The notes under the pieces: generated by a model
Databases searched by the model: none
Told to the model about the DNA's origin: nothing
Seen by the model: only the letters and a program-made list of their open reading frames with translations
Position numbers and translations under genes: made by a program
Virus record (IMG/VR): IMGVR_UViG_3300010883_000028
Span: 1-61,075 of that record
DNA: 61,075 nt
Reading direction: 5' to 3' (one strand)
Origin: a virus
Shown here: positions 1 to 61,075 of the stretch, piece by piece
Layout: each line of letters starts with the position of its first letter
How positions within the stretch are numbered: the stretch's first letter is position 1

Positions 1-96
1 TATTATTGCTGGATCGCCAGCAGTCTGACCTAATTCATTAGTTCTAGTAAACCACTCCTTAAAACTTATAAGTCTGCTAAAATCTAATACTGCCAT
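1..96 (-). CDS. Tail fibre/structural protein, N-terminal fragment (cut by window edge)
   Basis: The first 32 codons of a minus-strand gene starting at 96 (MAVLDFSRLISFKEW...) run off the left edge. A motif of the type NELGQTAGDPA resembles the T-x-x-GDPSAL stretch of the next gene, so the two are probably related structural proteins made together. The gene follows the stop of the 93-aa ORF directly. Function beyond 'virion structural' cannot be read from this fragment. Confidence 0.55.
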   Translation of the reverse strand, partial: MAVLDFSRLISFKEWFTRTNELGQTAGDPAII

Positions 97-378
97 TTAT
101 GCCATCGCTATCAGAGCAGGTCTAGGTATAGCGGCACCACCGGTCGCATTATCCAACTCAGTTTTCATTTCATTAACTGCGGCAACAAGATTACCTTTCG
201 CAGTTGTTGATAAACTACTTAAAGTTCCTTGCTCGTTATCTAATTCGTTTATACCAGCGACTACATCATTTGCAGTAGTTGTTAACGCAGAGGGGTCGCC
301 TAGAGTTGTTGATATTGTATTAGTTTTTTGTCTCCAGGTATCAATACTGTCTGTTCCGTTTACTACTGTAACTGCCAT
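97..378 (-). CDS. Small virion structural / fibre-associated protein (93 aa)
   Basis: A 93-aa protein with a Thr/Asn-rich stretch containing NTISTTLGDPSAL, then NDVVAGINELDNEQG and a short predicted helix. Motifs like this recur in tail-fibre-type proteins of marine T4-like phages (family knowledge; not checked by search). It lies between the fragment at the window edge and a coiled-coil protein, downstream of the giant fibre gene, and is probably co-transcribed as a late gene. The exact role is unknown. Confidence 0.6.
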   Translation of the reverse strand: MAVTVVNGTDSIDTWRQKTNTISTTLGDPSALTTTANDVVAGINELDNEQGTLSSLSTTAKGNLVAAVNEMKTELDNATGGAAIPRPALIAMA

Positions 379-379
379 A

Positions 380-607
380 TTATTTCTCCAATATTTGTTG
401 TATCATAGATTTGATACTACTCATCTCATCTTTAATACTATTTATCTCATCACACATAGTCTGCATTTTAACTTTTTCTGACTTTTTAGCAGTCTGAACT
501 GCCATGTATGTTTTATATTCACTAGTAGAAGTATTAATAATACCACTACTATATCTTTCTCTCTTTAATTCAGAATATCCATCAATTTGTATATGTCTAT
601 TACTCAT
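380..607 (-). CDS. Small coiled-coil protein, unknown (75 aa)
   Basis: A 75-aa protein whose C-terminal half (residues about 40-75: SEKVKMQTMCDEINSIKDEM then SSIKSMIQQILEK) shows heptad spacing of I/M/L and is likely a coiled coil. Its ATG overlaps the stop of the giant structural gene (TAATG), so translation is probably coupled. I do not recognise the family. The position within the fibre operon suggests a structural or assembly role. Confidence 0.6.
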   Translation of the reverse strand: MSNRHIQIDGYSELKRERYSSGIINTSTSEYKTYMAVQTAKKSEKVKMQTMCDEINSIKDEMSSIKSMIQQILEK

Positions 608-3600
608 TATAATGCCAGTGCTATTACCCTTAAATTCTTAATTTTAGGAACAAACGCAGTATTTGTTGACTTCATAACAATCTTAATTGCTACTGCAGAG
701 AATTCATTTAAATCAGATACTAGATGAGTTCTTTCTTTAAAGTCTGATATATTACCATCTGCAATATCAGCAGTTTCTTGAATAACTTTAGTCCAAGGTA
801 TTGTATCAAATGTCTGTTCTGCACCATCAGTTATTACTTTACGATATATTTCAATTGTACATGATGCAGGTCTGTTTGCTTCATATAAAATCTTAATTGC
901 AGTAGAAGGATTCGCTAAAGTAAATCTTCTAGTTAGATAGTTAGTCTTATTTGTTGCTCCACTTGGTGCAATATCATCTAAGAACTTTTCGTGTTGTTTA
1001 ACTGTTATACTATTTGTTGCCGATTCGTTTGTACCGGGGTTAGGAAGTACTGATATTGTTGCAGTTGTTCCATCGTTACTATAGTTAGTAATTAAATATT
1101 TTGCATTATTATTAGAATTAGATGCTCCAGAAACAGTTATATACTTACCAATGTCTAGCGTATCAAACAATGCTCTTACTCCAGAGTTTGTTGAAGTAAT
1201 ATTACCATTTGTATTTGATAGTGCGATAGTTGTTGCGGTTGCTACTGTTCTATCATCATGCGTTGCCATATTAACATCAGTTTCTACTAAACTATCAATT
1301 CTATTTGATATTAGACATAGTGATACTCTTTGTGTGTCAATCATAGGTGATACAAAATCATTAGTAGTATTCATTGTTGCTCGTAACTGTGCAGAATAAC
1401 CAACTGTTGCACTCTGATTATCATTAGAGAATACAACTTTAGTACCATCCATATTAATACTACTATTTTCAAATACTGGTTTAAATCCAGTGAACGCTCC
1501 ACCAACTCTTGATGTAATATTCATATCATAAGTTAGTGATGTGTTAGCAAAACGTAAGTTTGTTATTGTTGGTTGAACCACATCTGCAAGTATATTTCTA
1601 GTTGCTATGATATTTGCTCCACCAGTCAGGTCTGCAGTCAATCCACTCACGCCACCCACTACATTAGAACCTGTCACTTCGATTACATAAGAATCCATAG
1701 TGACTGGAGCAACGACTGTATGTGATCCATTTAATTCAGTTTCAGGTATACCATTTGTTGTTGAGTTAGCACCATAGAATCCAACTCCCACATTAGCAAA
1801 CTGAACAGTATCTCCAACTGCAAGTCCATGATTTGTCTGTGTTACACGAATTTTATTTGTGTTTACTGCAGTTTCGAATGGGTTGTTATTTAATTTTGTA
1901 AATCCATTTCTTCCATTATTGAAGTTTATAACTGCAACGCTATCAGTAAATGACGCACGATAGAAAGTCATCTTAATATCTCTATCTTGATACGGAGTCC
2001 ATGTACCACCATTCTGCGATAGGAACATTGTTCCAGTTAATGGATTTCTAGAAACTGTTCTATTGTCTCCAAGATTAGAACCCCCTAGTTCTGAGAAATA
2101 TACTTTACATCCAGGTTCATCAACTTTGATTAGAAGTGCATAAGTCACATCTTGTGCTAAAAATACAGGACTATCAAAAGTTACAGTAGTTGCAACTGAA
2201 GCATTCGCAGAAGTATTAACACTTGCCGCAGGTATAGTTTTCTGTTGTATAATCTTCTCACCAGGAAATCCATCTTTGGTATTTACTAGTTGAATAAGAA
2301 TAGGTCTTGTGCCAGCAGTTTGAAAGAATAAATCCATCTTAGTTAACATCACACCATCTAGTGCTTCAGATATATTAAAAGTTTGTGCTAAAGGATCATG
2401 GAAGGAGCCGTTACTATTATCATTATTATTATCTTGTTGTGGAGGATTATTTCTTGAGGTTCTTTGAAATCTTGTTGAACCTGTAATGTTTCTAGTAATT
2501 TCTCTATTTGCATTAACACGGTCTCTAGTAAACTCTGCTTGTCTTAGAGATAAAATTGTCTCTTCTTTTGTTTCATTCATACCAGTAGCACGGAATATCT
2601 TTTCTGCTTTTGTGGTATGTACTCCAATATCAATACTATTAGTAATACTATCGATTAATCTTAAAACTCTATCTCCAGTTCTAAATTTGACTGCATCTGT
2701 ATCCGGTACAACAAATACTCCAGTAATAGTTCCTTGTGCATCTGTAATAAGGTCAGAGTTGAATTGTTGTAAATTTTTATAAACATCTGTAGAAGTTGCA
2801 TCAGTTGTTCCGTTGATATCAGAAATTGTACATAGGTTTTTAACTCCTAGAGAATTATCTACTGCACCAGTTAATTGGTCAGATATTGCAAATCCATTCT
2901 TGATGTTTGCAATATGAATTACAACTGGCATACCATTTGCGTTTACTGTGCTATCTGGTCCTTGATAAGTTACAACACCAGACGCTTGTAATCTAGTAAC
3001 TGTTCCTCCTGAGGTATATGAAGTCATTGTTGCAATTGCAGTTCCAGTTGCATCGTTATTTACTATTGTAAATGTATTTGCTCCAGTGTTAACGCTTTCT
3101 ACTCTATACTTTCCAACATTAAGTTCTACTGCTCCAGCGATACTTGCAAATTCTACAATATGTCCGAGTGCAATACCTGAGACACTTGATGCCGTAATAG
3201 TAACTGTATTACCACTCTTAACTGCACTAGAAATACTAGTTGCGGTATGAACTTGATTTCTTACTACATCTCCAATTGCAAAGGCAGAAGCAGGATATGC
3301 AATAGTGGAATCAGGATCGGAGAATGTTCCGAAGAACCTTCCATTATCGGTATCTGCTTGACTTCCCGGATCTTGTAATGGAAAGAAATTAAAATCTGTT
3401 CTGTTAGTAGATGTTACTGTAAATTTATCATCTGGTTTAAAGTATGTTTGTACATTAACATTATCAAAGAATGGAAATACTTTTGTACTAGGTCTCATAG
3501 CATCTACATGAACATGAATAGGTAACTCACGCATATAAGGAATCATAGACATATCTACAATTCTATCGCCCATTGCTTTATCGACTGTACTATTTAAGAG

Positions 3601-6600
3601 TTTGGTTTCAACACCTTCTCTTACTTGTCCAACTTGTCGAGTTCCAGTTTGTTGTAATACGTTACCATTCCATCCACCTTGAACACCACTACCAATATTT
3701 CTTTCACCAGTGAAAACTTGTTCACCAAACCAGTTATCTTGCCATGATTCCCAAATCGTACCTTCAACTCCAATCTCATCTGCTAGGAATTGAATTGCAT
3801 CAAAATTATTATCATCAACAACAACTAAGTCTGGTCTACGAGTTGTATTCTTCCAATCGTCAGAAGCAGGTGTGAGTATCATCTCGCCAGTAAAGGCGGC
3901 AACTTTATATGCATTTACTTCCATAGCATCTGTTGCGTATGGATTCTTCAAATATTCTAGTTCACTGTAATTAAGTGTAACGATACCATCGGTATGTTTC
4001 TTATAGTTTGAAGCAAGTCTAGTAATGTCAGTACTAAGAACTTCTGTCATTGTAGCAATTTCAGTATGTGCCATAGGTCTTGCAATTCTACGTTTCATAT
4101 CAACTGCAACACGATAATCAGGAGAACCTACATTACCAATACCATGACCTTTGAAATTATCTACGATAAAACCATTCTTCAATCTAGGATTACCATCACT
4201 ATCAGGTATAAGTAAGTCTGTAGTTGCTTTTTCTAATAAGTTTAATGAACTAACTTCTTCAAGATTTGAAATTCTTGTTTCAAGTCTACCGATATCACGC
4301 ATTGTGTATCGTCTATTTTTAATTTTTTTAGCGAGTACTTCTGAAGTATTAATAACATAAGGTTTATATGTCACTTCAAAAAGTGTCATTGCTTTACCAA
4401 GGTCTAATGGTGGCACAGGATCAGTTGCCGGAACGCCAGGAATTACAATAAATTTTCCATCAAAGTTCATTGCAACTTTATCAATTCTTGCTAAGAAATA
4501 AGAGAAATCTGCTTCAAAGTTAGTGCCAATCATAGGTAACTGTGTACTAGATGCACCAGATGAAGTAAAGTTTACTCCAGCATCATCAATTCTAGGTCTA
4601 AAGTCGATAGCATCTCTCAAATCATAAGTATCACCATCACCATCAGGAGATGTATATGTAGGTATATCTTCATAAGCGATACTAGAATAACTATCTACAG
4701 AGAAATAATCTCCAGCAGTATGTGTAAAGTAATCGAAAGTTATTAGAAGTCTTCCAGTTGGTGCCGGACGACCTGCTTTTAATTTAATTCTTGCAAGGTC
4801 ATAATACGCATCTCTTTGTCCACTATCAAAATCATATCTATCAGTAATGTCTTGGTCACTTGAAGTTGCATTAGTTGAAAAATTTGCCGCCATCTTAACA
4901 GACTTCAATGCATAACCATCTGCTTTACCAAGTTCTACTTCTGTTACTTGCGCCGCCGCTTGAGTTGTTACTTGAAGCGTTGCATTTGAATTTAGTGATT
5001 TTGACTTTTCTGCACTAGCAGAGTTACGAACTTGAACAGACGCAATCAAAGAAACATTGATATTGTTTGTAGGATTAGCACCACTCGGTAGTGTTTTACC
5101 TAATAGATTACTAAAAGTAACTGTTCTATCACTATTCGATAGTACTATGTCTGCACTAGTTAAAGGAATAATTGCTCCTACGTTAGCACTAGCAAGAGTT
5201 CCACTACCAGCACTTGTTGCAATTAGAGTATAATTTTGTAAGTTTGATACAGATGTAAAACTTTCATCAGTATCTACAGTAAATGTTGCAGTACCTCCAG
5301 TTATACTTCTATCAGTACCACCCGTATGAGGATTATGTCTTCTTACTGTATATGAAGAAGATAATACGTTATCTGGATTTGAAGCACTACTACCACGAAT
5401 TTTTCTTGTTCTAAAGTATCCAGTTGGGAATATTAATTTTTTCTGGTCAGGTCGAATAAGTTCTGCAGAGAAACGCTTGACTGTACCACCTGATACTGCA
5501 GACGCACCATTTGCTACTAATTCTAGTGCTAGATTATTTGTTAGACTTGATACTTCTCCAATATCTATATCATTTAGGAAAAGTCTATCGCCAACTTTAA
5601 GTTGTGTGTTAATTGCAGTACCAACTCCAGTTACAGTTGGATCAGTACTAGCAACAGAAGCAGTACCAGAAAGAGTAATTAGTTTTGGTTCAATTTGGCA
5701 TTTAAATGTTGTACTACCTACTGAGGAGTTATCACCGAATGCTCTTGCATCTCTAGCAAAATCTTTTCCATCATTCATTTGTATATCAAATATACCAAGT
5801 TTGAATGTAACGGCAGTTATAGTACCAGTATAATCTCCATCGTGAAGTTGTAGACCTCTTAGGTTACAAGTACCAATAGATGCTGGCGAACCACCAAGAT
5901 GGTCATCATAGATGTGTATCTCTGGAAAGTTATTAATATCAGGAGAACCTGTAAGAGTATTTACAAGAATATAGTTACCAACATCTGTTTGAATTGGTGT
6001 ATCTACTACGCTATTGAATGTTCTTGGTTTGTCTGCATTGACAAATTTAGTGATTTGACTTTCTACTTCATAACCTTGTACATATGCTTTACCAGGTTCA
6101 ATATCTAGTGCGAGTTTAGTTGCATCTCCACTTTCTGTAGCAGTATAGATTCCTCTATTACTTCCTACAATTAGATGTTCACGAACATCCATTCTAAATG
6201 GTTTTACTTCATAATCTCCACTTTCATCATAAGTTCGTCTAGCGAATTCTTCTTGTAGAAAATTATAAGTTGCTTTGTCTACTAGTTTAGAAATTTGTCC
6301 ATGTTCAATTCTGGTCAATTCTACAAAGTTTACATCATCAACTGCAGTTAATGCTTTCTTAACTAGTGTAAGTGTAATTTTATATCTGTGGGCGCCGGGA
6401 GCGGCATAGTTAGATGAACCTTGTGCATTATCTTTTAATGTTGCATCTTCTTCTGGTGTCAGAGTTGATTGTGTAACTTGAAACCCGATACGATAAGAAG
6501 GAAAAGGACTATAGTTATCTAGTATAATAGTTTGTGCATCATTTGAAACAAAGAATCCATTGATAAAGAATACTCCAGCATTTATTCTTATTGCTGAACC

Positions 6601-7233
6601 TCTACCAACTGTATCACTGTCTCCTGCAGTAGATACTGCAGATGGATCGAATTTACTTGTTGTTGCTAGTAATGTAGAATTGACGGTACCAGTCGTTAAG
6701 AGTGATGCCGTCAATTCTGTAGTTTGATTAGCAGATAACTGAGCATTTTTAGCAGTAGTATTGTCAGCATTAAGAGATGTTACGTTTTCACCTATAGCAA
6801 AAGACTTTGTAGTATTATTAGTACCACTATCTTCATACTTGACATATAGTGTTAATGGAGTAGTTGAGGTCGCCGCAAGTGTTCCAATAACTCTCGCTTT
6901 AACACCAGTCTCAGAACCTGTAACAAGTTTGTTTACAAAGTCTGCTCTATAACTCTCTACGTTTTGTGCGTTAAATGTTGACTGGACTTTGACGTAATCA
7001 TATTCCAAATCATATGCAAGGTCTCCTGGTATAACCATAGAACCTTCTTTAAAAATGTGTCTTCCGTGACGCTCAATCTGATTTTGTAGTATTGACTGTA
7101 GTTGCGTCAACTCTCTCGCCTGAACTGGAAATCCAGGACGAAAGAGAACACGTTGAAAGTTCTTTGATTTTGCTCCAGTAGTACCCTCAAAATCATCATA
7201 GTATGGGTCTACATTAAAGTCTATAACTGCCAT
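607..7233 (-). CDS. Giant DUF4815-type tail/baseplate structural protein (2208 aa)
   Basis: A 2208-aa late structural protein. The N-terminus (MAVIDFNVDPYYDDFEG, then LFRPGFPVQARELTQLQSIL and GRHIFKEGSMVIPG) is characteristic of the DUF4815 family of large virion proteins in marine T4-like phages. The first ~1000 residues carry this domain. The rest is a long Thr/Ser/Asn-rich beta-type body, with a QDNNNDNSNGSFHDPLAQTF segment near residue ~1610, where a carbohydrate-binding-like region seems to begin. It lies after gp8, in the position of T4 gp9/gp10 and fibre genes, so it probably forms a large fibre or wedge appendage (inference). Confidence 0.8.
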   Translation of the reverse strand: MAVIDFNVDPYYDDFEGTTGAKSKNFQRVLFRPGFPVQARELTQLQSILQNQIERHGRHIFKEGSMVIPGDLAYDLEYDYVKVQSTFNAQNVESYRADFVNKLVTGSETGVKARVIGTLAATSTTPLTLYVKYEDSGTNNTTKSFAIGENVTSLNADNTTAKNAQLSANQTTELTASLLTTGTVNSTLLATTSKFDPSAVSTAGDSDTVGRGSAIRINAGVFFINGFFVSNDAQTIILDNYSPFPSYRIGFQVTQSTLTPEEDATLKDNAQGSSNYAAPGAHRYKITLTLVKKALTAVDDVNFVELTRIEHGQISKLVDKATYNFLQEEFARRTYDESGDYEVKPFRMDVREHLIVGSNRGIYTATESGDATKLALDIEPGKAYVQGYEVESQITKFVNADKPRTFNSVVDTPIQTDVGNYILVNTLTGSPDINNFPEIHIYDDHLGGSPASIGTCNLRGLQLHDGDYTGTITAVTFKLGIFDIQMNDGKDFARDARAFGDNSSVGSTTFKCQIEPKLITLSGTASVASTDPTVTGVGTAINTQLKVGDRLFLNDIDIGEVSSLTNNLALELVANGASAVSGGTVKRFSAELIRPDQKKLIFPTGYFRTRKIRGSSASNPDNVLSSSYTVRRHNPHTGGTDRSITGGTATFTVDTDESFTSVSNLQNYTLIATSAGSGTLASANVGAIIPLTSADIVLSNSDRTVTFSNLLGKTLPSGANPTNNINVSLIASVQVRNSASAEKSKSLNSNATLQVTTQAAAQVTEVELGKADGYALKSVKMAANFSTNATSSDQDITDRYDFDSGQRDAYYDLARIKLKAGRPAPTGRLLITFDYFTHTAGDYFSVDSYSSIAYEDIPTYTSPDGDGDTYDLRDAIDFRPRIDDAGVNFTSSGASSTQLPMIGTNFEADFSYFLARIDKVAMNFDGKFIVIPGVPATDPVPPLDLGKAMTLFEVTYKPYVINTSEVLAKKIKNRRYTMRDIGRLETRISNLEEVSSLNLLEKATTDLLIPDSDGNPRLKNGFIVDNFKGHGIGNVGSPDYRVAVDMKRRIARPMAHTEIATMTEVLSTDITRLASNYKKHTDGIVTLNYSELEYLKNPYATDAMEVNAYKVAAFTGEMILTPASDDWKNTTRRPDLVVVDDNNFDAIQFLADEIGVEGTIWESWQDNWFGEQVFTGERNIGSGVQGGWNGNVLQQTGTRQVGQVREGVETKLLNSTVDKAMGDRIVDMSMIPYMRELPIHVHVDAMRPSTKVFPFFDNVNVQTYFKPDDKFTVTSTNRTDFNFFPLQDPGSQADTDNGRFFGTFSDPDSTIAYPASAFAIGDVVRNQVHTATSISSAVKSGNTVTITASSVSGIALGHIVEFASIAGAVELNVGKYRVESVNTGANTFTIVNNDATGTAIATMTSYTSGGTVTRLQASGVVTYQGPDSTVNANGMPVVIHIANIKNGFAISDQLTGAVDNSLGVKNLCTISDINGTTDATSTDVYKNLQQFNSDLITDAQGTITGVFVVPDTDAVKFRTGDRVLRLIDSITNSIDIGVHTTKAEKIFRATGMNETKEETILSLRQAEFTRDRVNANREITRNITGSTRFQRTSRNNPPQQDNNNDNSNGSFHDPLAQTFNISEALDGVMLTKMDLFFQTAGTRPILIQLVNTKDGFPGEKIIQQKTIPAASVNTSANASVATTVTFDSPVFLAQDVTYALLIKVDEPGCKVYFSELGGSNLGDNRTVSRNPLTGTMFLSQNGGTWTPYQDRDIKMTFYRASFTDSVAVINFNNGRNGFTKLNNNPFETAVNTNKIRVTQTNHGLAVGDTVQFANVGVGFYGANSTTNGIPETELNGSHTVVAPVTMDSYVIEVTGSNVVGGVSGLTADLTGGANIIATRNILADVVQPTITNLRFANTSLTYDMNITSRVGGAFTGFKPVFENSSINMDGTKVVFSNDNQSATVGYSAQLRATMNTTNDFVSPMIDTQRVSLCLISNRIDSLVETDVNMATHDDRTVATATTIALSNTNGNITSTNSGVRALFDTLDIGKYITVSGASNSNNNAKYLITNYSNDGTTATISVLPNPGTNESATNSITVKQHEKFLDDIAPSGATNKTNYLTRRFTLANPSTAIKILYEANRPASCTIEIYRKVITDGAEQTFDTIPWTKVIQETADIADGNISDFKERTHLVSDLNEFSAVAIKIVMKSTNTAFVPKIKNLRVIALAL

Positions 7234-7255
7234 TTATTGCTCCGATGTCTTCTCT

Positions 7256-7286
7256 CTAAAAAAATACTATATTTGTTAATAGTATT
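7256..7286 (-). terminator. Rho-independent terminator after gp8 gene
   Basis: On the minus strand an 8-bp stem AATACTAT/ATAGTATT (7279-7286 with 7263-7270) closes an 8-nt loop and is followed by a run of T. It lies between the gp8 stop and the DUF4815 start, so it should limit read-through from the baseplate operon into the giant fibre gene. Confidence 0.65.
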
Positions 7287-7290
7287 TAGT

Positions 7291-8649
7291 CTAGAATTCA
7301 ATAACTAATTTAATGTCTTCAATTTGGTCAGAAGCACGATTAATTGGTCTACGATGTTCGATATACATGATATCACCACTATCTACTACGACTTCAGGAT
7401 TACCTAAACTAGAAACTGCTCCAGATGCGGAAGAAGTACCACCACTGACAGTTTCAGAACCTGTGAATGCCACAAATCCAGTAACGATGTCTTGATAGTA
7501 TCTAAGAGTTCTAGTTGATGCATTCCAGTCAATTACTTTTGCAGAAGCACTAGAAGAACCACCTGTGAGTGTTTCGTCAGTTGCAAACGTACCCGATAGA
7601 CCACCAGCGGCAAGTACAAGTGATTTAGTTGCACTAGCAGTTGTAGCAGTTAACTTATTAGTTGTACCAAATGCAAGTGGATCACGAACAAGACCTATTC
7701 TACGATAATCGTTAGAAACAGGAAAGTCTCCAGCGCCATCAGCATATTCAAGTCTTACGTTATTCATTACATAAAATCCACCTAGTTCGTCTACTGTAGA
7801 AGTAGAATGACCACCTGGAGGTGATATAATTGCTTTTACTGCTCCAGAAGAACCTCCACCACCTGATACGGTGACAGTTGCTTGTGTGAAGTTAGAACCT
7901 ACGCCTGTAATATTGATTACAGTAATAGCACCACCTGATACAGTTGCAGTTGCAGTTGCGCCTGATCCATCACCTACTATAGTGATAGTTGGTGCAGAAC
8001 TATATCCAGAACCACCATTCGTAATTTTATACTGCTTAATTTCGCCATTAGTTGCGGCGGCAGAAGTATCAAATTGCTCTTTGTAAGGTTGACCTGCTCC
8101 TGGATCAGAAGTAACATATCTAACTGGCATAAAGTCAGTAGATAAGAACTTCAGTGCATCAGCGGCAGAGATAGTATACATATATTTCCATATATATCCA
8201 TCTGCAGTTGTGATGTAACCAGTTGAAGTGCCAGTTGGTTTAGTTGTACTTGCAGTGTTACCATCGTTATTGATAACTTTGTACACGTTGTAATCGTCAG
8301 TCACCACATAGAATGTTGCGGCAAATAAACTTGTTGCTCCTGAGTTTGCAGTATTCGATGCCGAATAGTCATGTGCATATTCGTCATATGTTGTTCCTGA
8401 AACCCAATCTCTTCTTACTACTGCGTGTGTGATATCTGTTGAAGTAACACGTTTCATTGCGACCATATCGTCATACGAATTGAACGCCGTGTCGTTATTA
8501 TCTGCAGGAGTAGGAGGAGAGGTGTCATCGGCCCACGATTGTGGTCTACCGATAAACAGGTATATATTAGTTGCGGCACTCTCACTAAACGCTTCGATGT
8601 ATTGCTCGGCGTTGTGGATGCGGAACTTGTTGGTAATGATTGCGGCCAT
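7291..8649 (-). CDS. 8: Baseplate wedge protein gp8
   Basis: A 452-aa homologue of T4 gp8, a dimeric baseplate wedge subunit. The N-terminus (ITNKFRIHNAEQYIEAF, TNIYLFIGRPQSW) matches the start of T4 gp8, and the C-terminus (SGDIMYIEHRRPINRASDQI) closely parallels T4's SGEMIYMENRPPI. It is longer than T4 gp8 (~334 aa), mostly through Gly/Ser/Ala-rich beta-type repeats at residues ~205-270 (GSGYSSAPTITIVGDGSGA) and ~350-430. A T4-late box lies about 36 nt upstream and a terminator follows. Confidence 0.85.
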   Translation of the reverse strand: MAAIITNKFRIHNAEQYIEAFSESAATNIYLFIGRPQSWADDTSPPTPADNNDTAFNSYDDMVAMKRVTSTDITHAVVRRDWVSGTTYDEYAHDYSASNTANSGATSLFAATFYVVTDDYNVYKVINNDGNTASTTKPTGTSTGYITTADGYIWKYMYTISAADALKFLSTDFMPVRYVTSDPGAGQPYKEQFDTSAAATNGEIKQYKITNGGSGYSSAPTITIVGDGSGATATATVSGGAITVINITGVGSNFTQATVTVSGGGGSSGAVKAIISPPGGHSTSTVDELGGFYVMNNVRLEYADGAGDFPVSNDYRRIGLVRDPLAFGTTNKLTATTASATKSLVLAAGGLSGTFATDETLTGGSSSASAKVIDWNASTRTLRYYQDIVTGFVAFTGSETVSGGTSSASGAVSSLGNPEVVVDSGDIMYIEHRRPINRASDQIEDIKLVIEF

Positions 8650-8684
8650 TTTATCCTCTCTTAATTAATAAGTACTTATTACAT

Positions 8685-8692
8685 TATTTATA
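8685..8692 (-). promoter_or_regulatory. T4-type late promoter box TATAAATA for gp8
   Basis: The minus strand reads TATAAATA. With T4 spacing the start site falls near 8679, leaving a ~30-nt leader before the gp8 ATG at 8649. Confidence 0.6.
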
Positions 8693-8699
8693 AGACTTT

Positions 8700-11588
8700 T
8701 TAACTACTTCTTAGAAAGATTTCACTATCAAACACAAGTGGTGTCTTTCTTCCTGGGTAGTTTGCTAAGTCATCAGCGGTTAGAAACTCAGATAGATGCA
8801 ATATATTAGTATTTGCATATGTATCCCAATAGTTATCGTTACTAGTATTACTTCCACTGTAATTCGCAGTGAGTTTCGCACTATTGTACGTTGCTCTATA
8901 TATACGACCACCACGGTCGATTTCTCTAAATCCTGCCGAATACGGCGGGAATAGGAATTTGAATCTATCTATTGAATATCCTGTGCTTCCTAATCTTGCT
9001 GAACCATAGGATTCGTGTAGCATAGCATCTTCTAATCCCAATGAAGCGATTAGATGAAGTTTTGATGATGCGGCAACTTTCAAATCGTCTGAAGAAGTGA
9101 TAGTTGGCAATAATAAAACTACTGCTCTTTGTACTGCTTGAGCAACTTGAGAGAGTTGTTTAAATATTTGTATTTCATGCTTGACAGTTGATGTAGCAGT
9201 AAGTTCATTAACAAATGCCTCAAAAGTTTCAAGAATAAGTAAAATTTCTGGTGTTGCTTTTGTCTTACCATGAGTTAGTGTACCATCTACTGTAGGAATA
9301 GATTGCTTTGCATCAAATGCAGGAGTTTTCAATAATAAAATAATTTCTTTTAAGAATGTCATAGTTGCGTCAATGTTTGTCATAGGTGTTGGACTACGAG
9401 GGAATATCAGAGTAGGTAGCAAACCAGCACCCTTTTCTGTTCCATTAATACTTTCTTCACCAAGCAGATATTGATTACCTTTATTAGTCATTACTTCATT
9501 ACTATCTTCCATAAGAATTGCTGAACCGTCTTCTTTCTGAATTCTTGTTGGGAACATTGTTGTTTTAACTGTTTCAATAAAAATCTCTAGTTCTATTTTT
9601 TGTTCTCTAGGTGTCATCAATACATTTCTTGAAATATTGATAAGTTGTAAAATCTGTTTAAATCTAGGATCACTTCCATTTAATCTTACATTAGAACCAC
9701 CCCATACGTTAGCACGAACTGAAGTCTGAATAGAAACTTCACCAAACAATGCAAGACCTACTGGATGTAATATTCTTTTAACTGCATCTCTCCAGATGTT
9801 GATTGAGTTACCAACTTTAACAACATAAGAAAAATCTTGAAAATATTTACTATCTTGAATACTCTTAGAACTTTCTGATATCCTTCCATCAGCACCAGTA
9901 AGAACACCTTCACTTGTAGATAGTGTTCCTGTAATAGGAGTAATAGTGGCAGGTTTACTTTGAAATATAGTTGCAGTAGCACCAGATGTGCCTCCTGTAA
10001 CTCTTCCTCTTCTTGAGGGTGTAGAAAATTTATCTATTGCACTATTAGGTTTAACTTTATATAAAGACCTTGTCGTATCAAAAGATGTAAGTACTCCATC
10101 TTCGACAACACTATTCTCACTAATTAATAAATCTCCAGTTTCTAATTTAATAGAACTGCCATCTTCTTTTAATTGTCTGTATGGTTGTGACGTAATAGGT
10201 TCACCAGCAACAAAAGTTCCTGTTATATCTTCTAATATTATATTTGTATCAGAGGTAACAAGAGGTGCTTGAGTGTAACCACTACCTAAATTTGTTCTTG
10301 CTATACCAGTAATTCTTCCTACACTATCAGATGTAGAAAATATTGATGCACCGGTACCATTTGTCGATGTAATTGCAACAGTAGGTAATTGGTCATAATT
10401 ATTACCTTTATTGATTATAAGAATTTCGTGAACCTCACCAGTAAAATCAGCAATTTCAGGAATAACTTTTGAACCAGTTTCTAATAGTAAGTTATCTCCA
10501 TCTTCTTTAACAAATTCTACTATATTACCAGCAAGAATAGCATGACCATTCTCTAGCATAATACCATCACCATCATTCTCTTTGATAAGTCTACCCTCAA
10601 CTCTTGAGACTTTTGCAGAAGCACCAGAACCTTGTCCAGAGTTTGTATATGTTACTATATCATCTAGTGCATAACCTTTACCTTTAGTTTCAATGAGAAA
10701 GTTGTCAACCTCTCCTTTACCCACAGAAGTAATATCAAATGCGGCGGCAGTACCAATCTCTTCAGTAATAAGAGTATTACTAGTTTCTGTTAAAATATTA
10801 TCTCCAGTTTCTAAAAGAATATTTGGAGTTACGTTCTTTGTTAGTAGGGAATCACCAGCAGTAAAATAGGCACCAGGATTTGTTATATTAACATTAGTAA
10901 TTATTTCATCAATAATACCAGTAACAGTGCCATTAATAGTTGAAATGTTTACTGGTTGCTCTGCTACGAAAGTACCATTGACACTATTCTGAGTTAACGA
11001 TAACTGATAAACTGTATCTGTGCCAACTTGCAATCCAATAAAGTTTTCAATCCCTCCACTAGCAAGATTAATAGTTGATTGTGATGGATTATTTGATTGA
11101 ATAACACTACCACCTACAATATCTGTAATAGGTCCTGTTACACTTTTTATATTAAGAATGATATCTGTAGAGAATTGTCCATCAGATACACGCAACATAT
11201 CTTTCTTTGGATAGTAGATGCTAACTTCTTCATTAAACAACATTCTAAAGAGTAGAATTATTGACTTATCAGTACCCTTTGCTTGATAAAAGTTTTTAAT
11301 ATTTTTAAGAAGTGTTCTCTTATCATTAGTAATAGTATCTGGAATATCTACTAGATAATTCTTTTTAAAATAATCAACAAACACATCGACTGTTAAATCA
11401 ATATCGTTATATATTCTAGCATTTCTTGTGACTTCGACTGCGTTACCATGTTGCTCTAACCACTCATAATACGCATCAAGAAATGTGATGAACGTAGGAT
11501 GGTCTGATTGAACAAACTCAGGTAGTTGCTCAGATATAACTGAGGATATCTTACCTTTAATAAGGTCGTTGTCGAGATTGAACGCCAT
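8700..11588 (-). CDS. Large baseplate wedge protein, gp7-position structural protein (962 aa)
   Basis: A 962-aa virion protein. The N-terminal ~130 residues (QSDHPTFITFLDAYYEWLEQ, YQAKGTDKSIILLFRMLFNE, YYPKKDMLRVSDGQF) are helical and typical of the large wedge/structural protein that follows gp6 in marine T4-likes. Residues ~130-560 are Gly/Ser-rich beta repeats, with the recurring motif ...LLETGDNILTE / IKLETGDLLISE / ILMEDSNEVMTN. It lies between gp6 (start overlaps the gp6 stop by 1 nt) and gp8, the position of T4 gp7 (1032 aa). Equivalence to gp7 rests on position and length, not clear sequence identity. Confidence 0.7.
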   Translation of the reverse strand: MAFNLDNDLIKGKISSVISEQLPEFVQSDHPTFITFLDAYYEWLEQHGNAVEVTRNARIYNDIDLTVDVFVDYFKKNYLVDIPDTITNDKRTLLKNIKNFYQAKGTDKSIILLFRMLFNEEVSIYYPKKDMLRVSDGQFSTDIILNIKSVTGPITDIVGGSVIQSNNPSQSTINLASGGIENFIGLQVGTDTVYQLSLTQNSVNGTFVAEQPVNISTINGTVTGIIDEIITNVNITNPGAYFTAGDSLLTKNVTPNILLETGDNILTETSNTLITEEIGTAAAFDITSVGKGEVDNFLIETKGKGYALDDIVTYTNSGQGSGASAKVSRVEGRLIKENDGDGIMLENGHAILAGNIVEFVKEDGDNLLLETGSKVIPEIADFTGEVHEILIINKGNNYDQLPTVAITSTNGTGASIFSTSDSVGRITGIARTNLGSGYTQAPLVTSDTNIILEDITGTFVAGEPITSQPYRQLKEDGSSIKLETGDLLISENSVVEDGVLTSFDTTRSLYKVKPNSAIDKFSTPSRRGRVTGGTSGATATIFQSKPATITPITGTLSTSEGVLTGADGRISESSKSIQDSKYFQDFSYVVKVGNSINIWRDAVKRILHPVGLALFGEVSIQTSVRANVWGGSNVRLNGSDPRFKQILQLINISRNVLMTPREQKIELEIFIETVKTTMFPTRIQKEDGSAILMEDSNEVMTNKGNQYLLGEESINGTEKGAGLLPTLIFPRSPTPMTNIDATMTFLKEIILLLKTPAFDAKQSIPTVDGTLTHGKTKATPEILLILETFEAFVNELTATSTVKHEIQIFKQLSQVAQAVQRAVVLLLPTITSSDDLKVAASSKLHLIASLGLEDAMLHESYGSARLGSTGYSIDRFKFLFPPYSAGFREIDRGGRIYRATYNSAKLTANYSGSNTSNDNYWDTYANTNILHLSEFLTADDLANYPGRKTPLVFDSEIFLRSS

Positions 11589-13543
11589 TAGTAACCACTT
11601 CCACTACTCTCTGATGAGGACGATGAAGAACTACTACCTACTGATACAGTAGAAGTTGCTCCTGCGGCGCCTGTTCCGCCAGTCTTACTTAATTCACTAC
11701 TTGATGTAGTAATATATTGAACACCTGCAGAGGATTCTCCAGTTGCTATTTTATCTACGATTGTATTTACTACAACAGTTAAAGGATTAATCATAAGAAG
11801 AATTTCACGAACACTTACTACATCATTTGAGTTTAGTGTTACAAAGATTTCAACTTCATTACCATCAACAACTGTACTAGTTATATTTAATTGGTCAATA
11901 ACAATCTTACCAGTTGAATAGTCGATAGCACCTTGAGTTGCATTTACAATAACTTTTGTTGAAGAACCTTCTTCTAAATAATATGAACGAATATTACCAT
12001 CACCATCATCATCTAGATAAAGAGTTTGAGTTCTACCTCCGATAGTAAAACCCGTAGATGATAGATTAGTAGGAGCGCCTTTACCTTGAGTGAATAAAGG
12101 ATTATAAAAATCTAAGGTATATTTACTTTCTGTATTTAATATTGCATCAAAGTGTCTTTCGCATCTAATTGTAGTTACGTTAGAAACAATACCAGGATCA
12201 GCAAGGTCAATTCTATTTACAAATTGAGAATATCTAAACACACTATCGAAATTCTTGATGTCGTTATTAGCATACGTTTCGACTACTGCACGAACTCTTG
12301 TTGCGATATCTGAAGAGGTTGCAGTTGTAATATTTGGATTCCAATACACATTAATAGTAGGAAGAATACAAATATACTTAGCATCTATAATTTCTGGAGT
12401 GATTGATACCATAGTCTTACCAGCAAGATAAGTTGACTTAATAGCATTCTTTGTAGATGTTGTCAACGTCTTTCCTGTTTTAGGTTTAATCGCCATAAAC
12501 ACTTTACCATAAACAGGAGGGTCATTATCTTCTCCACCCCATACTTGCATAGTGTCTACGTTGTTATATAATTTTGGTAGAATGACTTTATAATCTTCTG
12601 CAGTCACGGCACGATTTTGTGAAGAATAATATTTAGGAGCGTTGAACTTAATACTATCTACTGTTTCTCTTGGACCACCATTCTGTGCAGAAATAACTGT
12701 AGTGATTGTTGCATTAGTAGAACCACCAACTCCAGTTTGTAGAGTAAAGTCTGAAGCACCATTAGAGTCCTCTTCATTACAAACAATATATTCTAAAACT
12801 ACGATATTACCATCAGACAATGCTTTACCTAAAACATCATCACCAAATGTAACTTCATAATGTCCACTATCAACTGCGTCTACAAAGTATACTTTACTTG
12901 TCGAACCAATATCTAATATGTTTGATGCTTCAGTATATACTTCTTGTGTTACGTCTGTCACACTTGTTTGTATCGTTACTTTTAGTGTTGTGATGTCTAT
13001 GCTTGGTTCTTCTAATAAAAACCTTTGAGAAGATAAATTACTATCTTTAGTATATTGTAATGTTAATAGTGTTCCTTCTTTAACATCTATGTTAGTAAAT
13101 GAATAAACTCCTTCAGTTGGAGTAATTGTAATATCTGATGTATTAACAAATTGATAGTTAGTTCCAGATACTCTTGCTCTAAAAACTGTACCTTTGTTCA
13201 TAGTCAACGATGCCGGACTACCACTAGGAGAATTAATTGTTACGTTTAGTCTAGCAGTAGATGAAACTGAAGAACGAGGTGTATAACCTAAATGCTTGGC
13301 AAGTGAAACAACGCTATCTCTCTTGACGGCACTATCAAGAAACATTTCGTTTGCTACCATATTACCATATACTGCATTGTAATGTGTATTGTAAGATAAT
13401 ACATCTAATAAAGTATTCATTGCTGAACCTTCAAAGTTGTAATCTTTAAAACTATCTTGCGTTTGTAGATGAGTTTTTAAATTAGTTTTAATTTCATCAA
13501 AATCGAGTTCGGTAACTCTAAGTCTTTTAGTTGTTTGTGCCAT
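11588..13543 (-). CDS. 6: Baseplate wedge protein gp6
   Basis: A 651-aa T4 gp6 homologue, the subunit that forms the ring joining baseplate wedges (baseplate J family). The conserved N-terminus includes LRVTELDFDEIKTNLKTHL, MNTLLDVLSYNTHYNAVYGN and ANEMFLDSAVKRDSVVSLAK. The middle has the J-domain-like RAVTAEDYKVILPKLYNNVD. The C-terminus ends in a low-complexity Ser run (SVGSSSSSSSSES). The gene sits between gp25 and the large wedge protein, with 1-nt stop/start overlaps on both sides, so the three are probably translated together. Confidence 0.9.
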   Translation of the reverse strand: MAQTTKRLRVTELDFDEIKTNLKTHLQTQDSFKDYNFEGSAMNTLLDVLSYNTHYNAVYGNMVANEMFLDSAVKRDSVVSLAKHLGYTPRSSVSSTARLNVTINSPSGSPASLTMNKGTVFRARVSGTNYQFVNTSDITITPTEGVYSFTNIDVKEGTLLTLQYTKDSNLSSQRFLLEEPSIDITTLKVTIQTSVTDVTQEVYTEASNILDIGSTSKVYFVDAVDSGHYEVTFGDDVLGKALSDGNIVVLEYIVCNEEDSNGASDFTLQTGVGGSTNATITTVISAQNGGPRETVDSIKFNAPKYYSSQNRAVTAEDYKVILPKLYNNVDTMQVWGGEDNDPPVYGKVFMAIKPKTGKTLTTSTKNAIKSTYLAGKTMVSITPEIIDAKYICILPTINVYWNPNITTATSSDIATRVRAVVETYANNDIKNFDSVFRYSQFVNRIDLADPGIVSNVTTIRCERHFDAILNTESKYTLDFYNPLFTQGKGAPTNLSSTGFTIGGRTQTLYLDDDGDGNIRSYYLEEGSSTKVIVNATQGAIDYSTGKIVIDQLNITSTVVDGNEVEIFVTLNSNDVVSVREILLMINPLTVVVNTIVDKIATGESSAGVQYITTSSSELSKTGGTGAAGATSTVSVGSSSSSSSSESSGSGY

Positions 13544-13947
13544 TATCGTGTCCTTGCCAAGTAAGTTTCGAATACCTCTTGTTGTGTATGATTAACTACA
13601 TAAAAATAAATTCTCACTCTATATTCATTTACATCAGAACCATCGGTTACATCAACTTCAGTAACTTCACATCTAGGTTCATAATTCTGTAGAACTTCCT
13701 CAACAGACTTTCTAATACTTCTTCTAGTCATGGGGGTATTATTTTCAAATAATAATCCTGTTACAGAACAACCCAACTCAGGATGAAAAGGTCTATCAAA
13801 ATAGTTTGTTTGTATCAATGCTCTCATAGACTGCTTAACTGCTTCTACATCAGTTTTTCGTGCTACATCTTTAGTACTACTCAACAAAGTAAAGTTGAAG
13901 TCTAAGTCGCTAAAATTAGCAGTTTTTCTTGTTACAGTCTGTGCCAT
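13543..13947 (-). CDS. 25: Baseplate wedge protein gp25 (gp25-like lysozyme-fold domain)
   Basis: 134 aa, the usual size of gp25 (T4: 132 aa). The diagnostic core is SMRALIQTNYFDRPFHPELG, then GLLFENNTPMT and a C-terminal beta strand pair. gp25 connects wedge and sheath at the baseplate. The predicted late promoter box ends 6 nt before the ATG, so that transcript would have almost no leader. Read-through from the PAAR gene would use the GAGG just upstream. Confidence 0.9.
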   Translation of the reverse strand: MAQTVTRKTANFSDLDFNFTLLSSTKDVARKTDVEAVKQSMRALIQTNYFDRPFHPELGCSVTGLLFENNTPMTRRSIRKSVEEVLQNYEPRCEVTEVDVTDGSDVNEYRVRIYFYVVNHTQQEVFETYLARTR

Positions 13948-13952
13948 ACTAC

Positions 13953-13960
13953 TATTTATA
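13953..13960 (-). promoter_or_regulatory. T4-type late promoter box TATAAATA for gp25
   Basis: TATAAATA on the minus strand ends 6 nt upstream of the gp25 ATG (13947). By T4 geometry transcription would start on the ATG itself. Confidence 0.55.
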
Positions 13961-13964
13961 CCTC

Positions 13965-14264
13965 TTATCCACCAGCAAAAACATTAGATGAACCTGATGC
14001 CGATGCATTAGGTACCCATGAACCATGTCCACCAGTTCCATCACCTTTTCTATGCACACCTATACCATTTGCAAATACAGTTCCACTACCACCTGTCGCT
14101 GGATCGCCACAACTTGTTTTGTCACCTATCCGAGTAGTTTTAGCACTATTAGTATTTACATTTGGAGAACCAGATGCATATGCAGTCTTATGAAATGGAT
14201 TTGGTGTAGGACTCGCATGACCAACATGACTATCTAATCCTACTCTTGTAACCGGTTGTCCCAC
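13965..14264 (-). CDS. PAAR-domain spike tip protein
   Basis: A 99-aa PAAR-family protein that would cap the central spike (gp5) and sharpen its tip (T4 gp5.4 equivalent). It begins MGQPVTRVGLDSHVGH, carries repeated PAAR-type turns (SPNVNTNSAKTTRIGD, CGDPATGGSGTVFANG) and has several His/Cys residues that can bind the axial metal ion. The start is GTG, overlapping the TAG of the upstream 47-aa gene (TAGTG), which indicates translational coupling. The location between gp5 and gp25 matches other marine T4-likes. Confidence 0.85.
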   Translation of the reverse strand: MGQPVTRVGLDSHVGHASPTPNPFHKTAYASGSPNVNTNSAKTTRIGDKTSCGDPATGGSGTVFANGIGVHRKGDGTGGHGSWVPNASASGSSNVFAGG

Positions 14265-14407
14265 TATTTACCTTGTCCTATATATTTTTTAAAACTTCTA
14301 CGTTTACTTTTATTCATTGTTGATTTAATTGGGTTTCTACCAATAGAAGTTCCCTTTTTTGTTGTCTCATGCACCATCACTGATGAATGTTTAGCAGTCT
14401 TTGCCAT
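14264..14407 (-). CDS. Small basic protein, unknown (47 aa)
   Basis: A 47-aa Lys/Arg-rich protein (MAKTAKHSSVMVHETTKKG ... STMNKSKRRSFKKYIG) with an AGGAG ribosome-binding site about 12 nt before the ATG. It lies between gp5 and PAAR and shares a TAGTG overlap with the PAAR start. The tight coupling to baseplate genes argues that it is a real gene. I do not recognise a family; a nucleic-acid or spike-associated role is only a guess. Confidence 0.65.
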   Translation of the reverse strand: MAKTAKHSSVMVHETTKKGTSIGRNPIKSTMNKSKRRSFKKYIGQGK

Positions 14408-14421
14408 AATATTTAGTTCTC

Positions 14422-15324
14422 CTAATTCAAGTTAATAATCGGTGCATCTGCATCAATTTCAGACCCACCATTTAAGTCAATCACATTACTTGCATCAACA
14501 ACAAAGTTTACGCACTTAGCACGAATGTCTTTAGTTGATTCCATATCGATATTACCTTCTGCTTTAATAGTTGCAGTTCCACTCACATAGATATTATAAC
14601 TACCTTTTACATGAGTGTTAAAATCCTTTTCTACTAGTATCTCTTGAGTACCTTCATTTAATATTCTAATAGACCCATCTGGATGCATCTCAATAAAACT
14701 ACCAGACATATGTTGTATATTAATTCTTTCGCCACTTGGTGTATCATCAAGTTCGATAACATGACCACTTTCTGTTTGTGTAACTTTATTATAAGGGTAT
14801 CTTGCATTATAAGGGTTAGACATTAAAGTCCAAGTATCACTACTGTATGCAATAGGGTGTGGCGGATGTTCTTCTGCAGAGAGATGAGTATTCTTTAATT
14901 TAAGTAATTTAGAATTTCTATCTCCTCTTGCTAAACGAGATGTATCCGGTTCTTCAATTTCTATAGGATGTGTTCCTGTTGGATCACTAAATCCTAAAGA
15001 TGTATTAGGTCTTACTAAAGGGTATCCAGGAAACGAACCCATCACAACTGGTTCTTGGCAACTAGTACCATCTCTAAACCAACCCATTACCCAAGACCCC
15101 TTTAAAAGTCCTGAAGGAGAATGTCCAATTTGAGATATTGATGCTGAAGTAGTAGGCATCATAACCATTGCCCATGGTAAATCATCAGTAGGTAAAGTTT
15201 CTTTATCTTCAGTATGAATACCGAGACATCTAACTTTAACTCTTCCTATTTGTTCTGGATCGTTGTGGTCTTCGACTACACCTTGAAACCAAGTGAACCC
15301 GTCAAACCCCATAAAATTTCTCAT
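14422..15324 (-). CDS. 5: Baseplate central spike gp5-like protein (OB-fold, no lysozyme)
   Basis: About 300 aa. The N-terminal OB-fold (residues ~10-100: VVEDHNDPEQIGRVKVRCLG, then WAMVMMPTTSASIS and GWFRDGTSCQEPVVMGSF) is gp5/VgrG-like. The C-terminal repeats (SGSFIEMHPDGSIRILNE onward, ~205-300) are triple beta-helix-like. T4 gp5 (575 aa) has a lysozyme domain between these parts; none is visible here. ATGs exist at 15330 and 15324. An AGAGGA with ideal spacing favours 15324. It is flanked by hub genes. Confidence 0.85.
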   Translation of the reverse strand: MRNFMGFDGFTWFQGVVEDHNDPEQIGRVKVRCLGIHTEDKETLPTDDLPWAMVMMPTTSASISQIGHSPSGLLKGSWVMGWFRDGTSCQEPVVMGSFPGYPLVRPNTSLGFSDPTGTHPIEIEEPDTSRLARGDRNSKLLKLKNTHLSAEEHPPHPIAYSSDTWTLMSNPYNARYPYNKVTQTESGHVIELDDTPSGERINIQHMSGSFIEMHPDGSIRILNEGTQEILVEKDFNTHVKGSYNIYVSGTATIKAEGNIDMESTKDIRAKCVNFVVDASNVIDLNGGSEIDADAPIINLN

Positions 15325-15336
15325 ACTCATTCCTCT

Positions 15337-15344
15337 TATTTATA
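15337..15344 (-). promoter_or_regulatory. T4-type late promoter box TATAAATA for gp5
   Basis: TATAAATA lies directly upstream of the gp5 start; the predicted start site (~15331) leaves a leader of 0-7 nt. The AGAGGA ribosome-binding site immediately follows the box. Confidence 0.55.
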
Positions 15345-15345
15345 T

Positions 15346-15732
15346 TTAGACCGACAAAATATCACTTGAAGTTTTGAACCCTTTCTTACGCATAATAGTT
15401 TTTGCAATAAGTTCAAATTCTTGAGTTTCTTTATCCCACTTGAGAACGAATGGCATATTTATATCTGTTTGCATATCTTTAAGAACTCCTTCAGCATCCG
15501 GACCTAGTTGAGGTATTTTTTTTCCATGCTTATTGAATGTCTGTTTGAAAAGTCTTGTAAGTTCTGCTGGAGTAATGTCTTTCTTATTTCTAGCATCATT
15601 CACTCTATCTATGAAGTGTCGAGTAAACTCTACATCAATACCAACTTTTGCAAAAATTCTATCAGCAAATTTTTCTACTTGATCCAAATCTTGCTGAGAA
15701 ATCTTTTCTCTAATATATTTAAAATTACGCAT
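15346..15732 (-). CDS. Conserved phage protein between gp5 and gp27, unknown (~128 aa)
   Basis: About 128 aa, mostly helical: RNFKYIREKISQQDLDQVEK, FTRHFIDRVNDARNKKDITP, AELTRLFKQTFNKHGKKIPQ, then a short beta part and a basic C-terminus (IMRKKGFKTS). Two ATGs are possible (15741 and 15732). AAGG sits too close to the first, so 15732 is preferred, overlapping the end of the gp27-like gene by 8 nt. The FTRHFxDRVN segment recurs in marine phage proteins of unknown function. Confidence 0.65.
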   Translation of the reverse strand: MRNFKYIREKISQQDLDQVEKFADRIFAKVGIDVEFTRHFIDRVNDARNKKDITPAELTRLFKQTFNKHGKKIPQLGPDAEGVLKDMQTDINMPFVLKWDKETQEFELIAKTIMRKKGFKTSSDILSV

Positions 15733-17116
15733 GGAATCCATCCTTTACAATATTCATATCTACTTTATATTCAGTTGTTTGATTACCAACTGGAGTAAAC
15801 ATATGAATGCAATCTCTAATTAAATAAAAACCAGAATACTTTTTCTGATAAGCATCTTCAGGTTTCTCAACTTTTCTAATTGATGGGTAGTTAAACTCTA
15901 CTAATCTTCCCGATTCAATAATTGGATTACCAGGAACTTCAAAGTTATTAATAACAACATCATTAATCTGTTTCATTAAATGTTTTCTCATAAGTCCATA
16001 ATCGTCTGCATATAAAGTTCTATCTCCCGGTTGGTCTTTAGTATTAGAATGTATTTTACTTTGTTTAGGACTTAGATTAACTTTAATATCAGCAGATATA
16101 GGAATATTGTTTTGATAGTATTGAGGAATTTTTGATAGTCTAGTAACCTTATCAAAGTCATCCCAATAATTAAAAGTCTGTGTATCAATGCTCTTATGAA
16201 ATATATCATGGGTAATATGCTTTGATGCTATATCACCAGCAATTACATCTTCACCTATTCTCGAACGGTCTGACGCTCTGAAGTCATCTACGTTTTGTGT
16301 TGTTTCGCTACCTACCATACCAGACAATGGTTTACCATCTGAACCATAAACAGGCACTCCAGGAACTTTATATAAATATCCTTTTGGAGGACTACCCTCT
16401 TTTCTAGCAGTTGTTATATCACCCATTAAATCAGTGATAACAATATTCTTAGTCTTATCTAACATAGTTGTTAAAGACATAAATCTAAATCCATGATTAG
16501 TTTCAAAGAAGAAGAATCCAGGCATATCTTTTTCTACATCTAGTGCTTTATCGGAAACCCATTTAATAACCTGACTAGGTTTCCATCTAGGTGCAACTAA
16601 CTTTAAGTTACCTATAGTACCATCAATTGCTATCTTCTTACCTGTCTCTGAAGGTTCATATAAATATTTGTCAAATGTACTCTTAACTATCTGACTAGGA
16701 GAACCCACAAAAGGTGTACTAAGTGTTGTGTACATATTTTGCCAACCTGCTTCGCTGACTAGGTTTAGAGTGAATGCTTGTTTTCTTTCTGTAATAACAA
16801 CATTCTTTACTTTTGTAACTCTAAAATACATATTAATTTCGCCATCTTTAGGACCATCTGCTACGTTATATTTTATGTGTACAATATTACCACCTATAAT
16901 AGGATAGTCCGGTACCATATCATTACTATCATTAATAAGTAATTCTGCAGATTGAAATGGAGTGAGTATGCTATCGTATATTGTTAGTTGTGCATATACG
17001 TTTAATAAATCTAGAAAGTCTTTAGTCTTCTTAGTATCAGATACTTTTGTTGCACTAGGATGATATAAGTCCAAAGCACTCATAATGACTTCACCGCCAC
17101 CTTTTGAATTGGGCAT
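15725..17116 (-). CDS. 27: Baseplate hub protein gp27-like
   Basis: A 463-aa hub protein. The pattern VYAQLTIYDSILTPFQSAEL, GGNIVHIKYNV, FRVTKVKNVVITERKQAFTL and VGSPSQIVKSTFDKYL parallels the first tube-fold domains of T4 gp27 (391 aa), the trimeric ring joining gp5 to the tube. It sits next to gp5 and gp53. A good AGGAG lies 6 nt before the ATG. A phage-type hub identity is secure; gp27 specifically is inferred from pattern and synteny. Confidence 0.75.
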   Translation of the reverse strand: MPNSKGGGEVIMSALDLYHPSATKVSDTKKTKDFLDLLNVYAQLTIYDSILTPFQSAELLINDSNDMVPDYPIIGGNIVHIKYNVADGPKDGEINMYFRVTKVKNVVITERKQAFTLNLVSEAGWQNMYTTLSTPFVGSPSQIVKSTFDKYLYEPSETGKKIAIDGTIGNLKLVAPRWKPSQVIKWVSDKALDVEKDMPGFFFFETNHGFRFMSLTTMLDKTKNIVITDLMGDITTARKEGSPPKGYLYKVPGVPVYGSDGKPLSGMVGSETTQNVDDFRASDRSRIGEDVIAGDIASKHITHDIFHKSIDTQTFNYWDDFDKVTRLSKIPQYYQNNIPISADIKVNLSPKQSKIHSNTKDQPGDRTLYADDYGLMRKHLMKQINDVVINNFEVPGNPIIESGRLVEFNYPSIRKVEKPEDAYQKKYSGFYLIRDCIHMFTPVGNQTTEYKVDMNIVKDGFHA

Positions 17117-17117
17117 A

Positions 17118-17678
17118 CTAGTCTCCTATAATCTCATCAAATTCTTTTATGAAGTCTTGCAATAATGCAGGACGTAAGATTTTAATTTGTCTCTTCTTCT
17201 CATTCTCTCGTTCTTCATATTGACGATTACTTAGTGAAGAAGATGCAAAGTTTTGAGTTGTACCTATGCCTGTAGATAAATCGTAGAACTGACTTGTTGT
17301 TTTAACCATTACTTTAGTATCACCAGATGCTTGTGGTCTTTCATAATGATGATGTGCATCAGGATTTGTATATTTTTTAGTTATCATCTTTCTAAGTTCA
17401 CGCTCAGTTCTTGGCCAATCTTCATATACATCATGTATTTCATTTGTTATTAATATTACCCAAGCGAGAGAAGATGAACTGTAAAATTGATGTGCAAGAA
17501 TATCAGGTCTTTCACCCTCTTGAATATCATATGGATCATATGAAAATACATTATCTGCAATACCACCTTTTAATTTAACTCTTCGAATAATATCTTTTGT
17601 AACAATTATATGTTCAGTATTACTACCGGGTTTTGTAATATCATATAACATAGTAGGAAATTTAGAAAAATAACTCAT
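17118..17678 (-). CDS. 53: Baseplate wedge protein gp53
   Basis: A 186-aa gp53 family wedge protein (T4: 196 aa). Landmarks are FPTMLYDI near the N-terminus, SYDPYDIQEGERPDILAHQF, then SSSLAWVILITNEIHDVYED with a LysM-like look, and a charged helical C-terminus (REREN-type stretch, QIKILRPALLQDFIKEFDEI). gp53 joins wedge units and completes the wedge. Its start overlaps the stop of the gp48-like gene by 1 nt. Confidence 0.85.
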   Translation of the reverse strand: MSYFSKFPTMLYDITKPGSNTEHIIVTKDIIRRVKLKGGIADNVFSYDPYDIQEGERPDILAHQFYSSSSLAWVILITNEIHDVYEDWPRTERELRKMITKKYTNPDAHHHYERPQASGDTKVMVKTTSQFYDLSTGIGTTQNFASSSLSNRQYEERENEKKRQIKILRPALLQDFIKEFDEIIGD

Positions 17679-18769
17679 TAGTATCCCTCTGCAATTCTGT
17701 GTTTATGTAGTGGTTCAATCTCTCTAAAATTCATAGTAATCTGAACTTCAGTTGGCATACCATTTCTCAAGGTAGAGAACACTCCACTAGATGTATAATT
17801 TGTCGTAAAACTTGTTAGATAACAAGTTGATATCTTTTGTAGAAATTTATTCTGTTCATCTTTAAACATAAGAGATATATCAAACAAAGAAGGATAATCA
17901 TAAAACAATCCACTTTCAATCAACTCTGGATGCATATGAAATCTAAATGTCTTAATGATATTATCTATAGCATATGCTTCTGCTTCAGAACGTGCGGCCA
18001 TATCATAAACAAAACTAAACTCTCTAAAACCAATACTTTCAAATCTCTGTTCAATATGTGGGTTTGAAACTCTTCTTGTAGTAACTTCCATTATATTGTT
18101 TATATTAACACCAAATGCTTCAGGTATTTGAGCAACAACTTCAATACCAAGTCTTGCATATTGACCTGCCATATTTTCTAAACCATCTGAACCCATGTTA
18201 CCTGATGCCGCCCTACCAATAGCACCAACGATAGCACCTAGTTTTGCTTCACTATAATTAGCAGTAGAAGTTGAGGTCATTGTTTGAGGAACTGCGAGAG
18301 CGATAGATGAATTTAATTTTTTTAGGTTTCTAGCACCGGCAAACATTCCTTCCGTAAATTTACCCACGGAATCTATAGCAGTATTAGCAATATCTGATGT
18401 CGCACCAGGTGCCATACCACCCATTAGTTTCTTAGTACCGGCCATTACTTGTCCACCAATATTTTCTCCTGCTTTAGAAATAGCAGGACTTACTAGTGAG
18501 GTATGACCTTTCCATGCTTTAGGTTCACCCTTAGTACCAGACATCTTAAAACTTGTGGATTCATCAAAGAATATATCAAATATAACATGATTATCTAACT
18601 CAGCAGGAGCATCTATTCCCATATCAATAGGATATGTTAAATTTTCGGTACCGTATTTTCTACCTTTTTTCTGAGGTGATTTTTTCGATAACGAACCTGA
18701 AGATGTGCTATCTCTCGCATCTCTGTTTAATGTTGTAGGTCTACCTACTAATCTTGATTGTCCTGCCAT
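17678..18769 (-). CDS. 48: Baseplate tail-tube cap gp48-like protein
   Basis: 363 aa from the chosen start (MAGQSRLVGRPTT at 18769; AGGGA upstream). The alternative upstream ATG at 18856 would overlap the divergent gp4 gene. T4 gp48 is 364 aa. Residues ~200-340 (NIMEVTTRRVSNPHIEQRFE, FREFSFVYDMAARSEAEAYA, IIKTFRFHMHPEL) resemble the tube-like domain that caps the hub and starts tube polymerisation. An Ala/Gly-rich helical segment lies at ~105-200. A late promoter lies 36 nt upstream. Confidence 0.75.
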   Translation of the reverse strand: MAGQSRLVGRPTTLNRDARDSTSSGSLSKKSPQKKGRKYGTENLTYPIDMGIDAPAELDNHVIFDIFFDESTSFKMSGTKGEPKAWKGHTSLVSPAISKAGENIGGQVMAGTKKLMGGMAPGATSDIANTAIDSVGKFTEGMFAGARNLKKLNSSIALAVPQTMTSTSTANYSEAKLGAIVGAIGRAASGNMGSDGLENMAGQYARLGIEVVAQIPEAFGVNINNIMEVTTRRVSNPHIEQRFESIGFREFSFVYDMAARSEAEAYAIDNIIKTFRFHMHPELIESGLFYDYPSLFDISLMFKDEQNKFLQKISTCYLTSFTTNYTSSGVFSTLRNGMPTEVQITMNFREIEPLHKHRIAEGY

Positions 18770-18781
18770 TGAATCCCTGCC

Positions 18782-18789
18782 TATAAATA
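18782..18789 (+). promoter_or_regulatory. T4-type late promoter box TATAAATA for gp4
   Basis: TATAAATA on the plus strand gives a start near 18795 and a ~30-nt leader to the gp4 ATG at 18825. It lies inside the leader of the opposing gp48 transcript. Confidence 0.6.
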
Positions 18790-18804
18790 GTAGTCTATTA
18801 GTAT

Positions 18805-18812
18805 TATTTATA
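18805..18812 (-). promoter_or_regulatory. T4-type late promoter box TATAAATA for gp48
   Basis: TATAAATA on the minus strand gives a start near 18799 and a ~30-nt leader to the gp48 ATG at 18769. It lies inside the leader of the opposing gp4 transcript. Confidence 0.6.
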
Positions 18813-18824
18813 AGAGATTTTGAT

Positions 18825-19259
18825 ATGGCATACAAAGGAAGATATTCACCTACCAATAAAGAGAAGTATCACGGCAATCCCACAAATGTTATCTATCGTT
18901 CATTGTGGGAACGTAAATTTATGAAATGGTGTGATTTGAATGATAGTGTATTAAAATGGGGTAGTGAAGAAACTATTATACCTTATGTGTCTCCTATAGA
19001 TAAAAAGATACACAGATACTTTGTAGACTTCTATGTACAACTACAAGATAAGAATGGAATGATAAAATCATATCTAGTAGAAGTAAAACCTAAGAAATAT
19101 ACGAAACCACCAAGTCAAACTCCTAAGAAACGAACTAGAGCATGGTTCTCTGAAGTTAAAAATTGGGGGGTTAATGAAGCAAAGTGGAAAGCGGCAACTG
19201 AATATGCTAAAGATAAGAAGTGGGAGTTTATTATTCTTACAGAAGACCATTTAAACTAG
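18825..19259 (+). CDS. 4: Head completion protein gp4
   Basis: A 144-aa T4 gp4 homologue (T4: 150 aa). Matching blocks are MAYKGRYSPTNKEKYHGNP, VIYRSLWERKFMKWCD, IPYVSPIDKKIHRYFVDFYV, YLVEVKPKKYTKPP and VNEAKWKAATEYAKDKKWEF. The E-x-K-type pattern (VDFYV...LVEVKPK) resembles a PD-(D/E)XK nuclease fold, as in other gp4/gp50 proteins. It acts in completing filled heads. The ORF could extend upstream, but the MAYKG start matches T4 and follows the late promoter. Confidence 0.9.
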   Translation: MAYKGRYSPTNKEKYHGNPTNVIYRSLWERKFMKWCDLNDSVLKWGSEETIIPYVSPIDKKIHRYFVDFYVQLQDKNGMIKSYLVEVKPKKYTKPPSQTPKKRTRAWFSEVKNWGVNEAKWKAATEYAKDKKWEFIILTEDHLN

Positions 19260-19272
19260 CATAAATACTTAT

Positions 19273-19860
19273 ATGACAGATATCAAAGTATTAGAAGAAA
19301 TAAGAACTGCATCCGGAGACCAGCGTAAATCAGCGATTTGGTATCAAAACCAGGTGCGGCAACTTGTTGGTACTGCATATACAGGTAAAAAGTTTATGGG
19401 CGACTATGCTGAAAACTTAACTAATAGATTGTTGCCAGGAAGAATGTATTTAATAAATTATATGAATCCTGTTACAAAAGCAAAGTTACCTTACTATGAC
19501 CAGTTTCCACTAATACTTCCATTTAACATTGAAGGTAATCTTATAAGTGCTTTGAATTTTCATTATTTACATCCAGTACAAAGACTTATATTGTTAGAAA
19601 AATTGAGTAGATTTAAAATAGGTGATACTGACATACAAACAAGAATTCGTGCTGATTGGGGAATACTAAGTAACTTCGCAAGATTTAGAGAAGTTAAACC
19701 TGCCGTAAAAAGATATAGATTAGATGTAATTAAAGGTAGAAAACTTTTTATACCTCCTGATGATTGGACTGTTGCGGCGATACTACCAACAGAACAATTT
19801 AGAGGTGCATCTAAACAATCAGTGTACTTAGAGAGTAATAGAAAAATGAGGCAAAAATAA
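19273..19860 (+). CDS. Conserved T4-like structural/assembly protein, unknown (195 aa)
   Basis: 195 aa, with GDQRKSAIWYQNQVRQLVG, LPGRMYLINYMNPVTKAKLP, YYDQFPLILPF and LNFHYLHPVQRLILLEKLS. This compact PYYDxFPL ... NxHYL pattern recurs in phage virion-assembly proteins. Its place next to gp4 is where T4 keeps gp2 (DNA end protector) and gp3 (tail completion), so either role is conceivable, but I cannot assign one. Its TAA overlaps the ATG of the next gene (TAATG). Confidence 0.65.
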   Translation: MTDIKVLEEIRTASGDQRKSAIWYQNQVRQLVGTAYTGKKFMGDYAENLTNRLLPGRMYLINYMNPVTKAKLPYYDQFPLILPFNIEGNLISALNFHYLHPVQRLILLEKLSRFKIGDTDIQTRIRADWGILSNFARFREVKPAVKRYRLDVIKGRKLFIPPDDWTVAAILPTEQFRGASKQSVYLESNRKMRQK

Positions 19861-20621
19861 TGAGCATTAATCAATTTTTGGCGGCAGTAAAAACTAGTGG
19901 GTTTGCAAAGTCTAGTAGATACATGGTTGTTATGGGTATACCTAGAGATAAGTCTGCAAACGCAAATGGCAGTTCTAGTATGTTCGGGCAAGGTAATCTT
20001 ATGAGTGATTACACACAGATGAATAGAGATGCAAACGGAAAGTTTATAACAAGTTTATATTGTGAAGCAACGTCAATGCCAGCATTGAATATCGATACTA
20101 AGATAAACAAGACATATGGTCCTGGTAGAGAGATGCCTTATGGTCGTAGTTACACACCTGTTAATTTTAGTTTCTATATCGATAGAGACTATATGCTCAA
20201 AAAATACTTTGATGCATGGCAGAATATGATATTTGATAAAGAGAGTGGTCATATGAATTTTTATAATGAATACACTTGTGAAATTCATATACTTGCACTT
20301 GATGCTGGAGACAATGATGGAACGGATGGCAAACCTTTGAAATGTAAGTATCAATGTACACTACAAGAATGCTATCCAAAGACTGTTGCTGAAATAGGAT
20401 TCGCCGCAGGTAATGGAGAGATACCAAGATTACAAGTTTCTATGAACTACAGAAAGTGGATAGATACAACACAAGCAGAAGGATTAGGTTCAACTGGCGC
20501 ACATACAATATTTGCAAATGTTAAATCATATGATCCAACTACAGGAATATTTTCACCAGATGGTTCTTCAACTGACACTGGTTCAGGTTGGGCAACAAAT
20601 GGTGAATTTTTAGTAACATAA
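19860..20621 (+). CDS. Tail tube-family protein (gp54/gp19-like)
   Basis: A 253-aa protein with the gp19/gp54 tube-fold pattern: MSINQFLAAVKTSGFAKSSR, FITSLYCEATSMPALNIDTK, GPGREMPYGRSYTPVNFSFY, DYMLKKYFDAWQNMIFD and a C-terminal VSMNYRKW. Between hub and head-completion genes, gp54 (tube initiator on the baseplate) is more likely than the major tube gp19, whose gene usually sits with the sheath gene gp18, not seen here. Start ATG overlaps the preceding stop. Confidence 0.7.
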   Translation: MSINQFLAAVKTSGFAKSSRYMVVMGIPRDKSANANGSSSMFGQGNLMSDYTQMNRDANGKFITSLYCEATSMPALNIDTKINKTYGPGREMPYGRSYTPVNFSFYIDRDYMLKKYFDAWQNMIFDKESGHMNFYNEYTCEIHILALDAGDNDGTDGKPLKCKYQCTLQECYPKTVAEIGFAAGNGEIPRLQVSMNYRKWIDTTQAEGLGSTGAHTIFANVKSYDPTTGIFSPDGSSTDTGSGWATNGEFLVT

Positions 20622-20649
20622 CTAACAGAGATTATGAGGAGAATAATTT

Positions 20650-21354
20650 ATGGCACTACCTAGAATTGACGCACCTGAATATGAGATTGAATTATATAAT
20701 GGTGATATAATTAAATACAGACCCTTTTTGGTCAAAGAACAAAAGATACTTCTTTTAGCAATGGAAGAAGGTGAACAACAAAGTATGTTGAATGCAATTA
20801 AAAAAATTATTGATAATTGCACATTCGGTAACTTAGATGTAGATAACTTACCATTATTTGAAATCGAAAATATCTTCTTACGTTTAAGAGAAAAATCAGT
20901 GGGCGAGAGCATTGATTTTAAAGTTAAGTGTACAGAAGACGATTGTGAAGGTTTAACTAATCTACAATTAAATCTATCAGATGTAACATATGATAGGTCA
21001 AAAATTCAAGATGGTGCTATTGTTATTAATGATACCATCACTATCAATATGAAGTTTCCAACAGTTAAAACTATAACTTCAGTTAAGAACGTAGAGAAAG
21101 TAACTGATAACTTTGAGTTTTTAACTAACTGTATTGATACTATTGAAGCAAATGATAATATTATCGATACTAAGACAACTCCTAAAGAAGAGTTAAAAGA
21201 CTTTATCGATAGTATGACTACTGAGCAGTTTGGTAAGATTAGAGCATTCTTAGAAGGAATGCCCAAGATTAGTACCACCCTAGAGTATTCATGTACAATG
21301 TGCGGTAAGGATCAAACTAGAGAAATAAGTGGGTTGCAGAATTTTTTAGTATAA
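20650..21354 (+). CDS. 26: Baseplate hub protein gp26-like
   Basis: A 234-aa T4_baseplate (gp26) family protein (T4: 208 aa), required for hub assembly. It starts MALPRIDAPEYEIELYNGD, then YRPFLVKEQKILLLAMEEGE. Two Cys pairs (CTEDDC ~98-103; CTMC ~217-220) could bind a metal ion. AGGAG precedes the ATG. The last codons before the stop contain a perfect -1 slippery heptamer, and an open -1 frame continues for 61 codons. A longer form (~294 aa) is therefore likely made as well. Confidence 0.8.
   Translation: MALPRIDAPEYEIELYNGDIIKYRPFLVKEQKILLLAMEEGEQQSMLNAIKKIIDNCTFGNLDVDNLPLFEIENIFLRLREKSVGESIDFKVKCTEDDCEGLTNLQLNLSDVTYDRSKIQDGAIVINDTITINMKFPTVKTITSVKNVEKVTDNFEFLTNCIDTIEANDNIIDTKTTPKEELKDFIDSMTTEQFGKIRAFLEGMPKISTTLEYSCTMCGKDQTREISGLQNFLV
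21342..21348 (+). promoter_or_regulatory. -1 ribosomal frameshift slippery site T TTT TTA at end of gp26
   Basis: In the gp26 frame the codons are AAT TTT TTA GTA TAA, so 21342-21348 is a canonical X XXY YYZ heptamer (T TTT TTA) two codons before the stop. After a -1 slip, reading continues AGT ATA ACC ... to the TAA at 21531-21533. No convincing downstream pseudoknot was found by eye. Confidence 0.6.
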
Positions 21355-21533
21355 CCCTCTCGCATGATGAGTTAGTTAATTATATGCAAACGAATTTTGC
21401 ATTGATGCAACATCATAAATACTCATTAACAGAACTTGAAAACATGATACCATGGGAGAGGGAGATTTACTTTACTCTGTTGACCCAATACATAAAAGAA
21501 GAAAACGAAAAACAGAGACAACGGAGTGGGTAA
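21348..21533 (+). CDS. gp26 -1 frame extension (61 codons), possible gp51-like segment
   Basis: The -1 frame reads SITLSHDELVNYMQTNFA, LMQHHKYSLTELENMIPWE and REIYFTLLTQYIKEENEK, which is clearly protein-like with helical character. The frame is blocked by a TAG at 21318-21320, and the first in-frame ATG (21384) has no good ribosome-binding site and would omit the first 12 protein-like codons. Expression by frameshift from gp26 is therefore preferred. T4 places the hub assembly gene 51 directly after 26; homology to gp51 is not established. Confidence 0.6.
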   Translation, partial: SITLSHDELVNYMQTNFALMQHHKYSLTELENMIPWEREIYFTLLTQYIKEENEKQRQRSG

Positions 21534-21866
21534 ATGACTGAAGAAATTAAAAAAGCAGGATATCATCCAGCAGATACAAATGGTGATGGTAAAGTAACAC
21601 CAGGCGAACAAGAGATGTATCTTGAATTTAAACGAAAAGAACTAGAGGATGCGGATGCGAGAAGAGATGCTATGAGATTTATGACATGGTTTGCTTTGAT
21701 GGGAATGTTATTTTACCCATCAGGTATTTTGATTACATCATTACTAGGACAAGAAGTAGCGGCAAGATTAATTGCAGATATCGCACCTACTTACTTTGTC
21801 GCAATTTCAGCATTAGTTGCCGCTTATTTTGGAGCAAACGCCTACGCTGATAAAAAAAGTAAATAG
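21534..21866 (+). CDS. EF-hand-like membrane protein (110 aa)
   Basis: 110 aa. A single calcium-loop-like motif DTNGDGKVTPGE lies at residues ~14-25, followed by a charged helix (EFKRKELEDADARRDAMRFM) and two hydrophobic segments (~48-68 and ~80-101). Its ATG overlaps the end of the gp26 extension (GGG TAAATG), within the hub operon. The combination of D-x-D-x-D-G loop and two membrane helices suggests a calcium-sensing or membrane-contact role, but that is inference. Confidence 0.65.
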   Translation: MTEEIKKAGYHPADTNGDGKVTPGEQEMYLEFKRKELEDADARRDAMRFMTWFALMGMLFYPSGILITSLLGQEVAARLIADIAPTYFVAISALVAAYFGANAYADKKSK

Positions 21867-21876
21867 GAAATAAACT

Positions 21877-23787
21877 ATGGCAGATATAAATTCAATAGCA
21901 GACGTAATTGAAAGACTACAAGTAGAGAATGGTATTAAGTTAGATACACAGTCTACTCATCTTGCTACTATGGAAACATATCTGGCAGATATATTAGGTA
22001 CACTAGCACCACAAACTGATTTACTAGAACAGATTGCTAAAGCACTTGCACCTGACGCATTTGGTTCAGCACAAGGAACAGAAAACGATAGAGAAACAGG
22101 TGGTACCCCTATTGTAGCAGGTCCTCCTGGCGATAGTCAAGTGCAACCTGTTGATACTAAAAAAGGTACGAGTAAACTCGCAATGCTTGGAGTTGCCGCC
22201 GCAGGTGCGGCCGCAGGTATTGTCGCTGGTTTTGCAGGTTTCTTAGATTTCGATGCACAAAAAGTAAAAGACAAAGTATTAATACTTACAAGCATAGCAG
22301 ATGAAGTTGATGGAGCGGCGACTGCAGAGACAGTTACTACTCTTGGATTACTTGGAGTAGCACTTGCCGCTTTTGGAATAGGTTCGGTTGCTAATGGTAT
22401 TGCTCAATCATTTATGAAAGATAAATGGGCAGATTCAATTGTCGACCAAGTTACAACTCTTGTAAAAATTGGGGACCTATCGTTTGGAAAAGCACTCAAA
22501 GGTGCCGCAAATTTAGGAACTATTGGTGTAGGTCTTGCCGCATTTGGATTACTTTCTGGAGTTGGTGCATTAGGTCAAGGTCTTGCAAACTCTGTCCAAA
22601 AAGATGGATGGGCACAAGGTATTCTTGATAGTGTAACTACGCTTGTAAAAATTGGGGATTTATCTTTTTTTAAAGCAGTTGAAGCAGGTGCATCACTCAC
22701 AACACTTGGGGCCGCACTTCTTGCTTTTGGTGTTGGCGCTGGAGTTGCTAAATTCGCATCTGGAACAAAATGGACAGAAGACATCGTAGCGAATGTTAAG
22801 ACACTCGTAAAGATAGGTGATATAGGATTCGATAAAGTAAAAGACTTTGCAAAAAACATGGGACTTATAGCAACTGGTCTTGTAGCATTTTCAGTTGGTA
22901 GTGGCGCCGCAGGTGTTTCTGGAGCAATTACTAAATTTACTGGTCAAGAAGATTGGGCAGGAAAAATTAAAGAAAATGTAAAAACTCTTATGAGTATTAC
23001 ATCTTTACCTGGTGCCGATGAAGCATCTGTTTTACAATTTCAAAATGTGATGAAAGGATTAGCAACAGGACTCGTATCCTTCTCAAAAGGTAAATTTATT
23101 TCAGGTCTTCTAGATACTGGAAGTAAAGTTCTATCATTCTTAACTGGATCAGAAAGTCCTGTTACAGAGATGTTAAGGATAGCAACGAAAGCAGATGAAC
23201 TAGACAAAGGTGCGACTGCGTTAGAAAGAATTACTAGTGCAATCGAAAAACTAGGTAAACTTAAATTTGATGGTAGTGATTTAAATATCAATGATATGGC
23301 AGAAGATTTACTTGCTTCAGTTCCTATTATTGAAAAAGCAATCATGGGTGGTAAAGTTAAAAAAGGTATGTTCTCATGGTTTAAAGACGATGTAGAATTA
23401 AAAGGATTAGCATCTGGTGATATTGATTATGATAGTGCTACTGCAAATATTACTGCATTACGAAAATCATTAGGTATGCCTTCACCTGAAGAAACTGTTG
23501 CCGCCGCACCAGCGAGTGGTAATTCTATGTTTAGTAATGATGCTCAAGTAACTAATACTGCAGATGGAATAAGAGGTTCTATTATGGTTGAGAAAAAGAA
23601 TCCTGGATTTCAACAAGCACAAAATCTTAGTTTGGCATCCTCACAAGGTGCTGGAGGACCAGGTGTTGTTGCACCTACTGCAATTGTTAATACTACTAAT
23701 AATCAAAATGCAACTAATACTTCTATAGCAACTAGAAACGAACATCATAAAAGAGATTTAACTAGTCTTACGAATGTTGATTTCTAA
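21877..23787 (+). CDS. Repeat-containing tail protein, tape-measure candidate (636 aa)
   Basis: 636 aa. After a helical N-terminus (IERLQVENGIKLDTQSTHLA) and an Ala/Gly hydrophobic stretch (AMLGVAAAGAAAGIVAGFAG, ~105-125), residues ~130-390 contain four to five ~60-aa repeats built on W(A/T)xxIxxxVxTLVKIGDLSF and a following LGxxLxAFGxGSG. Length and hydrophobic-helical repeats fit a tail length/hub protein such as T4 gp29 (590 aa), and it ends the hub operon. The C-terminus is Asn/Thr-rich. No sequence motif proves the tape-measure role. Confidence 0.5.
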   Translation: MADINSIADVIERLQVENGIKLDTQSTHLATMETYLADILGTLAPQTDLLEQIAKALAPDAFGSAQGTENDRETGGTPIVAGPPGDSQVQPVDTKKGTSKLAMLGVAAAGAAAGIVAGFAGFLDFDAQKVKDKVLILTSIADEVDGAATAETVTTLGLLGVALAAFGIGSVANGIAQSFMKDKWADSIVDQVTTLVKIGDLSFGKALKGAANLGTIGVGLAAFGLLSGVGALGQGLANSVQKDGWAQGILDSVTTLVKIGDLSFFKAVEAGASLTTLGAALLAFGVGAGVAKFASGTKWTEDIVANVKTLVKIGDIGFDKVKDFAKNMGLIATGLVAFSVGSGAAGVSGAITKFTGQEDWAGKIKENVKTLMSITSLPGADEASVLQFQNVMKGLATGLVSFSKGKFISGLLDTGSKVLSFLTGSESPVTEMLRIATKADELDKGATALERITSAIEKLGKLKFDGSDLNINDMAEDLLASVPIIEKAIMGGKVKKGMFSWFKDDVELKGLASGDIDYDSATANITALRKSLGMPSPEETVAAAPASGNSMFSNDAQVTNTADGIRGSIMVEKKNPGFQQAQNLSLASSQGAGGPGVVAPTAIVNTTNNQNATNTSIATRNEHHKRDLTSLTNVDF

Positions 23788-24234
23788 TCACTCCATAACG
23801 TAGTAGAGATATCCGAAGTAACAAGCAACTATGATTGTGGTTGCAATTAAAAGTGTATATCCTACTACTTCAAAGAAAGCATAGATTTTCTGTTGTCTTC
23901 TGTTTATAGCACGAATTCTTTCTCGTTCTTTTTCTTTTCTATTCTCACTTGCTTGTGCTTGAAAACTAATCCAATCTTGCCACATACCAGGACGACCTGT
24001 GTAAATCATTAACTCACGCAGTTCATCTTCTTGTGCTTTGATTTGTTCTAGTGCGAGAAATTCTTCCAACTCATCTTTATTGCCAGACTTTCTATTAACT
24101 TTTTTCTGTAAGTTACTTTTGGCATCGAAATAGTTAAAGAGACCTGCACCCATTTCGTGAAGTTCTTTTCCGTTCTGAACAAATTCTTTAACTGTATTAT
24201 ATGCCGCCGAGCATAATGCGAGTTCTGCCAACAT
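23788..24234 (-). CDS. Conserved membrane-anchored protein of marine T4-likes (148 aa)
   Basis: 148 aa. It starts MLAELALCSAAYNTVKEFVQ, then NGKELHEMGAGLFNYFDAKS, a basic middle, EEFLALEQIKAQEDELRELM, IYTGRPGMWQDWISFQAQA, an Arg/Lys/Glu helix and a C-terminal membrane segment (VGYTLLIATTIIVACYFGYL). This architecture recurs in marine T4-like phages with no known function. It converges on the tape-measure candidate with 0-1 nt between stops. A late box lies 72 nt upstream. Confidence 0.7.
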   Translation of the reverse strand: MLAELALCSAAYNTVKEFVQNGKELHEMGAGLFNYFDAKSNLQKKVNRKSGNKDELEEFLALEQIKAQEDELRELMIYTGRPGMWQDWISFQAQASENRKEKERERIRAINRRQQKIYAFFEVVGYTLLIATTIIVACYFGYLYYVME

Positions 24235-24305
24235 GAATAATCCTATTAGGTACTCATTGTATATCCATATTGTAGGGAAGTGCGACCACGGTCAATCGTT
24301 GCAAC

Positions 24306-24313
24306 TATTTATA
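24306..24313 (-). promoter_or_regulatory. T4-type late promoter box TATAAATA
   Basis: Minus-strand TATAAATA; the start near 24300 gives a ~66-nt leader to the 148-aa gene (ATG at 24234). Confidence 0.5.
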
Positions 24314-24324
24314 CCTATAAAAAA

Positions 24325-24354
24325 AAGGGGACACACTCAAGGTCCCCTCTTTCT
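24325..24354 (-). terminator. Rho-independent terminator downstream of gp32
   Basis: A GGGGAC/GTCCCC stem (24327-24332 with 24342-24347) has a 9-nt loop. On the minus strand it is followed by seven or more T, ending the gp32 transcript just before the next late promoter. Confidence 0.75.
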
Positions 24355-24467
24355 AAACTACTGTTACTTTTTCAACTCATCACTTCGCTGGCATCGCCAC
24401 GATAGTCCCAAACTAGTATAAGGGGAGATTAATCAATGGAATAACTTCCTGCTTCTATAGTTGTATG

Positions 24468-25397
24468 TTAGTCATCGCTGGCGAGTTTACTAAAGTATGA
24501 CATTGCTTCGTCATCCTCATCTTTATCGCCTGATGATTGTGTCACCTCTGGTGTAGTAGATTTCTCTTCTGCTACCCATGGTGCTTTCTCCGCAACTGGT
24601 CTTGGCGTTATTGGCGCCTGTACAGGTACGAAACTCTCTGGTGCTTGTGATAAGTTAAGAACCAAATTAAGTTTAGATGATAATTCATCATATGACTTGA
24701 AGTTTGCAGAAGCAAGAAATTCACTCAACTTGTATTGTGATTTCCACAATGCTTCAATCTTTGCATCATCACCTTCAAACAAATTAGATGAACTGTCAAA
24801 TTCTGATTTATCATAATTAGTGAAACCCTCAACCTTTCTAATCTTCAACTTGAAGTTAGTACCTTTCCAAGGGTCGAATGGGTTGACAGGACTCTCATCT
24901 TCAAACTGTGGTTTCATTTGATCCATAATCTTATCAAAGATTTTCTTACCAAACTTGAAGAGTTTAACCTTGCCTTCATTCTCAGGATGCTTTGGATCAG
25001 AAACTACTAAGACGTTAGCAATATACGAAAGTCTTCGCTTTTGCTTTCTTGCTATATCTTTGTTCGCTTCAGTACCAGAGTTCCATAGTACAGAGTTATG
25101 TTCTGCAACCGGGTCTTTCTGATTTAGGGTAGTGAGAGAATTCTCAATATACCATTTACCAGTAGGACCTTGAAACCCATGATTGAAGATACGAACCCAT
25201 GGTAGTTCTTCACCTTCTGCTTCGGGAAGGAATCTAATAACTGCGTAACCATTACCAGACTTATCTAGTTCTGGTCTCCAGAACCTTTCGTCTGCATTAC
25301 TATTATTAGACTTTTGGGGGGTGTTTACTTTATCTACTTCTGTTAGTAGACGGGAAAGATTGTCGTTAGACTTCTTTAATTGTGCGAATGTACTCAT
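24468..25397 (-). CDS. 32: Single-stranded DNA-binding protein gp32
   Basis: A 309-aa T4 gp32 homologue (T4: 301 aa). Conserved core: FWRPELDKSGNGYAVIRFLP, FNHGFQGPTGKWYIE, RRLSYIANVLVVSDPKHPEN, EGKVKLFKFGKKIFDKIM. The N-terminal basic cooperativity motif (LSRLLTEVDK) and the acidic C-terminus for partner binding (GDKDEDDEAMSYF) are present. The T4 zinc-ligand Cys residues are absent: where T4 has a CPVC, this has DPVAEHN. It follows gp59, its loading partner. RBS GAGG lies upstream of the ATG. Confidence 0.9.
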   Translation of the reverse strand: MSTFAQLKKSNDNLSRLLTEVDKVNTPQKSNNSNADERFWRPELDKSGNGYAVIRFLPEAEGEELPWVRIFNHGFQGPTGKWYIENSLTTLNQKDPVAEHNSVLWNSGTEANKDIARKQKRRLSYIANVLVVSDPKHPENEGKVKLFKFGKKIFDKIMDQMKPQFEDESPVNPFDPWKGTNFKLKIRKVEGFTNYDKSEFDSSSNLFEGDDAKIEALWKSQYKLSEFLASANFKSYDELSSKLNLVLNLSQAPESFVPVQAPITPRPVAEKAPWVAEEKSTTPEVTQSSGDKDEDDEAMSYFSKLASDD

Positions 25398-25454
25398 ATT
25401 TATTTTACCTCGTATGTGCGTTATATTGCGTTGTATAAGTTTATCTTATCCACA

Positions 25455-26096
25455 TTAACATGATATAAGACTATTTATATGACTTTCATCATATTTCTGT
25501 ATTCTACTATACACTATTACCTTGTACTTGTCAACATCTAAATCAAGAAAAGGTCGGTATTTGATTAACTTTCGCCGCTCTTCTTTCCAGAAGAAATCAT
25601 CACCGAGCATCTTGTCCCAATATGACAAGTAGTTGTTAATAGCATCTAGTATAAGCATCGTTTCGATTTTAACATCTCCACGACTATACATCTGTAGTAG
25701 CAGAGGATGTTGTTCATCTTTTACTACAAATGATTTGTCGAACTTGTTGATATCTTCTTCTTCAAGTTCTGAACAAATTTCATCTAGGTCATTCTTTAAG
25801 TTCTTTGTTAAACTTTGTAAGCGACCTCTCCATAGATTGTATACTTGTAGTGCTTCTTCATAAATGAAAGCACCACCCCATCGATTGCCATCTACATGAT
25901 TAGCAATCAGAAACTTTGGTAGTTCATCTTCACTAAACTCTTCTGCAAGTCTCTTAAAGTTAAACTGGTCTGACCTTTTATAAAAAGTCTCAGTCTTTGT
26001 TTTGACTGCACCTCTAGTCTTTGTTATATCGTATCTGTCTGTTGTAAAGTGCAACTTGAAAGCAAGGTACACATTGAAAGCATCAAATTCATTCAT
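25455..26096 (-). CDS. 59: Helicase loader gp59
   Basis: 213 aa from the ATG at 26096, which overlaps the preceding stop as ATGA (upstream in-frame ATGs lie inside the oxygenase gene). Similarity to T4 gp59 (217 aa): VYLAFKLHFTTDRYDITKTR, FYKRSDQFNFKRLAEEFSED, LQVYNLWRGRLQSLTKNLKN, ETMLILDAINNYLSYWDKML. gp59 loads the gp41 helicase on gp32-coated forks, and its gene adjoins gp32. Confidence 0.8.
   Translation of the reverse strand: MNEFDAFNVYLAFKLHFTTDRYDITKTRGAVKTKTETFYKRSDQFNFKRLAEEFSEDELPKFLIANHVDGNRWGGAFIYEEALQVYNLWRGRLQSLTKNLKNDLDEICSELEEEDINKFDKSFVVKDEQHPLLLQMYSRGDVKIETMLILDAINNYLSYWDKMLGDDFFWKEERRKLIKYRPFLDLDVDKYKVIVYSRIQKYDESHINSLISC
25472..25479 (-). promoter_or_regulatory. T4-type late-like box TATAAATA upstream of gp32
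   Basis: Minus-strand TATAAATA in the gp59 3' end, about 75 nt upstream of the gp32 ATG. gp32 is needed early, so if this box is used it would add late expression. Confidence 0.35.
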
Positions 26097-26692
26097 CGAT
26101 AAGGTTTGCCGCATATCCATCCTACTAAACTATAACGAGTACCCTCTGTTACGGGAGTTACTCTATGAAATGTAAAACTAGGAAATACTATAGCACATCC
26201 TAACTTAGGTGTCAAGACTTCATTTCTATTTTTTTCGTGTGGTGACCCTAGTTCAAACTCAAAGTTACCACCAATGTAATCAGTATTCAAAATAATAGAG
26301 AAACTAATCTTTCTTATCTTTCCTCTTAGTACCTCAGAAACATCATTAGGGGCGTAAGGGAGACTTCTCTGGTCGGCGTGCCAATCATAGTGTTGCTTCT
26401 TACTACCTTCATACTTCGTAAACTGCAAATCTTCAAAAGCATCATACTCAAAGTTCCACCCATTGTTTATATTCTCTAGATATATCATCTGAAGTAAAGG
26501 TTTATAAAAGAATTCAGTCTCAGCATTTCTTTTAAACCAAGATACAGAACTAAGTCTATGGTCCTTTTCATTTGCCTCGGTACTGTCAATCTTTGCTGGT
26601 TCAATATTGGATTCGCCCATCTCAATAATCTTAGTAAGAGATGCATCATCAAATAAACGTACAGTTTCAGAAAATTGAGTTTTTAAAATCAT
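26093..26692 (-). CDS. 2OG-Fe(II) oxygenase (PKHD/prolyl-hydroxylase type)
   Basis: 199 aa. The iron facial triad is HAD in HYDWHADQ (~103-105) with distal His in PSFTFHRVTPVTEGTRY (~174), and Arg binds 2-oxoglutarate in the same segment. The double-stranded beta-helix strands (KISFSIILNTDYIGGNFEFE, GCAIVFPSF, SLVGWICG) are clear. Substrate unknown; phage members may hydroxylate proteins or nucleotides. It is coupled by ATGA overlaps with gp33 upstream and gp59 downstream. Confidence 0.85.
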   Translation of the reverse strand: MILKTQFSETVRLFDDASLTKIIEMGESNIEPAKIDSTEANEKDHRLSSVSWFKRNAETEFFYKPLLQMIYLENINNGWNFEYDAFEDLQFTKYEGSKKQHYDWHADQRSLPYAPNDVSEVLRGKIRKISFSIILNTDYIGGNFEFELGSPHEKNRNEVLTPKLGCAIVFPSFTFHRVTPVTEGTRYSLVGWICGKPYR

Positions 26693-26934
26693 GCCGGCAA
26701 TTCAGCAGTTGTTCTAGGAAGATAATGTAAATCCTGTGCATTCACTGCTACTTTCTCTTTTAATGTTTTACTCACAAACTTCTTAACATCTTCAGGTTCT
26801 AGTTCATGGTTTTCGCAATATATAAGAATTGCATCCATATAATTAACTTGTTTGTCTTTTACAATATCTTCTACTAATTTAGAAAATCTTTTTGGCGTCA
26901 TCGGTTCTACTTCATTCATTTCAATTAATCCCAT
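26689..26934 (-). CDS. 33: Late transcription co-activator gp33
   Basis: An 81-aa small acidic/helical protein: TPKRFSKLVEDIVKDKQVNY, MDAILIYCENHELEPEDVKK, FVSKTLKEKVAVNAQDLHYL, PRTTAELPA. This is the gp33 pattern of marine T4-likes, which links RNA polymerase to the sliding clamp for late transcription. It fits the TATAAATA boxes in this window. GGGA spacing would also allow a start at the internal ATG (26919), avoiding the 10-nt overlap with the upstream hydrolase. Confidence 0.8.
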   Translation of the reverse strand: MGLIEMNEVEPMTPKRFSKLVEDIVKDKQVNYMDAILIYCENHELEPEDVKKFVSKTLKEKVAVNAQDLHYLPRTTAELPA

Positions 26935-27452
26935 CTATAAAATATGTGGTCAGCAATTTGACCAATATAAGTTTTTGTTTTCCACCATGACGGTTTCACA
27001 TAGTCTGCATGATAGTGTGTTGCACCTTCTATCAATCCATCATATCTTCCAGATAATATTCTTTTCGATAACATATAAATTTTTGAATATGATACCTTAT
27101 CTGTTATTACGTCTTTCTTACCATCACAGTACCAAGAGAATTGACATTTGTGTCTTATAGGATAATATATTCTATGACGATCCATCATCCATTTATGTTG
27201 CTTAGTCTTCCAACTCTCTTTCATTCTCGCTTGATACACTACATCACACACAGAGTTAGGATATCTATTATCTTTCATTCTATTAATAACTACTAGACCT
27301 ACTGCAACTTGTCCTGCATCAGGTTGACCTTTTGCTTCATGGTATATATTATTTGCTAGACAAGTTAGTGGATCCTCTGCTCTTGTATTATCTGCATATG
27401 CCGAAAGCGATAGACATGATAATAATAATGTTGCTACTATTGTTTTATTCAT
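26925..27452 (-). CDS. Secreted SleB-type cell-wall hydrolase (Hydrolase_2)
   Basis: 175 aa from MNKTIVATLLL (27452). An N-terminal signal peptide (VATLLLSCLSLSAYA) is followed by the Hydrolase_2/SleB pattern: CLANNIYHEAKGQPDAGQVA, VGLVVINRMKDNRYPNSVCD, VYQARMKESW and the C-terminal ATHYHADYVKPSWWKT. E in YHEA is the likely catalytic residue. It should degrade peptidoglycan from the periplasm, in addition to the GH108-like endolysin 1.6 kb away. The predicted transcription start coincides with the ATG (leaderless). Confidence 0.85.
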   Translation of the reverse strand: MNKTIVATLLLSCLSLSAYADNTRAEDPLTCLANNIYHEAKGQPDAGQVAVGLVVINRMKDNRYPNSVCDVVYQARMKESWKTKQHKWMMDRHRIYYPIRHKCQFSWYCDGKKDVITDKVSYSKIYMLSKRILSGRYDGLIEGATHYHADYVKPSWWKTKTYIGQIADHIFYRWD

Positions 27453-27458
27453 AGTTGC

Positions 27459-27487
27459 ATTATACTCCATTTTAGATGGGTTGTCAA
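27459..27487 (-). promoter_or_regulatory. Host-like promoter for SleB hydrolase (class with CCATAAAAAGAC upstream)
   Basis: Minus strand: TTGACA (27487-27482), 17-nt spacer, TATAAT (27464-27459). The -10 box ends 7 nt before the ATG at 27452. The upstream block ACTTTTACCATAAAAAGAC is nearly identical to that at the bS21 promoter. Confidence 0.75.
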
Positions 27488-27511
27488 GTCTTTTTATGGT
27501 AAAAGTGAAAA

Positions 27512-27692
27512 TAAGGTGGTAGGTTATTCTGTTGCTAAGAAACCTACCGAAACTCCATTAACAATTACTGCTTACGCCGCAATTGCCATAGGTGCAAAAT
27601 TATCGTTTGCGTTTGTAGTTTTTGACCAATTACGCAGTCACCCGACAGTTCTACTCTTACCTATCTCCATCAGTCGATCCTATTTCGCCCCC
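27512..27692 (-). ncRNA. ssrA: tmRNA, coding (messenger) piece of a permuted two-piece tmRNA
   Basis: The mature 5' end is predicted at 27692: GGGGGCG (27692-27686) pairs over 7 bp, with one G-U, to the acceptor strand CGCCTCC at 27825-27819. Then come the D-arm-like AGGATCGACTG and a resume codon with tag ORF at 27610-27572, encoding ANDNFAPMAIAA and a stop. CTGTCGGGT (27648-27640) can pair with ACCAGGCAG (27854-27846) in the acceptor piece as helix P2. An 8-bp hairpin (27518-27525/27541-27548) marks the 3' region. The approximate 3' end is a guess. Function: rescue of stalled ribosomes and tagging for proteolysis. Confidence 0.88.
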
Positions 27693-27794
27693 ATCATAAT
27701 TACTTGATTTACCAATACCTGATAAATATTTGATAGGAACTTCTTCCTTAATATTAAATCGTTTGATAAACCAATTAACTAATTTCTCAAACAT
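27657..27794 (-). CDS. Possible small ORF inside the tmRNA intervening segment (45 aa)
   Basis: ATG at 27794 has GGGAG 7 nt upstream and encodes MFEKLVNWFIKRFNIKEEV ... ending after EIGSTDGDR. It begins in the segment between the two tmRNA pieces and runs 36 nt into the coding piece (27692-27657). The N-terminal amphipathic helix and good ribosome-binding site suggest a real gene, but the overlap with structured RNA argues for caution. It would be translated only from unprocessed precursor. Confidence 0.35.
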   Translation of the reverse strand: MFEKLVNWFIKRFNIKEEVPIKYLSGIGKSSNYDGGEIGSTDGDR

Positions 27795-27814
27795 ATGTAA
27801 CTCCCAAGTAATTA

Positions 27815-27878
27815 TGGTGGAGGCGATGGGTACTGCCCCCATGTCCTGCCTGGTCTTTGGTTTGTATCAACAAACTGT
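27815..27878 (-). ncRNA. ssrA: tmRNA, acceptor piece of the permuted two-piece tmRNA
   Basis: The 3' end is CGCCTCC-A-CCA (27825-27815). It is preceded by a T-arm-like 5-bp stem ATGGG/CCCAT with 7-nt loop GGCAGTA (27842-27826); the loop is not canonical, as is usual in permuted tmRNAs. A 6-bp hairpin GTTTGT/ACAAAC lies near the 5' end. It is upstream of the coding piece in transcription order, which is the circularly permuted arrangement of alphaproteobacteria. The 5' end is taken from the predicted promoter. Confidence 0.85.
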
Positions 27879-27883
27879 AATCT

Positions 27884-27914
27884 TATTTATATCATACTGA
27901 AACAACTTTGTCAA
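27884..27914 (-). promoter_or_regulatory. Dual promoter for tmRNA: host-type and T4-late boxes overlapping
   Basis: Minus strand: TTGACA (27914-27909), 17-nt spacer, TATAAA (27891-27886), which is also the first part of a T4-late box TATAAATA (27891-27884). The RNA could thus be made both early and late in infection. Confidence 0.7.
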
Positions 27915-27928
27915 GTGATTTTTCAATA

Positions 27929-28330
27929 TTATGTTTCAATCCCTGGTGGTTTGATACCTTTAAATATATTTGTATTATATTCTGCACCTGTGCCACTAGA
28001 TAATACGCAAGTTGTCATGGATGGTGCATGATACTCTAATAAAGTTGAACTACCAGATGTAGGATTTGCTAATATTTCTATAATAGTTCCTTCTGCTGAA
28101 ATCCACCTAACAACTCCTACTTCACCATGTGATGATAATAGTTTTCCTTTAACTGCTTCATAACTGTCATTGGTACATGATACTGGTTTATGTAAACGAA
28201 ACATTTCACCTGTAAATGGTTGCTCTGGTTTTTCAGTATCTTTAGGTAATTCTTCTCCAAATGCAAAACCACAAGATATTAATACTATCCATATGGTAAC
28301 ACAACCTATTAGATATTTATCTATTTTCAT
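27929..28330 (-). CDS. Secreted protein, unknown (133 aa)
   Basis: 133 aa with a signal peptide (YLIGCVTIWIVLISCGFAFG) and a small beta-rich mature domain containing two Cys (KPVSCTNDSYEAVKG; PSMTTCVLSSG), possibly a periplasmic disulphide-bonded domain. It lies upstream of the tmRNA and downstream of the exonuclease gene. No family recognised. Periplasmic location is predicted from the leader only. Confidence 0.6.
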   Translation of the reverse strand: MKIDKYLIGCVTIWIVLISCGFAFGEELPKDTEKPEQPFTGEMFRLHKPVSCTNDSYEAVKGKLLSSHGEVGVVRWISAEGTIIEILANPTSGSSTLLEYHAPSMTTCVLSSGTGAEYNTNIFKGIKPPGIET

Positions 28331-28343
28331 TATAGTCTCCTTA

Positions 28344-29012
28344 TCAGATTCCGTTTGCCTGTCTATACCGATTTCTTATATCAATATATTTAGCAATATA
28401 ATCATCTCTCTTCACTCTAAAGAGTTGAGGTTCATCACCCTCTACTGCTATAAGGATTGCAATAGTATCAACAGGTACACCTGTTAGTTCTTCATACATT
28501 ACTGCGTATGCTGAACCTTGACAAAAGTAATTTGTAATCCATTCTTTAGATTTAGGTTTACTTGAAGTTTTAAAATCGATAATAGATAATCGACCATCAA
28601 ACTCAGCGATACAATCTACACGACCAGCAGTTTCTAAATGATTAGAATACAAACTCTTTTCTTGTAGTTGAATATTGTTTATTCTATTGAGAAAAGGTTT
28701 GATGCTATTGAACATCATCTTCTCTGCAGGACCTACTATCTTAGGTTCCTTATTATTAAGATAGTCTTCACATTGATAGTGAAAACGACTACCTCTGGCA
28801 GATGCTTGGCGACTAATCTTATTCGCTACTTCTTCACCTACACGTTTACGCCATGCTAAGATACCTTTTTTAGTATCCCAACCTAGGACTGTAGTGACTG
28901 AAGGATATTGCTTACCTTCTGGTGTCACATACAGTCTTTGGTTGTTCTCATTAATTGTTTTTAGTTCAACTAATTTTTTATAGTAGTCTTCATTTAGATG
29001 TTTAAATAACAC
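28344..29012 (-). CDS. PD-(D/E)XK exonuclease (Cas4/RecB-like)
   Basis: 222 aa. The nuclease core is visible at LETAGRVDCIAEFDGRLSII followed by DFKTSSKPK (about residues 126-155): D...D-x-K with upstream E/H in RGSRFHYQCEDYL. The C-terminal helix FCQGSAYAVMYEELTGVPVD is typical of this group (mitochondrial MGME1-like/RecB-like). Marine T4-likes use such enzymes in DNA processing or host DNA breakdown. It has its own promoter (TTGACT-17-TATACT) 32 nt upstream. Confidence 0.8.
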   Translation of the reverse strand: MLFKHLNEDYYKKLVELKTINENNQRLYVTPEGKQYPSVTTVLGWDTKKGILAWRKRVGEEVANKISRQASARGSRFHYQCEDYLNNKEPKIVGPAEKMMFNSIKPFLNRINNIQLQEKSLYSNHLETAGRVDCIAEFDGRLSIIDFKTSSKPKSKEWITNYFCQGSAYAVMYEELTGVPVDTIAILIAVEGDEPQLFRVKRDDYIAKYIDIRNRYRQANGI

Positions 29013-29043
29013 ATTATAATCCTCAAGTTGTAATTATACCTTC

Positions 29044-29072
29044 AGTATAACACACTTACATAGTGAAGTCAA
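29044..29072 (-). promoter_or_regulatory. Host-like promoter for the exonuclease
   Basis: Minus strand TTGACT (29072-29067), 17-nt spacer, TATACT (29049-29044). Confidence 0.6.
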
Positions 29073-29076
29073 GTAT

Positions 29077-29676
29077 TTATTTCGCCGCTTCTTCTTCTGC
29101 TTTTATTTTAGCAATTTCTTCTGGCGACTGGTCATTCCATTCAGCAGGAAATTCTGCCATCTGTAAAGCGTATTCGGTTGTATCAGTATTTCTAGCAGTC
29201 CAACCTCTACCGAATGTATCAAAGTGTTTTAGACTTTCATAATATGCTTGACGTTTTAACTGATATAAGTTAATGACTTCTTCAAGTCCATCTTTTTCTA
29301 CTAGAGCATTAATTGCTTTAATACTATTAGGACCTATACCACCATCAACAGTAGTACCTGCCATCTTCTGTATCATCTTGGCGGCACGACTAGGTCCTGC
29401 ATTTACGCCAAAGTCAAAGATACATAAATCTAAACCTTGAGGAAGGTCATCACCTTTGATTTTATTCCAATAGTTTTCCTCGTAGATTGGTTTTACGTCT
29501 TCATCGTCTAATGCTTTCATTTGGTCTACTGTACTTTCTTTTCCAATCCATGCATCATAGACTTTCTTAGTAACTCCCAAATTTGTAATTCCACCTGGAT
29601 CATCAGGATGATTTACATATCCACCTTCATGTCTTAGTACCTTATGAACGCAGTTTCCGAAATTATGTTTTGCCAT
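29077..29676 (-). CDS. Endolysin, N-acetylmuramidase (GH108-like)
   Basis: 199 aa. GH108 signature near the N-terminus: VLRHEGGYVNHPDDPGGITN and LGVTKKVYDAW, with E in HEGGY as the catalytic acid. The second half (LCIFDFGVNAGPSRAAKMIQ, VDGGIGPNSIKAIN) is the peptidoglycan-binding-type C-terminal half of the family. No signal peptide. It ends in a charged tail (EEIAKIKAEEEAAK). It cleaves peptidoglycan at lysis; the small membrane protein just upstream is a holin candidate. Confidence 0.85.
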   Translation of the reverse strand: MAKHNFGNCVHKVLRHEGGYVNHPDDPGGITNLGVTKKVYDAWIGKESTVDQMKALDDEDVKPIYEENYWNKIKGDDLPQGLDLCIFDFGVNAGPSRAAKMIQKMAGTTVDGGIGPNSIKAINALVEKDGLEEVINLYQLKRQAYYESLKHFDTFGRGWTARNTDTTEYALQMAEFPAEWNDQSPEEIAKIKAEEEAAK

Positions 29677-29682
29677 TTTACT

Positions 29683-29844
29683 TTATCCTTTTTTAACGAT
29701 TGTCCAAAATCCCCAAGCAATCGCAATGCCGGCGGCAATCTTTGCTAGTGGTGATAAGAATAGAACTAGGCAACCAAGGAGTATTAATCCGGCGCCGTCC
29801 CAACTCGTTCTTTCTTTAATTCTGTTTTTAATCCATTTAGTCAT
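29683..29844 (-). CDS. Small membrane protein, holin candidate (53 aa)
   Basis: 53 aa from MTKWIKNRIKERTSWDGAG (29844). A basic N-terminus is followed by two short hydrophobic segments (GLILLGCLVLFLSPLAK and AAGIAIAWGFWTIV). It sits 6 nt upstream of the endolysin, a typical place for a holin, and similar small proteins adjoin endolysins in marine T4-likes. Holin function is inferred from topology and context only. Confidence 0.6.
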   Translation of the reverse strand: MTKWIKNRIKERTSWDGAGLILLGCLVLFLSPLAKIAAGIAIAWGFWTIVKKG

Positions 29845-29861
29845 TTTGATTCTCCTATTAT

Positions 29862-30623
29862 TTATGCACAAAGATTTTGCTGAAGTTTTTTATCCACACT
29901 CTCAAACAATCCTTTATACTCTTTACGGTTCTTCGCTAAGATATATTCCTTAACTAAACCGCTTCGTACTATATCTTCTTCTGAAAAATCTATCGTTTCA
30001 AAAGAAGGCATATTCTTTATAATATCCATAAACTGAATAATTCCAGTTTGCTCCGATTGTTTTACTAAATCGGTTTGCATAAAGTCCCCACAAAATGCGA
30101 TGCGAGAATTTTCACCTACCCTTGTTACTATTGTATCTAATTCGTGAAAATTTAAATTTTGACATTCATCTACAATAATATAGGAATCTTTTAATGTTAT
30201 GCCTCTAATATATGATGTGGGCATAAACTCTAGTATGTCTTGATATTTAGCAAGTTCATATGGGTTCTCTACGTCAGGAAACAACTCATCGAATAGGGAA
30301 TAATAAGGTTCAGTATAAACAGACATCTTCTCTTCTTGTGAACCAGGTAAGAAACCTATATCTCTTGTTGGTAACATAGAGCGAACAATGACAACTTTTG
30401 TCTGGTCTACTCTTCGTGAAAGTACTGCCTTCATTGCAAGATATATCATAATAAATGTTTTACCTGTTCCAGCACAACCATGTAACATCAAATTCTTATC
30501 ATCATCAAAAGCATCAAAAGTTTTACTTTGATTATATGTCATAGGTTTAATATTTTTTAACGATGTCTTCGTTAAGCATTTAGCACGAACTGGTACGGGT
30601 TTATTTTTTCGTTGTCTTGACAT
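29862..30623 (-). CDS. phoH: PhoH-like ATPase
   Basis: 253 aa. Walker A HGCAGTGKTFI (~50-58), Walker B DSYIIVDECQN (~148-158), and the PhoH landmarks RSMLPTRDIGFLPG, NSRIAFCGDFMQTD. A cytosolic P-loop ATPase very common in marine phages; its role is debated (RNA or phosphate-stress metabolism). It is separated by 55 nt from the next upstream gene and followed by the holin candidate. Confidence 0.9.
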   Translation of the reverse strand: MSRQRKNKPVPVRAKCLTKTSLKNIKPMTYNQSKTFDAFDDDKNLMLHGCAGTGKTFIMIYLAMKAVLSRRVDQTKVVIVRSMLPTRDIGFLPGSQEEKMSVYTEPYYSLFDELFPDVENPYELAKYQDILEFMPTSYIRGITLKDSYIIVDECQNLNFHELDTIVTRVGENSRIAFCGDFMQTDLVKQSEQTGIIQFMDIIKNMPSFETIDFSEEDIVRSGLVKEYILAKNRKEYKGLFESVDKKLQQNLCA

Positions 30624-30677
30624 GAGTTCTCCTTGTTGAATGGGTCAGCATTTTATAAGGTCATCAAAATCTCATCA

Positions 30678-31709
30678 TCAGTGTTTATATGGACACTTAT
30701 CTCCTTTCTCTTTTTCTTGCTTAAATCCTAATGCTTTTCTTGCTAGTCTATATGCTTTAGAACCTTGCCATTGAGATGTGTGAAGATAAAATATCTCTTT
30801 GTCTCGTTCTAAATCTCTTTCATTTGCTTGACGTAACTCAAGAGGAAGTCTTTCTCTCTTGATAGGAATATGTGTAATTAAAGGTTGACCAAACTCCATT
30901 GAAAATTGTACACCCTTTTTCTTTACGAAAAAGAACATATTACTTTCATGCCAGTAGTCAGTATTAAGTACACCAGGAACTGCTTGTATGCAATCATTGA
31001 ATTGAAATGTAGGATCAACCAAAAGCATACTCCAACCTTTAGGCGTTACTACTCTCCACTGAGTTTCTAATTTAAGAAGTTGAGTACACCAAGTATCGGG
31101 TAAGTGTTCTATCATGGTTGAGTATTGACTTTCAGGATGCGTCTTCCAACTTGGAGATACTTCCTCTCTCTTATGAAATTCACGCCAGTCTCCAACATCT
31201 TCTGCAGTATAACCTAATCCCATGAGATATGCTTTAACTTCATTACTATCAGGTTCTAAACCTTTTGCAATATTAAAGTCTCCATTTGCATCTTCTGGAT
31301 TCCCTACATTAGTAGCAGAACCATTTGTTGGTGAATGAGTTAGTATTTGTTTACCATCATGTGTTGTACTAATAATACTATTCGACCAAAAGGGCATTGT
31401 ATAACCAAGAGTAAGAATATCTTGCATACCAGGACACGACTTAATAGTATGACCCCAAGTATTAAAGTCTGGATGAATACCATGAGGTATTGCTCTTGCT
31501 TTTGCCATACCTTCGTGGTGTTCTAGTGTTTGTTCAGGACCAGTATCTATTTTAGGTAAGTTGCGAAACCAAGAAGGCATAAACTTAGCAGTAGGTTGAA
31601 CTGGTGCCCACTTTTGCATACCAGGAATATGTGAGTAGTATTCTACCTTAGGTGCAGTATAACTTTTCTTTGCTAACCATTGTGAAAAGTCGTGAATTAA
31701 TTCTTTCAC
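30678..31709 (-). CDS. Conserved phage protein, DUF6065-like (343 aa)
   Basis: 343 aa. Motifs MPSWFRNLPKID, KSCPGMQDILTLGYTMPFWS, WRVVTPKGWSMLLVDPTF, QAVPGVLNTDYWHESNMFFF and QPLITHIPIKRE match the pattern of an uncharacterised phage/cyanobacterial family (DUF6065-type, from memory). The C-terminus is basic with FKQEKEKGDKCPYKH. It overlaps the upstream 98-aa gene by 4 nt. Function unknown. Confidence 0.65.
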   Translation of the reverse strand: MKELIHDFSQWLAKKSYTAPKVEYYSHIPGMQKWAPVQPTAKFMPSWFRNLPKIDTGPEQTLEHHEGMAKARAIPHGIHPDFNTWGHTIKSCPGMQDILTLGYTMPFWSNSIISTTHDGKQILTHSPTNGSATNVGNPEDANGDFNIAKGLEPDSNEVKAYLMGLGYTAEDVGDWREFHKREEVSPSWKTHPESQYSTMIEHLPDTWCTQLLKLETQWRVVTPKGWSMLLVDPTFQFNDCIQAVPGVLNTDYWHESNMFFFVKKKGVQFSMEFGQPLITHIPIKRERLPLELRQANERDLERDKEIFYLHTSQWQGSKAYRLARKALGFKQEKEKGDKCPYKH

Positions 31710-32002
31710 TTTTTCATTTTCCTATGTTTCTCTACAATTGATTTTGTTTTAATTTCTTTATGAGATTTGCTACGATATCCATCTAAAGATGAACCCGGAT
31801 TCTTTTCTGCTATCTTAGACATAACTTCTTTAAATCCATCAGACTGTTTATTTCTAATTTCTACTCCACTAATAATAGCAGGTGCAGTAATTACTTTCTC
31901 TAAGTGAGGATTTGTTGCATGAAAATCTTCTAGTTCAGTCCAAGACATGAAATGGTCTTCAACTTCTCCTGTTGCTTGATTAATAAATGTATATGTTGGC
32001 AT
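31706..32002 (-). CDS. FmdB-like small protein lacking zinc ligands (98 aa)
   Basis: 98 aa. The start MPTYTFINQATGEVEDHFMS, then WTELEDFHATNPHLEKVITA, is the pattern of phage FmdB-type zinc-ribbon relatives, but no Cys pairs remain. The C-terminus is Lys-rich (SKSHKEIKTKSIVEKHRKMK). It is translated upstream of, and overlaps by 4 nt, the DUF6065-like gene, suggesting the two act together. Function unknown. Confidence 0.6.
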   Translation of the reverse strand: MPTYTFINQATGEVEDHFMSWTELEDFHATNPHLEKVITAPAIISGVEIRNKQSDGFKEVMSKIAEKNPGSSLDGYRSKSHKEIKTKSIVEKHRKMKK

Positions 32003-32024
32003 TATAAAGTTTACTCCAGTATTA

Positions 32025-32087
32025 TTATTTAGTTAGTGCATTTGCTTTCGCTTGAGTTCTTCCATATAATTGATGACGTTTTGCCAT
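32025..32087 (-). CDS. Possible tiny basic peptide (20 aa)
   Basis: ATG at 32087 encodes MAKRHQLYGRTQAKANALTK and stops. No strong ribosome-binding site. A second frame across the same DNA (ending at 32033) reads KVKDNAKDPQFKNLWQNVIN and MEELKRKQMH but lacks a standard start. At least one of the two frames is probably coding, but I cannot decide which. Confidence 0.25.
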   Translation of the reverse strand: MAKRHQLYGRTQAKANALTK

Positions 32088-32144
32088 AGATTTTTAAACT
32101 GAGGGTCTTTAGCATTGTCTTTTACTTTATATAGAAGATTTAAT

Positions 32145-32711
32145 TTATAATTGATTGTGGGGATATTCATACCAGTACGGTGCCTCTCTCAGTTTCCAGT
32201 TTGCAAAGGTTTTCTTTGCCACTCTATAAAAATTACGATAAGCAAGAATACTATCACCAGGTACCATACACTCTGGAAATTGTTTCATTGCTTGAGGTGG
32301 TTCATTAAAACTAATCGATGTGTTTATATTTTTAGGTGGATGAATTAAAAACTCTTGCAAAAGCGTATAACTGCGGTGTTGCTTTCCATATCGTAACTGG
32401 AACTCTTTATGCAGTTCATTCCATAGTTGGTACAACCATGTGTAGTTAGAAGCAGAATAGCGAACCCAAATAGCAGACGGATGATTGACATGACACGCTT
32501 TGTAGATTGTATTTTCTTCATTTGTATTACTTAATCGCCATCTCTTAACTCTTCTGTTGTTCGCATTGTAAGCAGTGTACTCAACACCATCTAAGACCCT
32601 ATGAGCAGTACTCATAAGTTGAGCATACTCAACAAGCATCTTCGAAACGTGTTTGTCAACGTGCCATATCGCACATTGTTTTGGATCATTGTGTAGGTAG
32701 AATATATTCAT
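32145..32711 (-). CDS. Conserved phage protein, possible pyrimidine-dimer glycosylase relative (188 aa)
   Basis: 188 aa from MNIFYLHNDPKQCAIWHVDK (32711). Helical pattern: KHVSKMLVEYAQLMSTAHRV, HVNHPSAIWVRYSASNYTWL, YQLWNELHKEFQLRYGKQHR, with C-terminal APYWYEYPH. Relatives in phages are sometimes grouped with DenV-type pyrimidine-dimer glycosylases (T4 DenV ends near a similar WYKYYG), but the resemblance seen here is weak and the assignment is tentative. Confidence 0.5.
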   Translation of the reverse strand: MNIFYLHNDPKQCAIWHVDKHVSKMLVEYAQLMSTAHRVLDGVEYTAYNANNRRVKRWRLSNTNEENTIYKACHVNHPSAIWVRYSASNYTWLYQLWNELHKEFQLRYGKQHRSYTLLQEFLIHPPKNINTSISFNEPPQAMKQFPECMVPGDSILAYRNFYRVAKKTFANWKLREAPYWYEYPHNQL

Positions 32712-32865
32712 GGTCAGTTTCCTCACATAGTAAAGGCATCTCAATATAGATTGAATCCATATAATGTTTCATATCTGTTATTTCAATATGTATTTGATAT
32801 GCTATCATAGTTATAATCAAAAGTAAAGCAAAACATAATGACAAAAGAAATTTTAAAAAACTCAT
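32686..32865 (-). CDS. Small single-pass membrane protein (59 aa)
   Basis: 59 aa from MSFLKFLLSLCFALLLIITM (32865), with one N-terminal membrane helix and a short acidic outer/inner tail (MEMPLLC-like region ending HEYILPTQ). It overlaps bS21's end by 4 nt and the next gene by 26 nt, so it is part of a tightly packed operon led by bS21. Function unknown. Confidence 0.5.
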   Translation of the reverse strand: MSFLKFLLSLCFALLLIITMIAYQIHIEITDMKHYMDSIYIEMPLLCEETDHEYILPTQ

Positions 32866-33131
32866 AGTTGTTCTTCCAACTTCTTTTGTATCTTTCTCCA
32901 TCGCTTCACTGCTTCTTTTTTTCTACGTTGTTTTTTCTCGGATGGTTTTTCGTAGAATGCTTTTTGTTTTAAATCTTTGAGAAGACCAGACTTTTGAATT
33001 TTACGTTTAAAAATCTTTAATGCTTTCTCAAGGTCACCATTACGAACAGTAACTTCTAAACCCCCATCTCTAGGTCTTTCTTTGAAATTAGGTCTTCGTG
33101 GTTTATCATAAGTTTTATTAAATGTTTTCAT
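32862..33131 (-). CDS. rpsU: Ribosomal protein bS21, phage-encoded
   Basis: 89 aa from MKTFNKTYD (33131). The bS21 core is unmistakable: LEVTVRNGDLEKALKIFKRK, IQKSGLLKDLKQKAFYEKPS, EKKQRRKKEAVKRWRK. bS21 sits near the anti-Shine-Dalgarno region of the 30S subunit and exchanges readily, so phage copies may tune translation to phage mRNAs. Its promoter (TTGACA-17-TATAGT) ends 8 nt before the ATG, so the mRNA appears leaderless. Confidence 0.93.
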   Translation of the reverse strand: MKTFNKTYDKPRRPNFKERPRDGGLEVTVRNGDLEKALKIFKRKIQKSGLLKDLKQKAFYEKPSEKKQRRKKEAVKRWRKIQKKLEEQL

Positions 33132-33138
33132 ACTACAC

Positions 33139-33167
33139 ACTATACTCTACTATTTTCTATTTGTCAA
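33139..33167 (-). promoter_or_regulatory. Host-like promoter for bS21 operon
   Basis: Minus strand TTGACA (33167-33162), 17-nt spacer, TATAGT (33144-33139). The upstream block ACTTTTGCCATAAAAAGAC matches the SleB hydrolase promoter almost exactly. Confidence 0.75.
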
Positions 33168-33188
33168 GTCTTTTTATGGCAAAAGTGA

Positions 33189-33872
33189 TTATAAATATCT
33201 CATGCCATCATCATTCTTTATCCTTGATAGTATATCTTCTTCATGCTTGTGAAAGTTCATGGCAATAGTAATTCTATTCTTTTCTGCTAATTCACTATCT
33301 TGAAACATACCAGTTCTAATATAAGGTACAGAATGCATCATATACCCTGGAAAGATAATTAGATTACCTGTCTTAGGAAATGTTTTATGATATCTATTCG
33401 TTACAGAACTCTCTCTTCCAGGACTGGCAGTTAAGTTAGAATGAACTGTATAGTAATTTGGGTTGTGAAATAAAGTTGGTATAGTGTCATTACTTACATA
33501 ATAGATTGCACAGACTTCATGTGCGCCATGATGGTGTGCTTCTTGAAAGTGATGTTTTTCATCGTACTTGTTCCACCAACACTGTGTAACTTTATTAGGT
33601 TTACTAGGTTCGTACCAACCAACTTCAACCATGTACTGATTTACTTCTCTATTAACAATCTCTAAAAACTCAGTATGTCTTTTCGCAAACTTCATCATCT
33701 GCACATCATTCTCAAAAGATGTTTTTACTTTACAATCCCACACTCTAGCACCAGTATCATCTTCAACACCTACTGCTAATTCTTCTATTGTATTTTGGAT
33801 TGCTTCGTTATCTACTTCATCGGTTAGGTCCACATTACCTATGGCGTGTGGAAATACATAATCAATAATCAT
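33189..33872 (-). CDS. 2OG-Fe(II) oxygenase, 2OG-FeII_Oxy_5 type
   Basis: 227 aa. EAHHHGAHEVCAIYYVSND carries an HxH in place of the usual HxD; the distal part GNLIIFPGYMMHSVPYI (His) and NRITIAMNFH (Arg) complete the pocket. Substrate unknown. It is followed downstream by the bS21 promoter and preceded by the 200-aa gene at 33885. One of three oxygenases of this subtype in the window. Confidence 0.8.
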   Translation of the reverse strand: MIIDYVFPHAIGNVDLTDEVDNEAIQNTIEELAVGVEDDTGARVWDCKVKTSFENDVQMMKFAKRHTEFLEIVNREVNQYMVEVGWYEPSKPNKVTQCWWNKYDEKHHFQEAHHHGAHEVCAIYYVSNDTIPTLFHNPNYYTVHSNLTASPGRESSVTNRYHKTFPKTGNLIIFPGYMMHSVPYIRTGMFQDSELAEKNRITIAMNFHKHEEDILSRIKNDDGMRYL

Positions 33873-33884
33873 AATGATCCTTCT

Positions 33885-34487
33885 TTATATTTTGTCTATA
33901 TTGTCATCGTCTTCTTTTACGATATCAGTTCGAACACGTTTCATATCATTAGGAAGTGTGCCATCATTTCTTCGTACTACTGTATATTCATCTACAGTCA
34001 ATAATTCTTTCATACCAGCATAATCTCCTTCAAATATTGAACAGGAAATTGAATAGTCTTGAAAATTTCTAACGTGTACAACTCTTGCTAACATATCATG
34101 TTGTCTACGATTATGAGGTCGTACAATTTTTATAACATCACCAGGAAATAACTTTGAAGTTTTAGGATATCTCTTATTACCATAATAGATATGTGTTACT
34201 TCATCATCTGTTTCATCAGCATATATAAATTTAAGACCTTCTTCTTTTAATTTTAGTTGGTCTATTATCCCCATACTTTCTAATTGTTTCATATTCTTTC
34301 TAGAAATCTCAGGAGGTAGCATATCTGCCATTGCCGCCATAACGTCACCAGGACTAATAACTCCAACTTTTCCAATCACATCATCTCTAGTATTAGAGTT
34401 TTGATGTCTACTTCCACCAGTAACGTATTGAGTTATTCCACTAGGTAATATTCTTCGTTTTGTTTTATCATAGTCTGAATCTGACAC
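33885..34487 (-). CDS. Conserved protein, unknown (200 aa)
   Basis: 200 aa. A basic N-terminus (DYDKTKRRILPSGITQYVTG), KVGVISPGDVMAAMADMLPP, a beta-rich middle (KLFPGDVIKIVRPHNRRQHD, MLARVVHVRNFQDYSI) and an acidic C-terminus (VKEDDDNIDKI). The MGIIDQLKLKEEGLKFIY segment is helical. A late box 28 nt upstream suggests a virion or late function. Not recognised. Confidence 0.55.
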   Translation of the reverse strand: MSDSDYDKTKRRILPSGITQYVTGGSRHQNSNTRDDVIGKVGVISPGDVMAAMADMLPPEISRKNMKQLESMGIIDQLKLKEEGLKFIYADETDDEVTHIYYGNKRYPKTSKLFPGDVIKIVRPHNRRQHDMLARVVHVRNFQDYSISCSIFEGDYAGMKELLTVDEYTVVRRNDGTLPNDMKRVRTDIVKEDDDNIDKI

Positions 34488-34514
34488 TTTTAACTCCTTT
34501 AATTAGTATACTAG

Positions 34515-34522
34515 TATTTATA
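34515..34522 (-). promoter_or_regulatory. T4-type late promoter box TATAAATA
   Basis: Minus strand, upstream of the 200-aa gene (ATG 34487). It is back-to-back with a plus-strand late box 14 nt away. Confidence 0.55.
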
Positions 34523-34535
34523 CGTTTTGTCAAGG

Positions 34536-34543
34536 TATAAATA
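34536..34543 (+). promoter_or_regulatory. T4-type late promoter box TATAAATA
   Basis: Plus strand, about 32 nt upstream of the P-loop kinase ATG at 34575 (GAGGAAACA ribosome-binding site follows). Confidence 0.55.
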
Positions 34544-34574
34544 ATACTATAATATATAGCACACTGAGGAAACA

Positions 34575-35279
34575 ATGACAAGAAAATTTATAGATATTAA
34601 ATCAGACTTGTTTATCGAACAAGTTAAAGAGTTAAACGAAGGTGTTTATGATCCAGGAATCTTTAAGGCATTCTTCTTAGCAGGTGGTCCTGGTTCAGGT
34701 AAATCATATGTTCAGAAAAAAACTACTGGTGCGTCAGGTCTCAAGATAGTTAACTCAGATGATATATTTACAAAGTTTCTCAAAGATGCTGGTTTGCAAA
34801 CTACACCAGATGATATCTATTCAGACAAAGGACAAGAAATTCGTGGTAGAGCAAAAAAGGTAACCAGCAACAAACAATCTAATTATTTGATGGGTAGACT
34901 AGGTCTAGTTATTGACGGCACTGGTAAAGAGTATCCTAAGATACAAAAACAAGTTGCATCTCTTAAAGGTCTAGGTTACGAGACTTATATGATATTTGTT
35001 AATACTAGTGAAGAAGTTGCTCAAAAAAGAAATCTTGAAAGAGAAAGAACTCTTGATCCAAAAGAAGTTTCTAAAATGTGGAATGAAGTTCAAAGAAACA
35101 TGGGTAAGTATCAACAACTATTTGGTAATAAGAATTTTATTATTGTTGATAATAATGATGCATCTGATAAGTATCTTTTCACTGTATGGAAAAATGTTAG
35201 AAAATTAGTTAAATCAAAAATTACTAATCATCTTGCGAAGGCATGGATAGCAAAAGAACTCAGGAACAAAAAACGATAA
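34575..35279 (+). CDS. P-loop kinase, zeta-toxin/AAA_33-like (234 aa)
   Basis: 234 aa. Walker A FLAGGPGSGKSYVQKK (~32-46), a Walker-B-like GLVIDGTGKEYPKIQ (~110), then YMIFVNTSEEVAQKRNLERE and RERTLDPKEVSKMWNEVQRN, the LID-type Arg region of zeta-toxin-like kinases. The probable substrate is a nucleotide or small metabolite; it could also be a polynucleotide kinase. A lone plus-strand gene between two minus-strand operons, driven by a late box. Confidence 0.7.
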   Translation: MTRKFIDIKSDLFIEQVKELNEGVYDPGIFKAFFLAGGPGSGKSYVQKKTTGASGLKIVNSDDIFTKFLKDAGLQTTPDDIYSDKGQEIRGRAKKVTSNKQSNYLMGRLGLVIDGTGKEYPKIQKQVASLKGLGYETYMIFVNTSEEVAQKRNLERERTLDPKEVSKMWNEVQRNMGKYQQLFGNKNFIIVDNNDASDKYLFTVWKNVRKLVKSKITNHLAKAWIAKELRNKKR

Positions 35280-35327
35280 TTACTTACCGTTTATAAATTC
35301 TAATTCGTCATCGTTATATGGAAACAT
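35280..35327 (-). CDS. Mini-ORF, 15 aa, last in mini-gene chain
   Basis: Encodes MFPYNDDELEFINGK; its ATG overlaps the preceding stop as TAATG. The clean overlap and acidic protein-like sequence support translation; function unknown. Confidence 0.4.
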   Translation of the reverse strand: MFPYNDDELEFINGK

Positions 35328-35410
35328 TATAGTATTCCTATTCCACCACTCATTAAAAAAATGAATACGAAAGTTCCAGTGATAAACATTATTGGTTGTA
35401 TATGCATCAT
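35327..35410 (-). CDS. Mini membrane protein (27 aa)
   Basis: 27 aa, MMHIQPIMFITGTFVFIFLM then SGGIGIL: a single hydrophobic segment. Start overlaps the upstream stop by ATGA and its stop overlaps the next ATG, so it is translationally coupled within the mini-gene chain. Confidence 0.5.
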   Translation of the reverse strand: MMHIQPIMFITGTFVFIFLMSGGIGIL

Positions 35411-35541
35411 AACCACACTCCTTTACGTTTAAGATTTTTCATTCTACTTTCTAGGTCTACTAAGTCAGCAGAGTTAGATAAGTATTTTTCGATGGGATCC
35501 ATCGTTAAATTATTCCACCATTTTACAATCGTATTAATCAT
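35407..35541 (-). CDS. DUF3563-like small protein (44 aa)
   Basis: 44 aa: MINTIVKWWNNLTMDPIEKY, LSNSADLVDLESRMKNLKRK, GVWL. The YLSxSADLxDLExRMxxL pattern matches the DUF3563-type small proteins of phages and proteobacteria. It overlaps both neighbours by a few nt. Function unknown. Confidence 0.6.
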   Translation of the reverse strand: MINTIVKWWNNLTMDPIEKYLSNSADLVDLESRMKNLKRKGVWL

Positions 35542-35758
35542 CTATCTTTTCCTCTTGAAATATTTCTTTACCAAGCATTAATGCTTTTGCTTCTTCATAA
35601 TATCCCATTCTAGTTAATTCGTTTGCCGCTCTTGCTCTACCAGCAGTTTCACATAAACTTACCATTGCAATCAATGCTATTGTAAATAATTTATTTACGT
35701 TTTTGCAAATCTCACAAGTAAGTTCGTAACCATTATGTAGTACTAAACCTATTGTCAT
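35534..35758 (-). CDS. Small protein with hydrophobic segment (74 aa)
   Basis: 74 aa. A CEICKN pair of Cys (~16-19), a hydrophobic segment (KLFTIALIAMVSLCETAG) and a helical C-terminus (ANELTRMGYYEEAKALMLGK). It starts 3 nt after the preceding stop (TAATAATG). Unknown. Confidence 0.5.
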   Translation of the reverse strand: MTIGLVLHNGYELTCEICKNVNKLFTIALIAMVSLCETAGRARAANELTRMGYYEEAKALMLGKEIFQEEKIDD

Positions 35759-35760
35759 TA

Positions 35761-35916
35761 TTATAGTCTCCTGTTTTTAAAAAATGAATTATAGAAAGCG
35801 AGGCAGTCTTCATCTCTCATATGTCTTGTATCTTTTGCGTACTCGGTTCTTACGAACTGTACCATGTCTCCAGTATTCGGTTTACTTTTGAATAAGTTTT
35901 TTAACCAGTGTATCAT
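35761..35916 (-). CDS. Small protein, first of mini-gene chain (51 aa)
   Basis: 51 aa: MIHWLKNLFKSKPNTGDMVQ, FVRTEYAKDTRHMRDEDCLA, FYNSFFKNRRL. A short amphipathic start and basic end. It heads the coupled series down to 35280. The leader has a 7-bp hairpin (35932-35951). Unknown function. Confidence 0.55.
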   Translation of the reverse strand: MIHWLKNLFKSKPNTGDMVQFVRTEYAKDTRHMRDEDCLAFYNSFFKNRRL

Positions 35917-35931
35917 CTAAATCGTTCCTAT

Positions 35932-35951
35932 ATAACAAGCACCTTTGTTAT
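35932..35951 (-). promoter_or_regulatory. Leader hairpin upstream of mini-gene chain
   Basis: Perfect 7-bp inverted repeat ATAACAA-6 nt-TTGTTAT, between a TATAGT box (about 35952-35960, minus strand) and the first ATG of the chain; a possible operator or 5' RNA hairpin. Confidence 0.35.
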
Positions 35952-36070
35952 CACTATACTAAGTGTGTACTTGTTTTCTGTTTAATATGAGTTCGTAAAC
36001 TGTCTCTAATTTACACAACTATATATACAGTAGAGTGTAAAATTAAGCATACTCATTAGGCATAACAGTA

Positions 36071-36085
36071 GTGCAAATATTGCAC
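36071..36085. promoter_or_regulatory. Palindrome upstream of thyX, operator candidate
   Basis: GTGCAAATATTGCAC, a 6-bp inverted repeat with a 3-nt centre, 27 nt upstream of the thyX start. A related GTTGCAAAAATGCAAC lies at 47.19 kb. Confidence 0.35.
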
Positions 36086-36111
36086 AAATTAAAACATAAT
36101 GGAGTTACATA

Positions 36112-36768
36112 TTGAAAGTCAGATTAATTAGTTATAGTCAACCACATGAAGAAGAACTTTATGTAGGAAATGATATACAAGAACTTATTGCTTATTGTGC
36201 AAGAGTTTCAAATCCATCAAATCAATTGAATGAAGATACGTCAGCAAAGTTACTGAACTATCTAGCAAAACATAAACACTGGTCTCCATTTGAAATGGTA
36301 TCTGCTTGTTTAGAGATTGAGACTACTAGAGATATAGGAAGACAGATTTTAAGACATCGTAGTTTTTCATTTCAAGAATTTAGTCAGAGATATGCAGACC
36401 CGACCAAAGATTTACATTTCTCTTATAGAAGAGCGAGAATGCAAGACGCTAAGAATAGACAAAACTCTACTGATGATGCTCCACAAGATGTACAAGATAT
36501 GTGGGATAAGAAGCAACAAGAAGTTATTGATAAATCACTAAAGGTATATGAGTGGGCAATAGGTGTAGGTATTGCTAAAGAACAAGCAAGAGCAGTTCTA
36601 CCAGAAGGTAATACTATGTCTAGAATGTATATGAATGGAACACTACGTTCATGGATGCATTATATAGAATTAAGAAAAGAGAATGGAACCCAACAAGAGC
36701 ATATGGCAATAGCAGTTGCTTGTGCTGAAGTTATTGCAAAAATATTTCCACTCGCTAAAGAGTTATGA
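36112..36768 (+). CDS. thyX: Flavin-dependent thymidylate synthase ThyX
   Basis: 218 aa, TTG start with GGAG 9 nt upstream. The ThyX motif is present as RHRSFSFQEFSQRYADP (~80-96), with KHKHWSPFEMVSACLEIETT before it and RAVLPEGNTMSRMYMNGTLR after it. It methylates dUMP using FAD/NADPH and methylene-tetrahydrofolate to supply dTMP for an AT-rich genome. The next gene overlaps its stop by 4 nt. Confidence 0.93.
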   Translation: MKVRLISYSQPHEEELYVGNDIQELIAYCARVSNPSNQLNEDTSAKLLNYLAKHKHWSPFEMVSACLEIETTRDIGRQILRHRSFSFQEFSQRYADPTKDLHFSYRRARMQDAKNRQNSTDDAPQDVQDMWDKKQQEVIDKSLKVYEWAIGVGIAKEQARAVLPEGNTMSRMYMNGTLRSWMHYIELRKENGTQQEHMAIAVACAEVIAKIFPLAKEL

Positions 36769-37334
36769 TGAATAATATATTATCTATTTTTCCTAGTGCA
36801 ATTTACATAAAAGATACTCGCATTGATACTAGTGATATGCTACAGGTTTGCTTAGATATTGAAAGTGAAGACCATGGTCTATTACATGGTGAAGCACAAA
36901 GCACCTTCACAACTGAAACTAACATCTTAGAGCATTCATCTTTTTCTTTAGCAAAGTCTGTCATCACATCTGAAGTGCGAACCTTTGCAAAACAAATCGG
37001 TATCAATATGAAAGATGTGACGTTAGGTAGAAGTTGGTTCAATATTCAAAAGCAAGGTTCTACTATAATGCAACATAATCATAGACGCTCGGTTATCAGT
37101 GGAGCATTTTATATTCACGCTGATAAAGATGCGGCACCTATCACTTTTGCTAATCCACTCATGGCACATAAGATGTACGAACCATCTATAGGAGGTAGTA
37201 CAGATTACGATGTTGAGTTTATAAACATATCAGCAGAGACAGGAAAACTAGTTCTGTTTCCATCTTGGTTAGAACATTATGTAGGATATAACAATAGTGA
37301 CATGAGAGTTACCCTTTCTTTTAACTTTTTTTAA
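36765..37334 (+). CDS. 2OG-Fe(II) oxygenase, 2OG-FeII_Oxy_5 type
   Basis: 189 aa. IMQHNHRRSVISGAFYIHAD holds an HxH metal motif; TGKLVLFPSWLEHYVGYNNS supplies the distal His and MRVTLSFNFF the Arg strand. Overlaps thyX by 4 nt, so the two are co-expressed. A strong terminator follows. Substrate unknown. Confidence 0.8.
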   Translation: MMNNILSIFPSAIYIKDTRIDTSDMLQVCLDIESEDHGLLHGEAQSTFTTETNILEHSSFSLAKSVITSEVRTFAKQIGINMKDVTLGRSWFNIQKQGSTIMQHNHRRSVISGAFYIHADKDAAPITFANPLMAHKMYEPSIGGSTDYDVEFINISAETGKLVLFPSWLEHYVGYNNSDMRVTLSFNFF

Positions 37335-37356
37335 AATTAATTTTAAAAAAAATACT

Positions 37357-37387
37357 AAACCCTTGTTTTTCAAGGGTTTTTTTTTCA
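37357..37387 (+). terminator. Rho-independent terminator after thyX-oxygenase operon
   Basis: AAACCCTTG/CAAGGGTTT 9-bp stem with TTTTT loop, followed by seven more T; a textbook terminator. Confidence 0.9.
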
Positions 37388-37388
37388 T

Positions 37389-37435
37389 CTTTTATGTGGA
37401 TTTCCCTTGACATTGTGGCAAATGTTTGCTATACT
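37389..37435 (+). promoter_or_regulatory. Cassette promoter copy 1 (GTGGATTTCCC class)
   Basis: TATGTGGATTTCCC directly abuts TTGACA (37407-37412); 17-nt spacer with GTGGCAAA and an extended -10 TGC; TATACT (37430-37435). The leader continues with the AAGTAAGATGAGTTGAAACA block shared with copies at 39.1 and 43.07 kb. Confidence 0.8.
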
Positions 37436-37478
37436 GATTAAGTAAGATGAGTTGAAACAAAGAAAGGTTATTATTATT

Positions 37479-37835
37479 ATGGCGTATATTAGTCAAGAAG
37501 AAAAGAAAGTCCGTCTTCCAGCAATCAAAGCAGTTGCTAAGAAGTTCGGTATGAAAGTTACTGTTGGTGTTAAACATCATAGCACATTAGTTGTTAATGT
37601 TAAAGAAGGTCCTTTGACCTTTGACGATTATGAGCAAGTTAATGTTTACCATATTGAAAAGTTCTATGGTACTGACACTAAACAAACTGCATTCCTAGAT
37701 GAGATGATTGTTGCAATGAAAGGTGTGGGTTGGTTCTGTAATGATGATAGTCAGACAGATTACTTCCATCGTTCATTCTACACTGATATCAATATCGGTC
37801 AATGGAATAAACCATATATTCAAAAAGGAGAATAG
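37479..37835 (+). CDS. Conserved phage protein, unknown (118 aa)
   Basis: 118 aa from MAYISQEEKKVRLPAIKAVA (37479; AAAGG upstream). Pattern KKFGMKVTVGVKHHSTLVVN, then VNVYHIEKFY and YFHRSFYTDINIGQWNKPYI occurs in many phages and plasmids without a known role. First gene of the accessory cluster, under cassette promoter 1. Confidence 0.65.
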   Translation: MAYISQEEKKVRLPAIKAVAKKFGMKVTVGVKHHSTLVVNVKEGPLTFDDYEQVNVYHIEKFYGTDTKQTAFLDEMIVAMKGVGWFCNDDSQTDYFHRSFYTDINIGQWNKPYIQKGE

Positions 37836-37838
37836 AAT

Positions 37839-38096
37839 ATGAATACATTATCAACATCAATAAAAAGAGAAATCACTGCTATGACAATAACAGAGTTAAC
37901 TCAACTTGAAAGTTTTGTTAAAGAGTTTAAAAAATTCACTGCTCAGTCAGCATTGGTTGTCGGTGCAAAAATTTTAGTTGTGCAAAGAACAAAGCAGACA
38001 CCTGGTATTATTAAAAAGATTAATAAGTCTAGAGCATTAGTTGACATGAGAGGTAAGACCTACTCTGTTCCTTTTGATATGATACTACCAATTTAA
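37839..38096 (+). CDS. Small protein with SH3/KOW-like C-terminus (85 aa)
   Basis: 85 aa. A helical N-terminus (ITELTQLESFVKEFKKFTAQ) then a short beta-barrel-like part (AKILVVQRTKQTPGIIKKIN, KSRALVDMRGKTYSVPFDMI). Starts 3 nt after the previous stop, so same operon. Function unknown. Confidence 0.55.
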   Translation: MNTLSTSIKREITAMTITELTQLESFVKEFKKFTAQSALVVGAKILVVQRTKQTPGIIKKINKSRALVDMRGKTYSVPFDMILPI

Positions 38097-38101
38097 TTCA
38101 C

Positions 38102-38148
38102 CTTTTGTGTGGATTGCCCTTGACATCATGGCAAAGATGTGCTATAGT
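38102..38148 (+). promoter_or_regulatory. Cassette promoter copy 2
   Basis: TTTTGTGTGGATTGCCC abuts TTGACA (38120-38125); 17-nt spacer with ATGGCAAA and extended TGC; TATAGT (38143-38148). The leader is type B (ATGAACGAAAGTGAGAAT) as at 59.8 kb. Confidence 0.8.
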
Positions 38149-38191
38149 AATAGTATAATAAAGATTAACAATGAACGAAAGTGAGAATATT

Positions 38192-38416
38192 ATGAATAAT
38201 AAATTAAAATTAAATAACGAAGAAGTTATAAATGCAACCATTGAGAATATCGATATGGCAGACTATCCAGATTGTGTGATGGCATATTTTGATAATGCGG
38301 TATTTAAAAATACCTTGTTACCTTTAGATGATAATCAGATGATTGCTTTGCAAGAAGAAAATGCTGATACCTTTTATGAAATGTTAAGAGAAGAAGTTTG
38401 CGATAGGAGTTATTAA
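38192..38416 (+). CDS. Small acidic protein, unknown (74 aa)
   Basis: 74 aa from MNNKLKLNNEEVINATIENI (38192). An in-frame upstream ATG (38171) would add the MNESENI leader peptide seen in front of two other genes; GTGAG just before the second ATG favours 38192. Acidic C-terminus (EENADTFYEMLREEVCDRSY). Unknown. Confidence 0.55.
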   Translation: MNNKLKLNNEEVINATIENIDMADYPDCVMAYFDNAVFKNTLLPLDDNQMIALQEENADTFYEMLREEVCDRSY

Positions 38417-38632
38417 ATGATAAGAAGTAAACAACCTAAGTCAGAGATAGTTATAGACCTGACGGGTCCCGATGGGAATGCAAATGTTCTTCTCGGTTAT
38501 GCTCTGAGTTACGGGCGCCAGTTGGGGTTTGATGTGAATGCGATATTGACTGAAATGAAATCGAGCGATTATGAGAACTTAATAACTGTGTTTGATAAAT
38601 TCTTTGGTGACTATATAATACTAGAAAGGTAA
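38417..38632 (+). CDS. Small conserved phage protein (71 aa)
   Basis: 71 aa: IVIDLTGPDGNANVLLGYAL, SYGRQLGFDVNAILTEMKSS, DYENLITVFDKFFGDYIILE. The IDLTGPDGNAxxLLGYA start is a recurrent phage/plasmid small-protein motif of unknown function. Begins directly after the preceding stop. Confidence 0.6.
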   Translation: MIRSKQPKSEIVIDLTGPDGNANVLLGYALSYGRQLGFDVNAILTEMKSSDYENLITVFDKFFGDYIILER

Positions 38633-38774
38633 AGGTGGAAAGGTTAAAGTTCTTTTGTTTCTGAAAAGGGGACACCCTATATAGACATCTGATATGACCA
38701 ATCCATAGTTACCATGGTGAAAGTAATGGTAAAAGATTATTCTCACTTCCCACCCACTCTTGCCGTCAATTGAC

Positions 38775-38803
38775 TTGACACCCAAACAATAATATAGTAT
38801 AGT
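38775..38803 (+). promoter_or_regulatory. Host-like promoter for 38848 gene
   Basis: TTGACA (38775-38780), 17-nt spacer, TATAGT (38798-38803). The 140 nt before it (38633-38770) hold no gene that I can support. Confidence 0.7.
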
Positions 38804-38847
38804 ATAAAAACTAATCGTAGATATCTTAGTCGCATAAGGAGAAACAG

Positions 38848-39072
38848 ATGCGGTACTTAAAGAAGAATGAAATGTTTGTAGATAATTTTCCAACCTATAA
38901 TTTCAGAGGATTCGTGTATGTACCTAATACACACTCTGGTAAAGTCTATCATACAGTTATAAAAGACTGTCGATTTATAACAGACTTATCTGGTCCTACC
39001 AGTGCAGTCTTTTCAAAGAAAGAATTTATTGATAATGTCAATCAAATGTTAAATAAAAAAAGATGGCATTAA
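38848..39072 (+). CDS. Small protein, unknown (74 aa)
   Basis: 74 aa with AAGGAGAAACAG before the ATG. MRYLKKNEMFVDNFPTYNF, then YVPNTHSGKVYHTVIKDCRF, ends basic (MLNKKRWH). Single-gene unit between two promoters. Function unknown. Confidence 0.5.
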   Translation: MRYLKKNEMFVDNFPTYNFRGFVYVPNTHSGKVYHTVIKDCRFITDLSGPTSAVFSKKEFIDNVNQMLNKKRWH

Positions 39073-39082
39073 TCGAAAAAAG

Positions 39083-39114
39083 TACTTGACAAAGTACATT
39101 AAATAGTGTATTAT
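39083..39114 (+). promoter_or_regulatory. Host-like promoter with palindrome over the -35 box
   Basis: TTGACA (39086-39091), 17-nt spacer, TATTAT (39109-39114). GTACTTGACAAAGTAC (39083-39098) is a palindrome covering the -35, a possible repressor site. The leader is type A. Confidence 0.65.
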
Positions 39115-39152
39115 GTAATAGTAAGATGAATTGAAACAAGAAAGGTTATATT

Positions 39153-39485
39153 ATGAAACAAGTTACTAATGAAAATGTCGCTGAATATATCACTGCTATC
39201 GACTTAGATTATGCAGAATGGTGTAATGATGCAGATATCAAGTTTACACAAACTGAGAAGACTATAGTTCAAGATGGTCGCAACTATATTAAGATAGTTC
39301 GCAAAATGTCAAATGGTCAAAACACTGTGCATTCTTTTATTGTAAAGAAAGCAACTAAGAAGTTTGCAGTTGGTGAGATACTTGCCGCCGCAAGTTGGAA
39401 AGCACCTGCAGTTAATTTCGCAAGAGGTACTGTATTTGATAGCGAGACTTGGAAAGGTCGACTACGATGGACTGGAATATTGTGA
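39153..39485 (+). CDS. Conserved small phage protein (110 aa)
   Basis: 110 aa. The middle (NTVHSFIVKKATKKFAVGEI, LAAASWKAPAVNFARGTVFD) is a motif shared by many phage and plasmid small proteins with no known function. Type A leader with GAAAGG before the ATG. Followed at once by the 39-aa gene. Confidence 0.6.
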   Translation: MKQVTNENVAEYITAIDLDYAEWCNDADIKFTQTEKTIVQDGRNYIKIVRKMSNGQNTVHSFIVKKATKKFAVGEILAAASWKAPAVNFARGTVFDSETWKGRLRWTGIL

Positions 39486-39486
39486 G

Positions 39487-39606
39487 ATGACTAAACTAGA
39501 AAAATTGAAAATATATCTAAAAGCACTTCTAGAAGAAGTTGCAAAAACCAAAGAAGAAATAGAAGAGCAAAAATTAATCAAGGAATTCAATGATAACTGT
39601 GAATAA
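39487..39606 (+). CDS. Small coiled-coil protein (39 aa)
   Basis: 39 aa: MTKLEKLKIYLKALLEEVAK, TKEEIEEQKLIKEFNDNCE. Strong heptad pattern. The ATG overlaps the previous stop region (TGTGAGATG gives a GAG ribosome-binding site). Probably coupled to its neighbour. Confidence 0.5.
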   Translation: MTKLEKLKIYLKALLEEVAKTKEEIEEQKLIKEFNDNCE

Positions 39607-39615
39607 AATAAATCA

Positions 39616-39663
39616 CTTTTTATGTGGATTTCCCTTGACATATAACTTTATTTGTGGTATAGT
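39616..39663 (+). promoter_or_regulatory. Cassette promoter copy 3
   Basis: TATGTGGATTTCCC abuts TTGACA (39635-39640), 17-nt spacer, TATAGT (39658-39663). Drives the envelope/lipoprotein cluster that follows. Confidence 0.8.
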
Positions 39664-39689
39664 ATACCTATAATGAAAAAGGAGATGTT

Positions 39690-40016
39690 ATGAAAAAACT
39701 AGTAATGATTGCCGCCCTTGCTTTAGTAGCAACAAACGCCTGTGCTGATGGATGGAAACTTCCTCAGAAGAGTATTTGGAATGGGAGTAATACTGCTTAA
39801 CATTTATTGAATGATGAACTACGATATGTTCTGAATAACAATATTAACTTGAACAATATTCTCGGCGCAGTGATTGGTACTGTGATTGATCCTCGTGGTT
39901 ATCATGGTAGTGCTTATCCTAATGGTAAGCGACCAAAATTAAATTATAAACTCGGTAATATGGGGACAGGTAAATGTTTCAGCGATCCAAAAGGAAATGG
40001 TATTTGGTGTCCTTAA
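39690..40016 (+). pseudogene. Secreted small protein interrupted by an in-frame TAA
   Basis: From ATG 39690 (AGGAG upstream) the frame encodes a signal peptide (MKKLVMIAALALVATNACA) and DGWKLPQKSIWNGSNTA, then TAA at 39798-39800. The same frame continues without shift for another 72 codons: HLLNDELRYVLNNNINLNNI, LGAVIGTVIDPRGYHGSAYP, ending CFSDPKGNGIWCP. The downstream part alone has only a TTG with no ribosome-binding site and lacks an export signal. This looks like one secreted ~108-aa protein broken by a nonsense codon, or one using readthrough. Confidence 0.6.
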
Positions 40017-40171
40017 TAGGGGCATCTGTATTACTATCAGGTTGTACTAGTACTTTAGAGACTAGCACACAAGTATATCAACAATGTAAGTATCAAGACA
40101 ACTGTCCTATTATATGTGTAGGAGACTGGATGAACGGAAGATACTGTGACACTAGTGGATTTAGTTTATAA
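39974..40171 (+). CDS. Small lipoprotein (65 aa)
   Basis: 65 aa with a lipoprotein signal: basic start (MFQRSKRKWYLV), hydrophobic SLIGASVLL, lipobox LSGC (Cys ~24). The mature part has four more Cys (QQCKYQDNCPIICVGDW, RYCDTSG). It overlaps the upstream frame by 43 nt; a later TTG/GTG start would keep the signal. Likely anchored in the host envelope. Confidence 0.6.
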   Translation: MFQRSKRKWYLVSLIGASVLLSGCTSTLETSTQVYQQCKYQDNCPIICVGDWMNGRYCDTSGFSL

Positions 40172-40758
40172 TGGATAGTCCTTGCGATTATGAACAAGCA
40201 GTCAAATCAAATTGGCAACACTCTATAGAAAGAGTTGGTAAGATTGAACGAAATGTTTTTCCGTATGTAGATGATACTCGCAAATGTGTTATGAAGTTTG
40301 AAGTAGTCATCGATGGTAAAGAACATTATACCTCAGGTACTTATGTGTTCGGTCCAGATGCTACAGAAAACTATGCTTGTTCCCAAGCAACTATTAAAGC
40401 AAAGAAAGATATTATATCAAAAGTATCTCCAGAAGTATTGACTGCTAAAACTGAAATGAATTGTACAGTTAAGAAAAAATTAGAACCTGTAATAATATCA
40501 AGTAAGGTTAAACCTGTAGAGATTATTAAATCAGAACCAGTAGTTACAATTGTAGAACAACCAGTCGTTCATTCGGCACCTACAAGAGAAGTAATTATTA
40601 GAGAACGTGTGATTGAAAGATATGTTCAACCACAACCTTCAACGCCGACTATAAAGTTTATTCCAAGTTCTGGTAATAGTGGGTACATTATAACGAATCC
40701 TGTTGACAAAACTATCCATAGTGTGATAGATTTAATAATAGGACGAAACAGATACTAG
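40171..40758 (+). CDS. Unknown protein of the lipoprotein cluster (195 aa)
   Basis: 195 aa. The first ~105 residues form a Cys-containing domain (SPCDYEQAVKSNWQHSIERV, DGKEHYTSGTYVFGPDATEN), then a Pro/Val/Glu-rich linker (EPVVTIVEQPVVHSAPTREV, IIRERVIERYVQPQPSTPT). Starts at the 1-nt overlap with the lipoprotein stop. No signal peptide seen. Possibly works with the neighbouring envelope proteins (inference). Confidence 0.5.
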   Translation: MDSPCDYEQAVKSNWQHSIERVGKIERNVFPYVDDTRKCVMKFEVVIDGKEHYTSGTYVFGPDATENYACSQATIKAKKDIISKVSPEVLTAKTEMNCTVKKKLEPVIISSKVKPVEIIKSEPVVTIVEQPVVHSAPTREVIIRERVIERYVQPQPSTPTIKFIPSSGNSGYIITNPVDKTIHSVIDLIIGRNRY

Positions 40759-40768
40759 AAAGTTTACT

Positions 40769-40918
40769 ATGAAATATGTGATTGGAATTTTAGTGGGACT
40801 AGTTGTAGCATACAACTTTCCTGAAATCATCGCAAACATTAATCCGCTGGATTGGTTTGTCGATAGTGGTCTTAGAGATAAGACCATTAATGTGTTAGAA
40901 GGAGTTAACAAACAATGA
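40769..40918 (+). CDS. Small membrane or secreted protein (49 aa)
   Basis: 49 aa: MKYVIGILVGLVVAYNFPEI, IANINPLDWFVDSGLRDKTI, NVLEGVNKQ. One N-terminal hydrophobic helix. Its TGA overlaps the next ATG (ATGA), coupling it to the LPP20-like lipoprotein. Confidence 0.6.
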   Translation: MKYVIGILVGLVVAYNFPEIIANINPLDWFVDSGLRDKTINVLEGVNKQ

Positions 40919-41595
40919 AGCACATTATTATACCTGCCGCCATCTTGGCACTAGGTGCTTGTAGCAACACAAACGTAAAAACTGCAAACGTGGCACCACC
41001 CCTCGTTGCAAATGTTGCCTCGTATGAATATAAAGCAAACGTGGTAAAAGACCAAGTGGGTACGATCCCAAAATGGTTTACTCAAATGCCTAAAGATGAT
41101 AGGTCAATCTTCGCAGTGGGAACTTCGCAGACACCAGACTTACAACTATCAGTCGATATGGCAACGATGTCTGCAAAGACAACTCTAGCAGACCGCATCA
41201 ATGGTCGAGTAAGTAGTCAAGCGAAATCTTTTATTTCAAAGATTGGTTCAGATGAAACTGATACTGCAATATTATCAGAGATAGAAAAGGTTACTAAAAA
41301 TCTTATCGCTGATGTTGATGTTGCTGGATATCATGTAGCAGAAAGTAAGATTGTATCTAGTGGTACACAATATCGTGCTTTCGTCTTACTTGAGTATTCA
41401 GATTTACAAGCACAGAAAATTCTTCTTAATCGTCTTCGTAAAGATAGAATGCTAATGTCTAAAATTTCATCAACTACTGCATTTAGAGAACTTGATAACG
41501 CAGTAAAGATTGCTGGTAATAAAGTTGCAAAGAAAGATGCACAAGATGCAGAACTTTTATCTCAAGCAATTACAGGAGGTAAAAAAGATGAGTAA
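40915..41595 (+). CDS. LPP20-like lipoprotein (226 aa)
   Basis: 226 aa. Lipobox in MKHIIIPAAILALGACSN (Cys 16). The mature region PKWFTQMPKDDRSIFAVGTS, LQLSVDMATMSAKTTLADRI, YHVAESKIVSSGTQYRAFVL resembles the LPP20/YajG-like lipoprotein domain of Gram-negative bacteria. It should sit in an envelope membrane. A phage-carried lipoprotein may block superinfection or modify the host surface (inference). Confidence 0.7.
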   Translation: MKHIIIPAAILALGACSNTNVKTANVAPPLVANVASYEYKANVVKDQVGTIPKWFTQMPKDDRSIFAVGTSQTPDLQLSVDMATMSAKTTLADRINGRVSSQAKSFISKIGSDETDTAILSEIEKVTKNLIADVDVAGYHVAESKIVSSGTQYRAFVLLEYSDLQAQKILLNRLRKDRMLMSKISSTTAFRELDNAVKIAGNKVAKKDAQDAELLSQAITGGKKDE

Positions 41596-41809
41596 TCAAA
41601 GACCAGGAAATTATCAGAGCAAAGCAATGTTCAATGATAATGGATCAATGCTTAGACAAGCAATTAAGTTTGCTACTGAGGCAGAAGTCATGTTAATGGA
41701 AAACGGAGAGAACGATGCATCGTTCTACTTCGGTCAACTCAGAGAATGGTTAGTAGAAAATCCAACCAAAGCATTCAATGAGAAAACTTCAAAAATCCTT
41801 GGGTGCTAA
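41588..41809 (+). CDS. Small protein, unknown (73 aa)
   Basis: 73 aa from MSNQRPGNYQSKAMFNDNGS (41588; AGGAGG upstream within the previous gene). Helical: MLRQAIKFATEAEVMLMENG, ASFYFGQLREWLVENPTKAF. Overlaps the LPP20-like gene by 8 nt. Function unknown. Confidence 0.55.
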   Translation: MSNQRPGNYQSKAMFNDNGSMLRQAIKFATEAEVMLMENGENDASFYFGQLREWLVENPTKAFNEKTSKILGC

Positions 41810-41852
41810 GACTAATATATAATGTAATACTATTTAACACATAGGAGTTTAC

Positions 41853-42023
41853 ATGGAAGTAACATACACAACCGTGGATATTATGAAACGTGATATCCAC
41901 GAATTAGAAAAACAGAAATACGATTTGATAATTAAGAATGATGCACTTCGTATGGAAAATGAAAATCTGAAAAAGCAATTGCAAGAAAGCAAGTCGCCTG
42001 GACAGAATTTCTTAACTGAGTAG
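41853..42023 (+). CDS. Small coiled-coil protein (56 aa)
   Basis: 56 aa: VDIMKRDIHELEKQKYDLII, KNDALRMENENLKKQLQESK. Clear leucine-zipper-like heptads. TAGGAG lies before the ATG. Followed within 4 nt by the tRNA gene. Unknown. Confidence 0.6.
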   Translation: MEVTYTTVDIMKRDIHELEKQKYDLIIKNDALRMENENLKKQLQESKSPGQNFLTE

Positions 42024-42026
42024 AAA

Positions 42027-42103
42027 CTGTCCGTAGTTCAGATGGATAGAACAACTGCCTTCTAAGCAGTAGGTCGCAGGTTCGAGTCCTGCCGGACAGG
42101 CCA
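42027..42103 (+). tRNA. tRNA-Arg (UCU)
   Basis: Full cloverleaf with encoded CCA: acceptor CTGTCCG/CGGACAG, D-arm GTTC/GAAC with GGATA, anticodon stem ACTGC/GCAGT with loop CTTCTAA (anticodon TCT), T-arm GCAGG/CCTGC with loop TTCGAGT. Reads AGA/AGG, the Arg codons most used by this AT-rich phage. Confidence 0.96.
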
Positions 42104-42129
42104 ACTCAACTCTTTAAACGGAGACTAAT

Positions 42130-42375
42130 ATGACTAACGAATATAAACAAGTTTTTAAATATGGCGAACTAGATAAGTATGATACACTTGGACCTATGAA
42201 AATAGATGAAAATAGTTCTTGGATGTTAACCATCGGACCAGGTGGGGAAAAGACAACAATTATAAAACCGGATCAGTATGTAAACTTAGATGGTATTCTA
42301 TGTTGGGAAGATAATGACCAACCAGTGGTAAGTGCTTTACATAAAGATAGTAAGCAACTAGAATTTGATTTTTAA
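42130..42375 (+). CDS. Small protein, unknown (81 aa)
   Basis: 81 aa, beta-rich: YKQVFKYGELDKYDTLGPMK, SSWMLTIGPGGEKTTIIKPD, QYVNLDGILCWEDNDQPVVS. GGAG ahead of the ATG. Ends just before a structured RNA element. Unknown. Confidence 0.5.
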   Translation: MTNEYKQVFKYGELDKYDTLGPMKIDENSSWMLTIGPGGEKTTIIKPDQYVNLDGILCWEDNDQPVVSALHKDSKQLEFDF

Positions 42376-42378
42376 ATT

Positions 42379-42446
42379 CTGCGAAAGCAGACGGAGTAAG
42401 ACGAGTAGAGGAATAGTCTCACACAACTAGTCCTCCTCGCCTCCGT
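42379..42446 (+). ncRNA. Structured RNA element (GNRA hairpin plus long stem)
   Basis: CTGC-GAAA-GCAG (42379-42390) is a perfect GNRA-tetraloop hairpin. It is followed by a long imperfect hairpin: ACGGAG/CTCCGT, CGAG/CTCG, GAGGA/TCCTC and TAGT/ACTA stacked in order (42391-42446). No T-run follows, so it is not a simple terminator. It lies 22 nt upstream of an oxygenase gene; a cis-regulatory or processing role is possible. Confidence 0.55.
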
Positions 42447-42468
42447 AGTATTAGGGATAAATAATAAT

Positions 42469-42954
42469 ATGATTTATAAAGTATACGATAATCTTTTTGA
42501 TAAAGAAACGATAAGTAGATTTCTAATAGATGCTAAGTCTGAGATGTATGATATTAATTGTACAGACGATGGTAAGCACTACTCTGGTGCTAGTGCTTCA
42601 ATGTCACAACATTCTTATGTATTCAGTAAAGCACAATCAATCATAGATACCACCATTGAAGAGATTAAAGGACTAACTTTATATGATTGTCATTACAATG
42701 TATTCTTCGAAAGAGAAGTTACAAACTTTCATCAAGATAATTCAGATGAAAATTCTATTACACTAATTTACTATTGCAATGCAACTGTAAATAAAGAAGG
42801 TGGTACTGAAATCTTCTTTGGTGATAAAAATGAAGTGACAAGTATATTACCTGTACCAGGAAGAGTTATGATTATGCGAGGTAATTGTTTACATCGTGCA
42901 ACTTCTTTCCGTGGTTCTAGACGTTTTACTATAGCATTCAAATACAAACCTTAA
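42469..42954 (+). CDS. 2OG-Fe(II) oxygenase (HxD type, 161 aa)
   Basis: 161 aa. HQD in VTNFHQDNSDENSITLIYYC (~85), the KEGGTEIFFGDK strand, distal His/Arg in MRGNCLHRATSFRGSRRFTI (~143-152). Compact PHD-like oxygenase core. Preceded by a variant late-like box (GATAAATA) and the structured element. Substrate unknown. Confidence 0.82.
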   Translation: MIYKVYDNLFDKETISRFLIDAKSEMYDINCTDDGKHYSGASASMSQHSYVFSKAQSIIDTTIEEIKGLTLYDCHYNVFFEREVTNFHQDNSDENSITLIYYCNATVNKEGGTEIFFGDKNEVTSILPVPGRVMIMRGNCLHRATSFRGSRRFTIAFKYKP

Positions 42955-42965
42955 ATTATTTTTAA

Positions 42966-43054
42966 TTAATTTGCTAAGTGATTGTTTTTACTGAAAACTT
43001 TTTTTACTTTTTATGTGGATTTCCCTTGACATTCGTAGGATATAGTGCTATTCT
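42966..43054 (+). promoter_or_regulatory. Cassette promoter copy 4 with 66-nt repeat
   Basis: 42966-43031 is a 66-nt sequence repeated without mismatch on the minus strand at 59843-59908. It ends in TATGTGGATTTCCC and TTGACA (43026-43031), 17-nt spacer with TGC, TATTCT (43049-43054). The leader is type A. Confidence 0.85.
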
Positions 43055-43095
43055 ATATAAGTAAGATGAATTGAAACAGAAAGAAAGAAATTATT

Positions 43096-43374
43096 ATGAA
43101 AAAAGAAACTATTTTTATTGATGCAGTAGAAAACAAAATGATTGGTGTCTTCAAAGGTGCTGGTAATTGTGTTGCGAGAGTTAAAGATGCGAAAGCATTG
43201 AAGTATGTTTTCGAGACACATAAGATTGATGTCTTCATGGACAGAATGTTCTATGGAAGCACTATGGACTTTGCTGATGAAGTTGGGTTCGCCCATCAAG
43301 ACGATGCAAAGAGAATTGTCAATGCTTGTATCGATATGATTGAATGTGAAACTGTTGCAAAGGAACTTGTATAA
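43096..43374 (+). CDS. Small protein, unknown (92 aa)
   Basis: 92 aa: VENKMIGVFKGAGNCVARVK, DAKALKYVFETHKIDVFMDR, MDFADEVGFAHQDDAKRIVN. Type A leader; overlaps the next gene's ATG by 1 nt. First of a run of about ten tiny genes. Unknown. Confidence 0.5.
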   Translation: MKKETIFIDAVENKMIGVFKGAGNCVARVKDAKALKYVFETHKIDVFMDRMFYGSTMDFADEVGFAHQDDAKRIVNACIDMIECETVAKELV

Positions 43375-43622
43375 TGACTAGACCAATAACACTTCCAAGA
43401 CTTAAAAAAATGATCCTTGCTATGCCTGAAGAAAAAAAGATAGAGACCATTGAGAGATTTATGAGAACTGGTCCTATGATGATTAAAGCAGAAACCGAAG
43501 AAGTAAGAGGTGTTCATTTTAATCCTAAGTGTTTGAAGAGAGCAAAAAATGTTTACAAGATGATACTAGACTTGTGGATTACAGAAGTCGATGATATGTA
43601 TCGTATCGATTACGAGAAATAG
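43374..43622 (+). CDS. Small basic protein, unknown (82 aa)
   Basis: 82 aa: ITLPRLKKMILAMPEEKKIE, TIERFMRTGPMMIKAETEEV, FNPKCLKRAKNVYKMILDLW. Helical, basic. Coupled to the upstream gene. Unknown. Confidence 0.5.
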   Translation: MTRPITLPRLKKMILAMPEEKKIETIERFMRTGPMMIKAETEEVRGVHFNPKCLKRAKNVYKMILDLWITEVDDMYRIDYEK

Positions 43623-43624
43623 AG

Positions 43625-43747
43625 ATGAAACAATTCTTGGATAAATATCTATGGTATCTAGATGCTACAATATTTCCTTTTATTGTTCATCATCCATATC
43701 AGACTATTGCACTAATCGCAGGTGCTAACTTTTTAATGAGTGCCTAA
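43625..43747 (+). CDS. Small hydrophobic protein (40 aa)
   Basis: 40 aa: MKQFLDKYLWYLDATIFPFI, VHHPYQTIALIAGANFLMSA. Two hydrophobic patches. Its stop overlaps the next ATG (TAATG). Unknown, probably membrane-associated. Confidence 0.5.
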   Translation: MKQFLDKYLWYLDATIFPFIVHHPYQTIALIAGANFLMSA

Positions 43748-43905
43748 TGAGTTATGAAGATAAAAGAATTTTTCCCAAACTAACATATGAGTATATCATA
43801 AATCGATTTAATGATTATGGTATACAAAACGAAACTGTAGTTGAATGGGTGCAGTATGCAAAAACTAAATTAGAAGAGGCGAATAGTAAAGATGAAACTT
43901 TATAA
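43747..43905 (+). CDS. Small protein, unknown (52 aa)
   Basis: 52 aa: SYEDKRIFPKLTYEYIINRF, NDYGIQNETVVEWVQYAKTK, LEEANSKDETL. Overlaps the next gene by 14 nt. Helical; unknown. Confidence 0.5.
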   Translation: MSYEDKRIFPKLTYEYIINRFNDYGIQNETVVEWVQYAKTKLEEANSKDETL

Positions 43906-44101
43906 GAATTCAAAGTCTCCAAATGAAATGAGACATCTTGATTATATGAACTACAGATTTAGTAGAGAAGAATATATCGCTAAGGTTTCAAAAGAGACAA
44001 AACAATTTCTAGAACTATATGATGTATCGATACATGAGTTGATGACTGACATCGAGGCAGATGTTGCTAAACAGTTTTACGTTGAAGAAGAAGATAAATA
44101 A
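43892..44101 (+). CDS. Small protein, unknown (69 aa)
   Basis: 69 aa: RHLDYMNYRFSREEYIAKVS, KETKQFLELYDVSIHELMTD, acidic end (VEEEDK). Helical. Unknown. Confidence 0.5.
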   Translation: MKLYKNSKSPNEMRHLDYMNYRFSREEYIAKVSKETKQFLELYDVSIHELMTDIEADVAKQFYVEEEDK

Positions 44102-44105
44102 TTAC

Positions 44106-44396
44106 ATGGTTTGGATTACAAAATTTAAAAATGATATTCGTGACTTTATCGTGCAAGAGAAAGTCATAGAGATGCCTGAAATTATTATACCATCTATCTA
44201 TGAGACACAGACAGATTATCAACTCAGCAAAGAATATGAGTGTACACTTATTGAAGATACAAATGAAGTGACACGAACAACAACATACTATTGGTTTGAA
44301 GAAAGTAAGCAAGAGAAAATTAGTCCTCGCTTTGCCAACAAACAAATAGCAGAACATTGGATGAGAAGTCTTGAACAAAACGCCACCATCAAATAA
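44106..44396 (+). CDS. Small protein, unknown (96 aa)
   Basis: 96 aa from MVWITKFKNDIRDFIVQEKV (44106). The C-terminal half (EYECTLIEDTNEVTRTTTYY, WFEESKQEKISPRFANKQIA, EHWMRSLE) reads like a compact beta-alpha domain. Overlaps the next gene by 26 nt. Unknown. Confidence 0.5.
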   Translation: MVWITKFKNDIRDFIVQEKVIEMPEIIIPSIYETQTDYQLSKEYECTLIEDTNEVTRTTTYYWFEESKQEKISPRFANKQIAEHWMRSLEQNATIK

Positions 44397-44625
44397 CGTA
44401 TCAGATTACGTTAACATCGATAGACTACTTCTTCAGACAACTGAAATGAAATGGGTCTGGTGCAAACGAGATAAGTTACTCTCAAGACTGTCACCTGACT
44501 TTGATACTGAAGAACAAGCAGTAGACTGGATTAAACTTCCAGAAGTCTTGAGAGATAAGAAAACAGAAGAACTCAACCCACTAGTAAAGAAGATGAAGGA
44601 ACTATATGATGGAGACACTTCTTAA
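44371..44625 (+). CDS. Small protein, unknown (84 aa, TTG start)
   Basis: 84 aa. TTG start at 44371 inside the upstream gene. TTEMKWVWCKRDKLLSRLSP, DFDTEEQAVDWIKLPEVLRD: the domain resembles the middle of the upstream gene (aromatic strand, then EQAVDWI versus KQIAEHWM), so the two may be duplicates. Unknown. Confidence 0.45.
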   Translation: MNKTPPSNNVSDYVNIDRLLLQTTEMKWVWCKRDKLLSRLSPDFDTEEQAVDWIKLPEVLRDKKTEELNPLVKKMKELYDGDTS

Positions 44626-45040
44626 TAATGTACGACCAAAATGTCAAGTACCAGGTTGCAATAAGACTGCACAGAATGCAGGATATGAAAGATGGCGTAA
44701 AGCATCATGGGTAAAAGAAAAGTTCGGTGTTGAAGAAGGTTACGTTTGCCATGCTCATCACTGCACAAAATATGAAATCGGTGGTTGGGAATATAAACAG
44801 TTTCGTAAAACGTATTGTGAAAACACCGATGGTCGACTAGGTTATATCTGCACTGCAACAATCATCAATGCAGGACAGTTAGATGCGGATCACATCAATG
44901 GCGATCCATCAGACAACAGAGAAGAGAATATTCAAACTCTATGTGCGAACTGTCATCGTGTAAAGACAATACAGAACAAAGACTATGCAACTGCAGGTCG
45001 AACTAGACAACAGTACGAGCGACTAAATGCATTGGTCTAA
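44606..45040 (+). CDS. HNH endonuclease-like protein (144 aa)
   Basis: 144 aa. Zinc-binding Cys/His in KCQVPGCNKTAQN and YVCHAHHC, and the HNH core LDADHINGDPSDNREENIQT, LCANCHRVKT (D-H ... N ... H with a CxxC). May cut DNA as a free-standing homing endonuclease or in packaging/host DNA breakdown. Overlaps both neighbours. Confidence 0.8.
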   Translation: MMETLLNNVRPKCQVPGCNKTAQNAGYERWRKASWVKEKFGVEEGYVCHAHHCTKYEIGGWEYKQFRKTYCENTDGRLGYICTATIINAGQLDADHINGDPSDNREENIQTLCANCHRVKTIQNKDYATAGRTRQQYERLNALV

Positions 45041-45377
45041 TGGCACAGATACAATTACACTAGAAGATATTTTGTATCTCACACAAGACGTTGAACAAAT
45101 AGAGTTGCCAATAGACGATAATTTAAAAAGTAAACTACTTCATTGGAATGGTAGTTCAGAAGAAATGCAAAGAGTTAATACAGTGTCTACTCAATATCCT
45201 ATTTTAATTATGGTCTCTGAAAAGCAAAGTCAAATAGAATGGATCATCGATGGCAACCATAGACTACATAAAGCAATACAGTCTTCAGAGAAAACAATAC
45301 TTGCTAAACTTATTAAACCTAGCAATCTTAATGATAAAGCAAAGAAAATATTTCTTGAAGGTTGGCCAACAACGTAA
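45027..45377 (+). CDS. ParB-like fold protein (116 aa)
   Basis: 116 aa. The motif QIEWIIDGNHRLHKAIQSSE (~70-89) matches the DGxHRLxA signature of ParB/sulfiredoxin-like domains, which may bind nucleotides or cut DNA. The N-terminal part lacks other ParB features. Overlaps the HNH gene by 14 nt. Confidence 0.6.
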   Translation: MHWSNGTDTITLEDILYLTQDVEQIELPIDDNLKSKLLHWNGSSEEMQRVNTVSTQYPILIMVSEKQSQIEWIIDGNHRLHKAIQSSEKTILAKLIKPSNLNDKAKKIFLEGWPTT

Positions 45378-45601
45378 TGCTTGAACAACTGTTACAAGAA
45401 ATTAAAGAGGGATTGGTGACAATACAAGTAACAAAGAAAGATGATGTCTATACTTACATATGTAATAAGTGTACGTCTTGGACAAAAAAAACTATTCTTG
45501 TGAGTGTATATAAATGTCCATACTGTGATGCGTTACCTAATGATAAAATCTTCTTAGTGTGTATTAGTAAACCGAGCAGATTGAATAAACATAATAGATA
45601 G
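45377..45601 (+). CDS. Small zinc-ribbon protein (74 aa)
   Basis: 74 aa from MLEQLLQEIKEGLVTIQVTK (ATG overlaps the previous stop, TAATG). Zinc ribbon: YICNKCTSW then YKCPYCDAL, two CxxC about 20 residues apart. Last gene of the plus-strand cluster, followed by a terminator. Confidence 0.6.
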   Translation: MLEQLLQEIKEGLVTIQVTKKDDVYTYICNKCTSWTKKTILVSVYKCPYCDALPNDKIFLVCISKPSRLNKHNR

Positions 45602-45623
45602 GGTCACTACTTAATAAGTGCGT

Positions 45624-45655
45624 GAGAGGGAACTGTTACCCTCTCGTTTTTTTTT
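45624..45655 (+). terminator. Rho-independent terminator of the accessory cluster
   Basis: GAGAGGG/CCCTCTC 7-bp stem (45624-45630 with 45639-45645), 8-nt loop, then nine T; strong. Confidence 0.92.
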
Positions 45656-45687
45656 GTGCAGTCCGTTTCACAGTCCAAATGTTAATC

Positions 45688-45919
45688 CAAAAAACAAATC
45701 CAGGATGACATCCTAGTTCCCATCCTGTTACTATACTGATGGACTCTGAGGCGTAATTTTTTGTCCGGAAAAATTTTTCGTATTCCTTAAACCTGAATCG
45801 AATATAGTTTTTGAGAGTGGTGATGTTTTATGGCAAACATTGTGCGTGTCAGAATTGTGCCACCGCTATACGCACGACTAAAGCAACGACACATCACTGT
45901 CACATTGCATAGGTGGGGG
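45688..45919 (-). ncRNA. Candidate non-coding RNA (~230 nt), ORF-less
   Basis: A strong promoter (45926-45954) reads into a segment without any ORF over 20 codons. It can form several hairpins: GTGCGT/ACGCAC, ATGTTT/AAACAT, GGAC/GTCC, and near the 3' end CAGGATG/CATCCTG (45727-45721 with 45707-45701) followed by a T-rich stretch that could terminate it. The whole 45656-46125 stretch (about 470 nt) holds no protein gene. No known RNA family recognised. Confidence 0.5.
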
Positions 45920-45925
45920 GTCAGC

Positions 45926-45954
45926 ATTATAGCACAGTTAGTCACAGTTGTCAA
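45926..45954 (-). promoter_or_regulatory. Host-like promoter for candidate ncRNA
   Basis: Minus strand TTGACA (45954-45949), 17-nt spacer ending TGC (extended -10), TATAAT (45931-45926): the best match to consensus in the window. Confidence 0.75.
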
Positions 45955-45965
45955 GCACTAAATGT

Positions 45966-45998
45966 AAAAAAACCCCCACTAGAATTAACTAGTGAGGG
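45966..45998 (-). terminator. Rho-independent terminator downstream of 46126 gene
   Basis: Minus strand: CACTAG/CTAGTG with flanking CCC/GGG pairs, AATTAA-type loop, then seven T. Ends the operon coming from 47.08 kb just before the ncRNA promoter. Confidence 0.85.
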
Positions 45999-46006
45999 AG
46001 AAAGAA

Positions 46007-46091
46007 AATAGAACTCTCAGTCAGACCGTGACTTCAGTTATCGTGTATTCGCTTCTGTCAGAATTATTTACTGACTTATACGAGTTCTATT
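46007..46091 (-). ncRNA. Closed multi-branch RNA structure in 3' UTR
   Basis: A perfect 10-bp stem AATAGAACTC/GAGTTCTATT (46007-46016 with 46082-46091) encloses two hairpins, AGTCA-GACCG-TGACT and GTCAG-9 nt-CTGAC, and a 20-nt linker. It lies between the stop of the 105-aa gene and the terminator. Cloverleaf-like, but it has no T-loop or CCA, so not a tRNA. Strand assigned from the flanking transcript. Confidence 0.5.
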
Positions 46092-46125
46092 CATTCATGC
46101 ATAGGTAAAAGGGAGAGAGAAAACC

Positions 46126-46443
46126 CTATGCCGAATCTAATTGTACCTTATATGTAGGATCGACTGGTGCCTGCAAACCGTTACTGACTGCAGGTTTCGG
46201 AGCATCAGTCTTACCGATGCCGTTGCCTACTAGTTTATAACCGGTAACTTTGCGACCGTCTTTGATAGGGATCACACCATAAGGTGTCTTCACTTTAATC
46301 TCCCACATATATGTACTAATTCTATACATATTCACACCAGCGATTTCACACTGTTCTTTGAACGTCTGTAGTGATACGTCACCACCATTCTGTTCTAGTA
46401 GTACTGCTAGTACCTTTTCGTATTGACCCATTGCTTTCGCCAT
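46126..46443 (-). CDS. Small protein, winged-helix-like, unknown (105 aa)
   Basis: 105 aa: MGQYEKVLAVLLEQNGGDVS, LQTFKEQCEIAGVNMYRIST, YMWEIKVKTPYGVIPIKDGR. The N-terminal 75 residues look like a small winged helix. The C-terminal tail is Pro/Ala/Asp-rich. Could be a DNA-binding regulator (inference). Confidence 0.5.
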   Translation of the reverse strand: MAKAMGQYEKVLAVLLEQNGGDVSLQTFKEQCEIAGVNMYRISTYMWEIKVKTPYGVIPIKDGRKVTGYKLVGNGIGKTDAPKPAVSNGLQAPVDPTYKVQLDSA

Positions 46444-46444
46444 G

Positions 46445-46633
46445 CTAGTCTCCTTTCATATACAGGTAAATTCCTGCAATCATCATTAATAATCCTATGG
46501 TCATGTACTTCAACAAGTCCATCATACCCATAGCGTTCTCCATACACTTACCATCACAGTCGCTACCCATAGCGCCGGCGAGGATAAAGAACCCCACAAA
46601 CCCTAGTGTACCACCTATTAATTTAAGCGTCAT
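46445..46633 (-). CDS. Small two-helix membrane protein (62 aa)
   Basis: 62 aa. Two hydrophobic segments (LIGGTLGFVGFFILAGAM and MTIGLLMMIAGIYLYMK) flank a loop with two Cys (SDCDGKC) that could form a disulphide. Starts inside the 3' end of the 47-aa gene. Unknown. Confidence 0.55.
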   Translation of the reverse strand: MTLKLIGGTLGFVGFFILAGAMGSDCDGKCMENAMGMMDLLKYMTIGLLMMIAGIYLYMKGD

Positions 46634-46766
46634 ATGTCTTCACCTCTATAAGGTTCTCAGCAGTAACACCAAAGGTGCCCTCTGCGAGTATAGCATTCGC
46701 TTGATTTTCAGTTAAGGCGACAATCATTTGTGTCTCGCCATCTAGTTTAAAAATTATATCAGTCAT
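46623..46766 (-). CDS. Small protein, unknown (47 aa)
   Basis: 47 aa: MTDIIFKLDGETQMIVALTE, NQANAILAEGTFGVTAENLI. AGAAAA leader with GGAG nearby; own promoter 32 nt upstream. Overlaps the next gene by 11 nt. Unknown. Confidence 0.5.
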   Translation of the reverse strand: MTDIIFKLDGETQMIVALTENQANAILAEGTFGVTAENLIEVKTYDA

Positions 46767-46797
46767 ATTTTCTCCGTTTTTTTCATTTTATATTACT

Positions 46798-46826
46798 ATT
46801 ATACACTACTATTACCGTGATGTCAA
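46798..46826 (-). promoter_or_regulatory. Host-like promoter for 46766 gene
   Basis: Minus strand TTGACA (46826-46821), 17-nt spacer, TATAAT (46803-46798). Confidence 0.7.
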
Positions 46827-46854
46827 GTGTTTTTTTCACTTTATTTCACTTTTT

Positions 46855-47082
46855 TTACATTCCTGCCATCACTGCAGGATCATCATTGTAGTAACTTGAC
46901 CATATATCAGCACATATCTGCATGATACTGTACTCATTCACAGTAGGGTAACAATCAATCACATCGATACACGCACTCTTAACGAAATCACTATAGTCAA
47001 CACACGCATTAATGTATTCTTCGTCTACTACATCGTACACTTTATTTTCTAAGTCCATATACATCGCTTTTACTTTGCCCAT
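46855..47082 (-). CDS. Small acidic protein, unknown (75 aa)
   Basis: 75 aa: MYMDLENKVYDVVDEEYINA, CVDYSDFVKSACIDVIDCYP, TVNEYSIMQICADIWSSYYN. Helical with four Cys. AAGGAGA before the ATG. Unknown. Confidence 0.5.
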   Translation of the reverse strand: MGKVKAMYMDLENKVYDVVDEEYINACVDYSDFVKSACIDVIDCYPTVNEYSIMQICADIWSSYYNDDPAVMAGM

Positions 47083-47121
47083 TTGGGTCTCCTTTTTAAG
47101 TTGTTTCTCTATTATACTAAG

Positions 47122-47150
47122 AGTATACCATAGGCAAGAGTAGATGTCAA
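47122..47150 (-). promoter_or_regulatory. Host-like promoter for 47082 gene
   Basis: Minus strand TTGACA (47150-47145), 17-nt spacer, TATACT (47127-47122). The rest of the 304-nt gap up to 47386 holds the repeat below and no gene that I can support. Confidence 0.7.
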
Positions 47151-47158
47151 CAACTAAA

Positions 47159-47202
47159 TTGCATTTTTGCCCTTTTTATTTTATGTTGTTGCAAAAATGC
47201 AA
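47159..47202. repeat. 12-bp inverted repeat upstream of a promoter, operator candidate
   Basis: TTGCATTTTTGC (47159-47170) and GCAAAAATGCAA (47191-47202) are exact inverted copies with a 20-nt spacer. The second arm is part of the palindrome GTTGCA-AAAA-TGCAAC. It lies just upstream of the -35 box at 47150. Confidence 0.5.
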
Positions 47203-47386
47203 CACTTTTAGTGGCAGAAAATCTTACTATTTTTTTAAATTTTTCCCTTGACAAACGGCGGTTCGTGTGAGAATGAAGAACAATATTCTTTTCGACATTT
47301 AATACTGTTTATTTGCCCTTTTCGCTATTCACAATTAGCATAATCTGCTGATATCGACTGTAAAACAGTACAATATTGCGTGTATC

Positions 47387-47659
47387 TCACCAGTGTATAT
47401 TCTTTATATTATGCTTCAGTACATGATTTGCACCACCAATGATACGTTGATTATACTCTACTGCATAACCTGTACCTGCTAACAGACTTTCTTTATCTAT
47501 GAGATGTTTATGATGATGTGTTATGTTATCGTATTCATCATGTAATGTCTTACACAGTCTATCAAAGTCTTCGTCTTCTATGATTGATGTGTGTTGAACG
47601 TAATACAGATATGAATGTATGAGATATGATGGTACGAGTAGATTGATGTTATTTTTCAT
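47387..47659 (-). CDS. Small protein, weakly like DNA-ligase domain Ia (90 aa)
   Basis: 90 aa: YLIHSYLYYVQHTSIIEDED, FDRLCKTLHDEYDNITHHHK, LLAGTGYAVEYNQRIIGGAN. The helix-turn with D-x-D/E-Y-D resembles the Ia domain that starts NAD-dependent ligases, but no catalytic Lys region is present. Overlaps the 30-aa gene upstream by 11 nt. Confidence 0.45.
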   Translation of the reverse strand: MKNNINLLVPSYLIHSYLYYVQHTSIIEDEDFDRLCKTLHDEYDNITHHHKHLIDKESLLAGTGYAVEYNQRIIGGANHVLKHNIKNIHW

Positions 47660-47741
47660 TGTTCCAGACTATAAGCATTATGATTGGTATGATAAACGCA
47701 GATATGAGAATGACTACTGTTATTGCAATTGCTTCTATCAT
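47649..47741 (-). CDS. Mini membrane protein (30 aa), leaderless
   Basis: 30 aa: MIEAIAITVVILISAFIIPI, IMLIVWNNEK: one membrane helix. The -10 box ends 8 nt before the ATG, so its mRNA is predicted to start at the ATG. Confidence 0.5.
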   Translation of the reverse strand: MIEAIAITVVILISAFIIPIIMLIVWNNEK

Positions 47742-47748
47742 TGTTTAT

Positions 47749-47777
47749 ATAATAACATCATTGGCGTGCTTTGTCAA
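47749..47777 (-). promoter_or_regulatory. Host-like promoter for mini membrane protein
   Basis: Minus strand TTGACA (47777-47772), 17-nt spacer, TATTAT (47754-47749). Confidence 0.65.
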
Positions 47778-47970
47778 GACTTATTTGTATTCTTACCATA
47801 GACCTAGATTTCGACCATTACCTGCTATGATGAATAGACACGTTATGATATGTAGAAGAAACCATGGTGTTCGTATAATCAGATGTATATGGTCATCCCT
47901 CTTACTGTTATCATACGCATGACTGCCCATTGCTTTGCACCAGTATGTCCAGATGGACTTTGATATAGTA

Positions 47971-48099
47971 CTACTTGAATGCTTTGTATCCTGTGCCATG
48001 CTTTCTATTGCTCCATCGTTTGTGCCATGCGTAGACGCTAATCTTGCCACCATATTTTTCTAGTAATGCGTAGTATTTGTCTACGAGTTGTATTAACAT
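47971..48099 (-). CDS. Small protein, unknown (42 aa)
   Basis: 42 aa: MLIQLVDKYYALLEKYGGKI, SVYAWHKRWSNRKHGTGYKA, FK. ATG overlaps the stop of the Fis-type gene. After its TAG, the -1 frame continues protein-like to 47879 (VVLYQSPSGHTGAKQWAVMR), which may be an extension. The stretch 47790-47970 is otherwise unresolved. Confidence 0.5.
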   Translation of the reverse strand: MLIQLVDKYYALLEKYGGKISVYAWHKRWSNRKHGTGYKAFK

Positions 48100-48422
48100 T
48101 TGCCTTCTCTCTCTTTTAGTTGTTGCTCAGTACCTTTGAGATATAACTCGTCATTAGTCATGTATTCACCTATGTTGTATTTCTTGATTTTGTGTATGAG
48201 TAGCGTTCTTCCAATACCTAGATAACTAGCGGCATGAGTTCGATTGCCATTGCTCATATTCAGTGCGTCTGCTATTCGTTGTTGCTCTATTTCTGCTAGT
48301 TCTTCTGCGAGTGCAGTGACGCTTGGTTTACTCCATAACTCACCTAGTTTGATGAGTTCATTGTACCATATGTCTTGTTCGATGTTATTTTCTTCTAGTC
48401 GGTTCACGGTTCTTGTATGCAT
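48093..48422 (-). CDS. Fis/NtrC-type HTH regulator (109 aa)
   Basis: 109 aa from MHTRTVNRLEENNIEQDIWY (48422; GAGGA 6 nt upstream). Residues ~47-85 (QQRIADALNMSNGNRTHAAS, YLGIGRTLLIHKIKKYNI) form the HTH_8 (Fis/NtrC C-terminal) DNA-binding domain. No AAA+ or receiver part. A likely phage transcription regulator. The C-terminus is charged (LKEREGKC). Confidence 0.75.
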   Translation of the reverse strand: MHTRTVNRLEENNIEQDIWYNELIKLGELWSKPSVTALAEELAEIEQQRIADALNMSNGNRTHAASYLGIGRTLLIHKIKKYNIGEYMTNDELYLKGTEQQLKEREGKC

Positions 48423-48576
48423 GATATTCCTCGTCTGACATCTTATCAATGTCATTTTCTACTACTGCTTGGGGTAAAGGTTGCTCAACAACTGGTTGTT
48501 GATACAAGTATATATGTCTTCGTTTAAAGTCGCTAATAGCAGTTTTGATTTGCATTGTCTTTTGTTCTATGCTCAT
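48385..48576 (-). CDS. Small protein, unknown (63 aa)
   Basis: 63 aa: TMQIKTAISDFKRRHIYLYQ, QPVVEQPLPQAVVENDIDKM, SDEEYHAYKNREP. Overlaps the Fis-type gene by 38 nt and its own upstream neighbour by 4 nt. Unknown. Confidence 0.5.
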   Translation of the reverse strand: MSIEQKTMQIKTAISDFKRRHIYLYQQPVVEQPLPQAVVENDIDKMSDEEYHAYKNREPTRRK

Positions 48577-48770
48577 TGATAGACCTGTGTCTTGTTTTCA
48601 TCTACTCTTGTAAGTTTACAGATTGCTTCATACTTGCTACCTTGTTCACTGTTTTGAGTGTTCATTCGATTGGCAAAGTATAAGCATCTGTTTATGTCAT
48701 AGAAATACATTGTTGAATTGCGTTGTTCTGCTCCATTGAAGAAGACTATCAACATAAATGCGTGGATCAT
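48573..48770 (-). CDS. Small protein, unknown (65 aa)
   Basis: 65 aa from MIHAFMLIVFFNGAEQRNST (48770); a GTG four codons upstream is an alternative. MYFYDINRCLYFANRMNTQN and three Cys-type residues; may be exported or membrane-associated. AAAGG upstream. Unknown. Confidence 0.5.
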   Translation of the reverse strand: MIHAFMLIVFFNGAEQRNSTMYFYDINRCLYFANRMNTQNSEQGSKYEAICKLTRVDENKTQVYQ

Positions 48771-48895
48771 TTTATTTAGCACCTTTCTTGCAAGTATTTA
48801 GTCAAATTTCACTTGATATGTTTATTTGACATATCTTTTTGTCAAATATTCACAGGCATATAAGTGGATTTAATGTCAATATGTTGACAGTCGTA

Positions 48896-48903
48896 TATAA
48901 ATA
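48896..48903 (+). promoter_or_regulatory. T4-type late promoter box TATAAATA for envelope module
   Basis: Plus strand, ~40-nt leader to the ATG at 48949; AAAGGAAACA is the ribosome-binding site. Confidence 0.6.
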
Positions 48904-48948
48904 TTACTGTAATGACGAATGATTGTTACAATATAAAAGGAAACAACG

Positions 48949-49494
48949 ATGTATAGAATATTACTATCTGTATTCGTTATGATGCTAATAAGTACAAGTG
49001 CGATGGGTGCTGACCCTATAGTTACGCAATCAACAACTAATAGCAGTGTGAACTCAAAGAGTGAGGCAGAAACAACAGTGAAGTCACCACCACCTAGTGC
49101 TATCTCACCTAGTATCAATAATTCAAACAGTGATGTGTGTACTATTGGATTTAGTGGTGCAGTCCAAACACAAGTGCTTGGTATATCAGGCGGATCAGCA
49201 GTCAGAGATATGAACTGTGAGCGTTTGAAACTATCGAAAGTACTCTACGATATGGGTATGAAGGTGGCGGCCGTGTCAAATATGTGTCAAGATAATCGTG
49301 TCTTTAGTGCTATGGAAATGGCAGGAACACCTTGCCCGTTTATGGGTAAAATCGGTGAAGAAGCAAAACAGTTATGGGACACTTATCCTGAACTACGACC
49401 ACAAGATATGAAGGACAAAGATGAACTTAAAACAATGGTTAAAGGCGGTCTTTTCGGCGCTGGTGCTTTGGGTCTTCTGCTTCTACTCTTATAG
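48949..49494 (+). CDS. Exported protein with C-terminal anchor (181 aa)
   Basis: 181 aa. Signal peptide (ILLSVFVMMLISTSAMGA), a Ser/Thr/Asn-rich low-complexity linker (~25-58), a Cys-bearing domain (DVCTIGFSGAVQTQVLGISG, AAVSNMCQDNRVFSAMEMAG, CPFMGKIGEEAKQLWD) and a C-terminal hydrophobic end (GGLFGAGALGLLLLLL). Likely periplasm-facing and membrane-anchored. First gene of a late three-gene module; overlaps the next by 74 nt. Confidence 0.65.
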   Translation: MYRILLSVFVMMLISTSAMGADPIVTQSTTNSSVNSKSEAETTVKSPPPSAISPSINNSNSDVCTIGFSGAVQTQVLGISGGSAVRDMNCERLKLSKVLYDMGMKVAAVSNMCQDNRVFSAMEMAGTPCPFMGKIGEEAKQLWDTYPELRPQDMKDKDELKTMVKGGLFGAGALGLLLLLL

Positions 49495-50956
49495 CAGTCT
49501 CGCTGATCCAGTAAAAACAGAGGTTACCATACCAGATGATGGTTATGTTGAAGTCCCTTTAGACTTCGCATTCCCTTTCTATGGGCAGAATTTCACTACA
49601 TCATTCATGTTTAGTAATGGTGTGGTGATGTTTGTTCACCCTAATACTAATGCTTCATATGGTCTATGTTGCGATGGACCTGATGTAGAAGGTCTATTGA
49701 ATGGTACTAATACAGGCAATCAGAACTATATACTTAATAATCTCAATGCGTTGAACTTCTCTATATCACCCTTTCTGACTGACTTGATACAACGTAATGG
49801 TCAAGGTAAGTTTTATATACAAGGTGATGAGACATTTCAGCGTTACTTTTGGGAAAATGTCATGGAGTACTATGACACTACTACAGAGAATACATTCGAC
49901 TTGACTATCAGACCTGATGGCGATATAGCATACAATTACACAAAATTAGACATAAAGAACCATCAGATATTCGTAGGTACTGTAGGTGATTTGCAACAAA
50001 ATCAATATAAGCAGTACTTTCTGCATAATACAAGAGTAGATGGTGGGTACTATTGGACATCTGAAGAAGGTAGTCAACCTGTATGGGTACCTGAGAATGC
50101 ATCTATATGTGAAGCACAACCTCTATCTGACCCTCTATGTGATGGTTATGCTGAAGCACTTGGTAATCAAGAGTATAACTTTCAATGCTCAATAGACGCT
50201 ACATACGATCCAGGTTGTCCTGGTTACGATACTGCAAACGCTATAGGCAATAGTACTGATGATATATCAGGTGATTTCTCGTTTGATACACCTGATGTGA
50301 CTGGCGATAGTATCATTGATGATATCATTTCATTTGAATTTGATGATTTTAACTTCACTGTACCAGAAATTGATGTGGCGCCCGTTGAGATAGAGATAGT
50401 AGAGATACCAGATGAGGCGCCAGAAGAAGAAACAGAGATTACTATGCTAGAACTACCTGATGGCGCCGATGATGAGATTGATGAGCGTGAGATAGATGAG
50501 GCGCCAGAAGAGATTGAAGAAGAAACTACTGAAGAAGTAGTAGAAGAAACTACTGAAGAAGAACCAGCACCTGAAGACATAGTAGTAGAGGAGACTGAAA
50601 CTGAAGAAGCAGAGGTTGAACAACAAGAAGAAGATAAAAAGAAAGACAAGGATAAGAAGTCTAGCAAGAAATCTAAGGTTAAGACTATCATTGCAAAGAA
50701 ATCAGCAGAAATGACTGAGCGACTAGCACTGGCGACATCTTTAGAAGCACAAATTGAAGTACAGAATTTAGCGATGGCGTTGATTAACTTCAATCAAGGG
50801 TTCGGTGCATATAGATATACGATGCCTGGTGGTAATATACAATCAAATGAGATACCCTATAGCACAAAACAAATGAGTGATAGTAAGACTGGACTTCGAA
50901 ATGGACTAGCACAACAAATTCTACATGAAAAAATGGTAGATATGCAATACAAATAA
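49421..50956 (+). CDS. Large exported protein, NIDO-like domain and acidic repeats (511 aa)
   Basis: 511 aa, ATG 49421 with AAGGAC upstream. Signal peptide (VFSALVLWVFCF...SSLA). Residues ~35-215 (VPLDFAFPFYGQNFTTSFMF, SNGVVMFVHPNTN, TFDLTIRPDGDIAYNYTKLD) resemble the NIDO/adhesion-type beta domain. Then Cys-containing CDGYAEALGN repeats, a very acidic Asp/Glu-rich region (~330-425, DEAPEEI-type repeats), a Lys block (KKKDKDKKSSKK) and a helical C-terminus. Probably an envelope or surface protein; role unknown. Confidence 0.65.
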   Translation: MNLKQWLKAVFSALVLWVFCFYSYSSLADPVKTEVTIPDDGYVEVPLDFAFPFYGQNFTTSFMFSNGVVMFVHPNTNASYGLCCDGPDVEGLLNGTNTGNQNYILNNLNALNFSISPFLTDLIQRNGQGKFYIQGDETFQRYFWENVMEYYDTTTENTFDLTIRPDGDIAYNYTKLDIKNHQIFVGTVGDLQQNQYKQYFLHNTRVDGGYYWTSEEGSQPVWVPENASICEAQPLSDPLCDGYAEALGNQEYNFQCSIDATYDPGCPGYDTANAIGNSTDDISGDFSFDTPDVTGDSIIDDIISFEFDDFNFTVPEIDVAPVEIEIVEIPDEAPEEETEITMLELPDGADDEIDEREIDEAPEEIEEETTEEVVEETTEEEPAPEDIVVEETETEEAEVEQQEEDKKKDKDKKSSKKSKVKTIIAKKSAEMTERLALATSLEAQIEVQNLAMALINFNQGFGAYRYTMPGGNIQSNEIPYSTKQMSDSKTGLRNGLAQQILHEKMVDMQYK

Positions 50957-50966
50957 GGAGACTAAT

Positions 50967-51497
50967 ATGGCAGAAATAGAACTAGCAGGAGCAAAGATAA
51001 GAGGCGGTAAACTAATGTTGATTATACCACTTATCTCTATGCTCGGTGGTGGATTATGGGGTGGTTTTGAACTATTCTCTAGGTATACCGCAATGGAAGC
51101 AAAGATAGATGAATACGTTGCGCCGGACTTATCAGAATTCGATAAGAAACTCGCTCTAGTACACAATGACATGAGACTAGTGACTGAAGAAGTTGCATTG
51201 TTCAAAGAAGAACTAGCAATAATCAAAGAAAGTATTACTGAGTCCGTAGGTTATGCGAGAGATATCAAGCATAGTGTGAGAGATGATTTAACTCGTATAG
51301 AGAAGGTCGTTGATGAAGTTGAAGATGATATCAAAGAAGTTGAGAAAGATGTTCGTGAAATGATAGACATTGCTGACCAACGCTTTGATAATAAGCGTGA
51401 TAGAGTTACTACTGACGTTGATAGACTACTGAAAGATTTAGAGACTAGATTGAATAAGAAATTGCAGAGGGCATTAGATAACCCTCTCGCAAATTAA
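50967..51497 (+). CDS. Membrane-anchored coiled-coil protein (176 aa)
   Basis: 176 aa. One hydrophobic segment (KLMLIIPLISMLGGGLWGGF, ~15-34) and a long coiled coil to the C-terminus (ALFKEELAIIKESITESVGY, EKVVDEVEDDIKEVEKDVRE, LKDLETRLNKKLQRALD). AGGAG precedes the ATG. Probably spans the periplasm, perhaps contacting the two preceding exported proteins. Confidence 0.65.
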   Translation: MAEIELAGAKIRGGKLMLIIPLISMLGGGLWGGFELFSRYTAMEAKIDEYVAPDLSEFDKKLALVHNDMRLVTEEVALFKEELAIIKESITESVGYARDIKHSVRDDLTRIEKVVDEVEDDIKEVEKDVREMIDIADQRFDNKRDRVTTDVDRLLKDLETRLNKKLQRALDNPLAN

Positions 51498-51561
51498 ATA
51501 TTTGCTATACAGTATACAGTGAATATAATAAACACTGAGTATATAGAGAAGTAAAGGTAGG

Positions 51562-51846
51562 TCATACTGCGAAACTCTCACCACATCCACATGATGCTTT
51601 AGCATTAGGATTAGAGACTTTCAAGTATGACCCGCCTAATTCTGTAACGTAATCTACTGTACAACCAAAGACATACATTTCTGCGATAGGGTCTACTACA
51701 AGATTTTCTATTGTAGGTTCTGCATCTGTCATCTCCCACACATATTGAAAACCAGAGCAACCTCCACCTTTTACTGATAAGTAAACATTAGGTTTACCGA
51801 CTTCTTTCAGGTAATTCTTCGCCTTCTCTGTTATTTGTACTATCAT
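51562..51846 (-). CDS. HesB/IscA-type iron-sulphur scaffold (94 aa)
   Basis: 94 aa A-type carrier: ITEKAKNYLKEVGKPNVYLS, VKGGGCSGFQYVWEM and ASCGCGESF supply the three conserved Cys. Transfers Fe-S clusters; other marine phages carry hesB. Overlaps the 62-aa gene upstream by 53 nt. Confidence 0.9.
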   Translation of the reverse strand: MIVQITEKAKNYLKEVGKPNVYLSVKGGGCSGFQYVWEMTDAEPTIENLVVDPIAEMYVFGCTVDYVTELGGSYLKVSNPNAKASCGCGESFAV

Positions 51847-51982
51847 CTTGACTAGTTTCCTTGTACTCTATGGGGACTTCACCCATGCCGACTGTTCTGT
51901 CCCATTGACGTTGCGTATATTTATTTAACGCTTTCTTCTTGTCGTTGTGTATTCCAGTGTTTGATGAACTCAAAACTACCAT
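51794..51982 (-). CDS. Small protein, unknown (up to 62 aa)
   Basis: The frame from ATG 51982 ends at 51794: NKYTQRQWDRTVGMGEVPIE, YKETSQDDSTNNREGEELPE. The start is uncertain because the first 20 codons overlap the previous gene; MGEVPIEY (51886) is a shorter option. Unknown. Confidence 0.4.
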   Translation of the reverse strand: MVVLSSSNTGIHNDKKKALNKYTQRQWDRTVGMGEVPIEYKETSQDDSTNNREGEELPERSR

Positions 51983-52130
51983 CCCTCATCTGTTCGATTT
52001 TGACGTAACCTTGGTCTTCTAGATGTTTAGTGTACTGTTGTATAGCACCTTTAGTAGACATCTTTTTACCTACACGATATGAAAGGTATATCGTTATACA
52101 GGCAAGTATTGTGTGCGTTATTGCATCCAT
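51921..52130 (-). CDS. Small membrane-anchored protein (69 aa)
   Basis: 69 aa: hydrophobic N-terminus (HTILACITIYLSYRVGKKM), then STKGAIQQYTKHLEDQGYVK, a small winged-helix-like or coiled part. A late-like box TATAAATA overlaps its ATG and may serve genes further down. Unknown. Confidence 0.5.
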   Translation of the reverse strand: MDAITHTILACITIYLSYRVGKKMSTKGAIQQYTKHLEDQGYVKIEQMRDGSFEFIKHWNTQRQEESVK

Positions 52131-52139
52131 ATTTATATC

Positions 52140-52739
52140 CTATGTTAAGTATCTATAGTCATAGATAGGTTTAAAAACTGAGTTAACTACTAGTCTTCGT
52201 CTAGTGTTTTTAGGTGATGATGAACTATGAGAGTGACTTGCTTTAAATAGTACTGCTCGATTTCTCTTAGGTGAGACTTTCTTAACTACTTCACCATCTT
52301 TAAAGAAGTATGTATCGCCATCACTATCATTCAAATAGAATATCAAAGAGAAATACCCATCACCATCTGTATCACAATGCGGAGGATTAAATGGTGGTGC
52401 ATTATGAAAAGGCATAGTCAAGTTACATTTAATGCGTAAATAACTCTCAATCTTATAAAATTTATGCTGACTACGAATACACGCTTCTTGTGCTATGTTG
52501 TAAAACTCTGGATACTTCGTTATATACTCGTTGAGTATTTGTGTCGTTGTATCTGTATGTTGTTCTGCACCTGTGTCCAGCATAATACATCTGACCATCT
52601 GTGGAGTATCAGGAATATGCTCAACATCTGCCGTTGTTGTTGAATTATACATCCAAGTAAACAAAGGATCACTAACGACACGATTGATAGTGTCGAAAGT
52701 GTGTTTATCTAATAAATTATCAAGAACCTCTATCGTCAT
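52140..52739 (-). CDS. 2OG-Fe(II) oxygenase (HxD type, 199 aa)
   Basis: 199 aa. HCD in FNPPHCDTDGDGYFSLIFYL (~121), NDSDGDTYFFKD strand, distal His in VLFKASHSHSSSSPKNTRRR with Arg, then LVVNSVFKP. Small-molecule or protein hydroxylase of unknown substrate. Overlaps the Hc1-like gene upstream by 1 nt. Confidence 0.82.
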   Translation of the reverse strand: MTIEVLDNLLDKHTFDTINRVVSDPLFTWMYNSTTTADVEHIPDTPQMVRCIMLDTGAEQHTDTTTQILNEYITKYPEFYNIAQEACIRSQHKFYKIESYLRIKCNLTMPFHNAPPFNPPHCDTDGDGYFSLIFYLNDSDGDTYFFKDGEVVKKVSPKRNRAVLFKASHSHSSSSPKNTRRRLVVNSVFKPIYDYRYLT

Positions 52740-52927
52740 TATACAGTAGGTTCTGGATTGTTTTTTTCTTCTTGGATTGATTTACGAACTGCCGCACAAA
52801 ATTTTGCTATCTCTGATAGATTTTTTCTTGCTCTAGTACCAGCAGATTTATTACCTTTTTCTTTGAATGTTGTGAACTCTAATTTAAATTCACGAACCAT
52901 ATCGTCTATTGCGTATATTTCTTTCAT
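52739..52927 (-). CDS. Histone H1/Hc1-like small protein (62 aa)
   Basis: 62 aa: YAIDDMVREFKLEFTTFKEK, GNKSAGTRARKNLSEIAKFC, AAVRKSIQEEKNNP. The GNKxAGTRARKxLxEI motif is that of small phage/chlamydial Hc1-type DNA-binding proteins. May compact or bind DNA. Confidence 0.7.
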   Translation of the reverse strand: MKEIYAIDDMVREFKLEFTTFKEKGNKSAGTRARKNLSEIAKFCAAVRKSIQEEKNNPEPTV

Positions 52928-52930
52928 AGT

Positions 52931-53386
52931 CTATTTCTCCTTAGTGAATTGATTTGGTTGAACGTCTGATAGTAGAGTAGGAAATGCTTTACGCACTATC
53001 TCTCTAGTAATGTTAGGATAACTATCGTTCAACTTTCTATCTTTAACAAGATTAAGTAAATCTGCTTCTTGCCAATGTATTCCTTCTAGTATCTGTATGT
53101 AAAGTTGCTCTTTACGAGTTTTATTTAAAGGGTCTGATTTAAGAATTCTTGCTAGTCTTCTTCCAATAACAAATAATGATGCATTGGACAGACCAATTGG
53201 TTCTTTTTCATCTCTCGTAAATGGTGGCGCACCTTCTGGTACATCTAATTCTAAATTCTTATCAAAATTTAATGCTAACATATTGCGAATAGGTCTTATA
53301 TTATTCTGTTCAAGCAGTCGAATTCTCTCTGCTTTTGTCTTAGCATCATTCACTTGTTGTAGTATTTCAGGTACGAACTTTTGCAT
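52931..53386 (-). CDS. Conserved marine T4-like protein, unknown (151 aa)
   Basis: 151 aa: EILQQVNDAKTKAERIRLLE, LALNFDKNLELDVPEGAPPF, RLARILKSDPLNKTRKEQLY, IQILEGIHWQEADLLNLVKD. A helical protein seen repeatedly in marine T4-likes (DUF6433-type from memory), role unknown. Late box 26 nt upstream. Confidence 0.65.
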   Translation of the reverse strand: MQKFVPEILQQVNDAKTKAERIRLLEQNNIRPIRNMLALNFDKNLELDVPEGAPPFTRDEKEPIGLSNASLFVIGRRLARILKSDPLNKTRKEQLYIQILEGIHWQEADLLNLVKDRKLNDSYPNITREIVRKAFPTLLSDVQPNQFTKEK

Positions 53387-53400
53387 TATAACTCCATTGT

Positions 53401-54045
53401 TTATTTGCTATTATTTATATTGCCTGCTACACTGATACGCTCATGGTTCTTACCCTTGAATGGGTGTACCATATGCTCTAACCAACCAGGAAATACTACT
53501 ATTTCACCTTCAACAGGAAAGTGTAACATACGATTAGGTGACAAGTGATGTGTCTCGCCGTATCGCCATTCAATCATGCCGTCTTGAGGATCATTGACGC
53601 TTCTATCTTCATATACATGATTAATACTCAGGTCAGGTACAGTATTCTTTACATATATTACGAATGCATATGCGGACTCTTCGTGTGTATGTTGTCCAAT
53701 CGTTTGATTTTCATGTTGCACGTTCATCCATACATTATCTAAATCTAACTCATCAATATCTCTGCGGTCTATAGGATTATGTGCTTGTGTAAAGTTTGAA
53801 ACGTGTGCAAATATTTCTAATAGTGCTTCATAGTGTTCAGGTTTCTCTTGAAACTCTAGTCTATTGTTTGCAGTTGTTGTGTGACATAGCATATCTTTCA
53901 CACTCTCTTGTGACTGTGCGACCATATCAGTTATCGTCTTATATACGTTATCTGAAAGTATACCTTTATAGATTGATGGACCCATATATCTATGAGTACC
54001 ATTTTTAATTAAAGGTCTTTCATATTTTCTTAGTTGCTCGACCAT
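53401..54045 (-). CDS. 2OG-Fe(II) oxygenase, 2OG-FeII_Oxy_5 type (214 aa)
   Basis: 214 aa. IGQHTHEESAYAFVIYVKNT (HxH motif), GEIVVFPGWLEHMVHPFKGK (distal His) and HERISVAGNINN (Arg). Third member of this subtype here. Overlaps the carbamoyltransferase gene by 16 nt, so it may act on the same product (inference). Confidence 0.8.
   Translation of the reverse strand: MVEQLRKYERPLIKNGTHRYMGPSIYKGILSDNVYKTITDMVAQSQESVKDMLCHTTTANNRLEFQEKPEHYEALLEIFAHVSNFTQAHNPIDRRDIDELDLDNVWMNVQHENQTIGQHTHEESAYAFVIYVKNTVPDLSINHVYEDRSVNDPQDGMIEWRYGETHHLSPNRMLHFPVEGEIVVFPGWLEHMVHPFKGKNHERISVAGNINNSK
53412..53419 (-). promoter_or_regulatory. T4-type late promoter box TATAAATA
   Basis: Minus strand; ~20-nt leader to ATG 53386. 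Confidence 0.5.
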
Positions 54046-55748
54046 AATACTCCTCTGTGATTAGTTAGAAACACTGCATCACCAATCACTACGACATCAG
54101 GACCATAGTTATCAGCAAAAGACATAGTATCACCTACTGTATGACACATTGGTTTACCAGGTGCATTGAGTGATGTATTAATCACTGTAGGTGGTAGTCC
54201 CATTTCTTTTAATCTTTCTAATAACCATCGATACGGACCATCAGATATAGTTTGATATCTTACTGTGTTGTCTGTATGTATAACTCCAGATAGTGCTTCT
54301 GTGCCTAATTCAGTAGGTTTTGCCGTATGTAGCATATAGGGAGATAATGTTTCTGTTTGTAAATACTTAGATAAGTCTTCTTCTAAAATCATTATACCAT
54401 ATGGACGCCACCATTCACGTTCTTTAATCTTACGTTCATTGAAATAGAGTGCGGCGTATTTACGATTAGTTAGATATAAGATTGAGCGATTACCTAATGC
54501 TCTTGGACCTACATGACTTTCTCCTTGACATACTGCAATGATTTTATCATGTATCATAAAGTCTGCTACTGTATATGCAGTTTCTTTATCCATCATAGGT
54601 ATAACTTCATCTTGCCAGTTTGTTGTAGGACAATCGTCTGCTTCGATACCTAAGTGGTCTAGTATTGCATACATCGATCCGATGCTTTGACCTTCGTCAC
54701 CTATGCTAGGAGGGATTTTCATGTTAGTAAACATAGCACTCAAAACTTCGTTAATGACAACATTATGTGCAACACCTCCACTATATACGAATTCTTCATC
54801 ATGCTTAAAATACTCTGCACAAAATTGTACTAGTTTCTCTGCTAGTACTGTCTGTACTGTACGAAACCAGTCGAGATGCCATTGATTAACAAATGGATGT
54901 CCAGTTGGGTGTACATGAACTTGTGCATGAGGGTATATAGATTCTTTTGTACTACCACGACCATCTGCAGTAATTGCTTTAAGACCATGACCAAAATATA
55001 ATTTATCTTCTGTCATACCACTTACTGAAAAATATTTGAAATGATTGAATGCTTCACCTACAAACTCTTTAAAGTCATATTTTCTTAGATGATTTGCATA
55101 TGTCTCATTTACTTTACCATATGATATAAGACCCATGAAGTTACCACTTCTGTCTGCAAAAGTATTTTCCCATTGGTCCTTAGTACCTCGACCAAGTAAG
55201 TCAGCAGAGGTATCATAATACAAGTCGCCTATTGAACACATATCTTGCATAGCGTATTTTAGTACTCTTTTACGACCTTTGAACACGCTCGTATGCACAC
55301 CATAGTCACCACAACCATCGATGACAAGACCACTATTAATACCATGTAACCACACACCATTCATATAGTGTGCATAGTGATGTTCGCATCTGTAGTATTT
55401 CTCAGCACGATAAGGTAAGTTCTCAAATACACATAAGAACTTTTCTTCAGAAATCTCATGTATCAATTCGTCATCTTTATATCGCCAATTTAGTTTTTCC
55501 TCTTGGTCAGGTGTGCCAGTCTGTTCACCAACAGTAACAACAATAGCATCTAATACTTTAGGTATACCCATACCTTTTAAGTCATCTGCTAACTTAGCAA
55601 AGTCCCATTTATAGTAGTGATATTTCTTGATACCTTTGACACGCTCTATATTAAGATACGTTGACTTCTTACCATTGACAACTGTTTCGTCAGAGTAGTA
55701 TGTCACGTTTGCATCATGGTTAACTAAGTGAAGTGATAATATATTCAT
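54030..55748 (-). CDS. NodU/CmcH-family carbamoyltransferase (572 aa)
   Basis: 572 aa, full length for the family. N-terminal Kae1/YgjD-like ATPase half with HHYAHYMNGVW, VIDGCGDYGVHTS and FVYSGGVAHNVVINEVL; C-terminal carbamoyl-transfer half with VCQGESHVGPRALGNRSILY, EREWWRPYGIM and VINTSLNAPGKPMCHT. Uses carbamoyl phosphate and ATP to carbamoylate a hydroxyl group. The acceptor is unknown: a hydroxymethylated base, sugar or small molecule. Flanked by an oxygenase and RNase H. Confidence 0.88.
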   Translation of the reverse strand: MNILSLHLVNHDANVTYYSDETVVNGKKSTYLNIERVKGIKKYHYYKWDFAKLADDLKGMGIPKVLDAIVVTVGEQTGTPDQEEKLNWRYKDDELIHEISEEKFLCVFENLPYRAEKYYRCEHHYAHYMNGVWLHGINSGLVIDGCGDYGVHTSVFKGRKRVLKYAMQDMCSIGDLYYDTSADLLGRGTKDQWENTFADRSGNFMGLISYGKVNETYANHLRKYDFKEFVGEAFNHFKYFSVSGMTEDKLYFGHGLKAITADGRGSTKESIYPHAQVHVHPTGHPFVNQWHLDWFRTVQTVLAEKLVQFCAEYFKHDEEFVYSGGVAHNVVINEVLSAMFTNMKIPPSIGDEGQSIGSMYAILDHLGIEADDCPTTNWQDEVIPMMDKETAYTVADFMIHDKIIAVCQGESHVGPRALGNRSILYLTNRKYAALYFNERKIKEREWWRPYGIMILEEDLSKYLQTETLSPYMLHTAKPTELGTEALSGVIHTDNTVRYQTISDGPYRWLLERLKEMGLPPTVINTSLNAPGKPMCHTVGDTMSFADNYGPDVVVIGDAVFLTNHRGVLWSSN

Positions 55749-56599
55749 TAGAACTCTTCAATACTTTCTATCATTATGTTCATTCGTTTTGATATAAACA
55801 AGTCAAGCAGTTTACGTCTACTGCCCTCTATAGTACTATTTAGTTGCTCTAAAACGCTTGTTTTGATGTTATCTGGTACTAATGATAGATTGACTAACTG
55901 CATATTAATATCAAATCGGTCATTCCACATTTGACCATTGCTAGTATGATATAAGTTTTTCATATCTGACATCTTCTTCTTAGTGACAGGTTTCTGTCTA
56001 CCACCATTAACGAATACATCAGGTTCAGATAAGATGTTTGGTATACCATCACCTCTGTCGCCTTTGATAGCGTGTTCTAATAGATATTCAGTAGGGTTGT
56101 TACACTTCAAAAACTTCTTTAATATCGGAGAGAACTGCTCTACATTACTATACTCTTGTAACTGTTGAAAGTCTTTATCTCCAGACAGAATAAGAATAGG
56201 GTCGCCCCCTAATTGCATACCTTTATCGTGACATATAGTTCCGATGATATCGTCTGCTTCTGCGTGTTCTACTTGAATAACTTTATATGGTGCATTCTCT
56301 TTTATCTCGTCACGAATGTTATTCAGTGCAGTGAAGATTTCATTCCAATCATATGGACTCTTCGCACGGTCAGTTTTTCGTGATGCTTTATAGTAAGGAA
56401 ATATGTCTTTACGCCAATAGTGCTTATCATCACAACAAACAACTAAGTCTCCATACTTATTACTAAACTTCTGCTTATACATTCTTAATGAATTAAAAAC
56501 CATATGGCGTACTAGACTTTCATCTACTGCACCTTGATTACCTTGAAGGTTCATCATAAGGTTTGAAATCATTACTTGGTTTAAGTCAACTAAAATCAT
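55748..56599 (-). CDS. rnh: RNase H / 5'-3' exonuclease (T4 Rnh, FEN1 family)
   Basis: 283 aa (T4: 305 aa). Acidic metal-binding residues: MILVDLNQ, VVCCDDKHYWRKDIFPYYKA, HAEADDIIGTICHD, ILILSGDKDFQQLQ, AIKGDRGDGIPN. Removes RNA primers of lagging-strand fragments. It overlaps the carbamoyltransferase start by 1 nt. Confidence 0.9.
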   Translation of the reverse strand: MILVDLNQVMISNLMMNLQGNQGAVDESLVRHMVFNSLRMYKQKFSNKYGDLVVCCDDKHYWRKDIFPYYKASRKTDRAKSPYDWNEIFTALNNIRDEIKENAPYKVIQVEHAEADDIIGTICHDKGMQLGGDPILILSGDKDFQQLQEYSNVEQFSPILKKFLKCNNPTEYLLEHAIKGDRGDGIPNILSEPDVFVNGGRQKPVTKKKMSDMKNLYHTSNGQMWNDRFDINMQLVNLSLVPDNIKTSVLEQLNSTIEGSRRKLLDLFISKRMNIMIESIEEF

Positions 56600-56613
56600 A
56601 ATATTATCCTTTG

Positions 56614-57015
56614 TTAGTCTTCGATATTCTCATCTGCTTCTAATTCGTCAAGCATTAAGTCCACTCCGACCTGTGCTATTTCACCAGCACGATTTTTCTT
56701 TAATGTAAATTTACAGTACCTATCAATTAAGTCCTGCATTTCGTGATGTACTTTACCATGTCGATATAAGCAACTTCTTAACGCCTCTAATGCAAAAGCA
56801 TAGTCTTTAAGAAACTCGTCACACGTTACATCAACACCTTGAGCAGTCATCTCTTTAGCACCTGCCATTAAGATGCTTTCTGCTAAATAGTTACTCATCG
56901 ATGCAACTTTTTGTTGTTGCATATCTTCAACAATGTTATGTGTAGCGGCCAAATCTTCTTCACTATTAATTTCATTGCTTATTGCTTTTGGAAACTTTAT
57001 GACATTATCCGACAT
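56614..57015 (-). CDS. Conserved marine T4-like protein (133 aa)
   Basis: 133 aa: MSDNVIKFPKAISNEINSEE, YLAESILMAGAKEMTAQGVD, CDEFLKDYAFALEALRSCLY, acidic end (LMLDELEADENIED). A helical protein common in this phage group. Overlaps the upstream gene by 11 nt. Unknown. Confidence 0.6.
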   Translation of the reverse strand: MSDNVIKFPKAISNEINSEEDLAATHNIVEDMQQQKVASMSNYLAESILMAGAKEMTAQGVDVTCDEFLKDYAFALEALRSCLYRHGKVHHEMQDLIDRYCKFTLKKNRAGEIAQVGVDLMLDELEADENIED

Positions 57016-57517
57016 ATCGATATTTACCTTTCACTAAAACTCGCCTTGCTTTTGTCTGTTGCTCGTAAGCAAGATTTCTCTTGTCTACAAGATGTCCAAT
57101 ACGTCTACTAATAGATGTACCAAGATTTTTTGGTAACATATCTGCTAACTTTTCGTCTGCTAACATAACTCTACGAACTTCTGCGATAACAACTCTTTTC
57201 TTGGCGTGTTTCAAGTTATCGATAGCACTGAAGATTGCTTTATCTATAGTAGTATGTATATCTCTACGTTTAATCTTAGGCACATATGAAGATGATGACC
57301 ATTTAAGTTGACTACCTCCATTACGACCTACATATTGTTTAGTTCCATCTTTATTGATATAATGGGACTCTTCTACAATTTCATACATATAAACTTTAGT
57401 TCCGTCTTCTCTGACACGAATAAGTTTTTGTGCATATCTTGCTGGTTGAAGCATACGCAGTTCTATATTATCATTCTCACGTTTCAACGAAACGGGTATT
57501 TCTAATGCACTACTCAA
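57005..57517 (-). CDS. Conserved protein, possible DNA-binding (170 aa)
   Basis: 170 aa: ELRMLQPARYAQKLIRVRED, GTKVYMYEIVEESHYINKDG, IDKAIFSAIDNLKHAKKRVV, IAEVRRVMLADEKLADMLPK, ISRRIGHLVDKRNLAYEQQT. The C-terminal half looks like a winged helix with a basic wing. Overlaps the glutaredoxin gene by 4 nt. Function unknown. Confidence 0.55.
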   Translation of the reverse strand: MSSALEIPVSLKRENDNIELRMLQPARYAQKLIRVREDGTKVYMYEIVEESHYINKDGTKQYVGRNGGSQLKWSSSSYVPKIKRRDIHTTIDKAIFSAIDNLKHAKKRVVIAEVRRVMLADEKLADMLPKNLGTSISRRIGHLVDKRNLAYEQQTKARRVLVKGKYRYVG

Positions 57518-58041
57518 ACTGGATGTCCTTCGACCTCTGAAGGTTCTAATGTCTCTGGATATCTACTCCATAAGAAGTCTTTGACACTATCTACACGGAA
57601 TGAACGCCAACCACTGACATCAATATCCCATACTGCTAGAATATTTCTATTAACTTTCTTTTCAGCATCAGGTGCTACATCGGACTTATAATCTTCAGGT
57701 AGATATTCTGACTTCAGTGTACAGTTCATAACCCTCTCTGTGCCGTCTTTCTTAGTGAATGTTACTTTCACAAAACCTTTATTTAAATCATCAATTAATT
57801 CTTCTCGCATTTCAATATCCTTCATCATAAGTTTAAATTCATTATACCCTCCTATGACAACTTTGTCAACTACTATTATCGGCATAGACCTACTATTTGG
57901 GAATTTTACCATCAAGTCTTCTCTACTAATATCAGTTGGCATATGAAAAATCTCTACGCCTAATCTTGAGTGTTGATTATCGACCAAGTCTTTTGCCATA
58001 GTGCAGTAAGCACAATCATCTTTCGTGTATATTTCAATCAT
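57514..58041 (-). CDS. Glutaredoxin fused to WYL_2 (DUF2693-like) domain (175 aa)
   Basis: 175 aa. Residues 1-75 are a glutaredoxin: YTKDDCAYCTMAKDLV (CxxC active site), SMPIIVVDKVVIGGYNEF. Residues ~88-165 (FVKVTFTKKDGTERVMNCTL, NILAVWDIDVSGWRSFRVDS) match the WYL_2/DUF2693 SH3-like domain common in phages. It may support ribonucleotide reduction or redox control; the fusion partner could target it. Overlaps both neighbours by 4 nt. Confidence 0.8.
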   Translation of the reverse strand: MIEIYTKDDCAYCTMAKDLVDNQHSRLGVEIFHMPTDISREDLMVKFPNSRSMPIIVVDKVVIGGYNEFKLMMKDIEMREELIDDLNKGFVKVTFTKKDGTERVMNCTLKSEYLPEDYKSDVAPDAEKKVNRNILAVWDIDVSGWRSFRVDSVKDFLWSRYPETLEPSEVEGHPV

Positions 58042-58763
58042 GTTGATATTCCTTTATTTACTATTATCTTAATACGATTGATATAAGTCTCTCTTATATC
58101 ATTGAATTTGTTTGCCTCATGCTTTCTTACGAATGCATCTAGGTCTATACAATCAGACTTCTGAAAATTCCATGCTTCATCTTTATCTATATTAACCCAA
58201 GTCTTAACTATGTTCTTTCGTCTATCCATAAAGGTATATAGAAAACTTTCATTAGTTGCAATATACTTTTTAGATAAAAACTTAACAAAGAAATTCTGTC
58301 TCTTACCTACAACACCTACATAGTCACTGTCTTCAAATTCTTTAGTATGATTATCTATCTCTAACTTCTTTCTATATGTAGGTACCATTGCAACTACAAA
58401 ACCTATCTTTGACATATTTACGGCAGGATTTTGTGCTATCTCATAGCATTCTTTAATAAAGTCTTTTGTCCATTCATCAACAGATAGTTCACGAAAATGT
58501 TTAACAATACGATGTGCTTCATCAAACATTTCTTCTGGTACTCCTAACTCAATAGGATTGTTATAGAAATGTGCTACTTTATCTTTAGTAGATTTTATAC
58601 CATTAGCAGTATCACCACGATAACCTGTATTAGAATTACCTATAAATTCGCCATCAGTTTCTACTTGCCAGATTGCTCTAGTTAGTAGTTGAATAAGGTC
58701 AGTAACGCCAGGGTTCGAATCCGTTTTGCCCGAAATCGTTATCGTTAAAGTCCTGATGTTCAT
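58038..58763 (-). CDS. Conserved protein, unknown (241 aa)
   Basis: 241 aa with AGGAGA before the ATG. RTLTITISGKTDSNPGVTDL, QLLTRAIWQVETDGEF, KQNFFVKFLSKKYIATNESF and YTFMDRRKNIVKTWVNIDKD; mixed alpha/beta. Unknown role near glutaredoxin and the Cys-rich protein. Confidence 0.55.
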   Translation of the reverse strand: MNIRTLTITISGKTDSNPGVTDLIQLLTRAIWQVETDGEFIGNSNTGYRGDTANGIKSTKDKVAHFYNNPIELGVPEEMFDEAHRIVKHFRELSVDEWTKDFIKECYEIAQNPAVNMSKIGFVVAMVPTYRKKLEIDNHTKEFEDSDYVGVVGKRQNFFVKFLSKKYIATNESFLYTFMDRRKNIVKTWVNIDKDEAWNFQKSDCIDLDAFVRKHEANKFNDIRETYINRIKIIVNKGIST

Positions 58764-58878
58764 TTGGTTCTCCTTTCAATTTACAATTACATCCACCACA
58801 GTTAATACAAGTCTCACATTCAGTGCATGAAAATTCATCTGCTTTACAACTATCATTACACTGTGAGCAACTATACAT
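58699..58878 (-). CDS. Cysteine-rich mini-protein (59 aa)
   Basis: 59 aa with ten Cys in the first 32 residues: MYSCSQCNDSCKADEFSCTE, CETCINCGGCNC. The pattern suggests a metal-binding (Zn or Fe-S) protein. The C-terminal tail (DFNDNDFGQNGFEPWRY) is read from DNA that overlaps the next gene by 65 nt. Starts inside the end of the 61-aa gene. Unknown. Confidence 0.6.
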   Translation of the reverse strand: MYSCSQCNDSCKADEFSCTECETCINCGGCNCKLKGEPNEHQDFNDNDFGQNGFEPWRY

Positions 58879-59056
58879 TATTAAATTTCAATTCTTCTTC
58901 ATCTGCCCACTTATCATAAGCAACTGCTACTTGCTCTTTAGTTGCAATCAGATGATTAAGTATAGATATACCCTGGCGTTTTTCATCACTGGCACCTTCT
59001 TCTAGCAATATCTTTGCTTCTTTCAACTGATTAATATCATATAATATACTGTTCAT
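58871..59056 (-). CDS. Small helical protein (61 aa)
   Basis: 61 aa: INQLKEAKILLEEGASDEKR, QGISILNHLIATKEQVAVAY, DKWADEEELKF. Coupled by ATGA-type overlaps with both neighbours. Unknown. Confidence 0.5.
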   Translation of the reverse strand: MNSILYDINQLKEAKILLEEGASDEKRQGISILNHLIATKEQVAVAYDKWADEEELKFNNV

Positions 59057-59208
59057 ATTTTATATCCTTTATAAACTACATATGCATCAATAGTACTATT
59101 CTTCATAGCATAAGGATTGCGTTCAATAAAGATACACAATTCTTCAAATGTTAATCCTAAGAACTCCATTTCCTTTCTAAGGACTGTCATTGCACCTTTG
59201 ATTTTCAT
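59053..59208 (-). CDS. Small protein, unknown (51 aa)
   Basis: 51 aa: MKIKGAMTVLRKEMEFLGLT, FEELCIFIERNPYAMKNSTI, DAYVVYKGYKI. An HTH-like helix pair. Overlaps upstream stop by 1 nt and downstream start by 4 nt. Unknown. Confidence 0.55.
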   Translation of the reverse strand: MKIKGAMTVLRKEMEFLGLTFEELCIFIERNPYAMKNSTIDAYVVYKGYKI

Positions 59209-59432
59209 TACACATACTCCCTTAACTGTTGTAATGCCATTTCTTTAGGCATATATCCAGAGTACCTATCATAAGGTTGTATCATACCACCACACTCTGT
59301 TTTGTCTTTACAGATTGCACCTATATACCAACCAGCGGCAGATGCCATCACAATTGGTTCAGAGATTTGCAGTGTAGGAGTATACCTGTCTGCATTAAAC
59401 TTAATGTCTTCAATTTTCTTTTGAAATTTCAT
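59208..59432 (-). CDS. Small protein, unknown (74 aa)
   Basis: 74 aa from MKFQKKIEDIKFNADRYTPT (59432), with GTGAG 8 nt upstream. An upstream in-frame ATG (59453) would add MKESENI, the shared type B leader peptide. MASAAGWYIGAICKDKTECG, PYDRYSGYMPKEMALQQLRE. Unknown. Confidence 0.55.
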   Translation of the reverse strand: MKFQKKIEDIKFNADRYTPTLQISEPIVMASAAGWYIGAICKDKTECGGMIQPYDRYSGYMPKEMALQQLREYV

Positions 59433-59463
59433 AATATTCTCACTTTCTTTCATTTTATAATTC

Positions 59464-59492
59464 ATAGTAACACAAATACTACAAGTTGTCAA
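59464..59492 (-). promoter_or_regulatory. Host-like promoter for 59432 gene
   Basis: Minus strand TTGACA (59492-59487), 17-nt spacer, TACTAT (59469-59464). Confidence 0.65.
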
Positions 59493-59500
59493 GCACTTTT

Positions 59501-59776
59501 TTAATTAAATGCTATTAAACTTAGTAGTAAACTATTCAATGCAAATCCAACTGAATTTGATACGATATATAACATATCTTTAGCATAGATTGCCCTTATT
59601 AGAAACAAGAATAATCCTAACCAGATTAGTAGTATAAAGTTTAGGGGAGGTAATTGACTTGACCATCCCATTATTACTGAGATTGATGTCGGAGCAGTCG
59701 CTCCATGAATTAGGATCATTCCAATCCATCCACAAGTTTCTGGAATTACATTCTTTTTAGTAGTTGATTTTTTCAT
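59501..59776 (-). CDS. Small three-helix membrane protein, SemiSWEET-like look (91 aa)
   Basis: 91 aa from MKKSTTKKNVIPETCGWIGM (59776). Three predicted membrane helices (GWIGMILIHGATAPTSISV; LNFILLIWLGLFLFLIRAIY; IVSNSVGFALNSLLLSLIAF). Size and helix number resemble SemiSWEET/PQ-loop proteins, without firm motif proof. Type B leader under cassette promoter copy 5. Confidence 0.5.
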   Translation of the reverse strand: MKKSTTKKNVIPETCGWIGMILIHGATAPTSISVIMGWSSQLPPLNFILLIWLGLFLFLIRAIYAKDMLYIVSNSVGFALNSLLLSLIAFN

Positions 59777-59819
59777 AATATTCTCACTTTCGTTCATTGT
59801 TAATCTTTATTATACTATT

Positions 59820-59908
59820 ATAATAGCACAACTTTTGCCACTTGTCAAGGGAAATCCACATAAAAAGTAAAAAAAGTTTTCAGTAAAAACAATCACTTAG
59901 CAAATTAA
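59820..59908 (-). promoter_or_regulatory. Cassette promoter copy 5 with 66-nt repeat
   Basis: 59843-59908 is identical to 42966-43031 in inverted orientation. TTGACA (59848-59843), 17-nt spacer with GTGGCAAA and TGC, TATTAT (59825-59820). Confidence 0.85.
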
Positions 59909-59909
59909 G

Positions 59910-59948
59910 TGCATATTTTTTAAATTTATAGGGTGAAAAAAATATGCA
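59910..59948. repeat. 12-bp inverted repeat beside promoter copy 5
   Basis: TGCATATTTTTT (59910-59921) and AAAAAATATGCA (59937-59948), 15-nt loop; it adjoins the 66-nt repeat. May be a terminator for the upstream minus transcript or a regulatory hairpin. The 59949-60081 stretch shows further short stems but no gene that I can support. Confidence 0.5.
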
Positions 59949-60081
59949 AAAAAGCACCAGCATCATACAGTTTTCTCACATTAAGACTAGTAGAACTGTG
60001 CCTAATATCATTGGCGAAAACTCTAGTCGCCTCGTCTGCTTGTCTCTAAGAGTCCTAGCAAGTGGGGCAGATATCTTTCTA

Positions 60082-60285
60082 TTACTTTTCAGCAATAGTA
60101 ATAACGTATTTCTTACCATTCATATCACACATCTCAATGGTCTTTGTGGTTGATTGAAACCAACCTTCTGTAGGATGTAAATCCCACTGAATAGGACCGA
60201 TTAGACCTATAATACCTTGTTCATCGTACTTCAACAATCCTTTTTTGATTGTATCTGCTATTTTGTCGCAATATGCAAGTTTCAT
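60082..60285 (-). CDS. Small protein, unknown (67 aa)
   Basis: 67 aa: MKLAYCDKIADTIKKGLLKY, DEQGIIGLIGPIQWDLHPTE, GWFQSTTKTIEMCDMNGKKY. AAGGAGA before the ATG, own promoter. Unknown. Confidence 0.5.
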   Translation of the reverse strand: MKLAYCDKIADTIKKGLLKYDEQGIIGLIGPIQWDLHPTEGWFQSTTKTIEMCDMNGKKYVITIAEK

Positions 60286-60317
60286 AATTATCTCCTTATT
60301 CTCAATCTTACATATAC

Positions 60318-60346
60318 ATTATATCAGAACTATTTATGTTTGTCAA
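60318..60346 (-). promoter_or_regulatory. Host-like promoter for 60285 gene
   Basis: Minus strand TTGACA (60346-60341), 17-nt spacer, TATAAT (60323-60318). Confidence 0.7.
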
Positions 60347-60370
60347 GTAAAAAAGTGGCAATAATGAAAT

Positions 60371-60721
60371 TTATTTTTGTGTTGTGACTTCCATCTGTGT
60401 TCCTTTGACCAATATTGGACTAGGACTCCGTGGACTTTGCATATCTACTGCTTGTGATACTTCAGGTATAACAAATCTACACTCAAAAGTATCATTTTTC
60501 CAATCCCAAGGATCGGATGAAGTATTATCCCATGTTAGTACTGCTACTTTATTAATAAAATTATCTTCACTATCATTCCATGCAACTGTTATTTGTTGAC
60601 CTACTAGACTTTCAACGAACCGATTAGGGTATGAACGTATCTCTGCTGGAAATACTTTGCTATCGCTTATTCGATTAAAATCGAGTACTCTTTGAGAGTG
60701 TTCTGAAAGTCTATGTGTCAT
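60371..60721 (-). CDS. Conserved protein, unknown (116 aa)
   Basis: About 116 aa from MTHRLSEHSQRVLDFNRISD (60721). SYPNRFVESLVGQQITVAWN, DSEDNFINKVAVLTWDNTSS, DTFECRFVIPEVSQAVDM: beta-rich. The start lies 5 nt after the thermonuclease stop. Unknown. Confidence 0.5.
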   Translation of the reverse strand: MTHRLSEHSQRVLDFNRISDSKVFPAEIRSYPNRFVESLVGQQITVAWNDSEDNFINKVAVLTWDNTSSDPWDWKNDTFECRFVIPEVSQAVDMQSPRSPSPILVKGTQMEVTTQK

Positions 60722-60725
60722 GGTA

Positions 60726-61075
60726 CTATTTATCCAATGTGATGTCGTATGTGATGCCGGTTTCTGCAAGTATTTTACGATTATCTAAATGTTGTTGTTC
60801 TATATCATCTTTTGATTGACCATGATATTTAACACCATAGGCATTCATAATCATCTCTTCATTAAGGTCTAAATCAAATTCTCCATCACCACTACTATAC
60901 ATGAGAATACCAAGTATACGACCAAACTTACCTCGGTCATCTTTCTCTGTCTTTAGATTAAAAACAGACCCTACAGGTAATCTATCTTTGATATAGTTCT
61001 TTGCAAGATTACCATAATACTTTTCTTGTAAATCTCTTGTACGACTTTCTGGTGTATCAATACCAAATAGTCTAA
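60726..61075 (-). CDS. Thermonuclease (SNase family), N-terminus cut by window edge
   Basis: The last 115 codons are visible: RLFGIDTPESRTRD (R and D/E of the SNase active site), LAKNYIKDRLPVGSVFNLKT, DDRGKFGRILGILMYS (second Arg), LNEEMIMNAYGVKYHGQSKD. Calcium-dependent nuclease that degrades DNA and RNA; the start and any signal peptide lie outside the window. Confidence 0.85.
   Translation of the reverse strand, partial: RLFGIDTPESRTRDLQEKYYGNLAKNYIKDRLPVGSVFNLKTEKDDRGKFGRILGILMYSSGDGEFDLDLNEEMIMNAYGVKYHGQSKDDIEQQHLDNRKILAETGITYDITLDK

Follow-up and report, generated by a model that had tools for sequence, protein, structure and literature searches.

A permuted tmRNA gene in a T4-like phage that probably carries a small protein gene between its two pieces

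The locus and its permuted tmRNA

The window analysed here, a viral contig of 61,075 nucleotides, is a fragment of a T4-like phage genome that encodes gp32, gp59, a gp33-like coactivator, PhoH and baseplate proteins. On its minus strand lies a tmRNA gene, followed directly on the 3' side by a cell wall hydrolase gene (PF07486; 26925..27443, minus strand) and then by a gene for a T4 gp33-like late-transcription coactivator (PF16805; 26689..26934, minus strand), which marks a T4-like operon common to phage Melnitz. The hydrolase gene possesses its own 12/12 sigma-70-like promoter (27487-27459), and a cell wall hydrolase gene is found beside the tmRNA in relatives as well, for example at loci L123-L145. 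The upstream neighbour of the tmRNA is an ORF of 133 amino acids (27929-28330, minus strand), for which there is no confirmed homologue among viral contigs and no Pfam match. Elsewhere in the window a stand-alone tRNA-Arg(TCT) is encoded (42027-42103), and Melnitz also has one.

Two types of promoter element precede the tmRNA. A -35 element, TTGACA (27909..27914, minus strand), stands 17 nt before a TATAAA hexamer, and the combination TTGAC..TATAA is present upstream of 105 of 209 phage tmRNAs. Closer to the gene is a TATAAATA box (27884..27891, minus strand), which recurs upstream of 153 of these 209 permuted tmRNAs of phages, in most cases at a distance of 54-70 nt from the start of the acceptor 3' strand, and which we take to be a match to the consensus of the T4 late-promoter -10 element. 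The same octamer occurs in the window at positions 8692, 13960, 15344 and 52137 (minus strand), among others, in several cases just 5' of structural ORFs, as would be expected if phages of this group use a T4-like late promoter. For the tmRNA of Melnitz an early promoter has been proposed (PMC9004378), in contrast to the late-type element seen here.

A preliminary description made from the sequence alone had interpreted the locus as a two-piece, circularly permuted tmRNA, and independent searches bear this out. ARAGORN calls a permuted tmRNA at 27481-27908 on the minus strand, with the tag ANDNFAPMAIAA followed by a stop codon, and the Rfam covariance models RF01849 (alpha_tmRNA; 27518-27918, 118.7 bits, E = 9e-32) and RF04321 (tmRNA_permuted; 27572-27875, 107.8 bits) both exceed their gathering scores, which served as cut-offs (50 and 47, respectively). 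The coordinates agree with the proposed order of acceptor piece, intervening segment, coding piece and tag. The acceptor piece of about 64 nt (27815..27878, minus strand), as delimited by ARAGORN and, from 27875, by RF04321, has an undefined 5' end and consists of the P2 5' strand (27854-27846), the T-arm (27842-27826) and the acceptor 3' strand (27825-27819), so that its 3' end reads CGCCTCC-A-CCA (27825-27815), with a discriminator A and an encoded CCA (27817-27815). The coding piece (27512..27692, minus strand), placed by ARAGORN, Rfam and covariation and with an undefined 3' end, begins with the acceptor 5' strand GGGGGCG (27692-27686), GGATCGAC and the P2 3' strand (27673-27667), and continues through a pseudoknot region and the tag ORF to a 3' hairpin (27548-27518). 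The tag reading frame predicted by ARAGORN (GCA...TAA; 27572..27610, minus strand) starts with an alanine resume codon and has a hydrophobic C-terminus that ends in Ala-Ala. Tags at some other phage loci are less conventional: four of them (L064, L076, L099, L115) have an unusually long predicted tag, ANDNALSNVTFVDFSAPVTAVNEDFALAA, and short tags of unusual sequence, among them ANFNEYALAA and ANYNNFALAA, also occur.

The pairings were examined across 189 unique phage sequences and compared with shuffled columns. The acceptor pairing of 7 bp holds in 1322 of 1323 cells, and the G.U (in DNA, G.T) alanine identity pair within GGGGGCG/CGCCTCC is invariant (189/189). In the T-arm stem all 945 cells are paired, and covariation is strong, with many compensatory changes. 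The P2 helix originally proposed, ACCAGGCAG with CTGTCGGGT, proved to be wrong: only 0.52 of its cells are paired, which is not above shuffled columns, and no single pair rises clearly above the null. The P2 of Rfam and ARAGORN, which shares one strand with that proposal, pairs CCAGGCAG with CTGATGG (27673-27667), directly after GGATCGA. Its core covaries (one pair at 0.99 versus 0.47 in shuffles, another at 0.95 versus 0.70), and its outer two pairs are weak (0.41 and 0.54 paired). Taken together, the data support a phage-encoded, circularly permuted tmRNA of the alphaproteobacterial type that has a plausible tag and lies in a T4-like operon; judged from its sequence features, the gene is probably functional in the phage.

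The tag is indeed of the alphaproteobacterial type, with ANDN...AA tags found across the sampled alphaproteobacteria. As an indicator of the host it is weak: the tag type is widespread, and Melnitz, which has such a tmRNA, infects a Methylophilales strain, so that the tag does not fix the host. The further suggestion that the phage supplies its own ribosome rescue stands with respect to the tmRNA and falters with respect to its protein partner, as a search of this record and of 18 further tmRNA phage records, several of them possibly fragments, revealed no smpB gene. Host SmpB would therefore presumably be needed.

The intervening segment and its reading frame

The segment between the two pieces, 122 nt long (27693..27814, minus strand) and expected to be absent from the mature tmRNA, is closed by a helix of 10-11 bp formed by its own ends (27814-27805 with 27706-27697). 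Just inside lies a feature that the preliminary description overlooked. A Shine-Dalgarno sequence, GGGAG (27801..27805, minus strand), is located 6 nt before an ATG (27794) that opens a reading frame of 45 amino acids, MFEKLVNWFIKRFNIKEEVPIKYLSGIGKSSNYDGGEIGSTDGDR (27657..27794, minus strand), of which codons 1-34 are in the segment and the last 11 codons and the stop (27657) are inside the tmRNA coding piece. This ORF is longer than any in 100 shuffles of the segment. Substitution rates were estimated from independent pairs after removal of the tmRNA overlap and of the 3' arm of the closing helix; since the binomial test takes differences as independent, all p values given here and below are approximate. 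Relative to its homologues the window ORF has a dN of 0.29-0.50 and a dS from 1.0 to saturated, and the family to which it belongs (A1) has a dN/dS of 0.32 (p = 8e-4, based on no more than four independent pairs). No Pfam or PHROGs family accounts for the ORF, and tblastn searches of 50,697 phage records with the peptides of the window and of families B and C returned chance-level matches or none, the corresponding Melnitz ORF being too divergent for detection. On the evidence of these comparisons and of those described in the next section, the intervening segment is probably protein coding. An otherwise near-identical tmRNA at another locus (L130) has an insert of only 32 nt, which indicates that the RNA can do without the ORF.

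Inserts of related phage tmRNAs

In a scan that did not select for length, 104 unique phage intervening segments were recovered among the matches listed; 44 of these are at least 100 nt long and 33 contain an ORF that belongs to one of the supported families. A per-segment shuffle test of ORF length gave p <= 0.05 for 52 of 189 segments; because this test is weak for short inserts, we relied on dN/dS at the level of families. The ratio is 0.06 in family B (p = 1e-26), 0.16 in family C (p = 2e-28; 5.4 in an alternative frame of C used as a control), 0.18 in A2 (p = 1e-4), 0.19 in D, 0.30 in F and 0.33 in A3, and several unrelated families have an excess of changes at third codon positions. By these measures, purifying selection acts on several ORF families that are unrelated to one another. 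Their stop codons fall between -15 and +59 nt from the start of the coding piece, nearly all of them between -15 and +42, with one two-gene insert as the exception: families C, A2, A3, F, G, E and J terminate inside the insert, and families A1, B, D and H terminate in the coding piece, at +13 to +42. The size of an insert thus appears to be set by its ORF.

Of 80 family C hits, 66 are clearly inside a segment, at a constant distance to the coding piece in all 66, and most of the rest, for which one tmRNA flank is visible, are probably inside too. Of 72 family B hits, 47 are in a segment and 24 lack tmRNA pieces at their flanks, although ARAGORN calls a tmRNA around one of these 24 (L509). Homologues outside tmRNA genes were found for family J (14), the L018 type (11) and family I (10), including two stand-alone L018-type sequences (L149/L150) at 98.7% identity. 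Searches of Pfam and PHROGs with the nested ORFs gave chance-level matches only, apart from a near-threshold hit of the L081 ORF to DUF2061 (E = 2e-4, 22.3 bits against a cut-off of 23.1). The two-gene insert, at L016 (minus strand, tmRNA span 1982-2668), measures 499 nt and contains two tandem ORFs of 34 amino acids (KYLSG type) and 120 amino acids, each with a Shine-Dalgarno sequence, and RF04321 still recognises the surrounding tmRNA. Several family C loci (L032, L043, L048, L070, L079 and others) have a second short ORF, of the G-D-x-D-E-E-P-x-S type, that precedes and overlaps the membrane-protein ORF (dN/dS 0.45, p = 0.005) and may represent a leader or a means of translational coupling.

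Cellular alphaproteobacterial tmRNAs (RF01849, RF04321; Caulobacter) resemble those of the phages in gene order, acceptor pairing, T-arm and tag type; they differ in their intervening segments, which in our sample, one that names no SAR11 genomes, are mostly about 5-70 nt long and noncoding. A search of 84,980 genomes yielded only 12 segments of 100-130 nt between such flanks, noncoding in appearance except for one (L378). That one, in a metagenome-assembled genome labelled Muricauda, holds a phage-type family B insert and is probably a phage contig misbinned into a bacterial genome. Many long phage inserts likewise have the appearance of noncoding structured RNA; to hold a coding sequence is therefore one of the uses of the site and does not define it. 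Six isolated phages of Rhodobacterales and other alphaproteobacteria (RcXuper, MD18, Cp1R7A-A1, vB_RpoS-V10, vB_EliS-L02 and RcSimone-Hastad; L593-L598) have segments of 88-111 nt resembling structured noncoding RNA, that of MD18 with a tRNA T-arm-like GCGGTTCGAAACCGT.

The two ends of the segments pair in a helix that extends the acceptor stem. Among 177 segments, helices formed by a segment's own ends average 10.0 bp, versus 4.8 bp when ends are swapped between phages, and compensatory pairs are seen at most of positions 0-10. In five phage pairs the tmRNA halves are at least 95% identical and the inserts are unrelated. The halves are 100% identical over the stretches compared in two of these pairs, L096/L126, with inserts of families A and B, and L072/L310, with a noncoding 71-nt insert and one of family D. 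Near-identical halves with unrelated inserts imply that the segment acts as a cassette that can be exchanged.

A probable protein gene within a tmRNA gene

We consider it likely that the locus is a permuted phage tmRNA gene whose intervening segment was colonised by a small protein gene, a reading that rests on comparison of RNA structure, coding selection, the closing helix, cassette exchange and stand-alone homologues. The expression of such a locus, as we envisage it, would start from a single shared promoter yielding a single precursor RNA, in which the acceptor stem joins the two tmRNA pieces and the covarying helix at the insert ends lengthens that stem. The insert would then form a large loop with the ribosome-binding site just inside the closing helix. 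The tRNA-processing enzymes of the host, RNase P and a 3' nuclease, which have been suggested to mature two-piece tmRNA (PMC3985003), would free the acceptor piece, the coding piece and the insert; the mature tmRNA would act with host SmpB, and the insert would be translated from the precursor into a functional small phage protein. In families with a stop inside the insert, the excised insert could also be translated. Unconstrained as RNA and flanked by two highly conserved halves, the spacer could be swapped by homologous recombination, which would make it a cassette site.

The position of the stop codon suggests a different role for the nested ORF in part of the collection. Where the stop is in the coding piece, as in the window and families A1, B, D and H (+13 to +42), cleavage of the precursor would part start from stop. 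In the window the cut predicted from the coordinates falls in frame, exactly after codon 34 (GAT|GGG), which would turn the released insert into a non-stop message that tmRNA could tag. That the insert serves as a built-in non-stop message, tagged by its own tmRNA to give feedback or a self-limited peptide, is nonetheless unlikely, and it is equally doubtful that ribosomes crossing the acceptor strand would also slow tmRNA maturation; families C, A2, A3, F, G, E and J stop inside the insert, and non-stop translation therefore cannot explain nested ORFs in general. We accord the same low likelihood to a bifunctional RNA/protein locus, in which the precursor would be both mRNA and pre-tmRNA and the insert, in the window's family, non-stop and self-tagged; if true, peptide output would be coupled to tmRNA maturation in that family.

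The tmRNA itself could mainly compete for host SmpB or redirect tagging rather than rescue ribosomes. Without an smpB gene in any of the 19 phage records host SmpB would be shared, and the tmRNA of phage DS6A, which consists of little beyond a tRNA-like domain, resembles a tmRNA inhibitor (PMC11915505, PMC4131195). Here, in contrast, the tag frame is intact to its Ala-Ala end and the tRNA-like domain has the features of a working tmRNA, and competition as the main role seems improbable. It is less probable still that the insert is a noncoding spacer with a fortuitous ORF, conserved through RNA structure required for processing. The conserved closing helix, the many inserts that look noncoding and structured and the short noncoding segments of the sampled cellular genes would fit such a spacer; the third-position excess and dN/dS ratios down to 0.06 in unrelated families (against 5.4 in the alternative frame), the stand-alone homologues with up to 98.7% identity, the Shine-Dalgarno sequence before the ATG and the two-gene insert of L016 would not. 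Least probable of all, and highly so, is a nonfunctional remnant of a host gene, left for instance by imprecise excision: ssrA often serves as an integration site, and remnants of this kind are known (PMC9004378), but both pieces are complete here, the helices covary across 189 unique phage sequences, promoter elements are present and the gene neighbourhood is kept in relatives.

Two-piece phage tmRNAs of the alphaproteobacterial type have been published, and the tmRNA alone is therefore not new. In one survey 53 of 133 distinct phage tmRNAs were two-piece, and Melnitz and pelagimyophages, like the phage studied here, combine a permuted tmRNA of alphaproteobacterial type with a T4-like marine phage genome (PMC9004378). 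Melnitz shares with the window a tmRNA directly upstream of the gp33-like coactivator gene and an intervening segment, of 142 nt, that holds an ORF of the window type with KYLSG...YDGGE; its record annotates no CDS in that segment, and none is mentioned in the accessible part of its description (PMC9004378). It differs in the glutamine riboswitch that adjoins its tmRNA, none having been found beside the tmRNA of the window at E values up to 1. A literature search, with many subscription papers outside its reach, returned no report of protein genes in a tmRNA intervening segment. A protein-coding intervening segment in a tmRNA gene, common to many related marine phages, is thus apparently new, with priority not proven.

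The spacer of a permuted tmRNA gene is considered to be RNA that is thrown away. Marine phages would often have in it a compact, exchangeable slot that takes small protein genes or a tRNA, hidden in a gene annotated as RNA only. Coding inserts would help to account for the length of phage spacers and point to an overlooked reservoir of conserved small phage proteins; they also raise the question of how translation of the nested ORF influences the maturation of the tmRNA around it, and vice versa.

Protein genes are found within other structured-RNA genes. The intervening sequence of Coxiella 23S rRNA with its S23p ORF likewise places an ORF within a structured-RNA precursor, with the differences that the RNA is another one and that the sequence is described as a selfish element whose protein has been suggested not to be made (PMC4990558). 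Group I introns in tmRNA, a few with homing endonuclease genes, also put a protein gene inside a tmRNA gene, but they interrupt the T-loop region and self-splice (PMC11915505), whereas the phage insert sits at the natural junction of the permuted gene. For the intervening segment itself, a survey of 97,179 sequences mentions a tRNA and a repetitive element and, in its accessible part, reports no protein genes there; the tRNA, a single case, is a tRNA-Ala in a nominally archaeal permuted tmRNA (PMC11915505). A phage counterpart is present at L206:4677-4811, where a segment of 110 nt contains a complete tRNA-Arg(TCT) resembling the stand-alone tRNA of the window.
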